From assembly GCA_030425505.1 (NCBI GenBank), contig JAUIAB010000001.1, forward strand, positions 1 through 64,000: a stretch of DNA of 64,000 bases. Reading direction: 5' to 3'. Of the stretch, positions 1-64,000 are shown piece after piece (the stretch's first letter is position 1; the number at the start of each line of letters is the position of its first letter). This DNA comes from Bacteroidia bacterium. Lineage in GTDB: Bacteria; Bacteroidota; Bacteroidia; Cytophagales; Flammeovirgaceae. The position numbers and the translations under genes are program-made. The notes beneath the pieces were generated by a model. The model ran no database searches and was not told the DNA's origin. It saw only the letters and a program-made list of their open reading frames with translations.

Positions 1-13
1 CTCATGATAAATA

Positions 14-1177
14 ATGTATATTATTGGTAATCAGAGCTTTAATATACTAAATAATTATGAGTCCTCACCCTTTTTTCTCCATTATTTCTGCTCTTTTTTT
101 GTGCAAATTATTAATCGAACTCAGGTTGTAAATGTAGGAGAGAATTCTTTTGCAGTTGGTAGCCGTACAAAAGCTAGCAATATGTATAGTGCAGCATTTG
201 GTTTTGGTACATCAGCAACAGGTAAATCTTCAGTAGTATTTGGAGAGTACGGTAGAGTCAGTGGCTTACGCTCAGCTGGATTTGGTCATTCTGTGCAAGT
301 AAGCGGTGATAATGCTGCAGGATTTGGGGTGCACACGATAGCAGAGAGTTATGGAGAAGTTGTTGTAGGTACGTTTAATGTGACGAATGCAGAAGATAAT
401 AGCAATAGATTGTATAGCTCTAATAGTTGGGAGGAAAATGATCCCCTATTTGTAATAGGAAATGGTACCTCAAAAAGAGAACGATCCAATGCAGTAACAG
501 TACTAAAAAATGGAAGGGTAGGAATAGGGACTTATAGCCCAAAAAGTAAGCTAGATGTTTCTGGAAACGTAAGAGCAGTAAACTTTATAAATGTATCGGA
601 TAAAAGGTTTAAGAAATCAATAGAGACGTTGGGTAAAGAAGTAGAAGGTTTATCGAACTTACGAGGAGTAAGTTATGAGATGGAGAAAGATGTATCTGAA
701 GATGAAAGACGTCAGTATGGGTTTATCGCTCAAGAGCTAAGGGAGGTATACCCTGATCTAGTTCATGAAGATGATAATGGGTATTTGAGTGTAAACTATA
801 TAGGCTTGATTCCTTTACTTGTAGAAGCAAACAAGAAGACAGAGGCAAGATTAAAAGAATTGGAGCTAAAGTTAGCTACAAAGTCAAATGAAAGGAGTGG
901 TGATGCACTTAAAATCAAGTCCAAGCTATATCAAAACCGTCCTAACCCATTCACAGAATCGACCAAAATAGAATTTGAATTATCTTCTAAAGTAGAAAGT
1001 GCTATTCTTTACATCTATGACATGACGGGACAGCAGGTACGTTCGGAAGTTATTGAAGAAAGAGGGAAAAGCACTCTAACGATAGAGGGAAGAGAATTAA
1101 AGGCTGGAATGTATTTGTACAGCTTGATAGTAGATGGCGAAGAGGTAGATACGAAGCGTATGATATTAACCAGGTAG
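14..1177 (+). CDS. T9SS cargo protein with beta-roll head and Peptidase_S74 chaperone domain (5' end doubtful)
   Basis: This is a probable secreted surface protein. Residues about 40-120 are Gly/Ala/Ser-rich repeats with a period of roughly 14-16 residues (AAFGFGTSATG, SAGFGHSVQVSG), as in the beta-roll heads of trimeric adhesins. Residues 195-275 match the intramolecular chaperone of endosialidase (Peptidase_S74): SDKRFKK at 195, GFIAQEL at 236. A predicted helix follows. The last ~80 residues are a type A T9SS sorting domain (NRPNPF at 308, ending KRMILTR). T9SS cargo normally carries a signal peptide, but the first ~36 residues look neither like one nor like the repeats. The true start may lie left of the window, or the 5' end was replaced by recombination. 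The domain calls are solid; the start is not. Confidence 0.8.
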   Translation: MYIIGNQSFNILNNYESSPFFLHYFCSFFVQIINRTQVVNVGENSFAVGSRTKASNMYSAAFGFGTSATGKSSVVFGEYGRVSGLRSAGFGHSVQVSGDNAAGFGVHTIAESYGEVVVGTFNVTNAEDNSNRLYSSNSWEENDPLFVIGNGTSKRERSNAVTVLKNGRVGIGTYSPKSKLDVSGNVRAVNFINVSDKRFKKSIETLGKEVEGLSNLRGVSYEMEKDVSEDERRQYGFIAQELREVYPDLVHEDDNGYLSVNYIGLIPLLVEANKKTEARLKELELKLATKSNERSGDALKIKSKLYQNRPNPFTESTKIEFELSSKVESAILYIYDMTGQQVRSEVIEERGKSTLTIEGRELKAGMYLYSLIVDGEEVDTKRMILTR

Positions 1178-1210
1178 AAAACAATTTTTGGGTAATGTCA
1201 GATAATGAAG

Positions 1211-1237
1211 AGGTGGTCTACAAAACCACCTTTTTTT
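1211..1237 (+). terminator. Rho-independent terminator
   Basis: A 7-bp perfect stem AGGTGGT/ACCACCT (1211-1217 with 1225-1231) is followed by a run of seven T, 34 bases after the stop of the T9SS cargo gene. Confidence 0.85.
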
Positions 1238-1712
1238 ATATAATCAATTATAACCTAGAACGCAAAGGTCTTAGAAAACTCTTTCAAAGACGCACTCAGT
1301 ATTTGTGGAGAGTAGTCTATGATTTTCTCCAAATCTTCATCTAATGAAACTTGAAGCTTTCTAAGGTTTAAATGCTGGTTAATATCGTACTGTCAGAGTA
1401 CTTTTTTTTGAAAATCTCAACTTTATTCACATAGCAGCAGTGATCTGGATAAAAGGCATACAAAAAGTGAACATTTTTATCTATTTGGTATGATTTAGGA
1501 ATTTTCGATGATATATTGATAACATGTAATCCTAAAAGATAGAGTTTCTGGAAAGTGCTTATTTGGCGGGAGCAAAACTAGCTAATTGGGACTGGAAGGC
1601 ACTTGAAGTACTTCGAATGAACAGACCATGACTGGTTTAAAATTAAGGCAAACACCAAGCAATGATTAAGGTGTGTAGCAAATAAATTAGATTGTGCACA
1701 AATTTTAAAAGC
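1238..1712. other. Gene-free stretch before the FMN reductase
   Basis: About 475 bases hold no convincing gene. The strand + frame ending at the TGA at 1625-1627 reads FLESAYLAGAKLANWDWKAL, which looks protein-like. It has no start codon, and upstream codons are not conserved with anything I recognise, so it may be the tail of a lost gene. No promoter or RNA structure stood out. Confidence 0.4.
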
Positions 1713-2252
1713 ATGAAAAAAATCATAGTATTTGGAGCTAGCACTAGCAGATCTTCCATTAACAAAAAATTTGCTTCTTGGGCAGCTAGCCTCCTTAAAA
1801 GTGTACAGCTAGAAATACTAGATCTCAACGACTTTGAAATGCCTATATATAGCATAGATAGAGAAAGAGAGAATGGTATTCCTAAGCTAGCGCTCGATTT
1901 TAAAAACAAAATAAAAGAAGCAGATGCAATAATTATTTCACTTGCTGAGCATAATGGAAGCTACACCGCTGCTTTTAAAAATATTACAGATTGGGTTTCA
2001 AGAATTGAAAAGGGCACTTGGGCTGATAAACCAATTTTATTACTTTCTACATCTCCAGGGCAAAGAGGGGCTCAAGGAGTATTAAGTGCTGCAATTAATT
2101 CATTTCCTTATCAGGGAGCTAAAATTATTGGAAGCTTTTCTCTTCCATCTTTCCATCAAAACTTTAATGAAGACAAGGGAATTATTGATTCCAATCTGAA
2201 AACTCAATTAAAAGAACAACTAAAAAAACTAGAAATAGAATTAACGATATAG
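1713..2252 (+). CDS. NAD(P)H-dependent FMN reductase family protein
   Basis: This 179-residue flavodoxin-fold protein of the NADPH-dependent FMN reductase family would use NAD(P)H to reduce FMN or small quinone/azo substrates in the cytoplasm. The FMN phosphate loop is visible as GASTSRSSIN (residues 8-17). The second flavin motif is EHNGSYTAAFKN, corresponding to the P-E-Y-N-G loop of the family. A longer frame opens at a TTG at 1692, but the ATG at 1713 begins exactly at the first beta strand (MKKIIVFGAS), so I chose it. It is followed by a thioesterase 74 bases downstream. The physiological substrate is not predictable. Confidence 0.88.
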   Translation: MKKIIVFGASTSRSSINKKFASWAASLLKSVQLEILDLNDFEMPIYSIDRERENGIPKLALDFKNKIKEADAIIISLAEHNGSYTAAFKNITDWVSRIEKGTWADKPILLLSTSPGQRGAQGVLSAAINSFPYQGAKIIGSFSLPSFHQNFNEDKGIIDSNLKTQLKEQLKKLEIELTI

Positions 2253-2300
2253 TTTGTTTGACTTCATTTCTTTTTAAAAACCTCTTATTGTCTTTTTACC

Positions 2301-2308
2301 TACTTTTG
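2301..2308 (+). promoter_or_regulatory. Candidate Bacteroidota -7 element (TAnnTTTG)
   Basis: TACTTTTG fits the Bacteroidota sigma-A -7 consensus TAnnTTTG and ends 18 bases before the ATG of the thioesterase. No good -33 TTTG is present at the usual distance, so this is tentative. Confidence 0.4.
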
Positions 2309-2326
2309 ACTTATATCCAATAATCC

Positions 2327-2770
2327 ATGAAAAAATTTGAAAAAACAATAGAAGTACGATGGGCTGATGTTGACCAAAATAGACACGTTAGACACTCCGC
2401 CTATTACGACTATGGAGCACATGTTAGAATAAAATTCATAACAGAAGCAGGATATGGTTCAGCTCAATTGAGCCAGTTAAAAATTGGACCTGTACTTTTC
2501 AAAGAGGAATGCTCTTTTATCAAAGAAATAAGACCTGATGATACTATTCGAGTAAATGTACTAAAAGAAGGTATTTCTGAAGACGGATCTCGCTGGAAAC
2601 TGCATCACGAAATATTCAACCAAAATGATGAAAAAGTAGCTCATATCACTATAAAAGGAGCTTGGATTGATATGGAAAAAAGGAAGCTAACAGTTCCTCC
2701 AAAAGAATTAGCTAGAGCATTTCAAGAGTTACCTGACGGAGAAGATTACGTCTACAAAAAGAAGAGTTAG
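2327..2770 (+). CDS. Acyl-CoA thioesterase, 4HBT hot-dog family
   Basis: A 147-residue single hot-dog domain of the 4-hydroxybenzoyl-CoA thioesterase type, hydrolysing acyl-CoA or acyl-ACP thioesters in the cytoplasm. The family motif near the N-terminus is intact: DQNRH gives D16, N18 and H20, followed by the helix HSAYYDYGAHVR. Length is normal. Immediately after the stop lies the remnant of an M23 peptidase. The chain-length preference is unknown. Confidence 0.85.
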   Translation: MKKFEKTIEVRWADVDQNRHVRHSAYYDYGAHVRIKFITEAGYGSAQLSQLKIGPVLFKEECSFIKEIRPDDTIRVNVLKEGISEDGSRWKLHHEIFNQNDEKVAHITIKGAWIDMEKRKLTVPPKELARAFQELPDGEDYVYKKKS

Positions 2771-2778
2771 CCAAATAA

Positions 2779-3159
2779 TTATTCTGCTATAGTTCTAAAT
2801 ATTGCTATTTCCTTGGTCATGTTAGAAAAGACCCTTTCTCAAAAAATATAGTAACACATGGGGGCGTAGATATCGTTGCTAAAACGGGAACTCCTATATT
2901 AGCTACTGGAGCAGGAAAAGTTATCAAAGCAGAAAATAGTGGGAAATGGGGAAACTTAGTAATCATAGATCATGGAGATGACTTTCAGACATGGTATGCT
3001 CACATGAATGATATAAATATAAAAGAAGGAAGCATAGTGAATATTGGGGAAACCATTGGGCATGTTGGCAACACAGGAAGGTCTACTGCACCCCACTTAC
3101 ACTATGAAGTTAGAATATATGGAAAAAGAGTAAACCCTGAAAATTATTTCGGAAAGTAG
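2779..3159 (+). pseudogene. 5'-truncated M23 (LytM-type) metallopeptidase remnant
   Basis: The frame is open from 2779 to the TAG at 3157-3159 and encodes the catalytic core of an M23 peptidoglycan endopeptidase. The zinc-site motifs are intact: HGGVD (first His and Asp), AHMND, and the closing HLHYEV. Upstream the frame meets a TAA at 2776, and there is no ATG, GTG or TTG before the catalytic core, so the N-terminal half and its signal peptide are gone. The frame begins only 9 bases after the thioesterase stop, which suggests a deletion fused the two loci. I treat it as a non-expressed remnant. Confidence 0.8.
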
Positions 3160-3258
3160 TTAGTAATAGCTAGAACTTAAAGCTTTCTTTAGCTAATACC
3201 AATTTGATTATGGTGATGTGCAAATAGTAATCAGTTTTGGGAAAAATAATATAAACTA

Positions 3259-3371
3259 GGGCACTCTTGCACAAAGCCCGTCCCGGTGCGGCAAGCCTGC
3301 TTCTCTACAAATCCATATCGGTCTTGCCGTTCACCTCTTTCCTACGAGTGCTTTTTAGCCTAGAGGCATGA
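3259..3371 (+). repeat. Structured ~114-bp repeat, copy A
   Basis: One of three related copies in the window (others at 51175-51288 minus and 57114-57227 plus). It is GC-rich against AT-rich surroundings. Outer stem GCACTC (3261-3266) pairs with GAGTGC (3346-3351); inner stem CGGCAAG (3289-3295) pairs with CTTGCCG (3323-3329). A third small hairpin at the end closes on GGCATGA (3365-3371). Stem sequences differ between copies but stay paired. It lies between the M23 remnant and the permease gene. Confidence 0.8.
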
Positions 3372-3479
3372 TTACTAAACACGTTTCTTTATATTATTGT
3401 ATAAGTAATTGATAATCAATTAAATAAATATTTTTTACTCCCTTTTTCATGCAAAAGTCTTAGGAATACAAAGTATTTT

Positions 3480-3530
3480 GCATAGCTAAACACGGTATTA
3501 CCGACCCCTCAGGAGTATTTCCCATAATGG
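3480..3530 (+). repeat. 51-bp repeat, copy 1 (protein-like)
   Basis: This stretch aligns without gaps to 18643-18693, with 38 of 51 bases identical. In the shared frame both encode C-(I/Y)-AKHGI-(T/S)-D-(P/S)-SG, and several differences are silent, suggesting both derive from a former coding sequence. No complete reading frame remains here. Confidence 0.5.
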
Positions 3531-3560
3531 TTTTTAGGATACGTATCTCCATAGGTATCG

Positions 3561-4877
3561 CTATACACTTTGTTGGGCACTTGTTTTCTTCTTTGAATAA
3601 AAAAAGGCTCCTATTCCAAGTAAAATGTAAATGATTATTATATAAATAAATTGCTCTTTGTTTTCGGTGAATTCAAAATATATTATTAGCAAACCTGCGA
3701 GTAACAATCCTACGAATGAAGCAGCAGTTATTATTAGAGATGAATTTGTTTCAATACGTTTTTTGTAATTGGTATAAGCCATTAACATTGAAACAATAAT
3801 AAAGGTGATACTTCCAAATTCTAAGATGACTTGTAAACCCCCAGTAGCCAATAATATAAAAGCAAAAACACTCATTGTTATTATAGCTCTGCTTGGAATA
3901 TAAGTTTTAATCTTTTGGCCTAATATCTTTGGAAAGTAACCGTCATTGGCGATTACTGCCATTAGACGGGATGCACCAAAAAGAGTTCCGCTTATTGCAC
4001 TTGAAGTAGCTAATAATGCTCCAAAGATTACAATAAACTGCCCAAATTGTCCTAAGTAGGTTTTAGCACCAGCAGCTAAGGCGTATTCTTTATCTGCAAT
4101 AATCGTTTCCTTTGGAATGGCAGATAGTGCAGCAATTGAAAGAATTATATAAAGCAAAGTTGCAATCGCAATTGATGAATAAATTGCTCTGGGAATATTT
4201 TTTTGTGGACTGTCCATTTCATTGTAAGCATGAATAACCAATTGAAATCCTTCATAGGCTACAAAAGTTATGGCTGATACAATTAATATTTGAGTGAATG
4301 TGGTCTGATTTTCAAATACGGGAATTAGATTTTGAATATCTCCCTTTCCAGCTAGCAAACCAGATATGAACAACAAAATCACAATTTTTGAATAGACTAA
4401 TATATCTTCCAGTTTGCCCATTCCTTTTACGCTAACTAGATTGATTATCGCAAAAAAGGAAATAATAAGTCCCGCAATTATTTTTTGCCAGACTGGATGA
4501 TTTAGGACCTCAACTTGACTACAGAAATAGGATGCGAAAGTAAACGCATACAAAGCTAAGGTGCTGATGTATCCAAAAACAATTAGCCACCCGATTACGG
4601 ATGAAGCGCGTTCACTATTTGGAAAAGTTTTTTTGAAAAATGAATACGTAGCACCTTCGTCTTTATAAAGCAGTGCCAGCTTTACATAAGAATAAGCTGC
4701 ACACAATGCTAGAACGCCTCCAATCAGGATTGCGTATGGTGTTGCGTTACCTATATTTTCTGTAGCTATACCTAAAATTGAGAAAATGCCTCCACCAACC
4801 ATTCCGCCCAAGGCAATCGCAATTAACTCCCCCAATCCAAGCTCCTTCCTTCTTTGTCGTATGAGTTTATTCATCAT
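3561..4877 (-). CDS. APC-superfamily amino acid/polyamine permease
   Basis: A 438-residue integral membrane protein with about 12 hydrophobic segments, of the amino acid-polyamine-organocation (APC) superfamily. The first helix carries the substrate-binding signature GGMVGGGIFSILG (residues 24-36), the unwound TM1 of this fold. It would import an amino acid or related solute with protons or by exchange. Its ATG at 4877 overlaps the TGA of the upstream DUF2254 gene (ATGA), so the two are almost certainly co-translated. The last codons (SAQQSV) and stop fall within a sequence resembling the arm of the palindrome at 18988-19102. The substrate is unknown. Confidence 0.88.
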   Translation of the reverse strand: MMNKLIRQRRKELGLGELIAIALGGMVGGGIFSILGIATENIGNATPYAILIGGVLALCAAYSYVKLALLYKDEGATYSFFKKTFPNSERASSVIGWLIVFGYISTLALYAFTFASYFCSQVEVLNHPVWQKIIAGLIISFFAIINLVSVKGMGKLEDILVYSKIVILLFISGLLAGKGDIQNLIPVFENQTTFTQILIVSAITFVAYEGFQLVIHAYNEMDSPQKNIPRAIYSSIAIATLLYIILSIAALSAIPKETIIADKEYALAAGAKTYLGQFGQFIVIFGALLATSSAISGTLFGASRLMAVIANDGYFPKILGQKIKTYIPSRAIITMSVFAFILLATGGLQVILEFGSITFIIVSMLMAYTNYKKRIETNSSLIITAASFVGLLLAGLLIIYFEFTENKEQFIYIIIIYILLGIGAFFYSKKKTSAQQSV

Positions 4878-6184
4878 TTCTTTAATATCTTATCTGATCT
4901 CTCTATAAGGTCTTGCAGATCTTTTTCTTCCCTTATGGTTTCTTTTCCTTGCCGGCAAACCATTTCAGCATGTTTGATTACTGCTTTTTTATGGCTTTCC
5001 ACACTTACTATATTTAATATAGTTTTTAGTGCTTCCATCAATCTGATAATTACTGCGGTACTTCCGCCTGAAAATTGTCTGATTTGATTAAATGCTCCAT
5101 CCAACACTCCCTCGAAAGCCAGCACATTAGCAATAACCCGTAGCTTAGCATCTTTGTCAACCCGATATTTTGAGGGGAATTTAGCCTGTGATAAATAGCA
5201 AAGTGTGGCAGTTAAGTTGTCGACGCAAGCAATAGCCGTGTAGGGGTCATTTACTCCCGGAGAAAGAGCCCGAACTGCAATTTCTACCATTTGATGGATA
5301 GAATATTCCAAATCCTGCTGGGATGTCTTCGTCTTACCAAAAATGAATTGTTTCAGAATATTTTCTAAAAATTCATCTTCCAACTCTTTTTTTGAATATA
5401 GTACAGCGATTTCCTCACCTTCAACTAGAAAATTACCTGGTCTATGATTTAATTTTATAATAGTATCGTTTTCGGTTACTATTTCCATCAACGTCTCACT
5501 GTCTAAGTATTGAAAATAACCAGATTTAGAAGATTTGACTGAAGTCTTCTTGCTGTATGCTGAAAAAGCATCCTCTTCGTCAAAAGCTGTTTCATCTTTC
5601 AATTCGTCCCCCATTTTTTCCGGAAAAAGAGACTTTACTTTCTTTGCTATTAAGTCTGAGATGTTTGAAATAACCGTATCAGCCTGAATGCTTACAGCAA
5701 TTCGATGGATGAAAATTATGAGTAAGATTATATTCACTATCGCAGCAAAAATTGCAACCAAAATTGAAATGGATGGGATAAAATTATAGCTGTCATTGTC
5801 TTTAATGGCATTTAATACGAGCAAGCAATACAAATACGTAGAAATATAAGAACCCAATACGACCTGATTGAGCCTCACGTACATAAAGTTTTTAATTAGT
5901 CTAGGTCCAAACTGGGATGAGGCTAACGTCAGGGTTACAAGTGTAACAGAAAAAACAGTCCCCGCCACCCCAATCATAGCACCAGATATGGTAGCTAGAA
6001 TGCTTCGCGCAGAAGCAGCACTATTAACAAAAAATAATCTTAGCCAGCCATCATGAGATAGGTTAGTATAGCTATCAATAGTAACTAGACCAATTGATAA
6101 TACAATCGAAAGCCCGATAATCAGCACAGGAACGAACCAAAAACTGGCGAGTAATTCCTTCCAAAAGAAAATGAGTTTTTTCAT
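4874..6184 (-). CDS. DUF2254 predicted membrane protein
   Basis: A 436-residue protein of the DUF2254 family. The first ~170 residues contain four hydrophobic segments, including the conserved stretch FSVTLVTLTLASSQFGPRL. The rest is a soluble domain with the family's conserved EIAVRALSPGVNDPYTA motif. No function has been established for the family that I can name. The gene overlaps the permease by 4 bases and is the first gene of a two-gene operon, so it may support that transporter or simply share regulation. Confidence 0.85.
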   Translation of the reverse strand: MKKLIFFWKELLASFWFVPVLIIGLSIVLSIGLVTIDSYTNLSHDGWLRLFFVNSAASARSILATISGAMIGVAGTVFSVTLVTLTLASSQFGPRLIKNFMYVRLNQVVLGSYISTYLYCLLVLNAIKDNDSYNFIPSISILVAIFAAIVNIILLIIFIHRIAVSIQADTVISNISDLIAKKVKSLFPEKMGDELKDETAFDEEDAFSAYSKKTSVKSSKSGYFQYLDSETLMEIVTENDTIIKLNHRPGNFLVEGEEIAVLYSKKELEDEFLENILKQFIFGKTKTSQQDLEYSIHQMVEIAVRALSPGVNDPYTAIACVDNLTATLCYLSQAKFPSKYRVDKDAKLRVIANVLAFEGVLDGAFNQIRQFSGGSTAVIIRLMEALKTILNIVSVESHKKAVIKHAEMVCRQGKETIREEKDLQDLIERSDKILKK

Positions 6185-6340
6185 ACTAATGCAATAGAGT
6201 GACTAAGCTCTGCCCTGCAGACCGAAAAGAATTTTGATATTCATGTCGGTTGTTATAGCCCGCCTTATGGTCATTTCATGTATTTAAAGTTAAACATTAA
6301 TAGTATTTCTTTCTCGTAAAGCTTTTAGAATTACTCTATT

Positions 6341-7254
6341 TTAAAATGTGTAGTTATTTTCATCATTGGCTACAACGTTGAGTATATGAAAAGTAGCGGA
6401 GTTTGAAACACTTCCCTTTAGGTTTACCACTGTGTGTTGGGTAGACATACGCTGCTGGCAAGTTTTGGCTTGTGCGGCTGCTTTGCGATGGTAGTCGTTT
6501 ATTTTCATGGGATTTTGTCGTTCTGCTTGTAGCTCGGCAAAATCCAGATACATGGTAACGATTCGATTGAGGTCTTTTAATTCCTTTTCGCTGAGATAGT
6601 TTTTGGCTACGGATACATCCGTTTTCAATACTTTGCCTGTAGGAGCATTTTTCCATGTGGTTAAACCCATATTGGGTTTGTCTGCATTAGCTCTTTGTTT
6701 GATGATTTCCGCTGCTGTATTTCCTGTAATTGCCCAATGCAGTTTATTTTGAACGGTCTTATAAAAAGTTTGAGTGATTTCTTCTTTTGGGTCGTAATTG
6801 ATGCTACATTGAGCGTAGACGTCGGTGATTTTTTGGTAAAAGCGTCTTTCGCTGGCACGTATCTCACGGATACGCTCCAGTAACTCATCAAAATAGTCTT
6901 TGCCGAAAATGGCGTTTCCTTGCTTGAGCCGTTCATCATCCATCGCAAAACCTTTGATGATGTACTCACGAAGGGTTTTGGTTGCCCAAATACGGAACTG
7001 CGTACCTTGCTGAGATTTCACTCGATACCCAACAGAAATAATGACATCCAAATTGTAAAATGAAGTGTTGTATTCTTTGCCATCATCGGCAGTTGTTCGT
7101 CTAATTCTCCCTCTTCAAATACGTTATTGATATGCTCACTAATGGTCGATTTTGCTTTTCCAAATAGCTCTTGCATGGCTTTTTGGGTGAGCCAAACCGT
7201 TTCGTCTTGTAATAGCACATCTACTTTTACCTCTCTACTTTGGGAGGTATACAA
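6341..7254 (-). pseudogene. RhuM-family gene, frameshifted and end-scrambled
   Basis: RhuM-family proteins have an N-terminal DNA-binding-like domain and unknown function. The N-terminal piece (7254-7018) has the signature DETVWLTQKAMQELFGKAKS and EEGELDE. The rest (from about 7090 down to 6341) continues in another frame with DVIISVGYRVKSQQGTQFR, YFDELLERIREIRASERRFY and TVQNKLHWAITGNTAAE. The frame break lies just after EEGELDE, where intact relatives have extra residues, so a small deletion caused it. The C-terminal ~45 residues do not look like the family, and no ATG precedes the N-terminal part (only a TTG at 7254). It is probably inactive. Confidence 0.82.
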
Positions 7255-7290
7255 AATGAATGAGGATTGATTGGGACTTAGTTCTTCCTT

Positions 7291-7342
7291 TGGTCTAAAC
7301 TATGATTTGAGCTGATTTTTTGATGGACTATGATTGATTTTT
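7291..7342 (+). repeat. Direct repeat R1 at the 3' end of the GxxExxY gene
   Basis: The sequence from about 7295 (TAAACTATGA...) matches 7738-7789 over ~48 bases with about 43 identities, including the shared block CTGATTTTTTGATGG. It encodes the last residues and stop codon of the GxxExxY protein. Confidence 0.75.
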
Positions 7343-7725
7343 CTTCCTGGCTTCATCACCCGTTTAAATTGTAAACTTCTGCTACCAAAGTTGATGAGCA
7401 AGCCAATATCCAAACCATAGGCTTCCAAGTAGTTGATCGCTTGAGCCAAATGAACATCTTCTAGTTGGATAACTGCTTTCAATTCTACCATGATTAATCC
7501 TTCCACAAAGAAATCGACCCTTCTTGTGCCAATCTGCTCTCCTTTGTAGTGAATTTCCATTTCGTGCTCTCTGGAAAAATCTAATCCCTGCAGAGCCATT
7601 TCTTGAGCCAATGCCCTTTGATAAATCACTTCTTGAAAGCCATTCCCCAGAATCCCATGTACCTCCATGGCACAGCCTATGATTTTGCCTGTTAAATCAG
7701 ATAAGGGATATTCTTTTTTAATCAT
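7300..7725 (-). CDS. GxxExxY protein (PD-(D/E)xK-like nuclease fold)
   Basis: A 141-residue protein of the GxxExxY family. The name motif is G29-F-Q-E32-V-I-Y35. A nuclease-like core follows, with D71 (RRVDFFVEG) and E81-L-K83, the PD-(D/E)xK arrangement. Its biological role is unestablished. It sits between a broken rhuM and hsdS on the same strand, bounded by near-identical direct repeats; the C-terminal residues NHSPSKNQLKS are encoded by the repeat itself. This suggests it behaves as an inserted cassette rather than a native part of the restriction operon. Confidence 0.85.
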   Translation of the reverse strand: MIKKEYPLSDLTGKIIGCAMEVHGILGNGFQEVIYQRALAQEMALQGLDFSREHEMEIHYKGEQIGTRRVDFFVEGLIMVELKAVIQLEDVHLAQAINYLEAYGLDIGLLINFGSRSLQFKRVMKPGRKINHSPSKNQLKS

Positions 7726-7737
7726 ATTTCCTTTTTG

Positions 7738-7789
7738 TTTAAACTATGAGTTGAGACTGATTTTTTGATGGGCTATGATTATTATTTCT
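7738..7789 (+). repeat. Direct repeat R2 upstream of the GxxExxY gene
   Basis: Second copy of the ~48-bp repeat R1 in the same orientation, just before the GxxExxY start codon. A shorter relative, TCATAGTTGAGACT at 7849-7862, forms the stop codon and last codons of hsdS, so the same motif recurs three times within 570 bases. Confidence 0.75.
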
Positions 7790-7848
7790 ATTCATGAATT
7801 TGATATTTGAAGGTGTAAGAAATCATAGTATTCATTTCATCATTAAAA

Positions 7849-9252
7849 TCATAGTTGAGACTTTATCCACTGCATAGCCGTTTCCTCATCCTGCTCTATC
7901 GCCATTTCTACGGCTTGCTTGGCTACCTCCAGTAAGTGTTCACTTTGTTTTTTGAGGGTAAAGCTTTGCTCTACCAAATCAGCTATTTGTTGTTGTTTGC
8001 CTTGGTCGATAATTGGAATCAGAAAATTATCAATGTCTTTAGGGTAAAGCTCTGCTTGAGCACTTCCAGCACTAAGTTTTTCTGTTTGAAGTCTACCAAT
8101 TGTTGAGTTCATCACAAACCCAATGTATTTAGGGTTATATCCCTTATCCAGTCTTAAAATATTGACGTGGTTACTAGCAAGAGCTTTTTGGTCTATTAGA
8201 TAGACTTGTGTCCTTCCAATATTTGCCCCTGTTGTGTAAGTGAGTATGTCATTTTTGAAAACTCTTGCTCTTTCTTGTTCATCCCAATAAGCAGAACTCG
8301 TTTTTTCAAAGTTGTCATAATCTAGGGTTTGCTCAAGTATGTGTTTGCTATTGATGATGTTTAAATCTCCATCTTCGACATATTTAGGTTGTAAACCTCT
8401 AAAGTTGTCCGTTCTGATGTCTTTTATTGATACAAATGAACCTGATTTTACCTTTTCCTCTAATTCATCATATTTCACCTGATAATACTCAGCATCCAAA
8501 CGCCCAGAGCTACCAAAGGACTCAGAAAAGCTTTTGACGTTTACTGGTTCTTGACTTGGTTGGAAGTCGATTAAGTTGAGTTCTTGGAGCAGCAGTTGTT
8601 CGGCTTGGGTGTAGGTGGTTTTGGAAGCTACTAAATGTTCAAATGCTTTATCAAAACATGATTTAAGATATTCCTGAAAGGTAATAGATAGAAGAGGTAT
8701 TTCGATTTCTTTTACTTCTTCTGGGTTGACATTAGTTTGATTTATGGATTGCCTAGCTCTCCTTTTAATATCCCAAATACCTTGTTTGCTATTTAAAAAT
8801 GCTGAAAGATACTCTGGCAATATCACGTTTTCATTAGGAATAAATCTTACTAGATATGATGCAAATACAAAGTCTCGTGTATCAAGCTTCTTATACAAAC
8901 CAGTCCGTCCAACCCATTCAAATGAGTTAGTTCTATTAAAAACTACATCCCGATCTTTAAGTGTGAATGTTTTGAGCTCACTTTTTGAAATATCAGCGAA
9001 TTTTGACACTTCCATATCACAGAGCATGTTATGGATTTCATTCATTCTGTAAATTGGATACCCTACTCCATCTTCATTCATTGAAATGGAGATGCCATAT
9101 TGTGCTTTTTTTAATATGTTACCTATCTTATCATATTTCAGCTTAGGGTTTTTAGTTGGTTCTTTAGTATAAAATTGACTATCAATTCTGAAATCTTTAT
9201 TCAAATATGTTACACTAAAGTCCTTTTCTTTCACTTCCAGCCCTTCCAACAA
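7849..9252 (-). CDS. hsdS: HsdS-type DNA specificity subunit
   Basis: A 467-residue specificity protein with two target-recognition domains, roughly residues 1-200 and 225-430, each followed by helical spacers (ASKTTYTQAEQLLLQEL and LVEQSFTLKKQSEHLLEV). It would direct the neighbouring methylase/nuclease to a bipartite DNA site. The only conventional starts are TTGs at 9252 and 9249. However, the in-frame sequence upstream (SPFNESRYREL) is typical of HsdS N-termini and overlaps the 3' end of the methylase gene, without any ATG, GTG or TTG. The real start may therefore be non-canonical, or a small indel removed it. The C-terminal WIKSQL and stop lie in repeat-like sequence. Confidence 0.85.
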   Translation of the reverse strand: MLEGLEVKEKDFSVTYLNKDFRIDSQFYTKEPTKNPKLKYDKIGNILKKAQYGISISMNEDGVGYPIYRMNEIHNMLCDMEVSKFADISKSELKTFTLKDRDVVFNRTNSFEWVGRTGLYKKLDTRDFVFASYLVRFIPNENVILPEYLSAFLNSKQGIWDIKRRARQSINQTNVNPEEVKEIEIPLLSITFQEYLKSCFDKAFEHLVASKTTYTQAEQLLLQELNLIDFQPSQEPVNVKSFSESFGSSGRLDAEYYQVKYDELEEKVKSGSFVSIKDIRTDNFRGLQPKYVEDGDLNIINSKHILEQTLDYDNFEKTSSAYWDEQERARVFKNDILTYTTGANIGRTQVYLIDQKALASNHVNILRLDKGYNPKYIGFVMNSTIGRLQTEKLSAGSAQAELYPKDIDNFLIPIIDQGKQQQIADLVEQSFTLKKQSEHLLEVAKQAVEMAIEQDEETAMQWIKSQL

Positions 9253-9284
9253 TTCCCTGTAACGGGATTCATTAAAAGGGCTAG

Positions 9285-11450
9285 CTACTTTCCCGGCACA
9301 AGGCCTCCTTGCACGAAAGAGAGTTGCTCTTTTTTGGCAAATTCTAAAAAGGCTTCTGCTATGCCGTCTTTGGTGAGTCCGTCATGGTTAAAGAGGTCGT
9401 GTTTTACTACCAAATGGCCGTGAGAGTCAAGTAGAAATTCTTCTAAGTTCGCAGGGGTAGAGTCGTAGTTGTCTACGGGTTCGGCTACTTGTTGAGAACC
9501 CTCCAAAAGTTTGGAACTTTTGGAAGGTCGTGCGTTAGGAAAATCCTTCTTTCGTACAAATATCTTTTCTCCGCTGTTGTCTTTGCTTGGTTCTTGCATG
9601 GTGGCAAAAAAGATCGGGTAATCTTCTACTTTGGGGCAAAGGGTATCGTCCCATTTCTGCACAAAAAGCACAGATGTCTTCGTGCCTGTATGCGGTTTGA
9701 ATACATTGCCGTGTAAACCAACTACAGCCAATATTCTGCATCGCTCGGCTATGTAGTCTCTTATGGCCTTGTCAGAACTGTTGTTGAACCTTCCCTGTGG
9801 CAATACCACCGCCATACGCCCACCTGGCTTTAAGAAGTCTAGGTTACGCTCTATGAACAGAATATCACGCCCTACTTTAGTTTGGTACTTGCCATTGGGC
9901 TTTTTACCCAAATCGTACTTGGCCAAAATTCTACTTTCTTTGATGTCACCTGCAAATGGAGGGTTTGCCATCAGCACATCAAATTGGAAATCACGGCATT
10001 CGTAAATCTCTTTTTCCTTTACATAGATTTTACCGTTTCGTTCCTCTTCAATCGTTACCGTTTTTGGTTTCGGGTTAGCAAGGTGTTTTCGGATGTTTTT
10101 CCAGCCGTTTCCATAAACATCTAGCCAATTTTTATCATCGTAATTATTGTCCCATCGGTCATAGTCGAGGGTGTTCATGTGTAGCACATTAGTTTGTCCG
10201 TCACCAGCAATTAAGTTGAGGGTTCGTGCCACACGCACCGCCTTTTCGTCAAAGTCTATGGCAAATACTTTGTTTTGCACATAGTCTGTTTGTTCAGGCA
10301 GTTTTTCTTCAGCTGTAAACAAATGGCTTTTAGATAGCCCCTTCGCTTTTAGCTGTTGTTCCCAAACATGAAAGATCGAATGAACAGGGAAACCACAACT
10401 ACCTGCAGCCGTGTCAATGACTGTCTCATTCGCTTTAGGATCCATCATTTTTACACACATGTCAATTACAAAACGTGGTGTGAAATATTGTCCTTTTTCG
10501 CCTTTGCTACTTTTGTTAATCAAGTACTCAAAAGCTTCATCTACCACATCCAAGTTGGAGTTGAAAAGTTTGATTTGCTCCAAGGAAGATACACAAATGG
10601 CTAGGTGGGAAGGCGTTAAGGTTATTTTTGAACTTTCAGTAAATACACCTTCCCATTTTTCTTTGGCTTTTTCAAAAAGTGCCTGAATCTTTTGCTTTAG
10701 CTCCGTTTCTGTTTCCCCGTAGTTTCTAAATTCAAGGTATCTCGTTCTGTTTCTTGTGCTTTCCAATTCGTCATAAAGCTTAGTGAAAATCAATTGAAAG
10801 AGTTCTTCAAATACATCCACACCTGCATTTGCCAGCACTTCATCCTCCATTTCGAGAATAAGGTCTTTTAAGGATTTACGCTCTTTGGAAAGTTTGTCAT
10901 TCTCAATTAAATCGTCAATCGTCCAACGTTCTGTTAAGATGTCCGTCAGCTTTTCGGTCGCTTTTGGAATATTCGGAATGTCCTTGAAATAATTGGGATC
11001 TCTTCTGTTGTAGTAAGAAATGGATTCGCCGTTACTCCATATTCCAATCGATGCTCCCGTTGCGTTGCAATATCCTTTAAGTTGTTCCTTCCCGTCTTTC
11101 AGTTTTGGCTTCTTCAGTTCCACCATGATAAAGACAGCTCTAGCATCTTGCTTGTCAAAGATGACAATGTCCGCCCGTTTCTTTTCTCTACCGAAACTCA
11201 CGGCATATTCTATTTCCATTCTGTCGTACGAATAGCCGTATTCTTCATGGAGTACCATGAGATAGAGTTGCCTTACAACTTCTTCTGGCTTGAGTTGGAT
11301 TTCTTTTCTCCGTACAAGACAGGTGATAAAAGGAACTGTTTTGCCCCTGGTTTCTTTTAGCACGATTGACTCTTCCAGTTTGTCAATTTGAGCTTTTGAA
11401 AACTGGGTTAGTTTGTAGTTGGAGTCTTTTAAAATATTGGATAATATCAT
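9285..11450 (-). CDS. Fused restriction nuclease-N6-adenine methylase (BcgI/type IIB-like)
   Basis: A 721-residue protein. Residues ~50-180 form a type I restriction N-terminal nuclease domain with a PD-(D/E)xK site: D94 in RADIVIFD and E111-L-K113. A helical region follows, then an N6-adenine methyltransferase with SAM motif I DTAAGSCGF (346-354) and catalytic motif IV NPPF (496-499). Paired with the adjacent HsdS gene, it gives a two-gene system like BcgI, in which cleavage and methylation are on one polypeptide and specificity on another. No ATP-dependent HsdR helicase is encoded nearby. The methylase and nuclease calls are firm; assignment to type IIB rather than a degraded type I system is inference. 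Confidence 0.88.
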   Translation of the reverse strand: MILSNILKDSNYKLTQFSKAQIDKLEESIVLKETRGKTVPFITCLVRRKEIQLKPEEVVRQLYLMVLHEEYGYSYDRMEIEYAVSFGREKKRADIVIFDKQDARAVFIMVELKKPKLKDGKEQLKGYCNATGASIGIWSNGESISYYNRRDPNYFKDIPNIPKATEKLTDILTERWTIDDLIENDKLSKERKSLKDLILEMEDEVLANAGVDVFEELFQLIFTKLYDELESTRNRTRYLEFRNYGETETELKQKIQALFEKAKEKWEGVFTESSKITLTPSHLAICVSSLEQIKLFNSNLDVVDEAFEYLINKSSKGEKGQYFTPRFVIDMCVKMMDPKANETVIDTAAGSCGFPVHSIFHVWEQQLKAKGLSKSHLFTAEEKLPEQTDYVQNKVFAIDFDEKAVRVARTLNLIAGDGQTNVLHMNTLDYDRWDNNYDDKNWLDVYGNGWKNIRKHLANPKPKTVTIEEERNGKIYVKEKEIYECRDFQFDVLMANPPFAGDIKESRILAKYDLGKKPNGKYQTKVGRDILFIERNLDFLKPGGRMAVVLPQGRFNNSSDKAIRDYIAERCRILAVVGLHGNVFKPHTGTKTSVLFVQKWDDTLCPKVEDYPIFFATMQEPSKDNSGEKIFVRKKDFPNARPSKSSKLLEGSQQVAEPVDNYDSTPANLEEFLLDSHGHLVVKHDLFNHDGLTKDGIAEAFLEFAKKEQLSFVQGGLVPGK

Positions 11451-11460
11451 CTTCGGATGC

Positions 11461-11644
11461 TTACTTATTTCTTTCTATTAATAATTCTTTGACCTCTACA
11501 TTTAAGATTTCTGCAATCTTGTATAAGTCCTCCAAGCTTGGTTGTCGTCTATTTTGAACATAGGAGTTTACCATATTATAGCTTTTGTTAAGACCAGACT
11601 TGTTTGATGCCTTTTGCGTCTAATATTTCTTTTATCCTGTTCAT
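11461..11644 (-). pseudogene. Frameshifted XRE-family (Cro/CI) HTH regulator
   Basis: Upstream of the nuclease-methylase, an ATG at 11644 starts MNRIKEILDAKGIKQ, a typical XRE helix-turn-helix opening. The frame then hits a stop, and the rest resumes in another frame as SYNMVNSYVQNRRQPSLED...ELLIERNK with a stop at 11461-11463. Removing one T at the break gives KQVWLNKSYNMVN, still a few residues short of relatives. Such proteins often control restriction operons. This one is broken, so the operon may be unregulated or silent. Confidence 0.75.
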
Positions 11645-11756
11645 TCTGGATAATTTTAGTTTTGCGTGAAGATACAAAATCATCTCATTCAGTGATATAT
11701 TGTTGTCGTGCTTCGAGAATGTGGGGTGGGTTTTCGGTTACCGCATGGCATACAAC

Positions 11757-11911
11757 AGTCAATGGTTAAGGCGAATTTAGTTGAATGAAGATACGAAGTA
11801 TCATTCTATTCAAGGAAACATAAGCCTTTAGAAATTCGGGTTAACACTGAGTTAGGAGATGTAGCTTTGAGGGTAAAGGAAATGTCATCTAAGATTAAAC
11901 CGAGTTTTATA
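11757..11911 (+). repeat. ~160-bp repeat, copy D1
   Basis: Strongly similar, with few indels, to 18204-18357 in the same orientation. Both begin AGTCAATGGTTAAGGCGA and contain a small hairpin GATAC-GAA-GTATC. Both end in AAACCGAGTTTTATA. Copy D1 lacks the terminal inverted repeat seen in the other copy. It is located 18 bases downstream of the amidohydrolase gene's stop codon (that gene is on the minus strand). Confidence 0.85.
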
Positions 11912-11929
11912 GCTACTATTAGCGGTAGT

Positions 11930-13363
11930 TTATTTTTCAAATAGTAAGTTTTCTAAATATCTAATAGCAGAAGCCATTAGATTCTTCCTGTTCTTTGCTT
12001 TTGCATTGAAAGAATCCAAAGTCTTTCTATTTAATTTCCGCCCCTTAACAAAAACGCAGTTCGGGTTTTCAAGCGAGGACAACGTTATCAGAGGGTTGTC
12101 ATCCACTAATAATAAATTAGCAATTTTACCCACTTGAATTGTTCCCATAGAATTCATAATGGAGTGCGTTTTGGATGCATTCACAGTAGCCGTTTTCAAT
12201 ACTTCGTAATTAGAAAGACCTGCTTCTTTGTAAAATTTAAGCTCTTTATGTATTGAAAATCCTGGAAGAGTAACACCAATACCCGCATCGGTTCCGCAAA
12301 CTATATTTACACCTGTTTCATGCAGTTTTTGAACAATGGTAATATGAAAATCATGTTGGCTTTTTATTCTGCTAACTACAGTTGAATCGTTTTGCTTGGC
12401 ATATAGCCAACGGTCAAATTGATTTTTACTATCTACTTTTTTGATAAGTGGATTCATAAACTCCAATAATTCTGAATCTAAAATTGAATCATTAATCATC
12501 ATTTGGTAGATATTATTAAATACAGTAATAGTGGGGCAATAACTTGTGTGTTTAGACTGTGAAATGGAATCAATAATAGGCTGAAGTTTGATCGTATCTA
12601 AATCAAACTGTAAAGGTTGCTGTACAATTTCTTCGGCATGTTCAATAGATTTGATTTGTGGATTTAAATGATATGAAAAGGGTACTTTTTGAGAAGGATG
12701 AGAAACGATATCGATTTCAGAAATTTTGGCTTGTTCAATCACGGCATCAAATATTTTTTTATCTAACCCGTAATACGTTTTGATAAAGTCATAACCTCTT
12801 TCTTTATATGAAAGCACCTTTTCCTTGGCTTCATTAGGCTTACTTAGGTTTAAATTATCGTCACCAATGAATTCTGACCCTGTTAGTTTTGGTCCTGTGG
12901 TAAAAAAGGTTGGTGAAATAATGTTGCCCTTAATTATGTCTTCTTTAATTCTTAGATGCATAGGCATACCCCATAAATTTCTTACTGCAGTAACACCATT
13001 TGATAGATAAAGACCAAGCTCATACCTGTCCCAAATATGAACATGCATATCGATAAGACCCGGTGTTAGATACTTGTTCTTTGCGTCAAAAATTTGAATT
13101 CCACTGACCTGAATAGTGTCTGCAATCTCTTCAATAATTCCCTCTTTTATATACACCATTTTATCTGCTAAAACAGTGTCTTGGTTCATTGGAATTATAT
13201 TGACATTAGTAATTAGGTAAGAATTATTGGATGTTAGTTCATTCTTATTAGCCATTAAGTAATTAGTTTCTAATGAATCAACCCAAAGTGTAATGACTCC
13301 AGTTAGAACAAGCACTCCAATGAGAGCGAATACAATTTGTAAAAGTCGTTTTAGTATTTTCAT
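11930..13363 (-). CDS. Amidohydrolase-superfamily metalloenzyme, membrane-anchored or exported
   Basis: A 477-residue imidazolonepropionase/prolidase-like amidohydrolase. Metal ligands are visible in order: MHVHIWD with H107 and H109, the lysine of YDFIKTYYG, the histidines of IVSHPSQK and SIEHAEE, and the catalytic aspartate of CGTDAGIG. It ends with the usual small beta domain (ANLLLVDDNPL). Residues 5-28 are strongly hydrophobic, a signal anchor or uncleaved signal peptide, so it probably acts outside the cytoplasm on an amide or cyclic imide. The substrate is not predictable. It is a lone gene bounded by repeat D1. Confidence 0.88.
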   Translation of the reverse strand: MKILKRLLQIVFALIGVLVLTGVITLWVDSLETNYLMANKNELTSNNSYLITNVNIIPMNQDTVLADKMVYIKEGIIEEIADTIQVSGIQIFDAKNKYLTPGLIDMHVHIWDRYELGLYLSNGVTAVRNLWGMPMHLRIKEDIIKGNIISPTFFTTGPKLTGSEFIGDDNLNLSKPNEAKEKVLSYKERGYDFIKTYYGLDKKIFDAVIEQAKISEIDIVSHPSQKVPFSYHLNPQIKSIEHAEEIVQQPLQFDLDTIKLQPIIDSISQSKHTSYCPTITVFNNIYQMMINDSILDSELLEFMNPLIKKVDSKNQFDRWLYAKQNDSTVVSRIKSQHDFHITIVQKLHETGVNIVCGTDAGIGVTLPGFSIHKELKFYKEAGLSNYEVLKTATVNASKTHSIMNSMGTIQVGKIANLLLVDDNPLITLSSLENPNCVFVKGRKLNRKTLDSFNAKAKNRKNLMASAIRYLENLLFEK

Positions 13364-13569
13364 TTATCTCATTTCTCCTAAAGGTTTGGCTATGTACTAT
13401 ACAAATTGTTGTGTTTTTGTAGGGTGCAACTTAAAGGCATGAAACTTATCTTACCAATTTATTAAATATTGGCGAATTAATGTAATGCTCACGAGGGTGG
13501 CACTAATGTAAATCAGTTCCCTTATTGTATAAAGGATAATTGAGATTAGAAGTGTAACTTTCTAGTATT

Positions 13570-13797
13570 ATGGACAAGAATATTATTTTATCAATGGGTA
13601 TACCAATCGTAATAAGGGACGAACAAGGGAAAAGAGCAAGCATTGAACTCAATAAGAACTGGTTTGTAGTGTGCCGATACCATCCAGACAATTCGGTTTA
13701 CTTGTGCGATGCACGACTTGAAGGGTGGTATCCCGTTAATATAGCAAAACGGGTAATCTATAGATGGAGGAAAGGTTGGTCGAGAGCCATTAGCTAA
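13570..13797 (+). CDS. Small hypothetical protein, 75 aa
   Basis: The frame encodes a compact, Trp/Tyr/Arg-rich protein (EGWYPVNIAKRVIYRWRKGW near the C-terminus) with protein-like composition. I recognise no family. An internal ATG at 13594 is an alternative start. It converges on the 56-residue gene on the other strand and overlaps it by 4 bases. It could be a genuine small gene or a chance frame; I lean slightly towards real. Confidence 0.4.
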   Translation: MDKNIILSMGIPIVIRDEQGKRASIELNKNWFVVCRYHPDNSVYLCDARLEGWYPVNIAKRVIYRWRKGWSRAIS

Positions 13798-13964
13798 TCT
13801 GGATTTGCCTCTATTTCCCTTTCAAAATAGACTAACTCTTTTCGGGTAGGGTCATCCAGAACTTTGCAATAGTATATCCTGTCAACGTATCGCCTGATCA
13901 CAAGTTTTAATGCAGGATTAACTTTTGCATGAACCACTTGTCCTTCTTTATACTTATTTTCCAT
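13794..13964 (-). CDS. Small conserved-type hypothetical protein, 56 aa
   Basis: A complete 56-residue frame, short enough to escape routine ORF calling, starts at the ATG at 13964. It reads MENKYKEGQVVHAKVNPAL, then a basic/aromatic core (LVIRRYVDRIYYCKV) and an acidic end (LVYFEREIEANPD). The GQVVHAKVNP start resembles small SH3-like beta-barrel domains. It lies 43 bases downstream of the universal stress protein gene on the same strand and looks like the last gene of the stress cluster. Function unknown; the composition strongly favours a real protein. Confidence 0.65.
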   Translation of the reverse strand: MENKYKEGQVVHAKVNPALKLVIRRYVDRIYYCKVLDDPTRKELVYFEREIEANPD

Positions 13965-14007
13965 AGCAATATTAAATTGTAACGACTTGATACAAAACCA
14001 TTAGGGC

Positions 14008-14901
14008 TTAATTTTTTTCCGTGTAATGTTTATACTCCTTCTCATAAAATATCTCAGTAGGGGTGAGGACAGGTTGTCGGGTCTTCATGCTTAGGATTGC
14101 TTTAACAGAGTTTTTCATTAGTTTGTCCGTTGTGCTCCTTTTAAACATATGTGCCAATCTCCAAAGCCCGTCTGGTGTTATAGCTATTAAATCTGCATGA
14201 ATTGATCTGGTAAAATTTATTATACCATCTTCTATGGTTAGATCATTGTAAATATTCATTGAGCAATTTTTTAAATCAAACTCGCTACTAAATTCCTTCA
14301 TTAATTTCAAGCTGTCATGCGTTCTTTGGAATTGGCTGGGAGTAGTTACTTTTAAAAGGTGCAGCTTAGTATCAAAAAGATCTATTATTTTCTTCATTTT
14401 TGGAAATACTTTATAGATTTCGCCATAAAACTCAGAAGCCAAAACCATGTTTTCTATATTAAATTCATTGAATTTTTCCTGCACAATTAGCACTGGTATC
14501 TTTGCTTGACTCATAACCCTTTCCGCATTGGAACCGATGAATGATCCCTCTAACCTAGTAATCCCGTAAGCACCCATTACAATTAGGTCAACTTGGTGGT
14601 TGTCTGCGTGTTTTAGAATGGTTGTAGATACATCATACCTCAATTCGTAAATGGTATTGGCATTTTTTATGTTATGTGAGCTTACAATTGCATTCAATTT
14701 ATTCTGAATGTTACTGATAACCGTATCGCTCCCAGGCATATCATGATAATTTTCATAAGAATCATCGTCTGCATTTAATGGCCTGTTAATTACATGCAAA
14801 AGAATCAATTGAGCTCCAGTCTGTTCCGAAATTGAAGCGGCTGAGCTAACGGCATAGTCAGCATATTCTGAAAAGTCTGTAGCTAATAATATTTTTTTCA
14901 T
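14008..14901 (-). CDS. Tandem universal stress protein (UspA family)
   Basis: A 297-residue protein with two Usp domains. The first starts MKKILLATDFSEYADYAV and contains the ATP-binding pattern G-2x-G-9x-G-S in GAYGITRLEGSFIGSNAE. The second half keeps the fold but lacks a clear nucleotide motif. Tandem Usp proteins act in the cytoplasm during starvation and oxidative or osmotic stress. It ends the tight run of minus-strand stress genes, 20 bases after the cupin gene. Confidence 0.9.
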   Translation of the reverse strand: MKKILLATDFSEYADYAVSSAASISEQTGAQLILLHVINRPLNADDDSYENYHDMPGSDTVISNIQNKLNAIVSSHNIKNANTIYELRYDVSTTILKHADNHQVDLIVMGAYGITRLEGSFIGSNAERVMSQAKIPVLIVQEKFNEFNIENMVLASEFYGEIYKVFPKMKKIIDLFDTKLHLLKVTTPSQFQRTHDSLKLMKEFSSEFDLKNCSMNIYNDLTIEDGIINFTRSIHADLIAITPDGLWRLAHMFKRSTTDKLMKNSVKAILSMKTRQPVLTPTEIFYEKEYKHYTEKN

Positions 14902-14921
14902 GTGTGTATTTTGTTAAGATT

Positions 14922-15275
14922 CTACAAAACGACTTCTTCGTACCCGCTTTTGATTACGGTGGAAATCATCTTAAACCGTTCGTTGGCTTTAATCATATTC
15001 CTTCTGTGTGCAGGAATGATAATGGACTGCCCAGTAGCAAGATGATGCGATTTAGAATCGATAATAACTTCAGCGCTTCCTTCTATTACCTGAATAAACG
15101 TGTCAAAGGGAGAGGTTTTCTCTGCAAAGCCTTCCCCTGAATCAAATGAAACGACACTGACATTCCCTGTTGTTTTTTTCAGTATGGTTTTTATCACTAC
15201 TGAATTTGGAACGTATTCTATGATTTCAACGATTATGAAGACTTCAGACTTTTCAAACTCCTGGTCTTTTTTCAT
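14922..15275 (-). CDS. Cupin-domain protein
   Basis: A 117-residue single cupin beta-barrel (FIQVIEGSAEVIIDSKSHHL, then GQSIIIPAHRRN). The usual metal-binding histidines of motif 1 are largely missing, so it may not be an enzyme; sensory or ligand-binding roles are common for such cupins. Its start overlaps the LapA-like gene by 4 bases, so they are translationally coupled within the stress cluster. Confidence 0.8.
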   Translation of the reverse strand: MKKDQEFEKSEVFIIVEIIEYVPNSVVIKTILKKTTGNVSVVSFDSGEGFAEKTSPFDTFIQVIEGSAEVIIDSKSHHLATGQSIIIPAHRRNMIKANERFKMISTVIKSGYEEVVL

Positions 15276-15520
15276 ATTTCTGTTTTTTTGACTTTAACTG
15301 CGTCTGTGTCATTACTTTTGGCTGATGGTTTTTTGATAGTTGAAAACATAATCCCACCAGAGATAGCACCTAAAACATAAATTAAAACACTAGAAATAGA
15401 CAATGGCATTTCCATGTGCCAGTTCAAAAAGTTTATGCTTACTATTTTCATGTTTTGAGCAGTAAATGTTACAATAGCTACAATGAAGAGCAATAATAAA
15501 ATTGATTTAACCAAGCGCAT
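15272..15520 (-). CDS. LapA-domain small membrane protein
   Basis: An 82-residue protein with two hydrophobic segments (residues ~5-22 and ~40-62), separated by the motif NMKIVSINFLNWHMEMPLS. This matches the lipopolysaccharide assembly protein A (LapA/YciS) domain. In enterobacteria LapA helps control LPS synthesis; here the role is likely envelope-related but unproven. It sits between a small lipoprotein gene (5 bases upstream) and the overlapping cupin gene. Confidence 0.75.
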   Translation of the reverse strand: MRLVKSILLLLFIVAIVTFTAQNMKIVSINFLNWHMEMPLSISSVLIYVLGAISGGIMFSTIKKPSAKSNDTDAVKVKKTEI

Positions 15521-15525
15521 AGTAT

Positions 15526-15921
15526 TTATAATTTGGTTCTTGAAATTTCAATATCTGAGGGTTTACATAAATCCTCTTCATCTTCTGCTGTTATAAAAAC
15601 TTCAATAGGTTTATAAGGAAAAGAGGCTCGGTAAATTGATTTTATCGCATTTTGCTGTATAAAATATCCAACATTTCGTGTAACTCCAGCCTCAGACACT
15701 GCCCAAATGATATAAATTTCTTTGGGTGGATTAAGCCTTTCCGAAGCCGCCAGGTTGTTGGCGGTAATGGTGACTAAATAATTTAGTTTCCCTTGTTTTT
15801 TAATCTTAGCAGTAATGTCTGCTGCTGGCACTAATGGTGACAAAGGAAACTTCGCTGTGGATACACAAGAGGTCATCAATGCAATTACACTGATAAGTGC
15901 CAAATATTTTTTATAACTCAT
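15526..15921 (-). CDS. Small predicted lipoprotein, 131 aa
   Basis: The N-terminus MSYKKYLALISVIALMTSCV is a lipoprotein signal with the acylated Cys at residue 19. The mature part has beta-rich stretches (NYLVTITANNLAASERLNPP, IYIIWAVSEAGV) typical of small immunoglobulin-like periplasmic domains. I recognise no named family. It is tightly packed (5-6 bases) between a small cytoplasmic protein and the LapA-like protein, so it probably belongs to the same envelope-stress transcript. Confidence 0.7.
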   Translation of the reverse strand: MSYKKYLALISVIALMTSCVSTAKFPLSPLVPAADITAKIKKQGKLNYLVTITANNLAASERLNPPKEIYIIWAVSEAGVTRNVGYFIQQNAIKSIYRASFPYKPIEVFITAEDEEDLCKPSDIEISRTKL

Positions 15922-15927
15922 TTTTTT

Positions 15928-16173
15928 TTATTTAAATTGTTTTCTAATTAGACTTATTGAACTCTGTACCTTTTTATAATTTTTCAGTTGTGATCGAATT
16001 GTATTAAGGTATTCTTTTAAATCGCTTGGTTCAATCCCTTCATTATTGGCTGGAGGAAGGAAGGGTGTTTCACCCAAATGTTGATATAGTTCAGGGTATC
16101 TGTCTCTTATTTTCATTGTAACTGCGAGGATATCATCAGTTAATTCCATTGTTTCTTTTTGGTTATTTGCCAT
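15928..16173 (-). CDS. Small hypothetical protein, 81 aa
   Basis: An acidic-to-basic helical protein with no signal peptide (MANNQKETMELTDDILAVTM, RDRYPELYQHLGETP). No family recognised. It lies 60 bases after the SPFH gene and 6 bases before the lipoprotein gene, so it is translated as part of that run. Confidence 0.65.
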   Translation of the reverse strand: MANNQKETMELTDDILAVTMKIRDRYPELYQHLGETPFLPPANNEGIEPSDLKEYLNTIRSQLKNYKKVQSSISLIRKQFK

Positions 16174-16233
16174 TGTATACTATGAGCATTTAAAATATAT
16201 ACTATGTTCCCAGCGAACCCGAATTCAAGACTA

Positions 16234-17139
16234 TTACTCATAGTTGTTATAATCATTTTCACCAATTACAGAACTCCCTTGCTTCGTTTTCAAAGGAACA
16301 ATACCTGCCATTTCACTCATTACATTTACCAGGTCAGAACCACTAGGTACAATAATTTTGGCATTGTTTTCTAGCGCGGTTTCCATAGCTTCTAACTTCC
16401 TGAGCAATTGTGCATTTCCGATAAAGTATTTATCAGCGGCTTCGTTTACCAGTTTTATGGCTTCTGCTTCACCTTCCGCATGCAATATTTTCGCACGTTT
16501 ATAACCTTCTGCTTCTTTGATTTTGGCCCGTTTAATGCCATCTGCAACCGTTTCGGCTGCTGTGGCTGAATCAATGGCGGCAATTTTTTCGTTTTCAGCC
16601 TTCACTACCTTATTCATGGTTTCCTGTACATCCGTCGGGGGGTCAATCTGCTTCAATTCTGTTCTGATGATTTCAATTCCCCAGTCTTTCGTTTCCTTAT
16701 GGAGCGTTTCGTGCAGTTCCATGTTTATCCTTCCCCTTTCACTGTTGGCTGACTTAAGGGTGAGCGTTCCAATGATGTTACGTAATGTAGTGCGGGCAAG
16801 ATTTACGATCTGGTATTGATAGTTATTTACATCATAGGTAGACCCCATTACACTTTTCTCATCAGACTTTACCCTGAAGTAAACCTGGGCATCTACAGTG
16901 GCGTTCAGGTTATCGTTGGTGATTATTTCCTGAGGCTCGGCATCTACCATTTGTTCGGTGATGTTTACAAGAAACAATCGGTCTACAACTGGAATAATCC
17001 AATGGAAACCAGGCTGCGCAAGTTTTCTATATTTTCCAAGGCGTTCTATTAGTCCTTTGTTTGTTGGTCTTACTATTTTGATACCCGCAAACAGGATAAA
17101 TACAACAGGTATGATGATATAGAGATAATTATATTCCAT
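16234..17139 (-). CDS. SPFH/Band 7 protein, stomatin/paraslipin type
   Basis: A 301-residue membrane-scaffold protein. Residues 4-22 form the N-terminal membrane segment, followed by the SPFH domain (RPTNKGLIERLGKYRKLAQP, FHWIIPVVDRL). A long Ala/Glu-rich coiled coil follows (ADGIKRAKIKEAEGYKRAKI), then the conserved tail NAKIIVPSGSDL. Such proteins form oligomeric cages that organise membrane microdomains and regulate proteases. Usually a NfeD protein neighbours them; none is seen here. It heads the stress-gene run after a terminator. Confidence 0.92.
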   Translation of the reverse strand: MEYNYLYIIIPVVFILFAGIKIVRPTNKGLIERLGKYRKLAQPGFHWIIPVVDRLFLVNITEQMVDAEPQEIITNDNLNATVDAQVYFRVKSDEKSVMGSTYDVNNYQYQIVNLARTTLRNIIGTLTLKSANSERGRINMELHETLHKETKDWGIEIIRTELKQIDPPTDVQETMNKVVKAENEKIAAIDSATAAETVADGIKRAKIKEAEGYKRAKILHAEGEAEAIKLVNEAADKYFIGNAQLLRKLEAMETALENNAKIIVPSGSDLVNVMSEMAGIVPLKTKQGSSVIGENDYNNYE

Positions 17140-17160
17140 GATTTGACGGATTAAGGGTTA

Positions 17161-17196
17161 AAAAAATGGGCAAACTCATTTTAGAGCTTACCCATT
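17161..17196 (-). terminator. Terminator of the CsbD-like gene
   Basis: On the minus strand, AATGGGTAAGCTC pairs with GAGTTTGCCCATT (17184-17196 with 17165-17177, one mismatch and a wobble pair) and is followed by a T run. It lies between the CsbD-like gene and the SPFH gene and separates their transcripts. Confidence 0.75.
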
Positions 17197-17221
17197 AGAA
17201 AATCAGCTTTAAAAGCTGAGG

Positions 17222-17446
17222 TTAAACCGCTTTTGGCTGACCTTTCTTGATGATGTTGATTACCTCTTCACGATTTTTGTTTAGGCGAGTTTCTACTCTT
17301 TTGAGCAAATCGTTTTCTTTCCCCGTTTCGAACTTTAGGTCGGCATCAGTAAGTTGTGAAAACTTAGATTTCAGTTCTTTTGACTGAGTTTCCCAATTGC
17401 CAGTAATTTTAAAAGATTCGGTTGTAGTTTTTTTAGGATTTTCCAT
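17222..17446 (-). CDS. CsbD-like general stress protein
   Basis: A 74-residue hydrophilic protein resembling the CsbD family (KITGNWETQSKELKSKFSQL, then TDADLKFETGKENDLLKR). CsbD was defined as a sigma-B-controlled stress protein in Bacillus; its biochemical role is not known. The gene has its own terminator downstream. A 22-bp inverted repeat lies 16 bases upstream of its ATG, suggesting individual regulation, perhaps by the AraC-type regulator next to it. Confidence 0.75.
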   Translation of the reverse strand: MENPKKTTTESFKITGNWETQSKELKSKFSQLTDADLKFETGKENDLLKRVETRLNKNREEVINIIKKGQPKAV

Positions 17447-17461
17447 TTTTTTGTAGTTTAA

Positions 17462-17483
17462 GTTGTGAATTCATTTTCACAAC
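17462..17483. promoter_or_regulatory. Inverted repeat upstream of the CsbD-like gene
   Basis: GTTGTGAA (17462-17469), six spacer bases, TTCACAAC (17476-17483): a perfect 8-6-8 dyad ending 16 bases before the start codon. It could be an operator or an mRNA hairpin near the ribosome-binding site. Confidence 0.5.
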
Positions 17484-17547
17484 ATTATAAAGATGGAACT
17501 ATTATTAGTCCCCTTCATTACATACTAGAGGGAAAAGATTATATAGT

Positions 17548-18108
17548 TCACACATCCTCAAGGTTTCCTCTGCGCTTATCGGCTATTCCTTTAAAGAAGG
17601 TTGGGGTAAGTCCGGTGATCTTCTTGAACTGGTTGGATAAATGAGCAACACTGCTGTAATGTAGGCGATAGGATATTTCCGTTAATGATAACTCATCATA
17701 TAATAGTAACTCTTTTACTCTTTCAATCTTGTTAAGGATAATAAACTGCTGAATGGTAATGCCTTTTACTTCTGAGAACACATTGGCCAGATAAGTATAA
17801 TCATAATCCATTTTTTTGCTAATAAATTCTGAATAGTTCACTTTAGGTATCTCATCGCTGTAGTGGATCATTTCAATGATCACATTCTTTATGCCCTCTA
17901 CCAGAATAGCCCGCTTATCGTCCAGCAATTCAAGGCCTGATTTCTGCAAGTTGATTTTCAGTTGTTCATGCTGTTCGACTGTGATGTCCTCTAATATTTC
18001 AATTACGCCCAGATCAACCACTACATACCAAATTCCCAGTTTTTTCAGTTCTTCCTTCACCATCATTTTGCAGCGATTGCTTACCATATATTTAATGTAA
18101 AGCTTCAT
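17548..18108 (-). CDS. AraC-family transcriptional regulator
   Basis: A 186-residue regulator. The C-terminal ~85 residues carry the double helix-turn-helix of the AraC/XylS family (RVKELLLYDELSLTEISYRL, then HYSSVAHLSNQFKKITGLTP). The N-terminal ~100 residues (starting MKLYIKYMVSNRCKMMVKEE) are a small sensor-like domain found with this HTH in Bacteroidota. It lies 101 bases upstream of the CsbD-like gene on the same strand and is the natural candidate to control the stress cluster. Confidence 0.88.
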   Translation of the reverse strand: MKLYIKYMVSNRCKMMVKEELKKLGIWYVVVDLGVIEILEDITVEQHEQLKINLQKSGLELLDDKRAILVEGIKNVIIEMIHYSDEIPKVNYSEFISKKMDYDYTYLANVFSEVKGITIQQFIILNKIERVKELLLYDELSLTEISYRLHYSSVAHLSNQFKKITGLTPTFFKGIADKRRGNLEDV

Positions 18109-18202
18109 TAATTACTGAAATTAGTTTTTTTGATAATTATTCTCTTGCTTGTTAAGCAAGAATGTTATCTGTTATATTCTTTTTTCACCCTATTAAACAC
18201 AA

Positions 18203-18368
18203 TAGTCAATGGTTAAGGCGAGTTTCGATGAATGAAGATACGAAGTATCATTCGATTCAAGGAAACAAAAGTCTTTAGAAATTTGGGTTAACCTGAGTTA
18301 GGAGATGTAGCTTTGAAGGTGTAGGAAATGCCACCTAAGAATAAACCGAGTTTTATATCCATTGACTA
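18203..18368 (+). repeat. ~160-bp repeat, copy D2, with 10-bp terminal inverted repeats
   Basis: Same sequence family as 11757-11911. This copy is bounded by a perfect inverted repeat, TAGTCAATGG at 18203-18212 and CCATTGACTA at 18359-18368, like a small non-autonomous element. It contains the internal hairpin GATAC-GAA-GTATC. No target-site duplication is obvious. Confidence 0.82.
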
Positions 18369-18791
18369 CGCACCTATGAAGTATATATTTTGTTAGAGTT
18401 GTAGTCGCCTTAGCGTAACCCTTAACTTAATAAATACACATTTTGATTGCCTATGTGTAGACATAGCCTGACCGTTAGAGGCAATCGAGCAAAAAAAGAG
18501 AAATATTTAAACTTTTATAATGGAAAAGTAAAATATAAAATTGTAAAAGAAAATGGAATTGATGTTTAAGGCACTAAATGTGAAAGAAGAAATAATGTTT
18601 GCTCCTATGTAGGAAGTAGACTTTGTATGTCTTGCTCTTATTGCTATGCAAAACATGGTATTTCTGACTCCTCAGGGGAATTTCTCCTAACGGGATTGGG
18701 CTATGCTTAGTTCCGACTCACAAACTTTCAAACTAAGCACTAATCAATATTTGTAATTAAGTATGAGCCGAGGTTATAAGCTGTAAAAACA
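18369..18791. other. Gene-free stretch with repeat relic
   Basis: About 420 bases lack a complete gene. The frame running through 18561-18707 is protein-like and Cys-rich (CSYVGSRLCMSCSYCYAKHG) but has a stop just upstream and no start. The 51-bp repeat copy at 18643-18693 lies inside it. The stretch looks like debris of lost genes. Confidence 0.45.
18643..18693 (+). repeat. 51-bp repeat, copy 2 (protein-like)
   Basis: Gap-free match (38 of 51) to 3480-3530. It encodes CYAKHGISDSSGEF in the shared frame. Confidence 0.5.
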
Positions 18792-18977
18792 ATGGACTAT
18801 AAGAAAGAAAAAGTTTTAAATATCACTTTAAAGGATAAAGAAATTGAGAACTTCCAAAGTATTATAAATAAATGCAAAGAAGGAGATAAAAATATTGGGT
18901 TTAACAATAATAAATTTACTGACGATGAAAATAAACTACTTAAAGACATTAATAATGCATTAGAGATAACGCCTTAG
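18792..18977 (+). CDS. Small hypothetical protein, 61 aa
   Basis: A Lys/Asn/Glu-rich, highly charged helical protein (MDYKKEKVLNITLKDKEIEN, then a central GDKNIGFNNNKF). No family recognised and no signal peptide. It ends 10 bases before the palindromic element at 18988-19102, giving the pair a cassette-like layout. Existence as a real gene is uncertain. Confidence 0.4.
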   Translation: MDYKKEKVLNITLKDKEIENFQSIINKCKEGDKNIGFNNNKFTDDENKLLKDINNALEITP

Positions 18978-18987
18978 AGTAATTTTT

Positions 18988-19102
18988 TATAACGTCTAGC
19001 TAAAATGAGTATGCGCTCCAATTGCTAGAAGAACTGAAATTACCTGTTTACACTGTTCTTTCAAATGGCTCTGTTCGCATATTCATTTTAGTGTTTGTTG
19101 TA
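18988..19102. repeat. ~115-bp imperfect palindromic element
   Basis: Arms CTAAAATGAGTATGCG (19000-19015) and CGCATATTCATTTTAG (19076-19091) pair over 16 positions with one G-T-type difference. The outer ends TATAAC (18988-18993) and GTTGTA (19097-19102) also pair apart from one wobble. The layout of two paired boxes separated by unpaired bases recalls integron attC sites, but the outer boxes do not fit the attC consensus. The right arm encodes the last codons of the flavoprotein gene. Confidence 0.65.
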
Positions 19103-20593
19103 GCCAGTTATTTCGGGAATTAAATCATATGATTTCCACTCATTAATTACCTTTTTATATATATAAGATCGGTTTAGTTGATCAATTGAATTACAAGCTG
19201 AAGCTGCTAATAATTCAGTAAAATCTTCCAGGATGTTTTTATGATAGTTCCTTACCCTTTTCCATTTTTCGGAAACGACTAAGCCACGTACAAACCTCGG
19301 ATTATTAGTGGCTACTCCAGTGGGACATTCATTCGTATTGCACTTCAGAGCCTGTATACAACCCAAGGCAAGCATCATTCCCCGTGCAGAGTTACAAACA
19401 TCAGCTCCAATGCAAAGGGCTTTGAAAATATCAAATGCGGTAAAGATCTTTGTGGCGGTAATGATTTTTATTTCTTTTTTAAGCTTGTATGAATTTAGTG
19501 TATCCACCACAAAAATCAATGCATCTTCCCAAGGCATCCCAACGTAATTAGAGAAATCAATAGGTGCAGCACCAGTTCCTCCTTCTGCTCCATCCACAGT
19601 TATGAAATCAGGTTTGATGCCTGTTTCCAACATGGTCTCACAAATTTCGATAAACTCATTTTTACTGCCAATTGCCAGCTTAAAACCAATTGGCTTACCG
19701 CCAGACAAATTTCTCAATTGCTGAACAAACTGAAGTAAACCTTTAGCGTTGCTGAAAGCTGAATGCCCTGGGGGAGAAAGAACTGTGGTATGTGGTTCAA
19801 CACCTCTTATTTCTGCGATTTCCTTATTGTTTTTTGACGCTGGGAGTACACCTCCATGACCAGGTTTGGCTCCTTGTGAAAGCTTAATTTCAATCATTTT
19901 CACTTGTTCCCAATTGGCTTTCTCCTTGAACTGGGCAGGGTCAAAATTGCCATCTTTGGTGCGGCAACCAAAGTAGCCTGTTCCGATCTCCCAAACTAAA
20001 TTTCCCCCTTGTAAATGATACTTTGATATGCCACCTTCTCCGGTATTGTGAAAAAAATCACCGGCTTTGGCTCCGAGGTTTAATGCTTTAATGGCATTTT
20101 TACTTAAAGAACCGAAACTCATGGCCGAAATGTTGAAGAGACTGGCGCTATATAGTTTTTGGCAATCTTTGCCTCCAATTATTATTCTCGGAAGTTTCGT
20201 TATTTTTTTAGCAGGGTAGATACTATGATGCATCCATATGTAATTTTTATTACTGGTGTCAAGCTCAGTTCCAAATGGATGAGTTTGCGTAACTGCTTTT
20301 GCTCGCTCGTAGATATATGTTCGATGATTTTTGTCAATCGGTTTCCCATCTGTATCAGACTCTACAAAGTACTGATGAAGCTCCGGGGCAATCATTTCTA
20401 ACAGGTAGCGTATGTGTCCAAATACAGGATAGTTTCTAAGAATAGTGTGTTTTTTCTGAAATATATCATAAAGCCCTATCGATGTTATTAAGGCTATTAA
20501 TGCAATTAATCCATATAAAGGCCAATTGGCAATGCCTATTAATGTAGCCAAAATAAGTGATAAGATCATTGTAAATTTAATAGCTTCCTTCAT
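19088..20593 (-). CDS. FMN-binding glutamate synthase-like protein
   Basis: A 501-residue protein of the FMN-binding glutamate synthase family. Two N-terminal membrane segments (residues ~7-45) precede a GltB-type central TIM barrel. Its FMN-site motifs include KPGHGGVLPASK, SPPGHSAFS and DGAEGGTGAAP. The iron-sulfur cluster motif CNTNECPTGVA follows, as in true glutamate synthases. The amidotransferase domain is absent, so it cannot use glutamine directly; the actual oxidoreductase reaction is unknown. The final residues GYNKH are encoded within the palindrome at 18988-19102. Confidence 0.88.
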   Translation of the reverse strand: MKEAIKFTMILSLILATLIGIANWPLYGLIALIALITSIGLYDIFQKKHTILRNYPVFGHIRYLLEMIAPELHQYFVESDTDGKPIDKNHRTYIYERAKAVTQTHPFGTELDTSNKNYIWMHHSIYPAKKITKLPRIIIGGKDCQKLYSASLFNISAMSFGSLSKNAIKALNLGAKAGDFFHNTGEGGISKYHLQGGNLVWEIGTGYFGCRTKDGNFDPAQFKEKANWEQVKMIEIKLSQGAKPGHGGVLPASKNNKEIAEIRGVEPHTTVLSPPGHSAFSNAKGLLQFVQQLRNLSGGKPIGFKLAIGSKNEFIEICETMLETGIKPDFITVDGAEGGTGAAPIDFSNYVGMPWEDALIFVVDTLNSYKLKKEIKIITATKIFTAFDIFKALCIGADVCNSARGMMLALGCIQALKCNTNECPTGVATNNPRFVRGLVVSEKWKRVRNYHKNILEDFTELLAASACNSIDQLNRSYIYKKVINEWKSYDLIPEITGYNKH

Positions 20594-20654
20594 AGGGATA
20601 TGTCATTTTTAGTTATTTCTTTCGGTGCTTAATACAGCATTTTGTTTATGCTTA

Positions 20655-21340
20655 TTATAGATTGGCATTATTTTCCACTCTTTTTAAGACTTCATTTTTA
20701 TAAGTTTCACTTATGGGTATTTTTTCTTTTCCTATTGTCAATTCGTTACTTGTAAAGCTCAAAATATTCTCTTTATTTACTATAAAGAATTTATGGGTCT
20801 GAATAAAATTGGCAGGCAATTTTTCTAATGCTTCATGAATTGTTTCCCTTGCTAAAATCTTTTGATTTACACAGTGGTAATTCATATAATTCCCATCTTT
20901 TCTAAATACAATATGGATGCACTTTCAAGCCTATAGGTTTCGAAACTGCTTTTAACAAATATAAGTTGATTTTCTTTTTCGGTTGTTTTTACTTTGGGCG
21001 ATAAAACCCTACTTATTGATTTCGTAAAGCGCTCCAAACTTATTGGTTTAACAAGATAGTCCACAGCTTGTATTTCATAACTTTCAACGACATATTCTGA
21101 ATAGGCAGTCGTGAAAATAATCTTTATATTGTTGGGTAACATTTTGGATAGTGAAATTCCTGTAATATGAGGCATATTGATATCGAGAAGAACTAAGTCA
21201 ACAGGTTCTTTTGATAAAAATTCAAATGCCTTTAAGCCATTTCTAAATGTAGCAACCAGTTCAATCCTGCTAAAATGTTCTAAATAACTTTTGAGCAATT
21301 CTATTGCTTTTGGTTCGTCATCTATGATTATTGCTTTCAT
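20655..21340 (-). pseudogene. LytTR response regulator, single frameshift
   Basis: The upstream part (21340-20882) is a receiver domain: phosphoacceptor D in LVLLDINMPHITG, conserved IIFTTAYSEY and the lysine of YLVKPISLERF. The downstream part (20885-20655) is a LytTR DNA-binding domain (NYHCVNQKILARETIHEALE). They are in different frames. At the junction the receiver frame reads YLEKMGII then stops; adding one A to the A-run restores YLEKDGNYMNYH, the expected LytTR opening. So a one-base loss in a homopolymer broke the gene, unless it is a sequencing error. The partner kinase is also broken. Confidence 0.85.
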
Positions 21341-22246
21341 TAAGTTTGTATTGTTAAATGAATAATGAACTCATCCGCATTTATGATCGTTAATTCGTGT
21401 TTGTCAAAATAGATTAAATCCAAATGCTTTTTAGTTGATTCTATCCCTGTTCCTATTCCGTTTATGTTTTTCATCATTATTTTGTTTTTTATTTTAAATC
21501 GAATGGAGTCAGTTTTTGATAACTCAAATTCAACATCAATTTTTGAAGCTTTTTCGGGTTCTGTTCCATATTTAAAAGCATTTTCAACAAACGGAATGAA
21601 CATTCCAGGTTCAACCTGTTGTTTGTCATTTTCTCCTTTGACATTTAATTGAATGTTTACTTAGTCTTCTTCAAACCCCAATAGTTGTAATTCGATATAA
21701 TTTTTAAGGAATTTAATTTCATTCAAAATGGGAATTTTTTTTTTGCTTTGTTTTCTTTAATTACAAATCGTAAGAGATGGGAAAGCTTGTCGATCGCATT
21801 TACAATTTTTGGGTTTTCAGATGGCTTAACCATTGACAATAAATTATTAAGTGCATTAAACAAAAAATGTAGTTGCAGTTGGTTACGAAGCAAATTTAAT
21901 TCAGCTTGTTTTCTATCAATGAGTAATTGTTGTCAATGGTTGTTGTTGATTATCGATTTTTTTACCAAGGCATACGCTATTGATACAGAGAAGTAAAAAC
22001 AGCAAGTCCAAAAGTAATTTGTTTTGGAATAGGCATAGTATTATTGAAAAACCGAATTTCCGTAACGGCATATACTAAGGTTGATAGAGTTATAAATGTT
22101 TTTACTTCCTCTATGCCATTTATCACTTCAATTTCGTGTGACTGTATGGAATAGCTTGAAGCTATTGACCAAGTCGAACACACCCAAAAAAGGATGTGAA
22201 TAATAACTTCGATCCATTTTTTCATAAGGGGATTGTTGAATTTCAA
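21340..22246 (-). pseudogene. LytS-type sensor histidine kinase, multiply disrupted
   Basis: The 5' part (22246-21977) encodes membrane helices (MKFNNPLMKKWIEVIIHILF). Further down, with at least one more stop, come the phosphoacceptor block QLQLHFLFNALNNL and the linker LKNYIELQLLGFEED. An in-frame TAA stands at 21661-21663 where relatives have a residue, and the ATPase part continues as GMFIPFVENAFKYGTEPEKA. Another frameshift lies in the A-run near 21735. It is clearly non-functional; with the downstream regulator it formed a cell-envelope-type two-component pair. Confidence 0.85.
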
Positions 22247-22409
22247 CCTTCTTGAAGTCTAATGTTTTAGATATTTCATACGCCAGTAAAATTCCAATTC
22301 TTCTTGCATTATTTCTAAATTTATGCTTGTCAGATTGAACCTGAATATCTCTTAGCTCTGAAATGTATTGATTGGCAATGGAATTGTATTTAGTTAACTC
22401 AAAAATCAT
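22210..22409 (-). pseudogene. upp: Uracil phosphoribosyltransferase (upp) 5' stump
   Basis: From the ATG at 22409 the first ~60 residues read like the N-terminus of Bacteroidota uracil phosphoribosyltransferase: NQYISELRDIQVQSDKHKFR, then RRIGILLAYEISKTLDFKKV. Similarity stops at about 22220, where the sequence becomes the 5' end of the sensor kinase gene in another frame. The catalytic PRPP-binding half is missing. This is a recombination joint, and the functional upp, if any, must be elsewhere. Confidence 0.72.
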
Positions 22410-22440
22410 CTATCTAAGATACAAGCATTGATTATGATAA

Positions 22441-22480
22441 AAAAAGAGGTTGCCTTATAAAATAAAGGCAACCTCTTTTT
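22441..22480. terminator. Strong bidirectional terminator hairpin
   Basis: A perfect 16-bp stem, AAAAAGAGGTTGCCTT (22441-22456) with AAGGCAACCTCTTTTT (22465-22480), and an 8-base loop. It would end transcription of the minus-strand lipoprotein gene and also stop read-through from the left. Confidence 0.9.
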
Positions 22481-22499
22481 GATAAAAAGTACTTTCTTC

Positions 22500-23126
22500 T
22501 TAAATGCGCGTACAGTACGAATCTGCACAAAGTATAGCACCTAATCCATACCCAGCAAGACATGCTGCTCCAATTATACCACCAGAACCCACAAAGCAAG
22601 CTGCTGCAGGTAATCCTATAGATCCTAGACAAACGTAATATCTCCATCCGCATCTGTAATACCTGTCATTAGCATCACTTATAAAAGTAGATTCATGAAT
22701 ATCAGCTAAAGCAAGTCGTGCATCACTTTTTGTCATATTAGCTAATGGGCTACACTCAACAGACTCTCCAAAAGTAGGATATTTTGTTTCCAGTGTATGG
22801 AACTGAACATTAATTGAATTAAGATTGTCTGAAATTTTACCACCTACTTCACTAAATATCTCTGCTAATTTCTCTTCATCACCATTCAAATAATAACCTC
22901 TTAGCTCATCAAGAGATATATTATTTTTAACAAGTGCATTTTTGATAAGTGTTGTATTTTCATCAATCAAATTTTGCATTTGTTGAAAGTCAGCATCATA
23001 GGGTAATACATCATCTAAAGCTACCTCTTCTTTAGGAGCTTCAGCTACATTTGGCTCGTCATTACACGAAACGGTGAACATTAAGCTTGACGCAAGGATC
23101 AAGCAACTAACGATTGTTTTTTTCAT
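22500..23126 (-). CDS. Predicted lipoprotein with Cys-rich hydrophobic C-terminus
   Basis: The start was placed at the ATG at 23126, giving MKKTIVSCLILASSLMFTVS followed by Cys21, a lipoprotein signal. The following acidic residues resemble Bacteroidota surface-export signals. Residues 30-155 are helical and charged. The last ~50 residues change abruptly to a Gly/Ala/Cys-rich hydrophobic segment with Cys at 159, 166, 177, 189, 200 and 205 (GSGGIIGAACLAGYGLGA). This recalls the hydrophobic cores of some bacteriocin-like peptides, but no family match is claimed. It is a single gene with its own terminator. Confidence 0.75.
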   Translation of the reverse strand: MKKTIVSCLILASSLMFTVSCNDEPNVAEAPKEEVALDDVLPYDADFQQMQNLIDENTTLIKNALVKNNISLDELRGYYLNGDEEKLAEIFSEVGGKISDNLNSINVQFHTLETKYPTFGESVECSPLANMTKSDARLALADIHESTFISDANDRYYRCGWRYYVCLGSIGLPAAACFVGSGGIIGAACLAGYGLGAILCADSYCTRI

Positions 23127-23222
23127 TAACATCATGAATTTTAATTTTTAAGTGAACAAATTATTTAATCGTTAGTCAGGACTATTATCAAAAGGTAACC
23201 TCTAATGTTTAAATTTTTTCCT

Positions 23223-24116
23223 CTACCATAATTTATCAGGATAAACACCTTTTTTTATTAAATCTCGAATTGTGGCAACAGCGTTATCTCTATCTTCTTT
23301 ATAAGTTACCCCAAACCAAGAGTCTTTAGTAGGGAGTACTTTTATTTTTTTCTCATTGAGTTGAACGAGCTTATTAGCAACTAAAGGGATAAAAAACTCT
23401 GATTTTAACTCCTTTCCTTTTTCTTTCAAAAATAGTTCTAGCTCCTCTTTTAGGTAAGAAAAAAAGTCTTTTTGGAAGCCAAATAAGTTCATAGAAACTG
23501 TATCACTATCCATCAACTTTGTTGAATTCCCCCCTTCATCTGAAATAATCAAACCATCTTTCCTTTCTATTTTCGTTTTTTCAGATATCGTATTCAAATA
23601 AAAGTCTTTATCTACTTCACAAACCCCTCTTGAAACGAAGCCAAAATCTGACAACGTTTTTCCCAGAGGGTATCCTACAAGAGCATATTCACTTGAATTA
23701 CTCTTTAAAAAATCAGCAAGAACCTTGTAAGCATTTGCCCCGTAAAAATCATCTGCATTGATCACCGCAAAAGCGCCATCCACTTCCTCTTCTGTCATCA
23801 ATAAAGCATGTCCTGTACCCCATGGTTTTTCTCTTCCTTCTGGTATAGTAAAACCCTTAGGTATTTTTTCTAATTCCTGAAAGACATAGGATACCTCGAA
23901 GCTTTTATTTTCCAGTTTGCTTAAAACATACTTTTTAAAATCATCTTCAATGCTTTTTTTAATTACAAATACAATTTTGGTAAAACCTGCTCTAACGGCA
24001 TCGTAAATGGAATAGTCCATTAAGGTTTCGCCATTAGGTCCCAGCTGATCTAACTGTTTTAGTCCGCCATACCTACTTCCCATTCCTGCTGCTAATACTA
24101 CTAATGAAAGATTCAT
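23223..24116 (-). CDS. Sugar nucleotidyltransferase family protein
   Basis: A 297-residue nucleotidyltransferase-fold protein of the NDP-sugar pyrophosphorylase superfamily. The nucleotide-binding opening LAAGMGSRYGGLKQLDQLGP (from residue 8) is intact, and the metal-binding aspartate is in VINADDFYG. It would transfer a nucleotide to a sugar phosphate or similar acceptor; the exact substrate cannot be told. It lies 8 bases after the RNA methyltransferase gene on the same strand. Confidence 0.85.
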   Translation of the reverse strand: MNLSLVVLAAGMGSRYGGLKQLDQLGPNGETLMDYSIYDAVRAGFTKIVFVIKKSIEDDFKKYVLSKLENKSFEVSYVFQELEKIPKGFTIPEGREKPWGTGHALLMTEEEVDGAFAVINADDFYGANAYKVLADFLKSNSSEYALVGYPLGKTLSDFGFVSRGVCEVDKDFYLNTISEKTKIERKDGLIISDEGGNSTKLMDSDTVSMNLFGFQKDFFSYLKEELELFLKEKGKELKSEFFIPLVANKLVQLNEKKIKVLPTKDSWFGVTYKEDRDNAVATIRDLIKKGVYPDKLW

Positions 24117-24124
24117 ATCTTAAT

Positions 24125-24655
24125 TTATTTCAATTTGTTTAAAACGTAATTCCATAATATTATTCCTGCACAAACAGAAATATTCAGAGAGTGTTTAGTC
24201 CCATATTGAGGAATTTCTAATCCTGCATCACAGTTGTTTACATAATCCTCGCTCACACCAAACACTTCATTCCCAAATATAAAAGCATATTTTTGGGATG
24301 CAATAAATTCAAAATTTTGTAAAGGGATAGACTGATCTGTCTGCTCTATAGCTAACAGAGAGTAGTTGTTCTCTTGAAGCTCTTTTACCAACGATAAAGG
24401 CTCTTTTCTATATTCCCAATCTACAGACTCTGTAGCCCCTAAAGCTGTTTTATGAATATCTCTATGTGGTGGTTGTGGAGTTATTCCTGTCAAATAAATT
24501 TTTTCTACCAAAAATGCATCTGAGGTTCTAAACACAGAACCAACATTATGCATACTTCGGATATTGTCCAGAACTACTACTATATTACTTTTCTTTGTCT
24601 TTTTGAATTCCTCGTTAGAAATTCTATTTAACTCTGAAATATTAAGCTTCCTCAT
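24125..24655 (-). CDS. TrmH/SpoU-family RNA 2'-O-methyltransferase
   Basis: A 176-residue SPOUT methyltransferase using SAM to methylate ribose in tRNA or rRNA. The three family motifs are visible: NIRSMHNVGSVFRTSDAF, FIFGNEVFGVSE and LNISVCAGIILWNY, the last two forming the knotted SAM site. The domain is of minimal length with no extra RNA-binding part. It lies 3 bases after yifB and 8 before the nucleotidyltransferase, forming a three-gene operon. Confidence 0.9.
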   Translation of the reverse strand: MRKLNISELNRISNEEFKKTKKSNIVVVLDNIRSMHNVGSVFRTSDAFLVEKIYLTGITPQPPHRDIHKTALGATESVDWEYRKEPLSLVKELQENNYSLLAIEQTDQSIPLQNFEFIASQKYAFIFGNEVFGVSEDYVNNCDAGLEIPQYGTKHSLNISVCAGIILWNYVLNKLK

Positions 24656-24658
24656 AAC

Positions 24659-26218
24659 TTAACCTGCCCAGTTTTCTCTATCCAAGCTTCTATACTGTAT
24701 AGCTTCCGCTATGTGTTCGTCTTTTATTTCACTTGAGTTGGACAAATCAGCAATGGTTCTCGATACTTTTAAAATCCGATCATACGCTCTTGCGGATAGC
24801 CCTAATTTTTCCATGGCAGCCTTTAAAAGCATTTTTCCGCTGCTGCTTATTTCGCAAACAGATTTTACCATTTGAGTATCCATCATCGCATTGGAGTAAA
24901 TAGATTTATTTTTCTCAAACCTCTCTTTCTGAGTATCTCTGGCATTGATTACTCGTTCTCTAATTTGATTGCTGCTCTCTGATTTCGAGGTATTTGTCAT
25001 TTCGTCGAAAGAAACAGGAGTAACTTCCACATGAAGGTCAATTCTGTCAAGCAATGGTCCACTTACTTTATTGAGGTATCGCTGAATAACACCAGGAGCA
25101 CAAACACATTCTTTTTCTGGATGATTGTAATAACCACAAGGACAGGGATTCATACTTGCTACCAACATAAAGTTAGCAGGAAACTCAACTGAAACTTTAG
25201 CTCTGGAAATAGTTACTTTTCTTTCCTCCAAAGGTTGTCGCATCACTTCCAAAACTGTTCTTTTAAACTCTGGAAGCTCATCTAAAAACAAAACTCCGTT
25301 ATTCGATAGTGAAATTTCTCCTGGCTGGGGTATTCCGCCACCACCAACCAATGCCACATCACTTATGGTATGATGAGGCGAACGGAAAGGTCTTCTTGAA
25401 ACTAAGGCTGAGTTAGTGTCTAGCTTTCCTGCAACCGAATGAATTTTAGTTGTTTCTAGCGCTTCATGTAGGGTTAAAGGTGGTAAAATACTAGGCAGCC
25501 TTTTTGCCAACATCGTTTTTCCTGCCCCAGGAGGTCCTATCATTATTACATTGTGACCACCAGCAGCTGCAATTTCTAATGCTCTTTTTATGTTTTCTTG
25601 CCCTTGAACAGCTGAAAAATCCGCATCGTAGTCATTTTGTGTATCAAAGAACACTTGTCGAGTATCAATAGTTAAAGGTTGAATAGGTTTGCTGCCTTCA
25701 AAGAAGCTAATGGCATCATCGATGGTTTCTACACCAATAATATCCAGATTATTTACAATTGCAGCCTCAGGGGCGTTCTGCTTTGGCAATACAAAACCTT
25801 TAAAACCCTGCTTTCTTGCTTCAATAGCTATTGGTAAAACCCCTTTGATTGGTCTCAGTTCTCCATCCAAAGAAAGCTCTCCCATCACTATATATTTGTC
25901 AAGATCATCTGTGTTAATTTGATTAGAAGCCTGAAGGACACCAAGAGCGATTGGAAGGTCATAAGCTGACCCTTCTTTTCTAATATCTGCAGGAGCCAGA
26001 TTAACTACTACTTTTTGTCTAGGCATCACAAACCCCAAGTGCTTAATTGCCGACTCTATCCTCTGCTCACTTTCTTTTACAGCACTATCAGGTAAGCCCA
26101 CCATATAAAATTTAGTGCCTTTTAAAACATTTACCTCAATGGTTATAAGTGAAGCATTTACACCAAAAACTGCCCCTCCAAAAGTCTTAGTTATCATAGG
26201 TCTATTTTGAAAATACAA
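24659..26218 (-). CDS. yifB: YifB/ComM-family Mg-chelatase-like AAA ATPase
   Basis: A 519-residue protein with an N-terminal Lon-S5-like domain (residues ~10-170) and an AAA+ ATPase with Walker A GPPGAGKT at 228-235. The cysteine cluster NPCPCGYYNHPEKECVC lies near 356-372, followed by the C-terminal Mg-chelatase domain. ComM relatives act as hexameric helicases that promote branch migration in natural transformation. Length is normal and all key motifs are intact. It is the first gene of an operon with the RNA methyltransferase. Confidence 0.93.
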   Translation of the reverse strand: MYFQNRPMITKTFGGAVFGVNASLITIEVNVLKGTKFYMVGLPDSAVKESEQRIESAIKHLGFVMPRQKVVVNLAPADIRKEGSAYDLPIALGVLQASNQINTDDLDKYIVMGELSLDGELRPIKGVLPIAIEARKQGFKGFVLPKQNAPEAAIVNNLDIIGVETIDDAISFFEGSKPIQPLTIDTRQVFFDTQNDYDADFSAVQGQENIKRALEIAAAGGHNVIMIGPPGAGKTMLAKRLPSILPPLTLHEALETTKIHSVAGKLDTNSALVSRRPFRSPHHTISDVALVGGGGIPQPGEISLSNNGVLFLDELPEFKRTVLEVMRQPLEERKVTISRAKVSVEFPANFMLVASMNPCPCGYYNHPEKECVCAPGVIQRYLNKVSGPLLDRIDLHVEVTPVSFDEMTNTSKSESSNQIRERVINARDTQKERFEKNKSIYSNAMMDTQMVKSVCEISSSGKMLLKAAMEKLGLSARAYDRILKVSRTIADLSNSSEIKDEHIAEAIQYRSLDRENWAG

Positions 26219-26468
26219 ATATTAGTAAAGGATTTGTATTGATCAAAGACCAGTAGTATGTTGCCAGACATCACGGTATAAATTATTACGCTTACTCAAG
26301 TAAACCTCAAATGTTTAACTTTTTATAAAGTAAATAAGTAGCAGCCTAATATTCTTTTCAGAGTATTGATAATAATTAATATATTTCAACAATGCTTTAA
26401 AGCGAAACTGTTTTTTAATTAAAAAGATCAATACGTATAAAGCTGAAATGGATAAAAAGTGAAAGGAA

Positions 26469-27461
26469 ATGATAGAAAAAGCTATTTGTAATGCTCTTGC
26501 TTCACAAAAAAAGATTACCTTACCTGATTTTGGGACATTTATTATTTCCTGGAAGAGTGCTTCTTTCAGTGAAGCAGATACACAATTAAACCCTCCTCAA
26601 GAAGAAATTTCGTTTGAGTATGGCATTGAAAATGGGGAGTCTATAATTGATTACTTAGTAAAGAATTATGGCTTTGAAAGAAATGTAATTGATGCCAGCC
26701 TTCAAGAGTTTTTAGAAAATAAAAACCACGACCTAGAATCAACCGGAAGCTTCGATATTGAGGGTTTAGGAAGCTTCTCTCAAAATGAAGAAGGTACATT
26801 TGATTTTGAGAAAAGCGAAGGCTATTCAATAGAGTACCCAATTTTAAATATAGAAAAAGTAGAAGCCGTGAGTTTAGAAGAAGAACAGTATGATGAAAAT
26901 GCAGATGAAGATGAAATAGACGAAGAAGAAAAGGAGAGAAAAAGAGTAATGACTCCTTTGCTAGTGGCGATACCTGTCATTATTATAGCTGTAATAGCCG
27001 CTTGGATCTTCTTAGATAAAGATGCCTATAAAAAGTTCTTTGGTGAAAAGAGTAAAACAGAAATAGCACAGGAAAACACAGAAGATCTTTCAGAAAGCAC
27101 CGACTTATCTTCTGAGGAGGAAGACCTTGAGGAAAGTGTAGATAATACTACCATTGAAGAAAATGATAATCAAATAAATGATGTCGCAGAAACAAAGACC
27201 TCGAATAAAAATTCTACTTCCTCAAAATCAGTTAGCACAAACACAGGAAGCTATCATGTAATAATAGGAAGCTTTAACTCTTTACAAAGTGCTGAAAAAA
27301 GAAAAAGTGAGCTTACAAAAAGTGGTTACTCTCCCAAAATACTAGAGAATGGTTCAAGGTACAGATTATCTGTGTCTAGTTTTGCTAATCAAGCGACAGC
27401 AAAAGCAAAAGCAAAATCTCTTCAAAATGCTTTTCCTGGAGCTTGGGTACTAAAATACTAA
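26469..27461 (+). CDS. HU-like/SPOR-domain membrane protein
   Basis: A 330-residue protein with the Bacteroidota architecture of an N-terminal HU-like domain pair and a C-terminal SPOR domain. The HU-like part opens MIEKAICNALASQKKITLPD FGTF. One membrane helix sits at residues ~160-177 (TPLLVAIPVIIIAVIAAWIF), then an acidic linker, then SPOR at ~255-330 (YHVIIGSFNSLQSAEKRKSE). SPOR domains bind denuded septal peptidoglycan, so it probably functions at the division site. No signal peptide, so the HU-like part is cytoplasmic. Confidence 0.88.
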   Translation: MIEKAICNALASQKKITLPDFGTFIISWKSASFSEADTQLNPPQEEISFEYGIENGESIIDYLVKNYGFERNVIDASLQEFLENKNHDLESTGSFDIEGLGSFSQNEEGTFDFEKSEGYSIEYPILNIEKVEAVSLEEEQYDENADEDEIDEEEKERKRVMTPLLVAIPVIIIAVIAAWIFLDKDAYKKFFGEKSKTEIAQENTEDLSESTDLSSEEEDLEESVDNTTIEENDNQINDVAETKTSNKNSTSSKSVSTNTGSYHVIIGSFNSLQSAEKRKSELTKSGYSPKILENGSRYRLSVSSFANQATAKAKAKSLQNAFPGAWVLKY

Positions 27462-27556
27462 AATGGTATTTATAGCTCTTGAGAAGCATGAAATTTAGCT
27501 AAATATTAATACTAACTAGAAAACTTATAGATTTGAAGTAGTCTAATGTCTTTACA

Positions 27557-27949
27557 GTGAAAAGCTACAAACTCAAACTCATAACGCTTACAGCCATACT
27601 ATTAGCAATTAGTTTAGTAACTACACAATACATATACAGTATTTCAGTAAGCTACATTTACTACTTACAGTTCATCTACTTCATTATTATTGGAACAGTA
27701 GCTGACAGTATCCAAAAAAAGCTATCGAAGCAGCGAAATGCTATCTTTATAAATGGATTTATGGGCTTGTTGACGGGCAAGATGTTTTTATCCCTTGCTG
27801 TAGCAGTTATCATAGCTTTGCTGGATCGGAGTATGGTCAAATTTCACCTAATTCATTTCATGATTTTATACTTCAGCTACACATCATTATTAGTAATAGA
27901 AATGCTAAAAACTAATAGAGAATCACAGGTAGAAAAAACCAACAAATAG
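27557..27949 (+). CDS. AtpI-like membrane protein upstream of ATP synthase
   Basis: A 130-residue protein with four hydrophobic helices, translated from a GTG at 27557. Position directly before atpB and topology match the small AtpI-type proteins that open bacterial ATP synthase operons and assist c-ring assembly. Sequence similarity is too weak for me to name it outright. It is separated from atpB by 63 bases containing a candidate promoter. Confidence 0.65.
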   Translation: MKSYKLKLITLTAILLAISLVTTQYIYSISVSYIYYLQFIYFIIIGTVADSIQKKLSKQRNAIFINGFMGLLTGKMFLSLAVAVIIALLDRSMVKFHLIHFMILYFSYTSLLVIEMLKTNRESQVEKTNK

Positions 27950-27973
27950 TTTTTTTTGTGAGCAATTAATACC

Positions 27974-27981
27974 TAGCTTTG
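27974..27981 (+). promoter_or_regulatory. Candidate -7 element of the ATP synthase operon
   Basis: TAGCTTTG matches TAnnTTTG; a TTTG (27955-27958) lies 15 bases upstream, slightly short of usual spacing. It would give a leader of about 25 bases before atpB. Confidence 0.5.
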
Positions 27982-28012
27982 CACCGTCTTTTTAGAAGCG
28001 ATTGAAGCAACA

Positions 28013-29116
28013 ATGAACAAAGTGATAAAAAGCTGTATAACCGCTATAATTTTAGCTCTTTTCCTCGGCGTGGTAGCACATGGGGCGGAAAATAAAAATA
28101 GTGAAAAAGAGTTTAATGCAGGGGCAGCAATAATACATCACGTCGTTGATTCCAGGGAAATACACCTCATGACTTTCAACGAGGGAGAACCAAACGAAAA
28201 GCACGTATCCATTCCTTTACCAACTATACTTTATACTGACGAAAATGGTCTTGAGGTTTTTTCTTCCTTTAAGTTTCATGACGAAAACCATAAATATGGA
28301 AGGTATATACTTCACCATGGTAAAATATACATTGCCAATAGTAATGGAGGTTTAACTTTAGATGAAAAAGGACACCCTACAAATGTGAAACCTTTAGACT
28401 TTTCCATAACAAAAACATCTGCTGGAGTTCTTATAATATCGATACTGCTGATCGTAATATTTATGACCGTATCAGCCTCTTACAAAAAGAGAAAGAATCA
28501 GGCACCAAAAGGCTTGCAGTCATTTTTAGAACCGTTGATTTTATTTGTAAGAGATGAAGTAGCAAAACCATCCATTGGTAAAAAGCATGAGATGTTTATG
28601 CCATATCTTCTTACTATATTTTTCTTTATATGGATAGGAAATATGTTAGGTTTAATTCCTTTCATAGGAGGTTTTAATGTAACGGGGAACATAGCTATAA
28701 CTGCAACACTAGCAGTATTTACATTTATAATAACGCTCTCTAAAGGGAATAAGCATTATTGGCAGCATATATTCAATACACCTGGAGTGCCTTGGTGGTT
28801 GAAGCTTCCAGTACCTTTAATGCCATTTATAGAATTAATAGGGGTGTTTTCTAAACCGTTAGTTTTATGCCTTCGATTATTTGCTAATATAGTTGGTGGG
28901 CATATAATCATATTATCATTTGTGAGTTTGATCTTTATTTTCTCTGCGAAATATGGAGCAGGAGCAAGTATGGGGGTATCAGTAGTATCTTTATTCTTTG
29001 CTGTTTTCATGAATGTAATTGAGATACTGGTAGCCTTTTTACAAGCATATATATTTACATTGTTGTCGGCGCTTTACTTTGGTTCAGCAGTAGAAGAACA
29101 TCATGAAACAAGTTAA
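28013..29116 (+). CDS. atpB: ATP synthase F0 subunit a
   Basis: A 367-residue membrane subunit forming the proton half-channels next to the c-ring. The essential arginine is in LCLRLFANIVGGH. The ~130-residue N-terminal extension with a signal peptide and a beta-rich extracytoplasmic part (ADENKNSEKEF onward) is characteristic of Bacteroidota subunit a. First of six tightly ordered atp genes. Confidence 0.95.
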   Translation: MNKVIKSCITAIILALFLGVVAHGAENKNSEKEFNAGAAIIHHVVDSREIHLMTFNEGEPNEKHVSIPLPTILYTDENGLEVFSSFKFHDENHKYGRYILHHGKIYIANSNGGLTLDEKGHPTNVKPLDFSITKTSAGVLIISILLIVIFMTVSASYKKRKNQAPKGLQSFLEPLILFVRDEVAKPSIGKKHEMFMPYLLTIFFFIWIGNMLGLIPFIGGFNVTGNIAITATLAVFTFIITLSKGNKHYWQHIFNTPGVPWWLKLPVPLMPFIELIGVFSKPLVLCLRLFANIVGGHIIILSFVSLIFIFSAKYGAGASMGVSVVSLFFAVFMNVIEILVAFLQAYIFTLLSALYFGSAVEEHHETS

Positions 29117-29139
29117 CTTTTAAACATAAACATATAAAA

Positions 29140-29385
29140 ATGGAGCTTTTAGCTATTTTACTAGACGCAACTTACGGAATCATGGGAGCTGGAATTGGAG
29201 CTGGGATAGCTGCAATTGGAGCTGGACTGGGTATCGGTCGTATTGGTGGATCTGCATTAGAGTCAATGGCAAGACAGCCTGAGTCTACTGGTGATCTTAG
29301 AGCTAGTATGATCGTTGCAGCAGCCCTTGTGGAAGGAGCGGCGTTCTTTGCAATTATTGTTTGTCTGTTAATAGTATTACTATAA
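29140..29385 (+). CDS. atpE: ATP synthase F0 subunit c
   Basis: An 81-residue two-helix proteolipid. Helix 1 has the glycine ladder GAGIGAGIAAIGAGLGIG; the loop has RQP (45-47); helix 2 carries the ion-binding carboxylate E65 in ALVEGAAFF. No sodium-specific ligand set is obvious (no Gln in helix 1 at the usual place), so protons are the likely coupling ion. Needed in many copies per enzyme, it is followed by hairpins. Confidence 0.95.
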   Translation: MELLAILLDATYGIMGAGIGAGIAAIGAGLGIGRIGGSALESMARQPESTGDLRASMIVAAALVEGAAFFAIIVCLLIVLL

Positions 29386-29399
29386 GCAGTCAAATAGAA

Positions 29400-29465
29400 A
29401 CCTTTTAGCACTAGGTTAAAAGGTGTATAAAAAACTTGAGCCTTGTGATAGACAAGGCTCTATTT
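29400..29465 (+). terminator. Tandem intercistronic hairpins between atpE and atpF
   Basis: Two stems follow atpE: ACCTTTTA/TAAAAGGT (29400-29407, 29417-29424) and GAGCCTTGT/ACAAGGCTC (29438-29446, 29452-29460), the second followed by TATTTT. They may attenuate transcription or protect the upstream mRNA end, raising subunit c output relative to the rest. Confidence 0.6.
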
Positions 29466-29485
29466 TAAAAAAATAAAAGACAATC

Positions 29486-29980
29486 ATGGAATTACTTGAA
29501 TTTGGTGTAGGAAATATTTTTTGGACATCCTTAGCATTTATAATAGTATGGGTAATGCTAGGAAAGTTTGCTTGGAAACCTATATTAAAATCAATAAAGG
29601 AGAGGGAAACCTCTATTGAAGAAGCTCTCTCATCATCTGCAAAAGCGAAAGAAGAAGTAGAAAATCTCAAAAAGCAAATAGATGAAATGAAGCAAGAGGC
29701 AAGAAAAGAGCGAGAACAAATTTTGGCAGAGGCAAAAAAGATATCCGATAAAATGGTAGATGAAGCAAAAGAAAAAGCAATTGCAGAGGGAGAGAGAATA
29801 TTACAGTCTGCTAGAGATTCTATTGAATCAGAAAAAAACGCTATGATCCAACAGGTAAAACATGATGCTGTTGAGATTACAATTCAAATAGCTGAAAAAG
29901 TATTGCTTAAAGAGTTAGACAATAGAAAAGAACAGGAAGAGCTAATTCAAAAAATGTTAAGTGAAGTAAGCTTAAATTAG
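29486..29980 (+). CDS. atpF: ATP synthase F0 subunit b
   Basis: A 164-residue stator subunit: one N-terminal membrane helix (residues ~8-28) then a long charged coiled coil (KAKEEVENLKKQIDEMKQEA). It links subunit a to the F1 delta subunit. It lies 8 bases before atpH. Confidence 0.93.
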   Translation: MELLEFGVGNIFWTSLAFIIVWVMLGKFAWKPILKSIKERETSIEEALSSSAKAKEEVENLKKQIDEMKQEARKEREQILAEAKKISDKMVDEAKEKAIAEGERILQSARDSIESEKNAMIQQVKHDAVEITIQIAEKVLLKELDNRKEQEELIQKMLSEVSLN

Positions 29981-29987
29981 ACCGTAT

Positions 29988-30530
29988 ATGAGTACAAGAT
30001 CAGGAGTGTCTTTTAGGTATGCTAGTGCTATATACGATATAGCAAATAACCAAGGTAAATTAGAGCAGGTTAAGTCAGATTTTCAGAACTTTAATCAACT
30101 TTGTGAAGCTTCCAGAGACTTCTATTTATTTCTCAAAAGTCCAGTTGTTAAAGCTTTAAGAAAACTGGAAATCTTAAAAAAGTTATTCAGTAGTGAATAT
30201 GACAAAGTAATTCTGGAGTTCATGTCATTGGTATGTAAAAAAAACAGAGCAGGGCAGCTTAAAGAAATAGCGGAATCATTTGCCAGTGTCTACAATATAA
30301 GAAAAGGAATAGAAAAGGCATCTGTACTTACAGCCATGGATTTAACAGATATAACAGCAAAAGAGTTAGAAAAGCTAGCTAAAAAAGTTGTTGGTGATAA
30401 AGAGTTAGAGTTAGAATATAAAATAGAACCATCTTTAATTGGAGGATTCTTACTAAAGGTAGAAGATAAACAGATGGATCAAACAGTTAGTACAAAGCTG
30501 AAAAAAATAAAAAAAGAATTATCTAAATAA
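29988..30530 (+). CDS. atpH: ATP synthase F1 subunit delta
   Basis: A 180-residue stator protein connecting subunit b to the alpha/beta crown. Recognisable N-terminal helical domain (SGVSFRYASAIYDIANNQGK) and the C-terminal family signature PSLIGGFLLKVEDKQMDQTV. Normal length and position. Confidence 0.93.
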   Translation: MSTRSGVSFRYASAIYDIANNQGKLEQVKSDFQNFNQLCEASRDFYLFLKSPVVKALRKLEILKKLFSSEYDKVILEFMSLVCKKNRAGQLKEIAESFASVYNIRKGIEKASVLTAMDLTDITAKELEKLAKKVVGDKELELEYKIEPSLIGGFLLKVEDKQMDQTVSTKLKKIKKELSK

Positions 30531-30549
30531 ATAATAAAGATAAAATCAT

Positions 30550-32127
30550 ATGGCAAAAGTTAGACCAGATGAAGTAACCGCAATACTAAGAGAGCAGCTT
30601 TCGAATTTCAAGTCAGAAGCAGAGCTTGAAGAAGTAGGCACAGTTCTCCAAGTAGGTGATGGAGTAGCAAGAATATACGGATTGTCAATGGCTCAATCAG
30701 GAGAGCTGATAGAGTTTGATAGTGGTTTAAAAGGGCTAGTTCTTAACCTGGAAGAAGATAATGTAGGAGCTGTAATATTTGGAGACTCTAAAATGGTAAG
30801 AGAAGGGGATAGTGTTAAGAGAACCAAAACGATTGCTTCAATAAAAGTAGGAGATGGAATAATGGGTAGAGTAGTTGATACATTGGGAAACCCAATTGAT
30901 GGTAAAGGAAAGATATCTGGAGACTTATACGAAATGCCCTTAGAAAGAAAAGCCCCTGGTGTAATCTACAGACAACCAGTTAATGAGCCATTACAAACAG
31001 GGATTAAAGCAATTGATGCAATGATTCCTATTGGAAGAGGGCAAAGAGAGCTAATTATTGGGGATAGACAGACTGGAAAAACAGCAGTTGCTATAGACAC
31101 CATTATAAACCAAAAAGAATTCTACGATAGAGGAGAGCCTGTGTATTGTATATATGTAGCGATTGCTCAAAAAGCATCAACAGTAGCAGGAGTAGTTAAT
31201 GCACTAGAAAAAGCAGGAGCAATGGATTACACAGTAGTTGTTTCAGCAGCAGCTTCAGATCCAGCACCAATGCAGTTTTTTGCTCCATATACAGGTGCGG
31301 CAATAGGAGAATATTTTAGAGATACAGGCAGACCTGCCTTAGTAGTATTTGATGACCTTTCAAAGCAAGCTGTAGCATACAGAGAAGTATCTCTACTACT
31401 AAGAAGACCTCCAGGAAGAGAAGCTTACCCTGGAGATGTATTCTATCTACACTCCAGGCTATTAGAAAGAGCAGCAAAAATAACAAGCTCTGATAAAATT
31501 GCCTCTCAAATGAATGACTTACCAGAATCATTAAAGCCACTGGTGAAAGGAGGTGGATCTTTAACAGCACTTCCAATAATTGAAACACAAGCGGGTGATG
31601 TATCTGCATATATCCCTACCAATGTGATTTCGATTACTGATGGTCAAATATTCTTAGAAACCAACCTGTTTAACTCAGGAATCAGGCCTGCAATTAATGT
31701 TGGTATTTCCGTGTCTAGAGTGGGAGGATCTGCTCAGATTAAATCAATGAAGAAAACAGCAGGTACCTTAAGAACAGATCAAGCACAATTCAGAGAACTA
31801 GAAGCCTTTTCGAAATTTGGGTCTGACTTAGACGCATCAACCAAGTTGACGATCGATAGAGGTAGAAAAAATCAAGAAATACTAAAGCAAGCTCAGTATT
31901 CTCCAGTTCCTGTTGAGAAACAAGTTGCTGAAATTTATGCGTCAACCAATGGACTCTTAGATAGAGTACCTGTAGAAAAAGTAAAAGCATTTTCAGAAGA
32001 ATACCTGCAAGTACTAGAAACAAAGCATCAGGATACTTTAAACAAAATAAAAGCAGGTAAAATGGATGATGATGTGAAAAAAGTATTAGAGTCTGTAGCG
32101 AGTGAAGTAGCAGAAAGCTATAAGTAA
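30550..32127 (+). CDS. atpA: ATP synthase F1 subunit alpha
   Basis: A 525-residue non-catalytic nucleotide-binding subunit with Walker A GDRQTGKT at 171-178 and the alpha-specific block [18 protein letters not shown]. Length is typical for Bacteroidota. The beta and epsilon subunits (atpD, atpC) are not in the window, consistent with their separate location in this phylum. Confidence 0.96.
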
Positions 32128-32160
32128 ATTTTGAGATAACTAAAGCATATCTATTAAAAG

Positions 32161-33042
32161 ATGCCAAGCTTAAAAGAAGTAAAAGGAAGAATTAGCTCTG
32201 TAATCTCTACCCAGCAGATTACTAAAGCCATGAAAATGGTTGCTGCAGCTAAACTTCGTAAAGCACAAGATAAAATAATACAAATCCGTCCTTATGCAAA
32301 AAAGCTGGACGAATTAATGATAGATGTATCAGGTGCACAAGGTGAGGAATCTGAAATAGCTTATGCGGAGCAAAGAGAAGAAAATAAGATACTAATTGTT
32401 GCTGTAACCTCAGATAGAGGTCTTTGTGGTGGATTTAACTCTAATGTCCAAAAAACAGTAATAAGAACAATACAAGAGAAATACCAAAAACAAAACGAAG
32501 AAGGAAATCTTGAGATACTTCCTATTGGAACAAAAGCAAGAGACTTTTTTTTGAGAAGAGGATATAAAATAGTAGATAACTACTCTGAACTTTTCTCAAA
32601 CCTGAGCTTTGAAAGTGCAAAAGAAGCTGCAGAATACGTAATGGAATCTTTTACAAAAGAGAGGTATGATAAAATAGACTTAGTTTATAACGAGTTTAAA
32701 AATGTAGCAATGCAGGTTGTTAGAGAAGAAACATTTTTGCCAATAATACTATCTCAACAGGAAGAGAAAAAAACTGCTTTAGACTATATATATGAACCAA
32801 ACCAGGAAGAAATATTTAAAGCATTAATTCCTAAAGCATTAAAAATCAAATTTTACAGGGCATTATTAGAGTCAAATGCTTCAGAACATGGAGCAAGAAT
32901 GACAGCAATGGATAAAGCCACAGAAAATGCTGGAGAGCTACTAAAAGAGCTTCGCTTAACTTATAACAGAACAAGGCAAGCGGCAATCACTAAAGAAATT
33001 CTGGAAATAGTTGGAGGAGCAGAAGCATTAGCAAAAGCTTAA
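32161..33042 (+). CDS. atpG: ATP synthase F1 subunit gamma
   Basis: A 293-residue rotor shaft subunit. The N-terminal helix (VISTQQITKAMKMVAAAKLR) and the C-terminal helix (YNRTRQAAITKEILEIVGGA) form its antiparallel coiled coil. The middle has the conserved SDRGLCGGFN. Last gene of the operon; an AT-rich 12-bp stem (33085-33096 with 33111-33122) follows. Confidence 0.95.
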   Translation: MPSLKEVKGRISSVISTQQITKAMKMVAAAKLRKAQDKIIQIRPYAKKLDELMIDVSGAQGEESEIAYAEQREENKILIVAVTSDRGLCGGFNSNVQKTVIRTIQEKYQKQNEEGNLEILPIGTKARDFFLRRGYKIVDNYSELFSNLSFESAKEAAEYVMESFTKERYDKIDLVYNEFKNVAMQVVREETFLPIILSQQEEKKTALDYIYEPNQEEIFKALIPKALKIKFYRALLESNASEHGARMTAMDKATENAGELLKELRLTYNRTRQAAITKEILEIVGGAEALAKA

Positions 33043-33160
33043 GGACGAATAATATTTAGCTAATAACTAAAGTTAAAAGAAGCTATATATAATAATGCTT
33101 TTCAACTAGTATTATTATATATCTGATAAAGGTTATCTACACTAATTCTATGTAGCGTAT

Positions 33161-34066
33161 ATGTTTCAAAGACTCAAAAAAGAGATTAGAAACTACTTTG
33201 GATTTACTAAATCTCAGACAAATGGGTTTTTAGTGCTTGCTGCTATAATGATCATAATACTTCTTCTACCGGTTATTGTTACCCCATTGTTACCTCACTT
33301 CTTTAAGAATAAAAATAACAATACAAGAGATCAGCAAATGCTTGACAGCCTAATAGCTGTAATAGAAGAAAAAAAGCAGGATCAAAAAGCTGAATATGAG
33401 CTATTCAAGTTTGATCCTAATCAAGTAGACTCTTTACAAATGATGCGCTTGGGTTTCCCAGGCTTTATCAATCAGCGGATAAGAAACTATAGAACAAGCG
33501 GAGGAAAATTTGAAATAAAAAAAGACCTGAAGAAGATCTATGGCTTCCCAGAAAGCCTATATGCCAGAGTAGAAGACTTTATAGACATACCAGAAAAAAG
33601 AGTAACGCAAAACTACTCAAAGGAACTTAGAAAAAGAGAAAACACAAAAATCATTAAGGCTAAAAAAAGCTATCCACCAATAAAGATTAATAGTGCCACT
33701 GCCGAAGAACTAACAAGAATTAGCGGTATTGGAAAAGTTTTATCAGAAAGAATAATAAAATTCAGAGACAAACTTGGAGGGTTTCATTCCAAAGAACAAC
33801 TCCATGAAGTTTATGGGTTAGACTCTTTAGTAGCAAATAGATTAAAGCAAGAGGCAGTATTAGAAAGTAATAAACTCAAAAAAATAAGCTTAAGAGATAT
33901 TACAACTAAAGAATTGGCAAAGCACCCTTATATAAACTGGAAAACTGCTAAGAAAATAATTCATGCAAGAGACTCTTTGCTTAAAAAGAATAGTACTTTA
34001 AAACTTGAATGTATACTAAGCGATTCGTTGTATATAAAGAAAATAAAACCTTACTTAGATTATTAA
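33161..34066 (+). CDS. Helix-hairpin-helix membrane protein (ComEA-like)
   Basis: A 301-residue protein with one N-terminal membrane helix (residues ~22-44) and at least two helix-hairpin-helix DNA-binding units. The clearest is INSATAEELTRISGIGKVLS, followed by RIIKFRDKLGGF. Such proteins resemble the DNA-uptake receptor ComEA, though a competence role is not shown. It abuts glyA directly (stop at 34066, ATG at 34082). Confidence 0.85.
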   Translation: MFQRLKKEIRNYFGFTKSQTNGFLVLAAIMIIILLLPVIVTPLLPHFFKNKNNNTRDQQMLDSLIAVIEEKKQDQKAEYELFKFDPNQVDSLQMMRLGFPGFINQRIRNYRTSGGKFEIKKDLKKIYGFPESLYARVEDFIDIPEKRVTQNYSKELRKRENTKIIKAKKSYPPIKINSATAEELTRISGIGKVLSERIIKFRDKLGGFHSKEQLHEVYGLDSLVANRLKQEAVLESNKLKKISLRDITTKELAKHPYINWKTAKKIIHARDSLLKKNSTLKLECILSDSLYIKKIKPYLDY

Positions 34067-34081
34067 TTGCTAATAAATCCA

Positions 34082-35359
34082 ATGATAACCAGAGATAAAG
34101 AAATATTTGCCTTAATTGAAAAAGAAGAAAAAAGGCAAAAACAAGGTATTGAATTAATAGCTTCTGAAAATTATGTTTCTCCTCAAGTAATGGAAGCTGC
34201 AGGTTCTATACTAACCAATAAATATGCTGAAGGGCTACCAGGAAAAAGGTACTATGGAGGATGTGAAGTAGTAGATGAGGTAGAGAGTATAGCAATAGAG
34301 AGGCTTAAAGAACTATTTGGAGCAACATGGGCAAATGTGCAGCCTCATTCGGGAGCGCAGGCAAATGCTGCTGTAATGCTTGCTACTTTAAAGCCAGGAG
34401 ATAAAATACTAGGGTTTGATCTTTCTCACGGAGGGCATTTAACACATGGATCACCAGTAAACTTTTCAGGTAAACTCTATGAGCCGCACTTCTATGGAGT
34501 GGAAAAAGAAACAGGGCTAATAAATTGGAATAAAGTAGAAAAAACAGCTAAAAAAGCAAAACCTAAACTCATTATCTGTGGTGCTTCTGCATACTCCAGA
34601 GATTGGGATTATAAAGTATTAAGGGAAATAGCTGATAAGGTAGGTGCATTGCTTCTGGCTGATATATCTCACCCCTCAGGCTTGATAGCAAGAAAGCTAT
34701 TGAATGACCCATTAAAACACTGTCATATTATAACAAGTACGACGCATAAAACTCTGAGAGGTCCAAGAGGAGGTGTAATAATGATGGGAGAAGACTTTGA
34801 AAATCCTTTTGGACTAAAGACACCAAAAGGAAAAACAAGAATGATGTCGTCTATATTAGACAGTGGAGTATTTCCAGGAACGCAGGGAGGGCCACTCGAG
34901 CACATAATAGCAGCTAAAGCTGTAGCATTTCAAGAAGCTTTGTCAGATGAATACATGAAGTACATACTACAGGTAGAAAAAAACGCAGATATTATGGCAA
35001 ATTTCTTAAAAGGAAAGGGCTATAATATTATTTCTGGCGGAACAGATAACCATTTGATACTCATAGATTTAAGAAATAAAAATATAACTGGAAAAGAAGC
35101 AGAAGAAACTTTAGGTAAAGTTGATATAACCATCAATAAAAACATGGTGCCCTTTGATGATAAGTCCCCGTTTATAACCTCAGGTATACGGATAGGAACA
35201 CCAGCAGTTACCACCAGAGGACTTAAAGAAGATGATATAATAAAGATTGTTGAGTTGATAGATAGAACACTGGTAAGCAGATCTAATGAAACGGAGCTTA
35301 ATCAAATTAAAAAAGAAATAAACAATTGGATGAGTGGATTTCCAATATTTTTGGAATGA
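34082..35359 (+). CDS. glyA: Serine hydroxymethyltransferase
   Basis: A 425-residue PLP enzyme that interconverts serine plus tetrahydrofolate and glycine plus methylene-THF. The PLP lysine is K223 in [13 protein letters not shown]. Other landmarks are IASENYVSP and [10 protein letters not shown] near the N-terminus. A TTG 15 bases upstream keeps the frame open, but the ATG at 34082 ([11 protein letters not shown]) fits the family start. Confidence 0.96.
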
Positions 35360-35443
35360 TAGTACCATTATTGAAAAAACAGTTCCAATACTGGATATTA
35401 GCAGAAGTAAAGATTAATTTTAAGCTATATTGTAAAAAAAGAA

Positions 35444-35896
35444 ATGAAAGTTTTCAATAAAATAGTAGCCTTATTAATTGCATTAATTGTAATTTCTTGC
35501 GGGAGTCACTCTGACAATCATAAACAACACTCTGATAAAAACCATGAAAACAACCACGCCCATCATAGAAGTGAACCGCATTTAGATAATGGCAAAAAGT
35601 GGCAAGCAAATCCTGAAACAACAGAAGGAATAAATAACATGATTGAAATGATTCAGACCTATTCTAACGAAGATATTATGGATCATCGTTTCCTTTCAGA
35701 TAGCCTTAATGCAGAGTATAACATGATTTTTCGCAATTGCACAATGAAAGGAGAAGCTCATAATCAACTTCATGCTTACCTTTTGCCCATTCAGGAAATG
35801 CTAAATGGTATGTCTTCTTCCAATGCTGATACCAGCAAGTTCTACTTTGAAAAACTAGAAAAATACATGCCAAAATACACTAAATATTTCAAGTAA
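35444..35896 (+). CDS. Histidine-rich predicted lipoprotein
   Basis: A 150-residue lipoprotein (Cys19 in VISCGSHS). Residues 20-46 contain about nine histidines in 27 positions, which would bind Zn, Cu or Ni. The remaining helical part (IEMIQTYSNEDIMDHRFLSD) has no family I can name. It likely sits in the periplasm or outer membrane as a metal sink or sensor. A very strong terminator follows. Confidence 0.72.
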   Translation: MKVFNKIVALLIALIVISCGSHSDNHKQHSDKNHENNHAHHRSEPHLDNGKKWQANPETTEGINNMIEMIQTYSNEDIMDHRFLSDSLNAEYNMIFRNCTMKGEAHNQLHAYLLPIQEMLNGMSSSNADTSKFYFEKLEKYMPKYTKYFK

Positions 35897-35899
35897 CAT

Positions 35900-35944
35900 A
35901 TAAAGCTTTTGGGTTTGTGAACAGCACAAACCCAAAAGCTTTAT
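35900..35944. terminator. Perfect 20-bp hairpin terminator
   Basis: ATAAAGCTTTTGGGTTTGTG (35900-35919) pairs without mismatch with 35925-35944, leaving a 5-base loop. There is only a short T run, so it may also serve as an mRNA-stabilising stem. Confidence 0.8.
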
Positions 35945-36127
35945 ATGCCTCAATACTATCTACTTATGAGTAATTAAGCTCTTTTTAACCCTCAACAAGA
36001 AGTCAAGAGTTTACAGAAATTATACAACCTAAGTATTAGGTAATAAGAATTTAATTTTTTCTTCTCTTCAGGCAACCCTTTCCTATACAAACTGCATCTA
36101 TAGATTAGAGTGACATCACAGAGTTGA

Positions 36128-36730
36128 ATGTTTAAGCAAAAATCCATAGTATTAGCAGAAGAGAAAAAACCTGGTTTGAAAAAGGTAAAGCAATTGGTAA
36201 TTGAGGAGAGCAAATTGATTGAAGCTTGCAAGCAAGGAAATAGAAAAGCCCAAGAGCTGATATATCAAAAGTTTTCTCCAAGCATGTACTCTATTGCATT
36301 GAGATATGTTGTAGGTTCTGCTGATGCACAAGATGTAATTATTCAAGGTTTTACTAAAGCATTTAGCTCTATCCAACAGTTCAAAAACGATGGTCAATTT
36401 AGTGGATGGTTGAGAAAAATAGTTGTCAATCAAGCATTGATGCACCTTCGGAAGAAAAAAGTAGATTTTAGCATAAGCGAAAGCCTTTTAAAAAAAGTGC
36501 CACTTTCTAATTCCTATATAGAAGATCAAATTAGTGCTGATGAATTAATACAAATTATCCAGAGTCTTCCTTCAGGGTATCGAACCGTATTCAATTTATA
36601 TGCTATTGAAGGGTATAGCCACAAAGAAATAGCAGAAAAGTTAGGTATAAGTGAAGGTACCTCTAAATCTCAACTGAGCAAAGCAAGAAAAGTCTTGCAA
36701 AATGTAATCACTAAAAAGGAAAGATCATGA
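36128..36730 (+). CDS. ECF-type RNA polymerase sigma factor
   Basis: A 200-residue sigma-70 family protein of the ECF group. Region 2 is at ~45-105 (YSIALRYVVGSADAQDVIIQ, then GWLRKIVVNQALMHLRKK). Region 4 is at ~135-190 with the HTH YSHKEIAEKLGISEGTSKSQ. Its 3' end overlaps the next gene by 4 bases, a typical sigma/anti-sigma coupling. The N-terminal ~25 basic residues precede the usual start and may be an extension. Confidence 0.9.
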   Translation: MFKQKSIVLAEEKKPGLKKVKQLVIEESKLIEACKQGNRKAQELIYQKFSPSMYSIALRYVVGSADAQDVIIQGFTKAFSSIQQFKNDGQFSGWLRKIVVNQALMHLRKKKVDFSISESLLKKVPLSNSYIEDQISADELIQIIQSLPSGYRTVFNLYAIEGYSHKEIAEKLGISEGTSKSQLSKARKVLQNVITKKERS

Positions 36731-37374
36731 GCAAGAGTAGTAATCAACACCCTATAGATGAGTTATTCAAAAAGCACCTTTTAGGTCATGAAACTAGCCC
36801 TCCGAAGGAACTTTTTAGTATAATAAGCGAAAATATTAGTACTTCTTCTGGCTCTAATATTCCTGGGCAGACTAGTTCAGGAATTAAGACACTTTTTTAC
36901 ATTTTTATAGTATCTACGTTACTTTTTACTGGCTCTGCTGAAAAAATAGAAAGTACAAAGAAAAACCCTCCCCCGAAAAGCGCAGCAGCTAATAAGATAA
37001 ATAAGAAACAAGAAGTAGCAAATACTATATCGTATTCGCCATCTAGAAATATTGTCAAAGAGCATAACGAAAATAATCTTAGCACTAAAAAAAATATAGA
37101 AGTTCTTAAATATTCAAAAAATAAGAATCTAAACCATACCAATATTTCTCAAAAAGCAACTTACTATACTACAGTTCCTCTACATACACAGAAAAGTTGC
37201 AGTCTACCAATAAGCTCAACAGCAAAAATTAAGAAAACAAAAAAGTCAATTACCGTTGTAGTGGATCTTAGAAAAAAATCAAATGAAGAAAGCAAACAGC
37301 CAGAAGATCAGAGAAAGGGTATTTCATTCAAAAAGATATTTAAGGTAATTAAAACATTAAAAGGAGAAAATTAA
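36727..37374 (+). CDS. Probable membrane partner (putative anti-sigma factor)
   Basis: A 215-residue protein with a cytoplasmic N-terminus (HPIDELFKKHLLGHETSPPK), a single hydrophobic segment around residues 55-72, and a Lys-rich extracytoplasmic tail. The N-terminal pattern and the 4-base overlap with the sigma gene fit the membrane regulators that follow sigma genes in Bacteroidota. No named anti-sigma domain is recognisable, so the role is inferred from context. Confidence 0.65.
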   Translation: MSKSSNQHPIDELFKKHLLGHETSPPKELFSIISENISTSSGSNIPGQTSSGIKTLFYIFIVSTLLFTGSAEKIESTKKNPPPKSAAANKINKKQEVANTISYSPSRNIVKEHNENNLSTKKNIEVLKYSKNKNLNHTNISQKATYYTTVPLHTQKSCSLPISSTAKIKKTKKSITVVVDLRKKSNEESKQPEDQRKGISFKKIFKVIKTLKGEN

Positions 37375-37427
37375 TAAAAAATTAACTAGTTGATAATAAG
37401 TTTTTTAAGTAAATAAATGTGTGTATT

Positions 37428-38447
37428 ATGAAAAAAGTAAAATCGATATTTTTAGCCGCAATCATCAGTCTTTTTGGCATTGGCTTTGCACAAGCTAGCA
37501 ACACAATTGCTAATGGAGACTCCGTGATAATAAATTTTGGAAAGGCAAGTAGTATAACTATCTATTTGGAAAGTGAAGAAGATGCCGAGGCACTAAAAGA
37601 AGCAGACTTCAACCAAATTTTGGAAAGTGTACAAGTCTTTATCGACTCTGCAAAAAATGCCCCAAACAGAACATACCGGTTTAAGAATGAAGTTGGAAGG
37701 TATGAAATCTACCATCACGAAGAAGATGATGAAGATAAAGATGAATCGTATACCCTTTCAATATCTAGCAAAAATGGTCTACAAATAAAGAAAGTAGAAA
37801 CCACAGAAATTAAAAAGAAAGAAAAGCCTTCTTTTAAAAGAACAAACTACCAGATGAATTTATACTTGGGGTTGAATAACTTTTTAGAGAATAAAAAAAT
37901 ACCTCAGAATAAGCCTTATGAGCTAAGAACTCTTGGTTCTAGATTTTTAGAGCTAAGAGCTGGTTATACTACTTGCCTTGGTAGATCTATCGAAAACTCA
38001 AGGTTTCAGGTAAGTTATGGTATAAGCTTCTCTTGGTATAACTTCATGTTTCAGGATAAAAACACAATAGTAGATACTGAAAATGGGGTAGAGTTTGCAA
38101 CATTAGGTTTTGATAATGTCAAAAAAACAAAACTTACTGCATCATATTTAAATCTCCCTATCCTATTTCGCTACAAAAGTAAAGGAGGGTTTAAAGTTGG
38201 AGCAGGAGGTTTTGTAGGCTATCGTCTAGGCAGCCATACAAAAACAAAATACATACATGAAGGGAACAAACAAAAAAATCATGAGAGGGGTAGCTTTGAC
38301 CTTACAAACTTCAGGTATGGCCTGAAAGCTGAAATTGGTATTAAAGACGTGACTCTTTTTGCCAATTACGATATTAACTATTTGTTTGATGGAAACAACA
38401 ACTTACCTCAGTTAAATGCCTTTAGCTTTGGTATTAGATTATTTTAG
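37428..38447 (+). CDS. Outer-membrane beta-barrel protein
   Basis: From the ATG at 37428 a signal peptide runs to about residue 24 (SLFGIGFAQAS). The C-terminal ~200 residues alternate in beta-strand pattern (FQVSYGISFSWYNFMF, FKVGAGGFVGYRLGS) and end in LNAFSFGIRLF, a typical barrel closing strand. An acidic patch (HHEEDDEDKDE) lies in the N-terminal part. It forms an operon with the sigma factor and its partner and may be the sigma's target or signal source. The GTG at 37419 is unlikely to be the start. Confidence 0.8.
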   Translation: MKKVKSIFLAAIISLFGIGFAQASNTIANGDSVIINFGKASSITIYLESEEDAEALKEADFNQILESVQVFIDSAKNAPNRTYRFKNEVGRYEIYHHEEDDEDKDESYTLSISSKNGLQIKKVETTEIKKKEKPSFKRTNYQMNLYLGLNNFLENKKIPQNKPYELRTLGSRFLELRAGYTTCLGRSIENSRFQVSYGISFSWYNFMFQDKNTIVDTENGVEFATLGFDNVKKTKLTASYLNLPILFRYKSKGGFKVGAGGFVGYRLGSHTKTKYIHEGNKQKNHERGSFDLTNFRYGLKAEIGIKDVTLFANYDINYLFDGNNNLPQLNAFSFGIRLF

Positions 38448-38464
38448 CGATCTATATATAATAA

Positions 38465-38493
38465 AAATGGCGCAGATAAAAACTGCGCCATTT
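38465..38493. terminator. Convergent-gene terminator
   Basis: Perfect 11-bp stem AAATGGCGCAG (38465-38475) with CTGCGCCATTT (38483-38493), between the barrel gene (+) and the DUF2911 gene (-). Confidence 0.85.
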
Positions 38494-38528
38494 CAGCATC
38501 TTTATAAATTTTCTGTAAAGAAAATCTG

Positions 38529-39389
38529 TTACTTCTTTTTTAGTTCTGCTATAAACTCTTCATTTCTTGCAATGTAACCAAAATCTCCTCCCTCATTCTT
38601 TTTTGCTATTTCAATAGACTCCTCTGCCGTTTTGATAGCATCTTTTTTCTTTCCCATCTCTGCAAGAAGCTTTGCTTTTTGGTGTATATACCAAAAAGCT
38701 TTCGGATTCATCTCTATAGCTTTGTTCATCCAAGATAAGGCTTGATCCAAATCTTTTCCCTTCTTTCTGTAAAAATTAGCCGCATTGAAATAAGAAGATG
38801 CACTAGGACCACCATTGATGATATTTTTATCAATTTGTGCCATAATAACAGCATCTGTTTCTACTGACACAGGGATATCTACTCCTGTTTTATCCCACAT
38901 TAAAGACATGGTTGCACTATTATCTGTAAAATCGGAAAAGTCAATAGTAAAACTTTCCACCTTACTGCTCATTTGTTTAGAGTCTACCTTAAAGCGTACT
39001 ACATCTTTAGACTGATCATACCCACCCGTTCCCCATATATCGTTTTGGTTACTTACAACTATTGTCCAATCTCCTTTTGTAGGAATAGTAAAAAGCCCAT
39101 ATTTACCTGCAGGGATTTCATTACCTGCAAGTTTAAAATCTGCAGAAGCTTCAATAACAGTACAGTGATTAGCCCCTGTACGCCACATCTCTCCATAAGG
39201 AACAAGCTTGCCAAAGATCTCTCTCCCTTTTACACCTGGTCGAGAGTAGGAAACCGTAATTTCTGTGAGACCTATTGTCTGAGTGACTTTCGCACTCGGA
39301 CTGGGCTGCGGTGAACTTACCTGAGCATAACTACTAAAAGATAAAATAAGGCATGACACTAATAGTGATAGAAATGATAGTTTTTTCAT
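38529..39389 (-). CDS. DUF2911 protein with C-terminal TPR
   Basis: A 286-residue secreted or periplasmic protein: a signal peptide (LVSCLILSFSSYAQV), then a DUF2911 domain (ITVSYSRPGVKGREIFGKLV, then WRTGANHCTVIEAS, then AGKYGLFTIPT). A C-terminal tetratricopeptide segment follows (ALSWMNKAIEMNPKAFWYIH). DUF2911 has no assigned function. A Cys sits in the signal region, but the motif is not a lipobox. Confidence 0.88.
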   Translation of the reverse strand: MKKLSFLSLLVSCLILSFSSYAQVSSPQPSPSAKVTQTIGLTEITVSYSRPGVKGREIFGKLVPYGEMWRTGANHCTVIEASADFKLAGNEIPAGKYGLFTIPTKGDWTIVVSNQNDIWGTGGYDQSKDVVRFKVDSKQMSSKVESFTIDFSDFTDNSATMSLMWDKTGVDIPVSVETDAVIMAQIDKNIINGGPSASSYFNAANFYRKKGKDLDQALSWMNKAIEMNPKAFWYIHQKAKLLAEMGKKKDAIKTAEESIEIAKKNEGGDFGYIARNEEFIAELKKK

Positions 39390-39501
39390 TTTCTTTTTTA
39401 ATTGGTTTAAAACTTAGGGTTAAATATAAGAAAATTGTAAGTCTAATTTTTAGACTACTAATATCTAAGCATAGAAAAATTTTAATTCTAAAAGATGAAC
39501 T

Positions 39502-42500
39502 CTACTGCATCAACCCGTATCTCAACCTAAACCCAAAAGCAGTACTCGTTCTTCGGAAAGAATTAGACACCAAAGGATCATTAATTACTCGCTCAAAGTA
39601 AAATTGGAAGTCCGCTCTGTTGTTTATCATATAAGAAAGCGTAGGCTTAAGTTGAACGTTTAAATTACCTGCAGTAACGGTAGCATCCTCTCCTACTTTC
39701 CTCTGAACGGTTTTGGTATCTCTAATAGTGCAATTTAACCTAAAGGTAAGATCATTTTTAAGCGTTTTTCTTTCTCCTCTTATTTTAAATGGCAACCTCA
39801 CACCAGCTTTAGTATAACCGATATCTAAAGAAAAGTCAGAGTTTTTAAGCTCTGTTACCTGAGCATTCGTCAGGTTAAGCATTACATTCCTGTTTCTATT
39901 GATATTTAGGTTTACCTGCCAATCGTTTTGAGTTCTCACACTTACTCCAATAAATGGAGCAAATTGCTCTCGTATACTCACCTGATTCGTTAGATATACA
40001 GGTACAAGTATTCCAGTTTCAGGGTCAACTTGAGAGAAAGGAGTGTTGTATAAACTTCTATCCAACCCAATAAACTCAGGTCCATACAAAAGGGCAGAGT
40101 TAAAGTTACCAACCGTATATTCCGAACTGTATCTGTGATTCAACGTAAAGCTTTTGAATATTTCTTTAATACCAGGTAGCTCTGAAAGCCCTGAAAAGCT
40201 TATATTCCAGTTAGGAAGAGGTATTTTAGGAAAGGCAGTTGTTTTTATATTATCTGCACTTCTTCCAGAGTAGGCTGCAATGAAAGCAGGTATCAACACA
40301 TCTTGCGCACTGGACTCGTAGTTCCCATTAGGATTTTCAGCGCTAAGTCTATCCTGTATTGTATTTACATTTTCTTCAAATTTTGTAAATGTACTTGAGT
40401 TATTCAGGTTATCATCTTTAGTGAAAGCTGTAGGAAATGAAATAAACGATATGCTGTAGCTTCCATTTCTTGAAGGACTCTGCGTTTCAAATGGTATCTC
40501 TCCAACAATATCAGGTTGGTACCTAAAGACTTCCGAATAAGACGAGTTCACAGATCTTTTTGCCTGAAGGTCAATTTTAAGACCTTTTATTGGCTGTAAA
40601 GATGTATTTATAGAAAGCTGTTTATTTGAAGTTTGTAAAAAGTTATTGAAAGTAGAATCATTCTGTACCAGCCAACCGTTTCTTGCAGCGGTAAAGCGAA
40701 TATTAGGATCTTGACTACCAAGTAGGAACGGTAAGCCTGGGCTATCCCAATTGCTATCAAACCCCAAGAAGTCAGGTCTTTGTGTAAATCCTGGCAGGGT
40801 AGTAGAATTATTTTCAGAATAGCTAAAATTCAAGTCTTTCACAAGCATCACTGCTCTTGCTAACCCTTTTATTACTTCTCTCCCAACATTTTTCTTTTCA
40901 CCTTCTTTACCCGCTTTTGCTTTTTCTTCTATGTCTTTATCTACAGTAGCTATTTGCTCACTAAACCCTTTCTTTTTCTCTTCTAACTTACTGATTTTCC
41001 CTTCCCATTTCTTTATTCTCGTACTATCAGGGAGCGAAATTTCCTTTTCTTTTTTTGGCTTTTTAGGTTCTTCATTATTTGGTTTTTCCGAATTTTTAGA
41101 TTCACTGCTTTTATTATCTTCTTTCGGTTTTGGGTTGATCTTTCCTTTTAACTTATTAATCTTTTTATCAATCTTGGCAACTTTCTTTTCTAGCTTAGTT
41201 TTCTTAATCATCAGAGGGTGATCTGGGTCTAACTTTGGTTTATTGTTTCTACTCCGACTCCTGCTTCCCAATGCATTTCCTGAAGATCTCGTTCTACTCC
41301 TATTTTGAGAAGATCCACTCACATTATTAATCCTTTTTAAGAAAGGGATTGCGTTATAAATTTTATTTAGATCGAGCTTTCCATTAAAACCTATGTTGTT
41401 ATTGTTTTGGATGGTATTGCCAAAAAGATCTTCCTGGCCAATACTTGCCGCTCTCCATGTGTAGTTGGCAGAGTATCTTATGTCCCCATTTAACCAGGTT
41501 GTAAGAGGAATCTTATCAAAAGGTAATCGGTAGGTTGCATTTACTCTTTGGTTGAAAAGCTTCATTCTACCAAGGTTTCTGATATTTGTCCAGATAGAAT
41601 CTTGCTTTACCTGAGTGTTGATATCCCCTTCAGGCTCATCTATGATAGCATTGGCATCTGCGCTGTAGTCAAACTGTAAGCTTTCTGTTAATGCCCAGTT
41701 AAGAGCATAATTTCTATTGAACATAAAGCTCTTTTGAAAGTTAGGAGCTATATTATCAGTAGTCAGATCTTTATTTCTAAATTGGGTTTTGTCAAAACTT
41801 CTTCTCAAGCCTCCTCTTACATTTATTGAGTTTGGCATCGGGTTGAAATTAATATTTTTAATTAATGCTAACCATGGTGACTCCAAACCCTCCACTTTTT
41901 CAAATGGCTTTATCGGTTTCATACTGCTTTGATAAGAGTAAGAAGCGCCCAGCTCCCACCTTCTCATCACCTGTTCGTGAATATTTGCCCCTCGCCTATA
42001 GCTATCTGAGTAAGAGGCACTTAAAGCTATGTTTTCTATGTCCCACAAGTGCGATTTAGCATCTTTTCTCATTTTCCGCTTTCGCACATTCATTAAGTTT
42101 ATGCTCTTAGCTTCGTAAACATCTCTCACTAAAGATCTGTAATCAGAGCGAGCTGGTTCATCGTTTATGGCATCCAAAGCAATATCTAAAGGAACATCTG
42201 GATCTAGCGGATTGAAATAGGGCGTTGAGGTACTCTTTTCATAACTAACAAATAGAGGAAGTGAAATCCCAACTTTGTTTAAGAATATTTTGTCAAGGTT
42301 AATATTAGAGGAGATATCGTAACTCAATTCTTCTGTTCTCGATCGCTCGGAGACTCTATCCTGGATACCACCAAAGCCAACAGAACTGTATCGTAGTCCT
42401 CCTCTTATATCTGCAAAATCTGCCAGTTTAGTATTGAAAGATAGATTTGCTGCCCATCCTGGTTGATTATTAAAATCTGTTACTCTTAGCTCATTTAACC

Positions 42501-45500
42501 ATACACAAGTTGCATGCGGTTGTTGATCATCCGTTTCTGGGTTTCTAATACCCAACATTAGAGTTTGAACATTGCTCAAATCTGGATTCCCAACAACAGT
42601 TACTCTATACTGATCATTTACATTTAATACATCTTCTGAAGGAAAGGGTAAAAATACACTAGCTCCTTCTTGGTTTCTTAGAGCTTTTATTCGATATAGT
42701 TCTTCCATGGCTATATCTATTCTATTGCTTGCAGGCCAAATTTGGTCTGGAGTAGTGCTAGGGTTTGGTGTAAACTCAAGAGGCACTTCTATTTCGTAGT
42801 AATTTTCTATAAAGTCTGTTCCTACTCGAATGAAAGCTCTCATATCACCATCCTCTGCATTGAGATCTCTAGTCTGTGCATGAACTTCCATTTTCAAGCG
42901 CTCATAGTTGACCAGGTCGTAATTATAGTTTTTATAAACAGCTCTCGAATCTCCATCTCTTAGGTCGTCTACACATAATTGCAAAGACTGCTCATTAAGC
43001 TGCCTTGCTACCAATGAAGTGGCATCCTGATCTCTACCAACATCCGGAGGTAATACATAAGGAGTGTTTTCTCCATCAAACTGACCGTTTTCTTCCACAT
43101 TCACGGTAGAAACTCTAAACCCTGAATCGTACGGCTCTTGAGGCTCACCAAGCCCTGGCTCTCGCAAGTCTCCCAAATAAGGTCGCCATTGGGCTCCAAC
43201 CAACTGAAACTGAACCAAGCGAAGTACTACGGGTTGCTGCCAGTCTGTTAAGAACATTCGCATAAACCGAATGGACTTAAAGCTTTCTATATTTCCTATT
43301 TTCTCTACGGCATCCCCTCTTATTGGTATTCTAAATTGATACCAGTTCACTTGCTTCCCTGTTTCAGGAGCAGTTCCTATTACTTTGTCCACTACATAAG
43401 GATGTTCTTCATCCAACGTATTTGGTCTTAAGTCAACTCTATACTGAAAGTAATTATCCAACTCAGAAAGTGTATTATCCTGGTTAAGGTCCTCATTATC
43501 AGGATAATTTGTTGAAGAAGGGGTAAAGTCAGCTCCTCCATTGATTTCAGGTGAGTTTCCATCAGGTCCATTAAAGTACTTATACCGCTCTAGTACTCCC
43601 CAGTCTTCAGCGTCTGCTCTATCACTCAAAAAGTACTCGAAGTCATCCCCTGAAGGGTCATTTCGAATTTCTTCTAAAACCTCAGGAGATAAAACTGCCG
43701 GAAGGCTATTCAAATATTCTTCAAACCTACTTTGCTCTAATTCATTATTGAGACCATCAAATCCAACATCCTGGTAATCTCTTGCCCCATCTACAGCATC
43801 AAAAGCATCTGTTAAGTATTGCTCTGTAGGAGCGAATCCCCACGGAGTTGAAGCTAACCTTGTGGTATCCTCTTCTAGACCATTCTCAAAGAATTGTCGT
43901 CCATCAGGTATTAAATCTTCCGAAATATTACCAAGGTTAAAATAAAGCTCTCCTCCAGTATCATTTTGTTCATCTCTCACTACATCAGAGAATGGATCCA
44001 TCATCCAAAACTCTATGTATTGAACGTTGATATTATCAAAATCTACATTACTAGTAATTGCTTTTGTAATAGCTCCAAAACTTTCTTCAGGTCTATTTAA
44101 TTTACCATCAGCTCTCAAGTCCGTTGAGTAATTGTAGGGTCCTCTTTCATCAGGATAGTAGGCTAAATCAAATGATATTTCATTTTGGTTAACATTACTT
44201 GCCTGTTTATTTGGGAATACTTCATTGAAAGGTATGAGTCTAACGTAGTGGTTTTGCAATTCTTCTGAAGTAATGTTATCAGGGCGTCTAAACCTAGATA
44301 TCCCTCCATCACTATAAAACACCTGATCAATATTGTACCAGGCGAGTCTTGCTCTTTTATAATTATAGCTCAGTGGATCATTAGGGTTAAAATATTGATC
44401 CTTAATGGTTACTGGAGTTGAACCTAAAACCCATTCCGTTGGACTTCTTCCAATACTGTAAGAATTTTCAGCATCTTCAAAGCTATCAATATAAGCTCTG
44501 CCATTTTTACCTAAAAGCTTAGGAGAACCTGGTATTAACTGTGCAAACTCTGCACTTATAGCAACATTGGACTGTTCTTTTGTACTTACAAAAGGTATTG
44601 CATCAATCATTTTGGTTAAAAACCTTGACCCCGCTTTGTAGTCTGCCGTAGCTCCCCATAGTGTATTTCTTACTGGCTCTGACCCAATGTTGACTCGAGA
44701 AATAACTGGTCTTTCACCCAGGTTCATCAATGTAGTAGTAAACCGGACATCTTTGCTTAGGTTGTATTCCAAATCTACACCCAGCATATTTCTGGTTTGA
44801 AAGCTAAAGAGATCCGCTTGCTCATAATCAATCCTAATTTCTTTAGACGATTGAAGAACTCCCTGATTCAAGATTTTCACTCTCCCAAATTGGTAATCCA
44901 CGGTATAGTCGCTTCCTTCACTAAGCATACTATTTCCAGCCCACACCTGAACAGAGTTTTCTGAAACATTGATGGCAGGTAGGTTGATATCACTTGACCC
45001 TCCAGTCTGCGTGCTTCCAGACAACCAAAATTTATTTTTAGCAGTATTTAGTTCGGCATCAGCTTTAGTTCCATTGTATAAACCTTCAAAAACATATTTG
45101 CTATATAGCTCTAGTTCATCTTCATTGAAGTAACTTCCTAAGGTCTGACCAAATGGCTCTAAAACTGGAAATATTATTCTTCCATTATTAGGATCTATTG
45201 TTATACCTGGTAAATAGTCGAAATTCCCATCTCCCAGAGGGTCCCCACCACTATCAAATACTGGATCATTATTTGGATTGAGTCTATCAAGCCCAAGCAA
45301 TTGCACTAAAGGTATATTTGCTGTTCTTTCACCCTCATGCAAATTAGGGTTGTCAATTCCAGTTAAATCATCCCTATATATTATTCTTAGTTGAAAGTTT
45401 TCTCGCGCAACTTGGGTACTTTCTAATGAATATATGTTTTTCATCATCAGATCCCAAGTGGGTAGATCTGTTCGAATTGTGGAAGGACTTAAGAGTTTTA

Positions 45501-46983
45501 AATAAACTATATCTTCATCTTCTAAGTCAGCATAATCTTCATTAAGCTCTCCAACCTGGTATTTTCTACCATTGTAGGTATATTCAAAGGCAACAGCCAT
45601 AACTTCATCATTTCTCAGAGGAGTTTTAAGCGATACATACCCTAGATCAGCATTTAATTCATATTCAGAAGGTTGTAGCTCTCTTGAAGCTCTTAATACC
45701 TCAAAGTCAGATCCATTTTCAAACCCTAGAGTATTAATCATTAGATTTCCTATCTCATCTGGATTTCTACTCAGTTGTGTAACAAGATCATAAAGATTAT
45801 TGCTGCTATTTCTTGAAGGGTTGCCTTCCTGAACTACAAGGTTATTATTATGTGGGTCAGCTTCACCCAAGTCTATCAAACCCACTATATTTCTCAGTGT
45901 TTGCGTATCATTTTTGCGGTTTGTCACAAACACTTTAACTCTGGTCACTTTAATCGGAGAAACTACTGTTGGTATATTTCTTAAAGCACTTTCATAATTT
46001 TCTCTAAAAAACTGAGACAGGAAATAGTGTTTGTTATCTTCATATTCATGAGCTCGAATATTAAACTCCCTTGACTGACCTCCATTTTTTACAACTATCG
46101 TTTGTTTTCTACCCCTCTGACTCGACATTACCGCATTGATATAAAGTTTACCAAAACGAAGTCTCGTATAAACTCCAAAAAGATTCTGGGCACCACTTAT
46201 TAAGCTATTTGTTACAGGAAAACTCACGTTACCCACCTGAACATCCTGAATGATATCTTCATCAAATGCCGTGTAGCTTAAGTTGTATTGCTGATCAAAC
46301 TGGAACGTATTTTTAGTATCTGCATTGATACTTATAGCAAGTTTTTCCCCTACATTACCCTGAAGGTTCATGCTAATTTGCTGATCAAAATTAAACCCCC
46401 CATTTCTTTGTTGCCTAACAGGTACTTGAGGGTTATCTACCCTCTGCCACAAACCCCCGAAGTCTAAGACAATATTTCCTGTGGTTCTTATATCGATAAC
46501 ATCTCCACCAAAAAGCCGATAGGCAATTGGTCCAAGCTTTATTGGAGGTATTAATCTATTATTATCATCACCAGGTAAATTACTTTGCCCATCTTGTTGT
46601 AAAGAAAGGGACTGCCAATAGCTTTTCGTGTCTTTTTTGAATCGGTACTTCTTATACTCATCAAAAGGAACTAAGGAAGGCGTTCTATAAAAAGTATTGC
46701 CAAGGGGCTCTGATATTTGGTAATAGTTTCCAGTAGTGTCGAGTTCAACATCTAAGCCTATGCTGCTTGGTTTTTTTAGAAAAAAAGGAGAATTAGTCTG
46801 AAAATTGAATAGTGGATCACCGTATCTATCTTGTATATAAGGAGATATTTTTAAAGTATCTTGAACAGTTGTATCCTGTTTTTGGTATATATTAGGAATA
46901 GATGCGTCAACTTTTAGACTAAAAAAGAGTACACACAATAGCACTACCAGCCTCGTAATATTTCTGAACTTAACTTTTTTCAT
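39502..46983 (-). CDS. sprA: T9SS translocon protein SprA (Sov)
   Basis: A 2493-residue outer-membrane protein, the giant barrel of the type IX secretion system, through which folded cargo is exported and on which gliding depends. It has a signal peptide (LVVLLCVLFFSLKVDAS), normal SprA length, and family-like stretches: KDTKSYWQSLSLQQDG near the N-terminus, and GLDVELDTTGNYYQI. A Lys/Glu-rich low-complexity segment lies around residues 1920-2010, within the barrel region; length there is variable in the family. It closes with barrel strands (STAFGFRLRYGLMQ). It follows ruvA on the same strand and is preceded by a clear TAnnTTTG element. Confidence 0.96.
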   Translation of the reverse strand: MKKVKFRNITRLVVLLCVLFFSLKVDASIPNIYQKQDTTVQDTLKISPYIQDRYGDPLFNFQTNSPFFLKKPSSIGLDVELDTTGNYYQISEPLGNTFYRTPSLVPFDEYKKYRFKKDTKSYWQSLSLQQDGQSNLPGDDNNRLIPPIKLGPIAYRLFGGDVIDIRTTGNIVLDFGGLWQRVDNPQVPVRQQRNGGFNFDQQISMNLQGNVGEKLAISINADTKNTFQFDQQYNLSYTAFDEDIIQDVQVGNVSFPVTNSLISGAQNLFGVYTRLRFGKLYINAVMSSQRGRKQTIVVKNGGQSREFNIRAHEYEDNKHYFLSQFFRENYESALRNIPTVVSPIKVTRVKVFVTNRKNDTQTLRNIVGLIDLGEADPHNNNLVVQEGNPSRNSSNNLYDLVTQLSRNPDEIGNLMINTLGFENGSDFEVLRASRELQPSEYELNADLGYVSLKTPLRNDEVMAVAFEYTYNGRKYQVGELNEDYADLEDEDIVYLKLLSPSTIRTDLPTWDLMMKNIYSLESTQVARENFQLRIIYRDDLTGIDNPNLHEGERTANIPLVQLLGLDRLNPNNDPVFDSGGDPLGDGNFDYLPGITIDPNNGRIIFPVLEPFGQTLGSYFNEDELELYSKYVFEGLYNGTKADAELNTAKNKFWLSGSTQTGGSSDINLPAINVSENSVQVWAGNSMLSEGSDYTVDYQFGRVKILNQGVLQSSKEIRIDYEQADLFSFQTRNMLGVDLEYNLSKDVRFTTTLMNLGERPVISRVNIGSEPVRNTLWGATADYKAGSRFLTKMIDAIPFVSTKEQSNVAISAEFAQLIPGSPKLLGKNGRAYIDSFEDAENSYSIGRSPTEWVLGSTPVTIKDQYFNPNDPLSYNYKRARLAWYNIDQVFYSDGGISRFRRPDNITSEELQNHYVRLIPFNEVFPNKQASNVNQNEISFDLAYYPDERGPYNYSTDLRADGKLNRPEESFGAITKAITSNVDFDNINVQYIEFWMMDPFSDVVRDEQNDTGGELYFNLGNISEDLIPDGRQFFENGLEEDTTRLASTPWGFAPTEQYLTDAFDAVDGARDYQDVGFDGLNNELEQSRFEEYLNSLPAVLSPEVLEEIRNDPSGDDFEYFLSDRADAEDWGVLERYKYFNGPDGNSPEINGGADFTPSSTNYPDNEDLNQDNTLSELDNYFQYRVDLRPNTLDEEHPYVVDKVIGTAPETGKQVNWYQFRIPIRGDAVEKIGNIESFKSIRFMRMFLTDWQQPVVLRLVQFQLVGAQWRPYLGDLREPGLGEPQEPYDSGFRVSTVNVEENGQFDGENTPYVLPPDVGRDQDATSLVARQLNEQSLQLCVDDLRDGDSRAVYKNYNYDLVNYERLKMEVHAQTRDLNAEDGDMRAFIRVGTDFIENYYEIEVPLEFTPNPSTTPDQIWPASNRIDIAMEELYRIKALRNQEGASVFLPFPSEDVLNVNDQYRVTVVGNPDLSNVQTLMLGIRNPETDDQQPHATCVWLNELRVTDFNNQPGWAANLSFNTKLADFADIRGGLRYSSVGFGGIQDRVSERSRTEELSYDISSNINLDKIFLNKVGISLPLFVSYEKSTSTPYFNPLDPDVPLDIALDAINDEPARSDYRSLVRDVYEAKSINLMNVRKRKMRKDAKSHLWDIENIALSASYSDSYRRGANIHEQVMRRWELGASYSYQSSMKPIKPFEKVEGLESPWLALIKNINFNPMPNSINVRGGLRRSFDKTQFRNKDLTTDNIAPNFQKSFMFNRNYALNWALTESLQFDYSADANAIIDEPEGDINTQVKQDSIWTNIRNLGRMKLFNQRVNATYRLPFDKIPLTTWLNGDIRYSANYTWRAASIGQEDLFGNTIQNNNNIGFNGKLDLNKIYNAIPFLKRINNVSGSSQNRSRTRSSGNALGSRSRSRNNKPKLDPDHPLMIKKTKLEKKVAKIDKKINKLKGKINPKPKEDNKSSESKNSEKPNNEEPKKPKKEKEISLPDSTRIKKWEGKISKLEEKKKGFSEQIATVDKDIEEKAKAGKEGEKKNVGREVIKGLARAVMLVKDLNFSYSENNSTTLPGFTQRPDFLGFDSNWDSPGLPFLLGSQDPNIRFTAARNGWLVQNDSTFNNFLQTSNKQLSINTSLQPIKGLKIDLQAKRSVNSSYSEVFRYQPDIVGEIPFETQSPSRNGSYSISFISFPTAFTKDDNLNNSSTFTKFEENVNTIQDRLSAENPNGNYESSAQDVLIPAFIAAYSGRSADNIKTTAFPKIPLPNWNISFSGLSELPGIKEIFKSFTLNHRYSSEYTVGNFNSALLYGPEFIGLDRSLYNTPFSQVDPETGILVPVYLTNQVSIREQFAPFIGVSVRTQNDWQVNLNINRNRNVMLNLTNAQVTELKNSDFSLDIGYTKAGVRLPFKIRGERKTLKNDLTFRLNCTIRDTKTVQRKVGEDATVTAGNLNVQLKPTLSYMINNRADFQFYFERVINDPLVSNSFRRTSTAFGFRLRYGLMQ

Positions 46984-47057
46984 CGAGATATATTCACTTT
47001 ATCTGAGCAATGCGTATTTCAACCTTTGAAAATCATCGAGGTTAGAATAAAAGCTTG

Positions 47058-47065
47058 CAAAGATA
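47058..47065 (-). promoter_or_regulatory. Candidate -7 element of sprA
   Basis: On the minus strand TATCTTTG fits TAnnTTTG, 75 bases before the sprA ATG. No convincing -33 box. Confidence 0.5.
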
Positions 47066-47094
47066 TAATTATTGTTAAGTGTATCAGTGCTTCA

Positions 47095-47688
47095 TTAAAT
47101 ATTACTTTTTAAGGCTTGTTTAATTAGTTCTTCAATGGTAACCTGCTCCTGAGAAGTTTTAAGTATAGAATTAATAGTTTTTTCTGCTGCAGCTTTATTT
47201 ATCCCTAAGGCAACTAAGGCAGATAGTGCTTCCTGTCTTACGGTAGAAGTAGTTTGAGTACTTGCAGATGAAGAAGTCTCATCAGCATGTAGATCAAATT
47301 TATCTTTTAACTCTAATATAAGTCTTTGTGCTGTCTTTTTACCAACTCCTTTTATAGATTGAATAGTGGAAAGATCCTCTGTAACAATTGCTTTTTTCAG
47401 CTCTTGCGATGTCATAGAAGAAAGTGCCATCATTGCTGTAGAAGGTCCTATGCCAGAAACACCTATCAATGTTAAAAAAATTTTCTTTTCATCTTCTTCA
47501 AAAAAACCATAAAGCGCCCTTATATCTTCCTTTACATAAAAATGAGTATACAGCTTACAGCTTTCCGCATCACCAATTTTAGAGTAAGTACTCAAAGGAA
47601 TATTTATCTCATACCCTAACCCTCCGACTTCTATAATTGCCTTTGCAGGGGCTTTTTCAACTAACTTTCCTTTTATGTAGGCGTACAT
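47095..47688 (-). CDS. ruvA: Holliday junction DNA helicase subunit RuvA
   Basis: A 197-residue junction-binding protein. The N-terminal OB fold (MYAYIKGKLVEKAPAKAIIE), tandem HhH in the middle (LTLIGVSGIGPSTAMMALSS, IKGVGKKTAQRLILELKDK) and C-terminal RuvB-binding domain (ALSALVALGINKAAAEKTIN) are all present. It works with RuvB in branch migration of recombination intermediates. 97 bases separate it from ruvB. Confidence 0.96.
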   Translation of the reverse strand: MYAYIKGKLVEKAPAKAIIEVGGLGYEINIPLSTYSKIGDAESCKLYTHFYVKEDIRALYGFFEEDEKKIFLTLIGVSGIGPSTAMMALSSMTSQELKKAIVTEDLSTIQSIKGVGKKTAQRLILELKDKFDLHADETSSSASTQTTSTVRQEALSALVALGINKAAAEKTINSILKTSQEQVTIEELIKQALKSNI

Positions 47689-47785
47689 GGCTGAATATTT
47701 ACACGAAAAATACCCCTTTTTTGTTAAAAAAAGATTCTAATGTAGCAAAACCTTAAGTTTTTTTTACCTAATAATTCTTAAAAAT

Positions 47786-48820
47786 TTAAAATAATGCTGC
47801 TGTTCCTCCTTTTGGTGGGGGTGGAACTATTTTCAAATGTTGGTATGCTTTTTCTGTTGCCTCTCTTCCTCTGGCAGTTCTTTTTATGTATCCTTCTTTA
47901 ATTAAAAATGGTTCATAAACTTCTTCTATTGTTTCTGCCTCTTCGCTACAGGCAGTAGCAATAGTAGAGATACCTACAGGACCTCCCTTAAATTTTTTGA
48001 TTATGGTTTCTAAAATTCTATTGTCCATTTCATCTAAGCCGTTCTGATCTACATTTAGGGCATCTAGCGCAGTTTTTGCAATATCTAAGGTGATCGTTCC
48101 ATCGCCTTTTATTTGTGCAAAGTCCCTTGTTCTTCTAAGAAGGTTGTTGGCTATTCTGGGTGTCCCCCTGCTTCTCCTAGCTATTTCGAAGGCTGCATTT
48201 TCTATGATAGGAGTATCCAGTATTACTGAAGATCTCTTAACTATCTTGGTCAGGAGATTGGTGTCGTAATACTCAAGTCTTGAGTTGATGCCAAACCTTG
48301 CTCTAAGTGGTGAAGTTAAAAGCCCAGATCTTGTAGTAGCTCCTATTAATGTAAATGGGTTTATTTCTATTTGTATTGTTCTAGCATTGGGTCCCGAGTC
48401 CAGCATGATGTCAATTCTAAAATCTTCCATTGCAGAATACAGGTACTCTTCTACTACTGGGTTTAGCCTATGAATCTCATCTATAAATAAGACGTCTCTA
48501 TCTCCAAGATTAGTAAGAAGACCTGCTAGATCACCAGGTTTTTCTAAAACAGGACCAGAAGTAATTTTAATTTGAGCTTGAAGTTCATTAGCTATTATAT
48601 GAGAAAGAGTAGTTTTTCCTAAACCTGGAGGACCATGCAATAGTACATGATCTAAGGATTCACCTCTTTTCAGTGCAGCCTGAACAAATATTTTCAAGTT
48701 TTCTACTACCTTACCTTGACCACTAAAGTCTTCAAAAGATAATGGTCTTAGTGATTTTTCAATATCCTGATCTTCTGGTGTTAAATTTTCTGATTCGGCA
48801 TTTAAATAGTCTTCCCGCAT
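47786..48820 (-). CDS. ruvB: Holliday junction DNA helicase subunit RuvB
   Basis: A 344-residue AAA+ motor for branch migration. Walker A GPPGLGKT at 63-70, Walker B FIDEIHRL, sensor region [17 protein letters not shown], and a C-terminal winged helix ([20 protein letters not shown]). All key residues present. Lies between plug and ruvA on the same strand. Confidence 0.97.
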
Positions 48821-48861
48821 TTTGACAACTTATAGGATCTAATTTAATTAAATATTCTGTT

Positions 48862-50127
48862 TTAATTTCTTCTCTTTATTTGTTTATAACCTATAATTTC
48901 ATCCCCTCTAGCTCCTGGAGGTCGATAATAGACTATGATATCGTACACATTTTCTGTAAGCCTAAAATCACCTTCTATTTCTGCATTACTAGACTTGCCT
49001 GTTTTTGGCTCGTATGTCAGGTAATTGTAGTTATATACTCCTTGCTTCATTAGTATCGTAGTAGTATAGATGTTCTCTTCAAATAGATATTCCATTCTGT
49101 TTTCATCTGACACTTTCCAGTTGCAAAAGTTTCCTATCACATAAACTTCTTTCTCTAATGGGTTATCCATTTTTAAATTAAAGGTTACCCAAGCATAGTC
49201 TGCACTGATTATTGGATTTCCATTGTTTGTGTTGATTATGAAGCCTCCATTATGATCAATTTGCTGCTGATTAAATGTCTTGTCAGAGCGAATCCAATCT
49301 TTGTGTAGAATTACATGGTTGATATCATTATTCAATACCACATTAGAGACGTTAATTCCTCCTTTGAAAGAGATGAAATCAAATACTCTAAATTCATTCC
49401 CTGCTCCAAAGTCTATCTCTCCACTAAAGTGATCAAATTCTAATATGCTTGGAGTACTTTTTACAAATCTTGGAGGTATATTGGTTAAGGCATTATCCCA
49501 TCTATAGTTCTGTCTAATGGTAGCACTGATACTCTCTCTTGGGAAAAGGGTTTTCTTACTATCATAGGCGACAGTAAAATTTATTCTATGTTTAGTATCT
49601 GCCGATTTACCAATGTTTTTTCCAATAATAGCTGTAATAAGGTTCGTGCTTTTTACAGCAATGAATCTTCTTTGAAACAATGGTTTCTTTTCTCCTTTTT
49701 TAAATACTTCTATTCTATAGTTTCCCGTTAGTTTAACCAGAGGTACTCGCCACTCAAAGTGTATGTAGGGAACTTTTGTGCCAGCTGAAAATTCAAAGTT
49801 ATTGATATTGAACTCATTGTATTGATCTAAATATTCTATTGGTCGAAAAAGAGAAGAGCTCCAGTCTTGGTTGCAGTGGACTATTTTAGCAATAAAATAT
49901 TCAGCATTATCACCAAATTGATCAAAAGCTAAGGTCAGATTGCTATTAGTATTTGTATTTCTACTTTGAGATCCAAGCGTAATAATTGGCGGATTGTAGG
50001 CATCTAAAAAGTTTCCATTATCATTGAATAGCTGTATTGAGGCTATGGCAACTTCTTCTTTGTCTACCTGAGCTTTTAGAGTGATGGATAGTAGTAGTAA
50101 TGGTATTAACTGAATTACTTTTTTCAC
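48862..50127 (-). CDS. T9SS Plug protein (DUF5103)
   Basis: A 421-residue periplasmic protein of the DUF5103 family, identified as the Plug that blocks the periplasmic side of the SprA pore. A signal peptide (LIPLLLLSITLKAQV) is followed by beta-rich domains (FEWRVPLVKLTGNYRIEVFK, PLFQRRFIAV). The end YNYLTYEPKTGKSS...GYKQIKRRN matches the family. It is encoded near sprA with only ruvA and ruvB between, all on one strand. Start chosen at 50127, with the signal peptide immediately following. Confidence 0.9.
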   Translation of the reverse strand: MKKVIQLIPLLLLSITLKAQVDKEEVAIASIQLFNDNGNFLDAYNPPIITLGSQSRNTNTNSNLTLAFDQFGDNAEYFIAKIVHCNQDWSSSLFRPIEYLDQYNEFNINNFEFSAGTKVPYIHFEWRVPLVKLTGNYRIEVFKKGEKKPLFQRRFIAVKSTNLITAIIGKNIGKSADTKHRINFTVAYDSKKTLFPRESISATIRQNYRWDNALTNIPPRFVKSTPSILEFDHFSGEIDFGAGNEFRVFDFISFKGGINVSNVVLNNDINHVILHKDWIRSDKTFNQQQIDHNGGFIINTNNGNPIISADYAWVTFNLKMDNPLEKEVYVIGNFCNWKVSDENRMEYLFEENIYTTTILMKQGVYNYNYLTYEPKTGKSSNAEIEGDFRLTENVYDIIVYYRPPGARGDEIIGYKQIKRRN

Positions 50128-50172
50128 ATTGTATGGATTCGGTGATACATTTGCCTCTCATATTTTATAACG

Positions 50173-50180
50173 CAAAGATA
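50173..50180 (-). promoter_or_regulatory. Candidate -7 element of the plug gene
   Basis: Minus-strand TATCTTTG (TAnnTTTG), 46 bases before the plug ATG. It directly abuts the ATG (50181) of the divergent dioxygenase gene, so the two genes' start regions overlap. Confidence 0.5.
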
Positions 50181-51131
50181 ATGGCAGAAAATATAGATGA
50201 ATATATAGATCAACTCCAAAAGCTTCAAAAAAAGTATGAAGCCATGGGTCAGGATTTGGGGTCTTACTTGGATGGCTTGCTTTACGCAAATTATCTCACA
50301 TATTGGGATTATATTCACTTGGATACCCTTTTGAGTCTTCAGACTCCCAAAACCGACTTTCCCGATGAAAAAGTGTTTATTGTTTATCATCAAATCACCG
50401 AGCTTTATTTCAATCTTATTATTCACGAAATGGAGCAGCTGGCTGAAATATCCGAGAATGATTACGACTCCTTTTTAAAACACATAAAAAGAATTAATAG
50501 GTATTTTTTCCACCTGGTAGACTCTTTTAAGATTATGGTAGACGGGATGGATAAAGATCAGTTCTTAAAGTTCAGAATGTCTTTGTTGCCAGCTAGTGGG
50601 TTTCAGTCTGCTCAATACAGAATGATTGAAGTGATGGCTACTGACTTCATAAACCTTGTTCATCATGAGAAAAGGCAGGCTCACAATAATCAAAACTCTT
50701 CTATTGAGGAGATGTTTGAGGATATTTATTGGAAAAAAGGGGCTTCAGAACTTGCAACAGGTAAAAAGACCTTGACTCTGAAAAAGTTTGAGAATAAGTA
50801 CAGAAAAGAGTTGGTTGATTTGGGAGCAGCTTATAAAAGTAAAAACATACTTTCTAAGTATAAAGGAATGAATTCTCTTGATGAAGAGAAAAAAGAAGTG
50901 TTGAATAGTGAGTTGAGAATGCTTGATGCTTTAGCCAATATCAATTGGCCTTTGGCTCACTTTAAATCCGCTGCCAAGTATCTTCATAAAGAGCCTGAAT
51001 CTATATCTGCTACAGGAGGCACAAACTGGCAAAAGTATTTACCTCCTAAGTATCAGTTACAAATGTTTTATCCTGAGTTATGGTCTGATGAGGAAAAGAA
51101 AAACTGGGGGAGGAAAGCTGCTGTTTTATAG
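50181..51131 (+). CDS. Tryptophan 2,3-dioxygenase family protein
   Basis: A 316-residue heme protein family member: YLTYWDYIHLDTLLSLQ near residue 40, and the substrate/heme region FIVYHQITELYFNLIIHEM. True tryptophan dioxygenases open the indole ring to N-formylkynurenine in the kynurenine route. This protein belongs to the Bacteroidota branch, whose substrate is not always tested. The frame extends upstream to 50100, but that part overlaps the plug gene; the ATG at 50181 (MAENIDEYIDQL) is the natural start. Confidence 0.85.
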   Translation: MAENIDEYIDQLQKLQKKYEAMGQDLGSYLDGLLYANYLTYWDYIHLDTLLSLQTPKTDFPDEKVFIVYHQITELYFNLIIHEMEQLAEISENDYDSFLKHIKRINRYFFHLVDSFKIMVDGMDKDQFLKFRMSLLPASGFQSAQYRMIEVMATDFINLVHHEKRQAHNNQNSSIEEMFEDIYWKKGASELATGKKTLTLKKFENKYRKELVDLGAAYKSKNILSKYKGMNSLDEEKKEVLNSELRMLDALANINWPLAHFKSAAKYLHKEPESISATGGTNWQKYLPPKYQLQMFYPELWSDEEKKNWGRKAAVL

Positions 51132-51174
51132 CGTAAATCTTGTAAGCTTATTTTTGAATTAACTCTATTCTTTA

Positions 51175-51288
51175 TTATGCCGTTAGGAATGAAAGCACCC
51201 TGGGCTTGGAGGCGCAGGACGAGACCGAAATGGATTTTGCAGGGCTGGCAAGGCTCGACCCGCCGGATAGGCTTTGTGGAGGGTGCCC
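51175..51288 (-). repeat. Structured ~114-bp repeat, copy B
   Basis: Inverted orientation relative to copies A and C. Outer stem GCACCCT/AGGGTGC (51195-51201 with 51280-51286). Inner stem GACGAG/CTCGAC (51218-51223 with 51254-51259), 5 of 6 paired. It fills most of the gap between the dioxygenase and yidC genes. Confidence 0.8.
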
Positions 51289-51368
51289 TTCTTATTAGAT
51301 TTTAAACACAGTTTTTATGCATTTAATAGAATTTCAATATTACTTATGTTCTATAGTGAAGATACTAT

Positions 51369-51376
51369 TAACTTTG
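51369..51376 (+). promoter_or_regulatory. Candidate -7 element of yidC
   Basis: TAACTTTG fits TAnnTTTG and ends 27 bases before the yidC ATG. Confidence 0.5.
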
Positions 51377-51403
51377 CGCGGATAAATTTAGAGTTATTTA
51401 GGA

Positions 51404-53191
51404 ATGGAGAAGAACCAACTGTTTGGATTTGTGTTGTTAATGCTTCTTTTTTTTGCATACTTTTTTTACATCTCGCCGCAGCAGGAAGATATCCCCGATA
51501 ATATTAGAAAGGAAATTGCCTCTGAAAATGATAGTATAAATAATGAAGTAAAAACGACTACTCCCGTGATCAAGGCTATCACTGATTCGTCAATGATAGA
51601 AAAGTACGGAGAGTTTGCTCAGGTTTTTTCAGGAAAGGAAACCAACGTTAGTTTAAGTAACAAAAACCTATCTGTTGAGCTTAGCAGTTTTGGAGGAAAG
51701 CCTGTGAAAGCAGTGCTTAGCGATCATAAGTCATACCTTAAAGAACCCTTAACCTTAATTTCTCCAGATAACGCTACAATTTCAGAAGTTGTTAAGACGA
51801 AAAATGGAGAGTTTGATATTAACCAATTCTATTACCAAGTTGAGCAAAGGTCTACCAGTGAAATCACTTTTTTTATTGAGCAAAACGGTAAAAGGGTAAT
51901 AGAAAAAAGGTATAAGCTTTTGCCTGAAAGTTTTGAGCTTAAGTACGATTTAACAATCTATCCTGAATTTAGCGAGAGCGATGAGGTGTACTTTTCACTA
52001 CACAGAAAGATGCCTCGCTTAGAAAAAGACCTAACCATGAGTAGGCAGCGTTCTACTGTCAATTATTTTACACAAGATCAGGATTTTGATAATTTGTCAG
52101 AAACCTCGGAAGAGGTAGAGTTAGTAAGGGTAACTGAACCTGTGCGATGGTTTTCTTTTAAGCAACGTTTCTTCTCTTATGCTTTAATTTCTGATAGTGC
52201 TTTTGAAGGTTTTCAAGCTTCTATAGAGTTTGATCCTGCAGACTCTTCTATAGTCAAAACAAGTAGTGCTTCATACAGTGCTCCTTTGTTGAATACTCAC
52301 TTGGGGCTGCGGTATTATTTTGGCCCTAATGATTATGATGTATGCGAAAAGGTAACTACAGGGTTTGACGAAAATGTTTACCTGGGATGGCCGGTATTTT
52401 CTACTATTAATCTGTATGTGATTATTCCTTTATTTAATTTTTTGAGCCGATTTATTGATAATTATGGGATTATTATCTTGATTCTCGTTTTTATTATCAA
52501 AGCTTGTCTTTTCCCTCTTTCGTATAAGTCTTTTAAGTCTATGGCTAAGCAAAAAGTTTTAAAGCCAGAGATTGATGAGATTAGAAAGCAGCATGAGGGA
52601 GATCAAATGAAGATACAGCAGGAAACGATGAAGCTATACCAAAGTGTAGGTGTTAACCCACTCAGTGGCTGTATACCTGTTTTGCTTCAGATGCCCGTGT
52701 TTGTTGCGTTATTTAACTTCTTTCCCAATGCAATTCAGCTACGACAGGAAAGTTTTCTGTGGGCAGATGACCTTTCTTCGTATGACTCTATTTTGAACCT
52801 TGGCTTTGAGATCCCTTTTTATGGAAGCCATGTGAGCCTCTTTACTCTTTTGTTTACCATTTCGCAACTGGTTTATACTTTTTATAATAATCAAATGGGA
52901 GCGAGTGCTACCACTCAAGGTCCAATAAAAGCGATGGGGTATATTATGCCTATCTTTTTTATGGGATTCTTTAATTCTTTTGCTGCAGGTCTTACTTATT
53001 ACTATTTTGTTTCTAACCTTATTACTATAGGTCAACAGTTAGGAATAAGAAAAATTATTGACGAGGATAAGGTAAAGCAAGCCTTAGAAAAGAATAAAAT
53101 TAAGAACAAGGGGAAAAAGAAGTCTACTCTTTTACAAAGGCTGGAAGAAGCTCAAAAGAAAAAAATAGAATCTAAGAAAAAGAAAAATTAG
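51404..53191 (+). CDS. yidC: Membrane protein insertase YidC
   Basis: A 595-residue insertase. N-terminal membrane helix (residues ~5-21), then the large periplasmic domain (~45-330), then the conserved five-helix core: FPLSYKSFKSMAKQKVLKPE, then VGVNPLSGCIPVLLQMPVFV, then SFAAGLTYYYFVSNLITIGQ. The Lys-rich tail helps ribosome docking. It inserts proteins with or without SecYEG. Bacteroidota length is normal. Confidence 0.96.
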   Translation: MEKNQLFGFVLLMLLFFAYFFYISPQQEDIPDNIRKEIASENDSINNEVKTTTPVIKAITDSSMIEKYGEFAQVFSGKETNVSLSNKNLSVELSSFGGKPVKAVLSDHKSYLKEPLTLISPDNATISEVVKTKNGEFDINQFYYQVEQRSTSEITFFIEQNGKRVIEKRYKLLPESFELKYDLTIYPEFSESDEVYFSLHRKMPRLEKDLTMSRQRSTVNYFTQDQDFDNLSETSEEVELVRVTEPVRWFSFKQRFFSYALISDSAFEGFQASIEFDPADSSIVKTSSASYSAPLLNTHLGLRYYFGPNDYDVCEKVTTGFDENVYLGWPVFSTINLYVIIPLFNFLSRFIDNYGIIILILVFIIKACLFPLSYKSFKSMAKQKVLKPEIDEIRKQHEGDQMKIQQETMKLYQSVGVNPLSGCIPVLLQMPVFVALFNFFPNAIQLRQESFLWADDLSSYDSILNLGFEIPFYGSHVSLFTLLFTISQLVYTFYNNQMGASATTQGPIKAMGYIMPIFFMGFFNSFAAGLTYYYFVSNLITIGQQLGIRKIIDEDKVKQALEKNKIKNKGKKKSTLLQRLEEAQKKKIESKKKKN

Positions 53192-53194
53192 TCT

Positions 53195-53214
53195 GATCTT
53201 TTTTGTTAAAGATC
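53195..53214. terminator. Small hairpin between yidC and the TonB receptor
   Basis: GATCTTT/AAAGATC (53195-53201, 53208-53214) in a short convergent gap; a weak terminator candidate. Confidence 0.4.
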
Positions 53215-53238
53215 ATTGGGAAAATATTTCTTTAAGTC

Positions 53239-55713
53239 TTAAATTCTAATTCCCAAGTTTAAAAAGAAGCTTCTTCCATCTGCAGGAATTATCCCAGGAC
53301 CAGGATAGGCATTTGCTCTTCGAGTAAAATAGCTAGCATTCCATAGGTTGTTAATAGTAAAACTCAATTTTGCTTTTCTATACTTCGCACTAAAAGTAAG
53401 ATCATGCACTTGATAAGAAGGAATTAGTCCCCTGGTGGCATCTGCTACCCTTACTGCATTGGTAGCATCACTATAGTGTTCATGCGTGTATGCCATCTGA
53501 TAGGATAAAGTAAAAAGACTGTAAGAAACATCCATACCTATTTTTAGATTGAAAGGAGGTACTAATTCTACACTATTACCATTAAAGCTACTTTCCCCGT
53601 CCAAATATCTACCTCTTATTAGACTTAAGTTTGCAAAAGCTTTCGTTTTTAGTTTTCCATTCAGAATGAATTTAATGTTTGGGTTTACTTCTATATAACT
53701 TTCCAAGCCATAAATTCCCGCATCTCCAATATTGGTTCTATAAGCAACGGTTTTTTGTATCCCAGAAGCATCAGTTACTACTATCTCCCCTATACCAATT
53801 CGGTTTTTATAGCGCAGGAAAAATAAACTTAAATCGTATTTAATAAGATTATTCCATTCTTGCCCTCGCAGACCTACATCAATATTATAACCGCTTTCAT
53901 CCGTCAAAAGAGAATCAATTACCAGGTTTGGGTTGGTAATGGCAAGATCACTAAAGTTGATGGAGCGATAATTTTCTGAAAAATTTGCATATACTTCACT
54001 ACTCTCACCAAAGTGATAGGAAGAGCCGATACCTAATAAAGCGAATTTTCGAGCCCTTTCTTTTTTGTCTTCAAACTTTTGTTCAAAAATCACCTGTCCT
54101 CCCGAAAACACACGCTCCTTATAAAAACCATCTGAAGCTGTTTTGATATACTCAAGGCGAATCCCAGGAGTAATGCTCCAATTGTCGGTTACATTGAAAA
54201 TATTCTCTACAAAAAATGACACATTTTTACTTGGAAAATGGTAATCTGACTTTTCTACATCGGAAGGGTTTAAGAACACAAAAGCAGGATCCCCAGCATT
54301 GTTGGCATCTCCCTGCTTACTTCTGGTAAAACCCTCGTAGTATCTACCACCAACTACAAAACTGCTCAGCATATTTTTTATCTTATAAGAATGCAATAAT
54401 CTAGCCTCCACTCCCCAGTTGTTGTATTTGCCAGAGATAAGGTCTCTTTCACGCATTGGGTCTGGACGATTAATTGGTCCCAACTCCCCTAATGCCTGTC
54501 TACCTGCATCAAGAAAAAATGTACGAGTATTTAATTTGGTCTGCTTACCAAGTTTGTAGTCGAAGTTAAGTGCAAGTAAACTCCAGTCAACCTCAAACCA
54601 GTTGCGAGATCTTTTAGACTGCCTTGGGTCTTCTTCAAACTCAAAGTCTAATAACCCTCCAGGTTGCTGAGCAAGATAATCCATATGGGTATAATCCACA
54701 GAGAAATTTACTTTACCAATCGACTTACCCAAAGAAAAGTAGAAATTATTCTGCTTAAACTCAGAGTTTGGTCTCCAGCCACTTCCTTTTTTGCCTTGGT
54801 AAAGGCCATAGTATCTCCAACCTTTCAAATTACCACCAATGCTATTAAAGGTACTTTTAAAACCAAAAGACCCTAGCGTATTGGATGTTTGAAACTCCAC
54901 TTTCCTCTTGCTATTACCTTTCTTAAAAACAAAATTTAATAAGCCTCCAAATTGAGGACCATACTGGAGAGAAGCTGCTCCCCGAACTATCTCAATCTTT
55001 TGCAATGCTTCAGCAGGTGGTGTATAATAACTTTCTGGATACCCTAAAGCGTCTGCACTAATATCATAACCGTTTTGGCGAGTATTAAAATTAGAAGTTC
55101 TATTTGGATCTAACCCTCTGGCACCAATGCTCAGCTGCAAGCCTGCACCATCATTCTCCCAGATGTTTAACCCAGCAATTCCTTTATAAATCTGTCGTGG
55201 ATTATTGGTAGCAAGGTTTGCATTGAGCTGCTTTATCTGAATTCGCTCAGTCTTCTTAGAAGCATAAATAGAAGTCCCTTCTACATCACGTAAAGAGCGT
55301 AAACCTATATCTTCTTCAGAATCTGTTATTTCAACCTCTTCTAACTCTTTAGAAAGAAAAGTAAGAGAAATATCAAATACAGAATCTTTTTCTAAAAGGA
55401 TTTTGACCTTTTTTGCATTAAAACCTTCGCTAAAAAAAGTAAATGTATAGTTTCCTGGTTTTAAGTCTTTTACATTATAACTTCCATCTTCTTTTATGGA
55501 AGCAAAAGCTTTGGTTTCCTTAACAAAAACACGACCCTTTTTTATTCTCTCGCCTGTCTCTTCATTGTTTACAACGCCACTTACTTTCCATTTCTGAGCA
55601 AAGGAATTAGAAAGAAAACTGCACAAAAGAATGATCAAAAAGCCCTGCTTTAGAGAACTACTTTTGAAGCATTTCCTCCAAGACCAAAAGCAAAATTTCA
55701 ATCTAATTACCAT
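53239..55713 (-). CDS. TonB-dependent outer-membrane receptor, iron-uptake type
   Basis: An 824-residue receptor importing a ferric complex using TonB energy. Signal peptide (GFLIILLCSFLSNSFAQ) is followed by a carboxypeptidase-like beta domain (WKVSGVVNNEETGERIKKGR), a plug domain (LGYPESYYTPPAEALQKIEI, VRGAASLQYGPQFGGLLNF) and a barrel ending in FFLNLGIRI. The start was placed at the ATG at 55713, 4 bases after the HTTM stop. It is the last gene of the iron locus; FecA-like features suggest a citrate-like or similar siderophore, but the ligand is not proven. Confidence 0.9.
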   Translation of the reverse strand: MVIRLKFCFWSWRKCFKSSSLKQGFLIILLCSFLSNSFAQKWKVSGVVNNEETGERIKKGRVFVKETKAFASIKEDGSYNVKDLKPGNYTFTFFSEGFNAKKVKILLEKDSVFDISLTFLSKELEEVEITDSEEDIGLRSLRDVEGTSIYASKKTERIQIKQLNANLATNNPRQIYKGIAGLNIWENDGAGLQLSIGARGLDPNRTSNFNTRQNGYDISADALGYPESYYTPPAEALQKIEIVRGAASLQYGPQFGGLLNFVFKKGNSKRKVEFQTSNTLGSFGFKSTFNSIGGNLKGWRYYGLYQGKKGSGWRPNSEFKQNNFYFSLGKSIGKVNFSVDYTHMDYLAQQPGGLLDFEFEEDPRQSKRSRNWFEVDWSLLALNFDYKLGKQTKLNTRTFFLDAGRQALGELGPINRPDPMRERDLISGKYNNWGVEARLLHSYKIKNMLSSFVVGGRYYEGFTRSKQGDANNAGDPAFVFLNPSDVEKSDYHFPSKNVSFFVENIFNVTDNWSITPGIRLEYIKTASDGFYKERVFSGGQVIFEQKFEDKKERARKFALLGIGSSYHFGESSEVYANFSENYRSINFSDLAITNPNLVIDSLLTDESGYNIDVGLRGQEWNNLIKYDLSLFFLRYKNRIGIGEIVVTDASGIQKTVAYRTNIGDAGIYGLESYIEVNPNIKFILNGKLKTKAFANLSLIRGRYLDGESSFNGNSVELVPPFNLKIGMDVSYSLFTLSYQMAYTHEHYSDATNAVRVADATRGLIPSYQVHDLTFSAKYRKAKLSFTINNLWNASYFTRRANAYPGPGIIPADGRSFFLNLGIRI

Positions 55714-55717
55714 CCAA

Positions 55718-57070
55718 CTAATTATCTTCAAAAGGCAAAACCCACGATTTATGAGCAAAACTATCACTTACTTTAGTAAGATTCACATTAGGGTCTATAA
55801 ATCTCTGACTAGGTCGGCCATTTAAAGCCACAAAAGAATCTACCCTTACTTCAGGGTTATCTATTCCATACTTTTCAGAATAAACATCTGCCAAAAAACA
55901 GGCATATTGCAAAATAAAATCTGGCTGAATACTCATTTGTTTCTCTTGAAAACTAGTCAAATAATCCCTGTTCATCACCTCTGACTTTCTACCACTAACC
56001 TTGTCCCTAACATAAAAAGTAGCATATCCTACCTTTTCCACAAGCATTACCCTCCACGAAAACCGATACCCTTCCTCTGTCCACAAAATATTTCCAGGAT
56101 AAAGTAAATACCGAAATGGTAAAGCCAATTGTAAGGCAAAAAATACAATTAGAAGAGGGCGCAAAAACCTCATGTTATACTTCAAACCTTCCAGATTCAA
56201 ATTATCTTTCTTATACCCTATCCAACCCAGTAACTTCGCATGAAAATCCGCAGAGAAAAAAACCAAGGTGCTGAAAATCATTATAAAAGGGAAAAGACCG
56301 ATATTAAAAAGAATCTTTGTCAACACATGGAAAACAACAACAGCAACATAAGCAATTGGTCTTGACTTTCTCCACATCATAAAATAGGCAACACTCAGAT
56401 CATAAAAAGCCCCAAACCAGCTAAAAATATATGGTGACCAAGTATGAGAAAACACATTACCTAGCAGTGGAAAATCTTTATGTTCTGGTAGCCATACCTT
56501 CAGAGGCATCCCATCCAACAACCAATCAGGGTTTAGTTTAGCCAAGCCCGCACAGGTGTATACAATAGTCAATTGGAGAATGATCACATTAATAGTCCAA
56601 GCAGGAACTAAATTCACCGCTTTTACCCTATTCAACCATACATCTAGTGAAAACGCCTTGTTTGCAGGTAAAAAAATCAACAAAAACGCTAGCAAACATA
56701 CCAAATAATAATGATTCAGATAATTAGTTGCATCGATCAGTTCACTATACGTAAAACTCAGAAAAAACATAGCTGCTGCATAGCGATAAAAAAGCCCCAA
56801 CATCACAAAAAATGCACTAACAGCGATAACTGCATACAGCACATAACTCCCCACATGTCCCAAATCTTCTACCCAATAAAACCCATAAAACTTAAAAAAG
56901 AACCTTGGCTCCACATACAACTTCTCCACCCAACCTCTAAACATAAACCTTAGAGCTCCATACGCCATCAACCCCCCGAACAAAATGCGAAACGTGATGA
57001 GCGGTTCTATTCTCTTAGGTGAAAGCAGTACCTTATCAACTAAAAAACTAACTCTTTCTAAAAGGTTCAA
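55718..57070 (-). CDS. HTTM-domain membrane protein (gamma-carboxylase-like)
   Basis: A 450-residue polytopic membrane protein with an HTTM domain, related to the membrane part of vitamin K-dependent gamma-carboxylase. Conserved stretches are PLITFRILFGGLMAYGALRF and the helix following KAVNLVPAWTINVIILQLTI, plus PLLIVFFALQLALPFRYLLY. Its enzymatic activity in bacteria is uncertain. Frequent partner of imelysin and TonB-receptor genes; here it lies between them. Confidence 0.85.
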   Translation of the reverse strand: MNLLERVSFLVDKVLLSPKRIEPLITFRILFGGLMAYGALRFMFRGWVEKLYVEPRFFFKFYGFYWVEDLGHVGSYVLYAVIAVSAFFVMLGLFYRYAAAMFFLSFTYSELIDATNYLNHYYLVCLLAFLLIFLPANKAFSLDVWLNRVKAVNLVPAWTINVIILQLTIVYTCAGLAKLNPDWLLDGMPLKVWLPEHKDFPLLGNVFSHTWSPYIFSWFGAFYDLSVAYFMMWRKSRPIAYVAVVVFHVLTKILFNIGLFPFIMIFSTLVFFSADFHAKLLGWIGYKKDNLNLEGLKYNMRFLRPLLIVFFALQLALPFRYLLYPGNILWTEEGYRFSWRVMLVEKVGYATFYVRDKVSGRKSEVMNRDYLTSFQEKQMSIQPDFILQYACFLADVYSEKYGIDNPEVRVDSFVALNGRPSQRFIDPNVNLTKVSDSFAHKSWVLPFEDN

Positions 57071-57113
57071 ATCACATCAAAGCTTTACTCGATCCTAAAA
57101 AAACAAATTACTT

Positions 57114-57227
57114 GGGCAGCCTTCCACAAGGCTCGTCCCGGCGAGTCAAGCCTGGCCCTCCCGCTGGCCACTTCGGTCTTGCCTTTCGCCTCTTTCCCTA
57201 GGCTGCACTCATGCCCTTACGGCATGA
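57114..57227 (+). repeat. Structured ~114-bp repeat, copy C
   Basis: Outer stem GCAGCCT/AGGCTGC (57116-57122, 57200-57206); inner stem GTCAAG/CTTGCC (57145-57150, 57178-57183), 5 of 6 paired; terminal hairpin ATGCC-CTTAC-GGCAT (57211-57225). It sits between the imelysin stop codon (2 bases away) and the HTTM gene, so it is transcribed as part of the iron operon if that is one unit. Confidence 0.8.
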
Positions 57228-57228
57228 A

Positions 57229-58347
57229 CTAATCCGAATCACTAGGGTTGTCTACATATGTAATTGCAACACACAAAACAGAAGGCATATCCGTTTTCAA
57301 GTAAACCACCTGCTGAGAAATGGTAGCATACACCTCACTAACTGCATCTCCACTTTCCACCATCTCTGATAAAGGTTCTCTATCAATAGAATGCAAAGCA
57401 TCTATGCTTCTACTATATTGCTGTTCGATCACCTGGCTAAGGTCAACTCCATCCTTAGTAGCACCGACATGATCCAACAAATCATCTAACCCCTCCCCAC
57501 TTTGACCTTGCAAAGAATTACCAAGAAAAAACCGTTTGGAAGCTTCTAAAGCTTTTGTAGCTAATGCAGTTGAAACCCTACTATGGTAGGCTTCCACTTT
57601 GGTAGGGTTTGGAAAACCTAGAGTTAATGTACCTGAAGGAATACCAATCTTATCCCTTTTAAGTAACTCATAATGCTCATTTAGAGAGTTAATTATCAAA
57701 CTCAAAGAAGTTCCAGCAGCTGTCCCAGTATTAGCAACAAATTGCTCAGAATAACCTCCTGATGTCCAAGCAGAAATTACATAATCCACTCGCTCGGATA
57801 TATCATTTACTACCCTTTGAAGATAGTTTCTCGTATTTTCATCTTCCGTCAACCGAATAATAATCTCTTCCTCTGTTGCAGCAGAACCAAAAAGTAGGTA
57901 ATCCAATGCTGGGAAACCCTTATCGTAAGCATCGGGAGAGCTAAAATCATAATTACCAGCACCTATTTTGCTTTCTACTTCTTCTATATTCAAAGGAAAG
58001 TTATTAAGGCTATTCCGTAAGAAAGCTTCTTTTGCAGGACCAAACTCAAACATCGAGCATCCTTGGAAGTTACTGTAAGCTCCTAAAAAATTACTTTTAA
58101 GCTTTTGGAATTCAGATGTTTGAGGGTTGTTTACAAAGCTTTCTGCACTTGATTTTAGTTGATCCACTGCGTCCTTCAAATGAGAATAGGAAGGTATAAT
58201 AACATTTTCTGACAAGTTTTGAAACAACGCTTCCTGATCGTATCCATCAATGCATGAGTTAGAGGAAGGTTTTTCCCCTTCATCACAGGAAATAAAAAAA
58301 ACTGCTCCTAATAATAGAAAAAGGAACAGAGTTATCTTTCTAATCAT
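57229..58347 (-). CDS. Imelysin-family lipoprotein
   Basis: A 372-residue lipoprotein (Cys21 in FFISCDEG) with two four-helix-bundle halves of the imelysin family, which includes the EfeO/IrpA iron-uptake proteins. The signature GFPALDYLLFGSA is present in the first half. It would capture iron or an iron complex at the outer membrane surface. Start taken at the ATG 58347 (MIRKITLF), since the longer frame adds 8 residues before the signal. It is 26 bases downstream of DUF4856. Confidence 0.9.
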   Translation of the reverse strand: MIRKITLFLFLLLGAVFFISCDEGEKPSSNSCIDGYDQEALFQNLSENVIIPSYSHLKDAVDQLKSSAESFVNNPQTSEFQKLKSNFLGAYSNFQGCSMFEFGPAKEAFLRNSLNNFPLNIEEVESKIGAGNYDFSSPDAYDKGFPALDYLLFGSAATEEEIIIRLTEDENTRNYLQRVVNDISERVDYVISAWTSGGYSEQFVANTGTAAGTSLSLIINSLNEHYELLKRDKIGIPSGTLTLGFPNPTKVEAYHSRVSTALATKALEASKRFFLGNSLQGQSGEGLDDLLDHVGATKDGVDLSQVIEQQYSRSIDALHSIDREPLSEMVESGDAVSEVYATISQQVVYLKTDMPSVLCVAITYVDNPSDSD

Positions 58348-58373
58348 AATTACTGACAAAACTGTTTGCAAAA

Positions 58374-59492
58374 TTAAAAACTATCTACAGAATCTTCTAA
58401 ATTGTAAAAACCTGCAATTAGGTTTTTAGCTTCTTGCAAATCAGAAACAGAAATATTGTATAAGTTCATATCATCAAAAGTAGCAGCTCCCCCCATTAAA
58501 GTGAGTAGGTTACTTATTTGGGCATTATCTATCTTTTTAGATGGGTTAAACTGAAGAGCATAGGCAAAACCTATTGCCTCAGAAAGGAGATGCCCTCTTA
58601 ATGCCATATCATCAAAGTTTGCTATGCTTTCATTTAGATAATGTATTACACTTGCGACAGATATTAGCTCTAAGCTTTCTCTCACCTCTGTAATAGCTTC
58701 ATCTCTTGTTTCTAAATCTTTGGCACTTATTGCTGCTCTTCCTTTTAAAAAGGCATCCATAGTAGCTTTATTGCTTCCTAAAACACCATTTCTACTATTA
58801 GAGTAACTACCCCAGAAAACTAAACCATCTGTAATAGTTGGAAAGTTTGTTGGTACGCCAAAGTAACCAAAAGCCTCATCCCAGTGATGTTCCATAGTAG
58901 TCCCTTTCCCTGGCTCTACCGTCTCATTGTCTACATCCATTTTGTCACCACTCAAATACACTGCCGTCATCTGATAGTAGAAACATGCTCCCATCAAGCC
59001 TTTTTCAATTAACTGCGCATGATCTAAGCCATCTTCACCAATCAAATACGACTTTGTACCGTCATTACTAGTCATTACACCAGACTGACCTTCGCTACCT
59101 TCTACCTGAGATTGACTTGCTACTGCAACTTCCTCTAATAATACTTCGAAAACAGCTTGTTGATTTTCAAAAGTCTTATTTTTCAACTGTTTGCTTTCAT
59201 CATAGGTATTATTCCAACCTGCATTTGCTGCATCATTAGAATACATTGCTCTCATTTTACCCAAATCCAAAGATTGACCCATTGTTCTTGAAGTTGCTAG
59301 GTAAGTTTTTATTTCCGATAGCATTCCAAGCCTATTTAACTGACCAGAGTAACTAACATTTTCGAAATTATACGTTGAAGGGATCTCATAGTCTGGCGTT
59401 GGAGTTATTGGATCATCGTCATCTTTATCACAAGATGTCATGAATACTAAGTAAAGCAAGCCGAAGAATAAGTAATAATTATATGATTTCAT
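58374..59492 (-). CDS. DUF4856 lipoprotein
   Basis: A 372-residue lipoprotein with Cys21 followed by DKDDDD, resembling the surface-export signals of Bacteroidota lipoproteins. The family motif MEHHWDEAFGYFGVPTNFP is intact, with a His/Glu pair suggestive of metal binding, and WGSYSNSRN follows. DUF4856 is distantly imelysin-like. It is the first gene of the iron locus, with the palindrome at 59514-59536 just upstream. Confidence 0.9.
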   Translation of the reverse strand: MKSYNYYLFFGLLYLVFMTSCDKDDDDPITPTPDYEIPSTYNFENVSYSGQLNRLGMLSEIKTYLATSRTMGQSLDLGKMRAMYSNDAANAGWNNTYDESKQLKNKTFENQQAVFEVLLEEVAVASQSQVEGSEGQSGVMTSNDGTKSYLIGEDGLDHAQLIEKGLMGACFYYQMTAVYLSGDKMDVDNETVEPGKGTTMEHHWDEAFGYFGVPTNFPTITDGLVFWGSYSNSRNGVLGSNKATMDAFLKGRAAISAKDLETRDEAITEVRESLELISVASVIHYLNESIANFDDMALRGHLLSEAIGFAYALQFNPSKKIDNAQISNLLTLMGGAATFDDMNLYNISVSDLQEAKNLIAGFYNLEDSVDSF

Positions 59493-59513
59493 ATTAATAA
59501 AATTATATTGTTT

Positions 59514-59536
59514 TTATTTAGACTAATTATAAATAA
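59514..59536. promoter_or_regulatory. 23-bp palindrome, candidate iron-responsive operator
   Basis: TTATTTAnAnT(A)AnTnTAAATAA: 9 of 11 half-site positions are symmetric. It lies 22-44 bases before the DUF4856 ATG, within the expected promoter. Its size and AT-rich half-sites fit Fur-family operators; which regulator binds is inference. Confidence 0.6.
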
Positions 59537-59769
59537 TAATTCAAAACTAATACTCATTCTCTAAAAAGCAATGTTTTTATGAAACTATATTCTTTATTTA
59601 TTGTAAAACACCTTTCTTACTAGACTTTATGTTTCTTATGATAATAGATGACTTCTTTGAGACGAACTGGCAGAGTTTAATGTCTTTTTATTAGAGCTTT
59701 TTTTGTAAACTCTAAAATAGAAAGTGGAGTAGATATGTAATTTTTTCTGATTGAAGAAATGAAAAAATT

Positions 59770-60495
59770 CTATTTAGAACCTGAAAGCTCATTATTATAA
59801 TAGGATACTAGTTTTCTTATACTCTTAGCCTTTTTGAGGTTCATATTTTTCTTCTTAAGAAAAGCCTCTAATCCTTCTTTGTTTTTGGAAAAACAGTCTA
59901 AGATTTTTTGCTTTTTGTTTTGAAAAAGTATACCCCCAAAGTCCAACGAATTAAGGGCTCCATCTTCATCTATAATCAAATAGCTTGGCGCATAAGAAGT
60001 AGGAGTGTCGGGAGCAGGAGTAAAAGTGCTAGATCCTGGAGAAACAGATTCATTAAAGGAAGCATTTCCACTTACAGGAGAAACAGGGTAACTAGGCTGA
60101 ATAGTGCTTTTCCTTCTTAAGTTAGTATCAAAACTCCTTGCCAAGAAGGATACTGCACCTTCCTCCAACAATTCATAAAAATGTTTTCTCTTATATCCAT
60201 TACTACGTTCAATAGCTATAGAAACGAAAGTTCTACTATTTTCTTTTTTAGGTTCTTTAAATTGAAATTTTAATACATTCGATGAAGTAAAAGATCTTAT
60301 ACCACCTTGAGCAGAAACAAATACAACATCATTTCCAATATCATACTTAACCCTTCCAGATAACTTTTGACCAGATACAAGATCTACATTTCCTTCATAC
60401 CATTTACCCTTTAGAAAATCTTGCCCTAATGTGGAAAAAGGAACTAAAAGCAATAGGCTTGCAGTGAAGAAACACTGGTTTAATAGTTGTAACAT
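59770..60495 (-). CDS. Secreted hypothetical protein, 241 aa
   Basis: A signal peptide (SLLLLVPFSTLGQD) precedes a beta-rich domain (GNVDLVSGQKLSGRVKYDIG, then SSNVLKFQF), a Ser/Pro/Thr-rich linker and a Lys-rich C-terminal helix (KKKNMNLKKAKSIRKLVSYY). Such proteins are common in Bacteroidota but I know of no function. The 277 bases between it and DUF4856 are very AT-rich and hold the operator palindrome. Confidence 0.75.
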   Translation of the reverse strand: MLQLLNQCFFTASLLLLVPFSTLGQDFLKGKWYEGNVDLVSGQKLSGRVKYDIGNDVVFVSAQGGIRSFTSSNVLKFQFKEPKKENSRTFVSIAIERSNGYKRKHFYELLEEGAVSFLARSFDTNLRRKSTIQPSYPVSPVSGNASFNESVSPGSSTFTPAPDTPTSYAPSYLIIDEDGALNSLDFGGILFQNKKQKILDCFSKNKEGLEAFLKKKNMNLKKAKSIRKLVSYYNNELSGSK

Positions 60496-60665
60496 TCTAT
60501 CTTTTTAAACGAAATAATTACTTATAAATAACTATAATAATACCGTTCAAAGATAACTAAAACACAGAAAAGCAAAAAGCAATTAACCTCAATGTACCTA
60601 TTGAGTTTGATGTGGTTTTTAATTGTATAGTAATATATTACGCAAAATATTTGTTAAGAAATAAC

Positions 60666-60953
60666 TTATCGAATAGGATTTCGAATATCCTCAATAGAAT
60701 AAACTTTTTGCAGAAGCACCCGCTTACTCCTTTTAGTCATAACCTCCAGGTTTGGATTTTTACTAGAACTTAAGAGGTTTTCATCTTCCTTGGGTTTTAA
60801 CTCTTGGTACCTAAAGCTTATTAACTGGCTACTTTTGTTATATTCCAGTTTTAAAGTAAAGCCATTTTTTGCGACTAATTTATTTGGGCAAATTTGTTTG
60901 AAGGCAAAAAAAGTAGCAAATAATAAGATTAATAAAAAAAGATATTTTTCCAT
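60666..60953 (-). CDS. Small hypothetical membrane-anchored protein
   Basis: A 95-residue protein with one N-terminal hydrophobic segment (residues 3-20) and a Lys/Arg-rich soluble part. No family recognised. Own gene with AT-rich flanks. Confidence 0.55.
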   Translation of the reverse strand: MEKYLFLLILLFATFFAFKQICPNKLVAKNGFTLKLEYNKSSQLISFRYQELKPKEDENLLSSSKNPNLEVMTKRSKRVLLQKVYSIEDIRNPIR

Positions 60954-61139
60954 TTGACATCAAGTTTTGAATTGTAGGTACTTTGTTAAAAAGAAGTTTT
61001 GCTTTACTCTTTTTAATCATTTACCTCAATAATTTGATATCAAATGAATAGAGAAGTTGGAGCTATTCAAAACGAAAGTTGCTGAGATTTATAAATCTCT
61101 ACAACTACTTAGGTAGGTATTTAACTAATAACCAAACAC

Positions 61140-62327
61140 TTAAATCAACTGCTCTACAGCAAGCCAAGCCATTAAGCCCGCTCCTGTTTCAAGAGCATCT
61201 TCATCAATATCAAAAGTAGGTGTGTGAACGCCAGAAGTAATTCCTTTAGACTCATTTCCTGTGCCTAACCTGTAAAAGCATGCTGGCATTTCTTGTGCAT
61301 AAAAAGAAAAATCTTCTGCAGCTAACCAAAGATCTAATTCTACTACATTTTCCTTACCCATATATAACTCAGCAGCTGTTCTTGCTCTTTCAGTTAATAT
61401 AGGTTCATTGGAAAGGCTAGGGTATCCTTTTCTAATTTCAATATCACAAGCAGCTCCCATACTTTCAGCAATGGATGTAGCAATGTTAGTAATACTATTA
61501 TGAGCATGAGACCTCCACTTTTCATCCATAGCCCTGAAAGTACCTTCAAAGCGCACCTCTGTTGGTATAACATTAGTGGCTCCATCCGCTATTACCTTCC
61601 CAAAAGATAAAACAGTAGCAGTCTTGGGACTTGCCTGACGGCTAATAACTTGTTGCAGACTAGTAATGATATAAGCACTGATTGTAACTGGATCTACAAA
61701 GTTTTCTGGAAGAGCAGCGTGCCCTCCTTTTCCTTTAATAGTCATATATATCTCATCAGCACTAGCCATATATGCTCCAGAGCGAAAACCAACTTTTCCA
61801 ACAGGGATATAAGGCATCACATGCTGACCAATAATGCTTGTAGGCTTAGGGTTTTCTAATACACCCTCTTTTATCATCAGAGAAGCCCCACCAGGAATTT
61901 TTTCTTCCCCAGGCTGAAAAATCAACTTTATTGTTCCTTCAAATTCGTCTTTTAATTGCTGAAGAATTTTACTTGCACCAAGTAATGACGCAGTATGAAC
62001 ATCATGACCGCAAGCATGCATTACTCCATTGTTTTTTGACTTATATACACAATCGTTTTGTTCTTGTATGGGTAAAGCATCCATATCAGCTCTCAAGGCT
62101 ATTGTTTTAGAGTCTGGATTTTTACCTTTAATTAAACCTACAATACCCGTTCCTGCAATACCAGTAGAGTGCTCAATTTGATATGAGTTTAACCTGTCAG
62201 AAACAAACTTCATTGTTTCAAATTCTTTAAAAGAAAGCTCAGGGTTTTGATGGATATGCCTTCTCGTTTCCAGAATCTCTAATTTTATGGAAGCAGCAAG
62301 CTCTTTAATTTTATTGATTAAATACAT
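61140..62327 (-). CDS. M20-family amidohydrolase (N-acyl amino acid hydrolase)
   Basis: A 395-residue zinc hydrolase of the M20D group that removes acyl groups from amino acids or peptides. Metal-binding motifs: ACGHDVH (with ADMDALP upstream), GEEKIPGGASLM and the GQHV block, plus the C-terminal WLAAEDFSFY. Length normal. A terminator separates it from icd upstream. Confidence 0.92.
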   Translation of the reverse strand: MYLINKIKELAASIKLEILETRRHIHQNPELSFKEFETMKFVSDRLNSYQIEHSTGIAGTGIVGLIKGKNPDSKTIALRADMDALPIQEQNDCVYKSKNNGVMHACGHDVHTASLLGASKILQQLKDEFEGTIKLIFQPGEEKIPGGASLMIKEGVLENPKPTSIIGQHVMPYIPVGKVGFRSGAYMASADEIYMTIKGKGGHAALPENFVDPVTISAYIITSLQQVISRQASPKTATVLSFGKVIADGATNVIPTEVRFEGTFRAMDEKWRSHAHNSITNIATSIAESMGAACDIEIRKGYPSLSNEPILTERARTAAELYMGKENVVELDLWLAAEDFSFYAQEMPACFYRLGTGNESKGITSGVHTPTFDIDEDALETGAGLMAWLAVEQLI

Positions 62328-62353
62328 ATATCAGTTTTTGAAGAAGTTTATAA

Positions 62354-62393
62354 TAAAAAAAGCAACCTTTTTAAAATATTTAAGGTTGCTTTT
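62354..62393. terminator. Terminator between icd and the M20 hydrolase
   Basis: AAAAAAGCAACCTT (62354-62367) pairs with AAGGTTGCTTTTTT (62380-62393): 14 perfect pairs with A/T runs on both sides, bidirectional. Confidence 0.88.
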
Positions 62394-62417
62394 TTAAGCA
62401 TATATAAAAATATAAAA

Positions 62418-63683
62418 TCACATATTGTTGATTATTTCTGAGCCAAATTCAGAGCACTTAAGAAGAGTCGCTCCTTCCATCAACCTTTCAAAATCATAAG
62501 TTACTTTTTTCTTTTGGATAGCCCCTTCTATACCTTTGTAAATGAGATCAGCTGCTTCCTGCCAACCAAAATACTCTAACATCATAGCACCTGATAAAAT
62601 CACAGAACCTGGATTAACCTTATCTTGTCCTGCATATTTGGGAGCAGTACCATGGGTAGCCTCAAAAATAGCATGACCTGTATCGTAGTTGATATTTGCG
62701 CCTGGTGCTATACCAATACCACCAACAATAGCGGCTAAAGCATCAGAAACATAATCTCCATTTAGGTTAAGCGTAGCTATTACAGAGTACTCAGAAGGTC
62801 TGGTAAGTATTTGCTGAAGGAAAGCATCCGCTATAGAGTCTTTGATTAAAATTTTACCTTGCTTTAAAGCATCTTCTTGAGCTTTATTAGCAGCGTCTTT
62901 CCCTTTCTCTTCAGCAATCTTATCGTATTGCGCCCAAGTGAAAACTTTATCTCCAAATTCTCTTTCTGCCAGTTGATATCCCCAGCTTTTGAAAGCACCC
63001 TCCGTAAACTTCATTATATTTCCTTTATGCACTAAGGTCACAGAAGGAAGGTGGTGTTGAATAGCGTAGTTAATTGCCGCTCTCACCAGTCGTTCTGTTC
63101 CTTCCAGAGAAACTGGCTTAATACCTATAGAAGAAGTTTTTGGGAAACGAATCTTACTCACGCCCATTTCATTTTGCAGAAAACTCTTTACCTTTTCTAC
63201 TTCATCCGTTCCATGCATATACTCTATTCCAGCATAAATATCTTCTGTATTTTCTCGGAAGATAACCATATTGGTTAGCTCAGGTTTTTTTACAGGAGAA
63301 GGAACCCCGTCAAAATATCTTACAGGTCGTACACAGGCAAAAAGATCTAACTGCTGCCTTAATGCTACATTTAAAGATCTAATCCCACCTCCTACTGGAG
63401 TAGTCAGAGGTCCTTTAATACCAACCAAGTATTCTCTAAAAGTATCTAAAGTTTCTTCTGGAAGCCAGCTACCTGTTGCTTTAAAAGCTTTCTCTCCAGC
63501 CAATACTTCTTTCCAAATAATTTTTTTCTCTCCATTATATGCGTTTTCTACAGCAGTATCAAAAACACGCACTGCAGCAGCCCAGATATCTGGGCCAATA
63601 CCATCTCCTTCAATAAATGGTACAATAGGTTTATTGGGTACATTTAATTTGCCATTCTCAATAGAAATTTTTCCTTCACTCAT
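62418..63683 (-). CDS. icd: NADP-dependent isocitrate dehydrogenase
   Basis: A 421-residue TCA-cycle enzyme converting isocitrate to 2-oxoglutarate with NADPH. The family block [14 protein letters not shown] and the C-terminal cofactor region [20 protein letters not shown] are present. The start was moved from 63695 to the ATG at 63683 ([11 protein letters not shown]). A TAnnTTTG element lies upstream. Confidence 0.95.
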
Positions 63684-63728
63684 CTTAAAAATCAAAAATT
63701 ACTTATATAAAAAAACTTAAAAGTTGCA

Positions 63729-63736
63729 CAAAGATA
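63729..63736 (-). promoter_or_regulatory. Candidate -7 element of icd
   Basis: Minus-strand TATCTTTG, 46 bases before the icd ATG. Confidence 0.5.
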
Positions 63737-63835
63737 GTCTTGTAATGAAAAACTACATAAAATCTGTAAAATGATTACATGAAAAGTATTAGTAAGTATC
63801 AAGTTATCCGCAATAAATTATATTCTTTTGTGGTA

Positions 63836-64000
63836 TTAGTTAACAGTTTCAGTATAAAAACTAAGGCTTTTTATCATTTCAAAAACTTTATGAAAAATAA
63901 TATCGACCCACATTGAATACTGACTAGCTGATGGGTGTAGACCATCTGAAGCTGTAAACTCAGGGTCTTTTTTAGCTAGCTTTGATACTGGAGTAATATC
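63836..64000 (-). CDS. SGNH/GDSL hydrolase, C-terminal fragment at window edge
   Basis: The last 54 residues of a protein running off the right edge. They contain DGLHPSASQYSMW, the catalytic Asp-x-x-His block that ends SGNH/GDSL esterases. The start is outside the window. Substrate unknown. Confidence 0.7.
   Translation of the reverse strand, partial: DITPVSKLAKKDPEFTASDGLHPSASQYSMWVDIIFHKVFEMIKSLSFYTETVN

Follow-up and report, generated by a model that had tools for sequence, protein, structure and literature searches.

The 64,000-nucleotide stretch of DNA analysed here (the window) carries three copies of a structured repeat whose existence as a family is confirmed across its host genome (G000) and in two further genera. 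Members are non-coding units of 93–121 bp that hold a common fold through covarying stems, lie dispersed in intergenic DNA and, in one relative (G003), recur as a shared unit in unrelated surroundings. Small bacterial repeats are mostly recognized by their sequence; what defines this family is its shape. The best explanation, which we hold at about even confidence, is that the element is a non-autonomous mobile repeat recognized as one folded DNA strand, with a putative mover acting in trans.

A structured repeat family in the host genome

An earlier note on the window, made from the sequence alone, had placed copies at 3259–3371 (+), 51175–51288 (−) and 57114–57227 (+), with outer stems GCACTC/GAGTGC, GCACCCT/AGGGTGC and GCAGCCT/AGGCTGC and inner stems CAAG/CTTG and CGAG/CTCG; coordinates, strands and stems all proved correct. 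Its length of about 114 bp combines two parts, a core of about 93 bp (93–94 bp in G000, running GGGCACCCT...AGGGTGC) and a trailing hairpin of the TCATGCC..GGCATGA type that follows the core on its 3′ side in about half of the copies. Strict matches to this hairpin occur twice in 464 kb of the G000 genome, both adjoining an element. The features in the window are as follows.

3259..3351, + strand: copy 1 core, subfamily A2, with private P1 GCACTC/GAGTGC and private P3 GGTG/CACC
3261..3266, + strand: copy 1 P1 5′ arm, GCACTC
3285..3295, + strand: copy 1 P3 5′ arm, GGTG-CGG-CAAG
3323..3335, + strand: copy 1 P3 3′ arm, CTTG-CCG-(TT bulge, 3330–3331)-CACC
3346..3351, + strand: copy 1 P1 3′ arm, GAGTGC
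3352..3372, + strand: copy 1 trailing imperfect hairpin TTTTTAGCCTAGAGGCATGAT, a variable 3′ appendage
51195..51288, − strand: copy 2 core, subfamily C, P3 with CGAG/CTCG
51254..51264, − strand: copy 2 P3 5′ arm, GGCG-GGT-CGAG
51211..51223, − strand: copy 2 P3 3′ arm, CTCG-TCC-TG-CGCC
57114..57206, + strand: copy 3 core, subfamily A1, with private P1 GCAGCCT/AGGCTGC
57116..57122, + strand: copy 3 P1 5′ arm, GCAGCCT
57140..57150, + strand: copy 3 P3 5′ arm, GGCG-AG-T-CAAG
57178..57190, + strand: copy 3 P3 3′ arm, CTTG-C-CT-TT-CGCC
57200..57206, + strand: copy 3 P1 3′ arm, AGGCTGC
57209..57228, + strand: copy 3 trailing hairpin TCATGCCCTTACGGCATGAA

These three are the only copies in the window, so the description of a three-copy repeat stands for the window and not for the genome. 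A covariance model built from 26 copies (R1) gave 67 matches in the 2.95-Mb G000 genome at E ≤ 1, around 60 of them confident and the rest weak or decayed, and blastn with one copy as the query gave 34 (best non-self E = 2.7e-25), well beyond what chance would produce. The covariance-model search of the genome and its relatives, which the note had proposed, turned up further copies in which the stems are kept, except in a decayed minority forming the tail of the G000 matches.

A single strand of each copy can fold into up to three helices: P1, the outer stem, of about 7 bp; P2, a side hairpin that is optional; and P3, the inner stem, of about 11 bp, which carries a conserved 2-nt bulge and ends in a variable apical loop. 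Read in the orientation of copy 1, the element begins with an unpaired W-G-G foot, followed by the P1 5′ arm, the P2 stretch, the junction GCTCGTCCC and the P3 5′ arm; its 3′ part consists of the apical loop ending in CCAYTTCGGT, the P3 3′ arm with the 2-nt bulge, the junction CCTCTTTCCC and the P1 3′ arm. The two junctions and CCAYTTCGGT are the conserved motifs outside the stems. The P2 stretch is short in G000 and forms a real side hairpin in several copies of a second genome, G001. RNAalifold recovered P1 and P3 from an independent MAFFT alignment with no structure supplied. P3 occurs in several subfamily variants (GGCG-AG-T-CAAG/CTTG-C-CT-TT-CGCC, GGCG-CG.../...CG-TT-CGCC, GGCT-GCCAAAG/CTTTGGC-TT-AGCC and GGCG-GG-T-CGAG/CTCG-C-CC-AG-CGCC), all of which retain both the pairing and the bulge.

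The note had read the covarying stems of three copies as a sign of selection on structure, and the same pattern holds across about 65 copies and the relatives in two more genera, with two-sided changes exceeding every shuffle. In the alignment of 26 copies, 92.4% of cells are paired and two-sided changes number 54, against a shuffled mean of 14.4 (0 of 500 shuffles reached the observed value) and 2 to 14 in slid controls. The corresponding counts are 143 against 41 for 65 copies (0 of 500 shuffles, and again above every slid control) and 187 against a shuffled mean of 52 for 46 G000 plus 18 G001 copies (0 of 500), with a covariation score of 0.397 against 0.127 in this last set, where the number of further pair types alone did not rise above the shuffles. 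Model-made alignments lean towards the model's structure, and the weight is carried by the RNAalifold result on the independent alignment. Chance or an alignment artefact as the source of the covariation is ruled out by the shuffles and slid controls.

The closest relative of a G000 copy is typically 86% identical to it. Of 2571 unpaired cells, 489 differ between nearest copies (19%, a figure somewhat inflated by loop alignment noise), and among 44 nearest copy pairs there are 64 differing base pairs, 28 of them changed on both sides with both states Watson–Crick. Since nearest copies have diverged at unpaired sites while the pairs are held, the copies in G000 do not stem from a recent burst, and pairing has been kept during divergence.

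Relatives in two further genera

Four model searches covered the family and order, with 58, 292, 18 and 391 genomes; the sets overlap and were sampled from larger groups, and those above 40 genomes were searched under stricter filters. The element turned up in G000, G001 and G003 alone, which represent three genera of one family; three of the family's eight genera thus carry it, and it was not found in around 390 other genomes sampled from the order. Model R3 also matched G266, from another family, at a site within a SusC-like coding gene, and this match was taken as chance. Searches of plasmid and phage DNA returned nothing or chance matches, as did pattern scans of genome and viral contigs, where all matches were attributable to chance.

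G001 holds about 20 copies (20 by blastn at E < 1e-5). Their stems differ from those of G000 (P1 GCGCACT/AGTGCGC; P3 GGGT-GG-T-CAAG/CTTG-C-CC-T-ACCC), with the junction and loop motifs common to both. In this genome, at C1:4300301-4301720 (L142 180-1600), a DUF4238 gene has a full element on one side and a partial second copy on the other; the partial copy runs from the apical loop onwards and duplicates about 94 bp, downstream flank included. Insertion of a segment has here doubled half of the element. The element at C1:3758355-3758638 (L141 1277-1560) has an enlarged P2 and apical loop, the loop containing an insert of about 150 bp bounded by AGGAACATGTAAA and TTTACATGTTCCT that is probably another small mobile element. 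Six of the 20 copies cluster within about 150 kb at C1:5623000-5776000, and a single replichore holds 17 of the 20.

G003 carries a longer variant with the stem CGGCAG/CTGCCG, or CAGCAG/CTGCTG in one copy, which keeps the GGCG/CGCC base and the same apical loop CCCACAAAATCCCACTTCGGT. Model R2 scored this variant at only 21.5 bits (E = 0.045) and matches of R3 to G003 arise partly by construction; homology rests on the shared motifs occurring in order. Copies are few, one of them on a plasmid-like contig. A 120-bp unit occurs at C8:1061354, C9:1632415 and C9:3077497 with one differing position among the three copies; the flanks of the C8 copy share nothing with those of the other two, and the C9 pair shares the right flank only. 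This near-identical unit in unrelated flanks is the best direct evidence for dispersal. In a further copy, at C8:1066231-1066424 (L227/L228), the region of the apical loop contains the 14-bp unit GTGTGACCGACCAG six times in tandem.

Placement, replication strand and candidate movers

All G000 copies examined are intergenic, and their distribution among tandem, divergent and convergent regions (37/19/8, with mechanically called ORFs) follows that expected from intergenic length (36.5/16.9/10.5; p = 0.65), which rules out a terminator or UTR element with fixed placement. Orientation relative to tandem genes is mixed (14 versus 23); the upstream gene lies on the same strand in 22 cases and on the opposite strand in 43, and the downstream gene in 33 and 31, respectively. 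The Bacteroidetes promoter motif TANNTTTG gave no signal at a fixed distance on either strand (6 against 10.4 expected upstream on the reverse complement, 4 against 3.6 upstream on the + strand), and with no conserved promoter on either strand an independent sRNA gene was rejected. Searched against Rfam, the window had no match at the gathering threshold, in keeping with the note's remark that no named family was recognizable; at E ≤ 10 only chance matches appeared, and no family matched on the window copy. The note's proposal, an RNA or a small mobile structured element, is supported, and of the two the evidence favours dispersed mobile DNA over an independent RNA gene, given the missing promoter, the lack of a preference for gene orientation or intergenic class and the G003 unit in unrelated flanks.

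The stems contain few wobble-type cells, 29 of about 1,080 when both strands are counted (5 G·T on the + strand and 24 on the other). By comparison, G·U makes up 10 of about 101 pairs in the RNase P RNA gene rnpB of G000 and 13 of about 98 in that of G001. The low wobble share is as expected for DNA pairing and tilts the choice towards DNA over RNA. The lean of these cells towards the purine-rich strand, 24 versus 5, drops to 15 versus 5 (p = 0.04) once the terminal pair is left out, and the 65-copy set shows none. In G000, a terminator-like T-rich run lies 3′ of P1 on the purine-rich strand (on the other strand, A makes up 72% of positions −10 to −6); it is absent in G001.

In G001 the purine-rich strand is the leading strand for 18 of 20 copies (binomial p = 4e-4), or 17 of 19 without the partial duplicate, relative to an origin at about 7.1–7.2 Mb and a terminus at about 3.3 Mb, both inferred from the GC skew of 20 sampled blocks. 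Flanking genes are leading in a ratio of 21:17 and sampled genes in a ratio of 144:120. The bias comes from one genome and about 20 copies, G000 having short contigs and weak skew. The sequence of the leading strand is that of the lagging-strand template, and the purine-rich strand is therefore the one exposed at the fork. IS608 and ISDra2 are described as entering and leaving exposed single strands (PMC6006769), and by analogy the orientation bias in G001 is what would be expected of elements that do so.

The single Y1 (PF01797) transposase of G000 (C32:30880-31224; L054 871-1299) lies 274 bp from one copy, on one side only, a proximity whose probability by chance we estimate at a few percent and which makes Y1 a lead. 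Its motifs (DHIH/WQ/YIKKQK) are of the subclass 1.2 type, and it is 40% identical to the G001 Y1 proteins, whose genes, where read with motifs kept, are of the 1.2 or 1.1 type. Subclass 1.2 enzymes are reported to be of low copy number and to occur without REPs (PMC6006769). The hairpins CCCACGAATTAATTCGTGGG and AACCGTTTCAACGGTTT around the G000 gene are not dispersed among the loci examined, and no element was present at the G001 Y1 loci checked. Given the REP-less subclass type, the gene's own non-dispersed hairpins and the lack of copies at those G001 loci, we rejected a RAYT link.

Comparison with shuffled flanks revealed no excess of flank matches indicative of a target-site duplication (k = 3–8, offsets 0–9), no partner gene was found next to several copies, nor any autonomous partner, and the integron integrase model TIGR02249 had no match over its cut-off in G000, G001 or G003. 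One G003 operon, a module encoding proteins of 118, 116 and 188 aa and a DUF3799 PDDEXK nuclease and accompanied by tandem repeats of about 250 bp, is present in three places, on the plasmid-like contig and twice in the chromosome, with the GC-rich element upstream of each (L238 4178-7302, L239 2822-7312 and L220 4917-8128). The 188-aa protein has homologues in G012, G017 and G021; it has none in G000 or G001, and the operon was accordingly rejected as the autonomous partner. In G000, C33:237079-247284 and C38:1565-11152 each show paired, near-equal tyrosine recombinase matches about 8.5–8.9 kb apart, suggesting duplicated mobile units.

Explanations and likeness to known systems

If the element is a non-autonomous mobile repeat, what is recognized would be the folded shape of a single DNA strand together with the loop motifs, and under such recognition stem sequence can change while pairing is kept. 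Movement would probably occur in trans, at the replication fork while one strand lies exposed, and the enzyme may be a Y1 (HUH) transposase or a tyrosine recombinase. The shape may also be kept after insertion, as the divergence of nearest copies at unpaired sites with paired sites held would suggest. A bolder version, that this is a novel type of mobile or recombinogenic site recognized only as a folded single DNA strand (shape plus loop motifs) by a putative enzyme, is tentative and on present evidence unlikely; in the G000 lineage we found no integron integrase or REP-class transposase that could account for the element.

The main rival, which we judge possible though clearly the lesser prospect, is a cis-acting RNA: a mobile repeat of the ERIC type, transcribed with its neighbours, whose RNA hairpin would affect mRNA stability or termination and whose fold would be selected in RNA. 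ERIC has been reported to affect mRNA stability (PMC2229807), and the strong covariation, the conserved loops, purine-rich on one strand (GGGAAAGAGG, GGCAAGACCGAAATGG and GGGACGAGC), the T-rich run in G000, the weak wobble lean to the purine-rich strand and the pairing kept despite loop divergence all fit such a role. It sits poorly, however, with the mixed orientation to tandem genes, with the full share of copies in divergent regions, which need not be read through, with the absence of the T-run in G001, with wobble pairs well below their frequency in rnpB of G000 and G001 and with the lack of an Rfam match. The retention of pairs between nearest copies that differ by about 19% when unpaired (with the 28 two-sided Watson–Crick differences in 44 nearest pairs), the almost wholly Watson–Crick stems and the replication-oriented G001 copies could point to a host-maintained DNA site, a cruciform or hairpin bound by a nucleoid, replication or repair protein, that spread in the past and is now kept at many loci. 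Yet a patchy presence in three of eight genera, and nowhere else in the sampled order, would be odd for a host function; the decayed tail and the few G003 copies with one on a plasmid-like contig also count against it, and we regard this explanation as improbable.

Less probable again is a REP/RAYT system in which a Y1 tyrosine transposase moves the element as an atypical REP. The proximity of the sole G000 Y1 gene to one copy, the conserved unpaired GG before the stem and the Bacteroidetes subclass 2.6 genes reportedly flanked by atypical dispersed structures (PMC6006769) speak for it, whereas the types of the Y1 enzymes read in G000 and G001, the lack of an element at the G001 Y1 loci checked, the hairpins around the G000 gene, which are not dispersed among the loci examined, and the lack of a GTAG or CGTC tag speak against it. 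Pairing might also arise by mutation with no selection, if one arm of an imperfect palindrome were converted to match the other by template switching between them; two-sided changes far outnumbering one-sided ones, and stems that are almost purely Watson–Crick, are what this would produce. Such switching should nevertheless erase the conserved 2-nt bulge and the P3 mismatches, which persist across subfamilies and, mostly, in both genera, and loop motifs far from the stems are conserved as well, so that we consider it very improbable.

In a single genome, matched changes have rewritten the stems again and again with the bulge, junctions and loop left in place, and the roughly 60 variants in one genome, with three genera, form a natural test set for what a shape-recognizing enzyme or RNA-binding partner reads. 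The family also points to a putative mover in these genomes.

Among known systems the family belongs with the small dispersed palindromic repeats, set apart by a shape kept through compensatory change; it is most like REP or ERIC repeats and is neither a canonical REP, an ordinary MITE nor an attC site. With REP/RAYT systems it has in common intergenic location, a bulged palindrome, tens of dispersed copies, patchiness between genera and an unpaired 5′ foot (PMC3733652, PMC6006769). REPs, which have been proposed to move as folded single-stranded DNA, are palindromes of 20–40 bp with an unpaired GTAG or CGTC tag (PMC3733652), whereas the element measures 93–121 bp, has an (A/T)GG foot in place of the tag and adds P2 and conserved loops; nor did we find a REP-class RAYT in G000 or a tnpA flanked by element copies. 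The nearest published lead, likened by description only, is the set of atypical structures that reportedly flank Bacteroidetes subclass 2.6 Y1 genes and have copies elsewhere in the genome (PMC6006769). ERIC/IRU, YPAL, RUP and MITE-like repeats resemble it in length (about 100–130 bp), intergenic location, a short end-to-end stem, a stable fold and non-autonomy, and the terminal inverted repeat of ERIC is 7 bp (PMC2229807). In contrast to these, the terminal stem of the element varies by compensatory change and is not a sequence-conserved inverted repeat, TA ends and a target-site duplication are lacking, and the element is GC-rich in an AT-rich genome.

We rejected an integron attC site on the grounds that there is no integrase, there are no R boxes and orientation is mixed. 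The boxes of attC sites read R′ GTTRRRY and R″ RYYYAAC, whereas the P1 arms are GCACCCT/AGGGTGC and relatives, not R boxes with GTT/AAC. Sequence-variable stems, a conserved fold, bulged bases, a variable terminal structure and recognition of the shape of one strand are features in common with attC (PMC2727003), but the element does not sit at cassette 3′ ends, shows mixed gene orientation and occurs in genomes with no IntI over the cut-off. We found no published description of the element in the open-access literature searched, and the structured repeat family has apparently not been filed before.

Strong covariation is also common to structured RNAs in Rfam, including RNase P RNA; the element has no Rfam match and its fold is not that of RNase P. 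On its reverse-complement strand GCAAGACC resembles the P11-J11/12 region of RNase P, where rnpB of G000 reads GAAAGACCAAAUA. This motif and the copy upstream of rnpB prompted us to consider an RNase P origin, which was rejected, as sequence and fold do not correspond. The copy in question lies just upstream of rnpB on contig C5 (L094 2091-2651).
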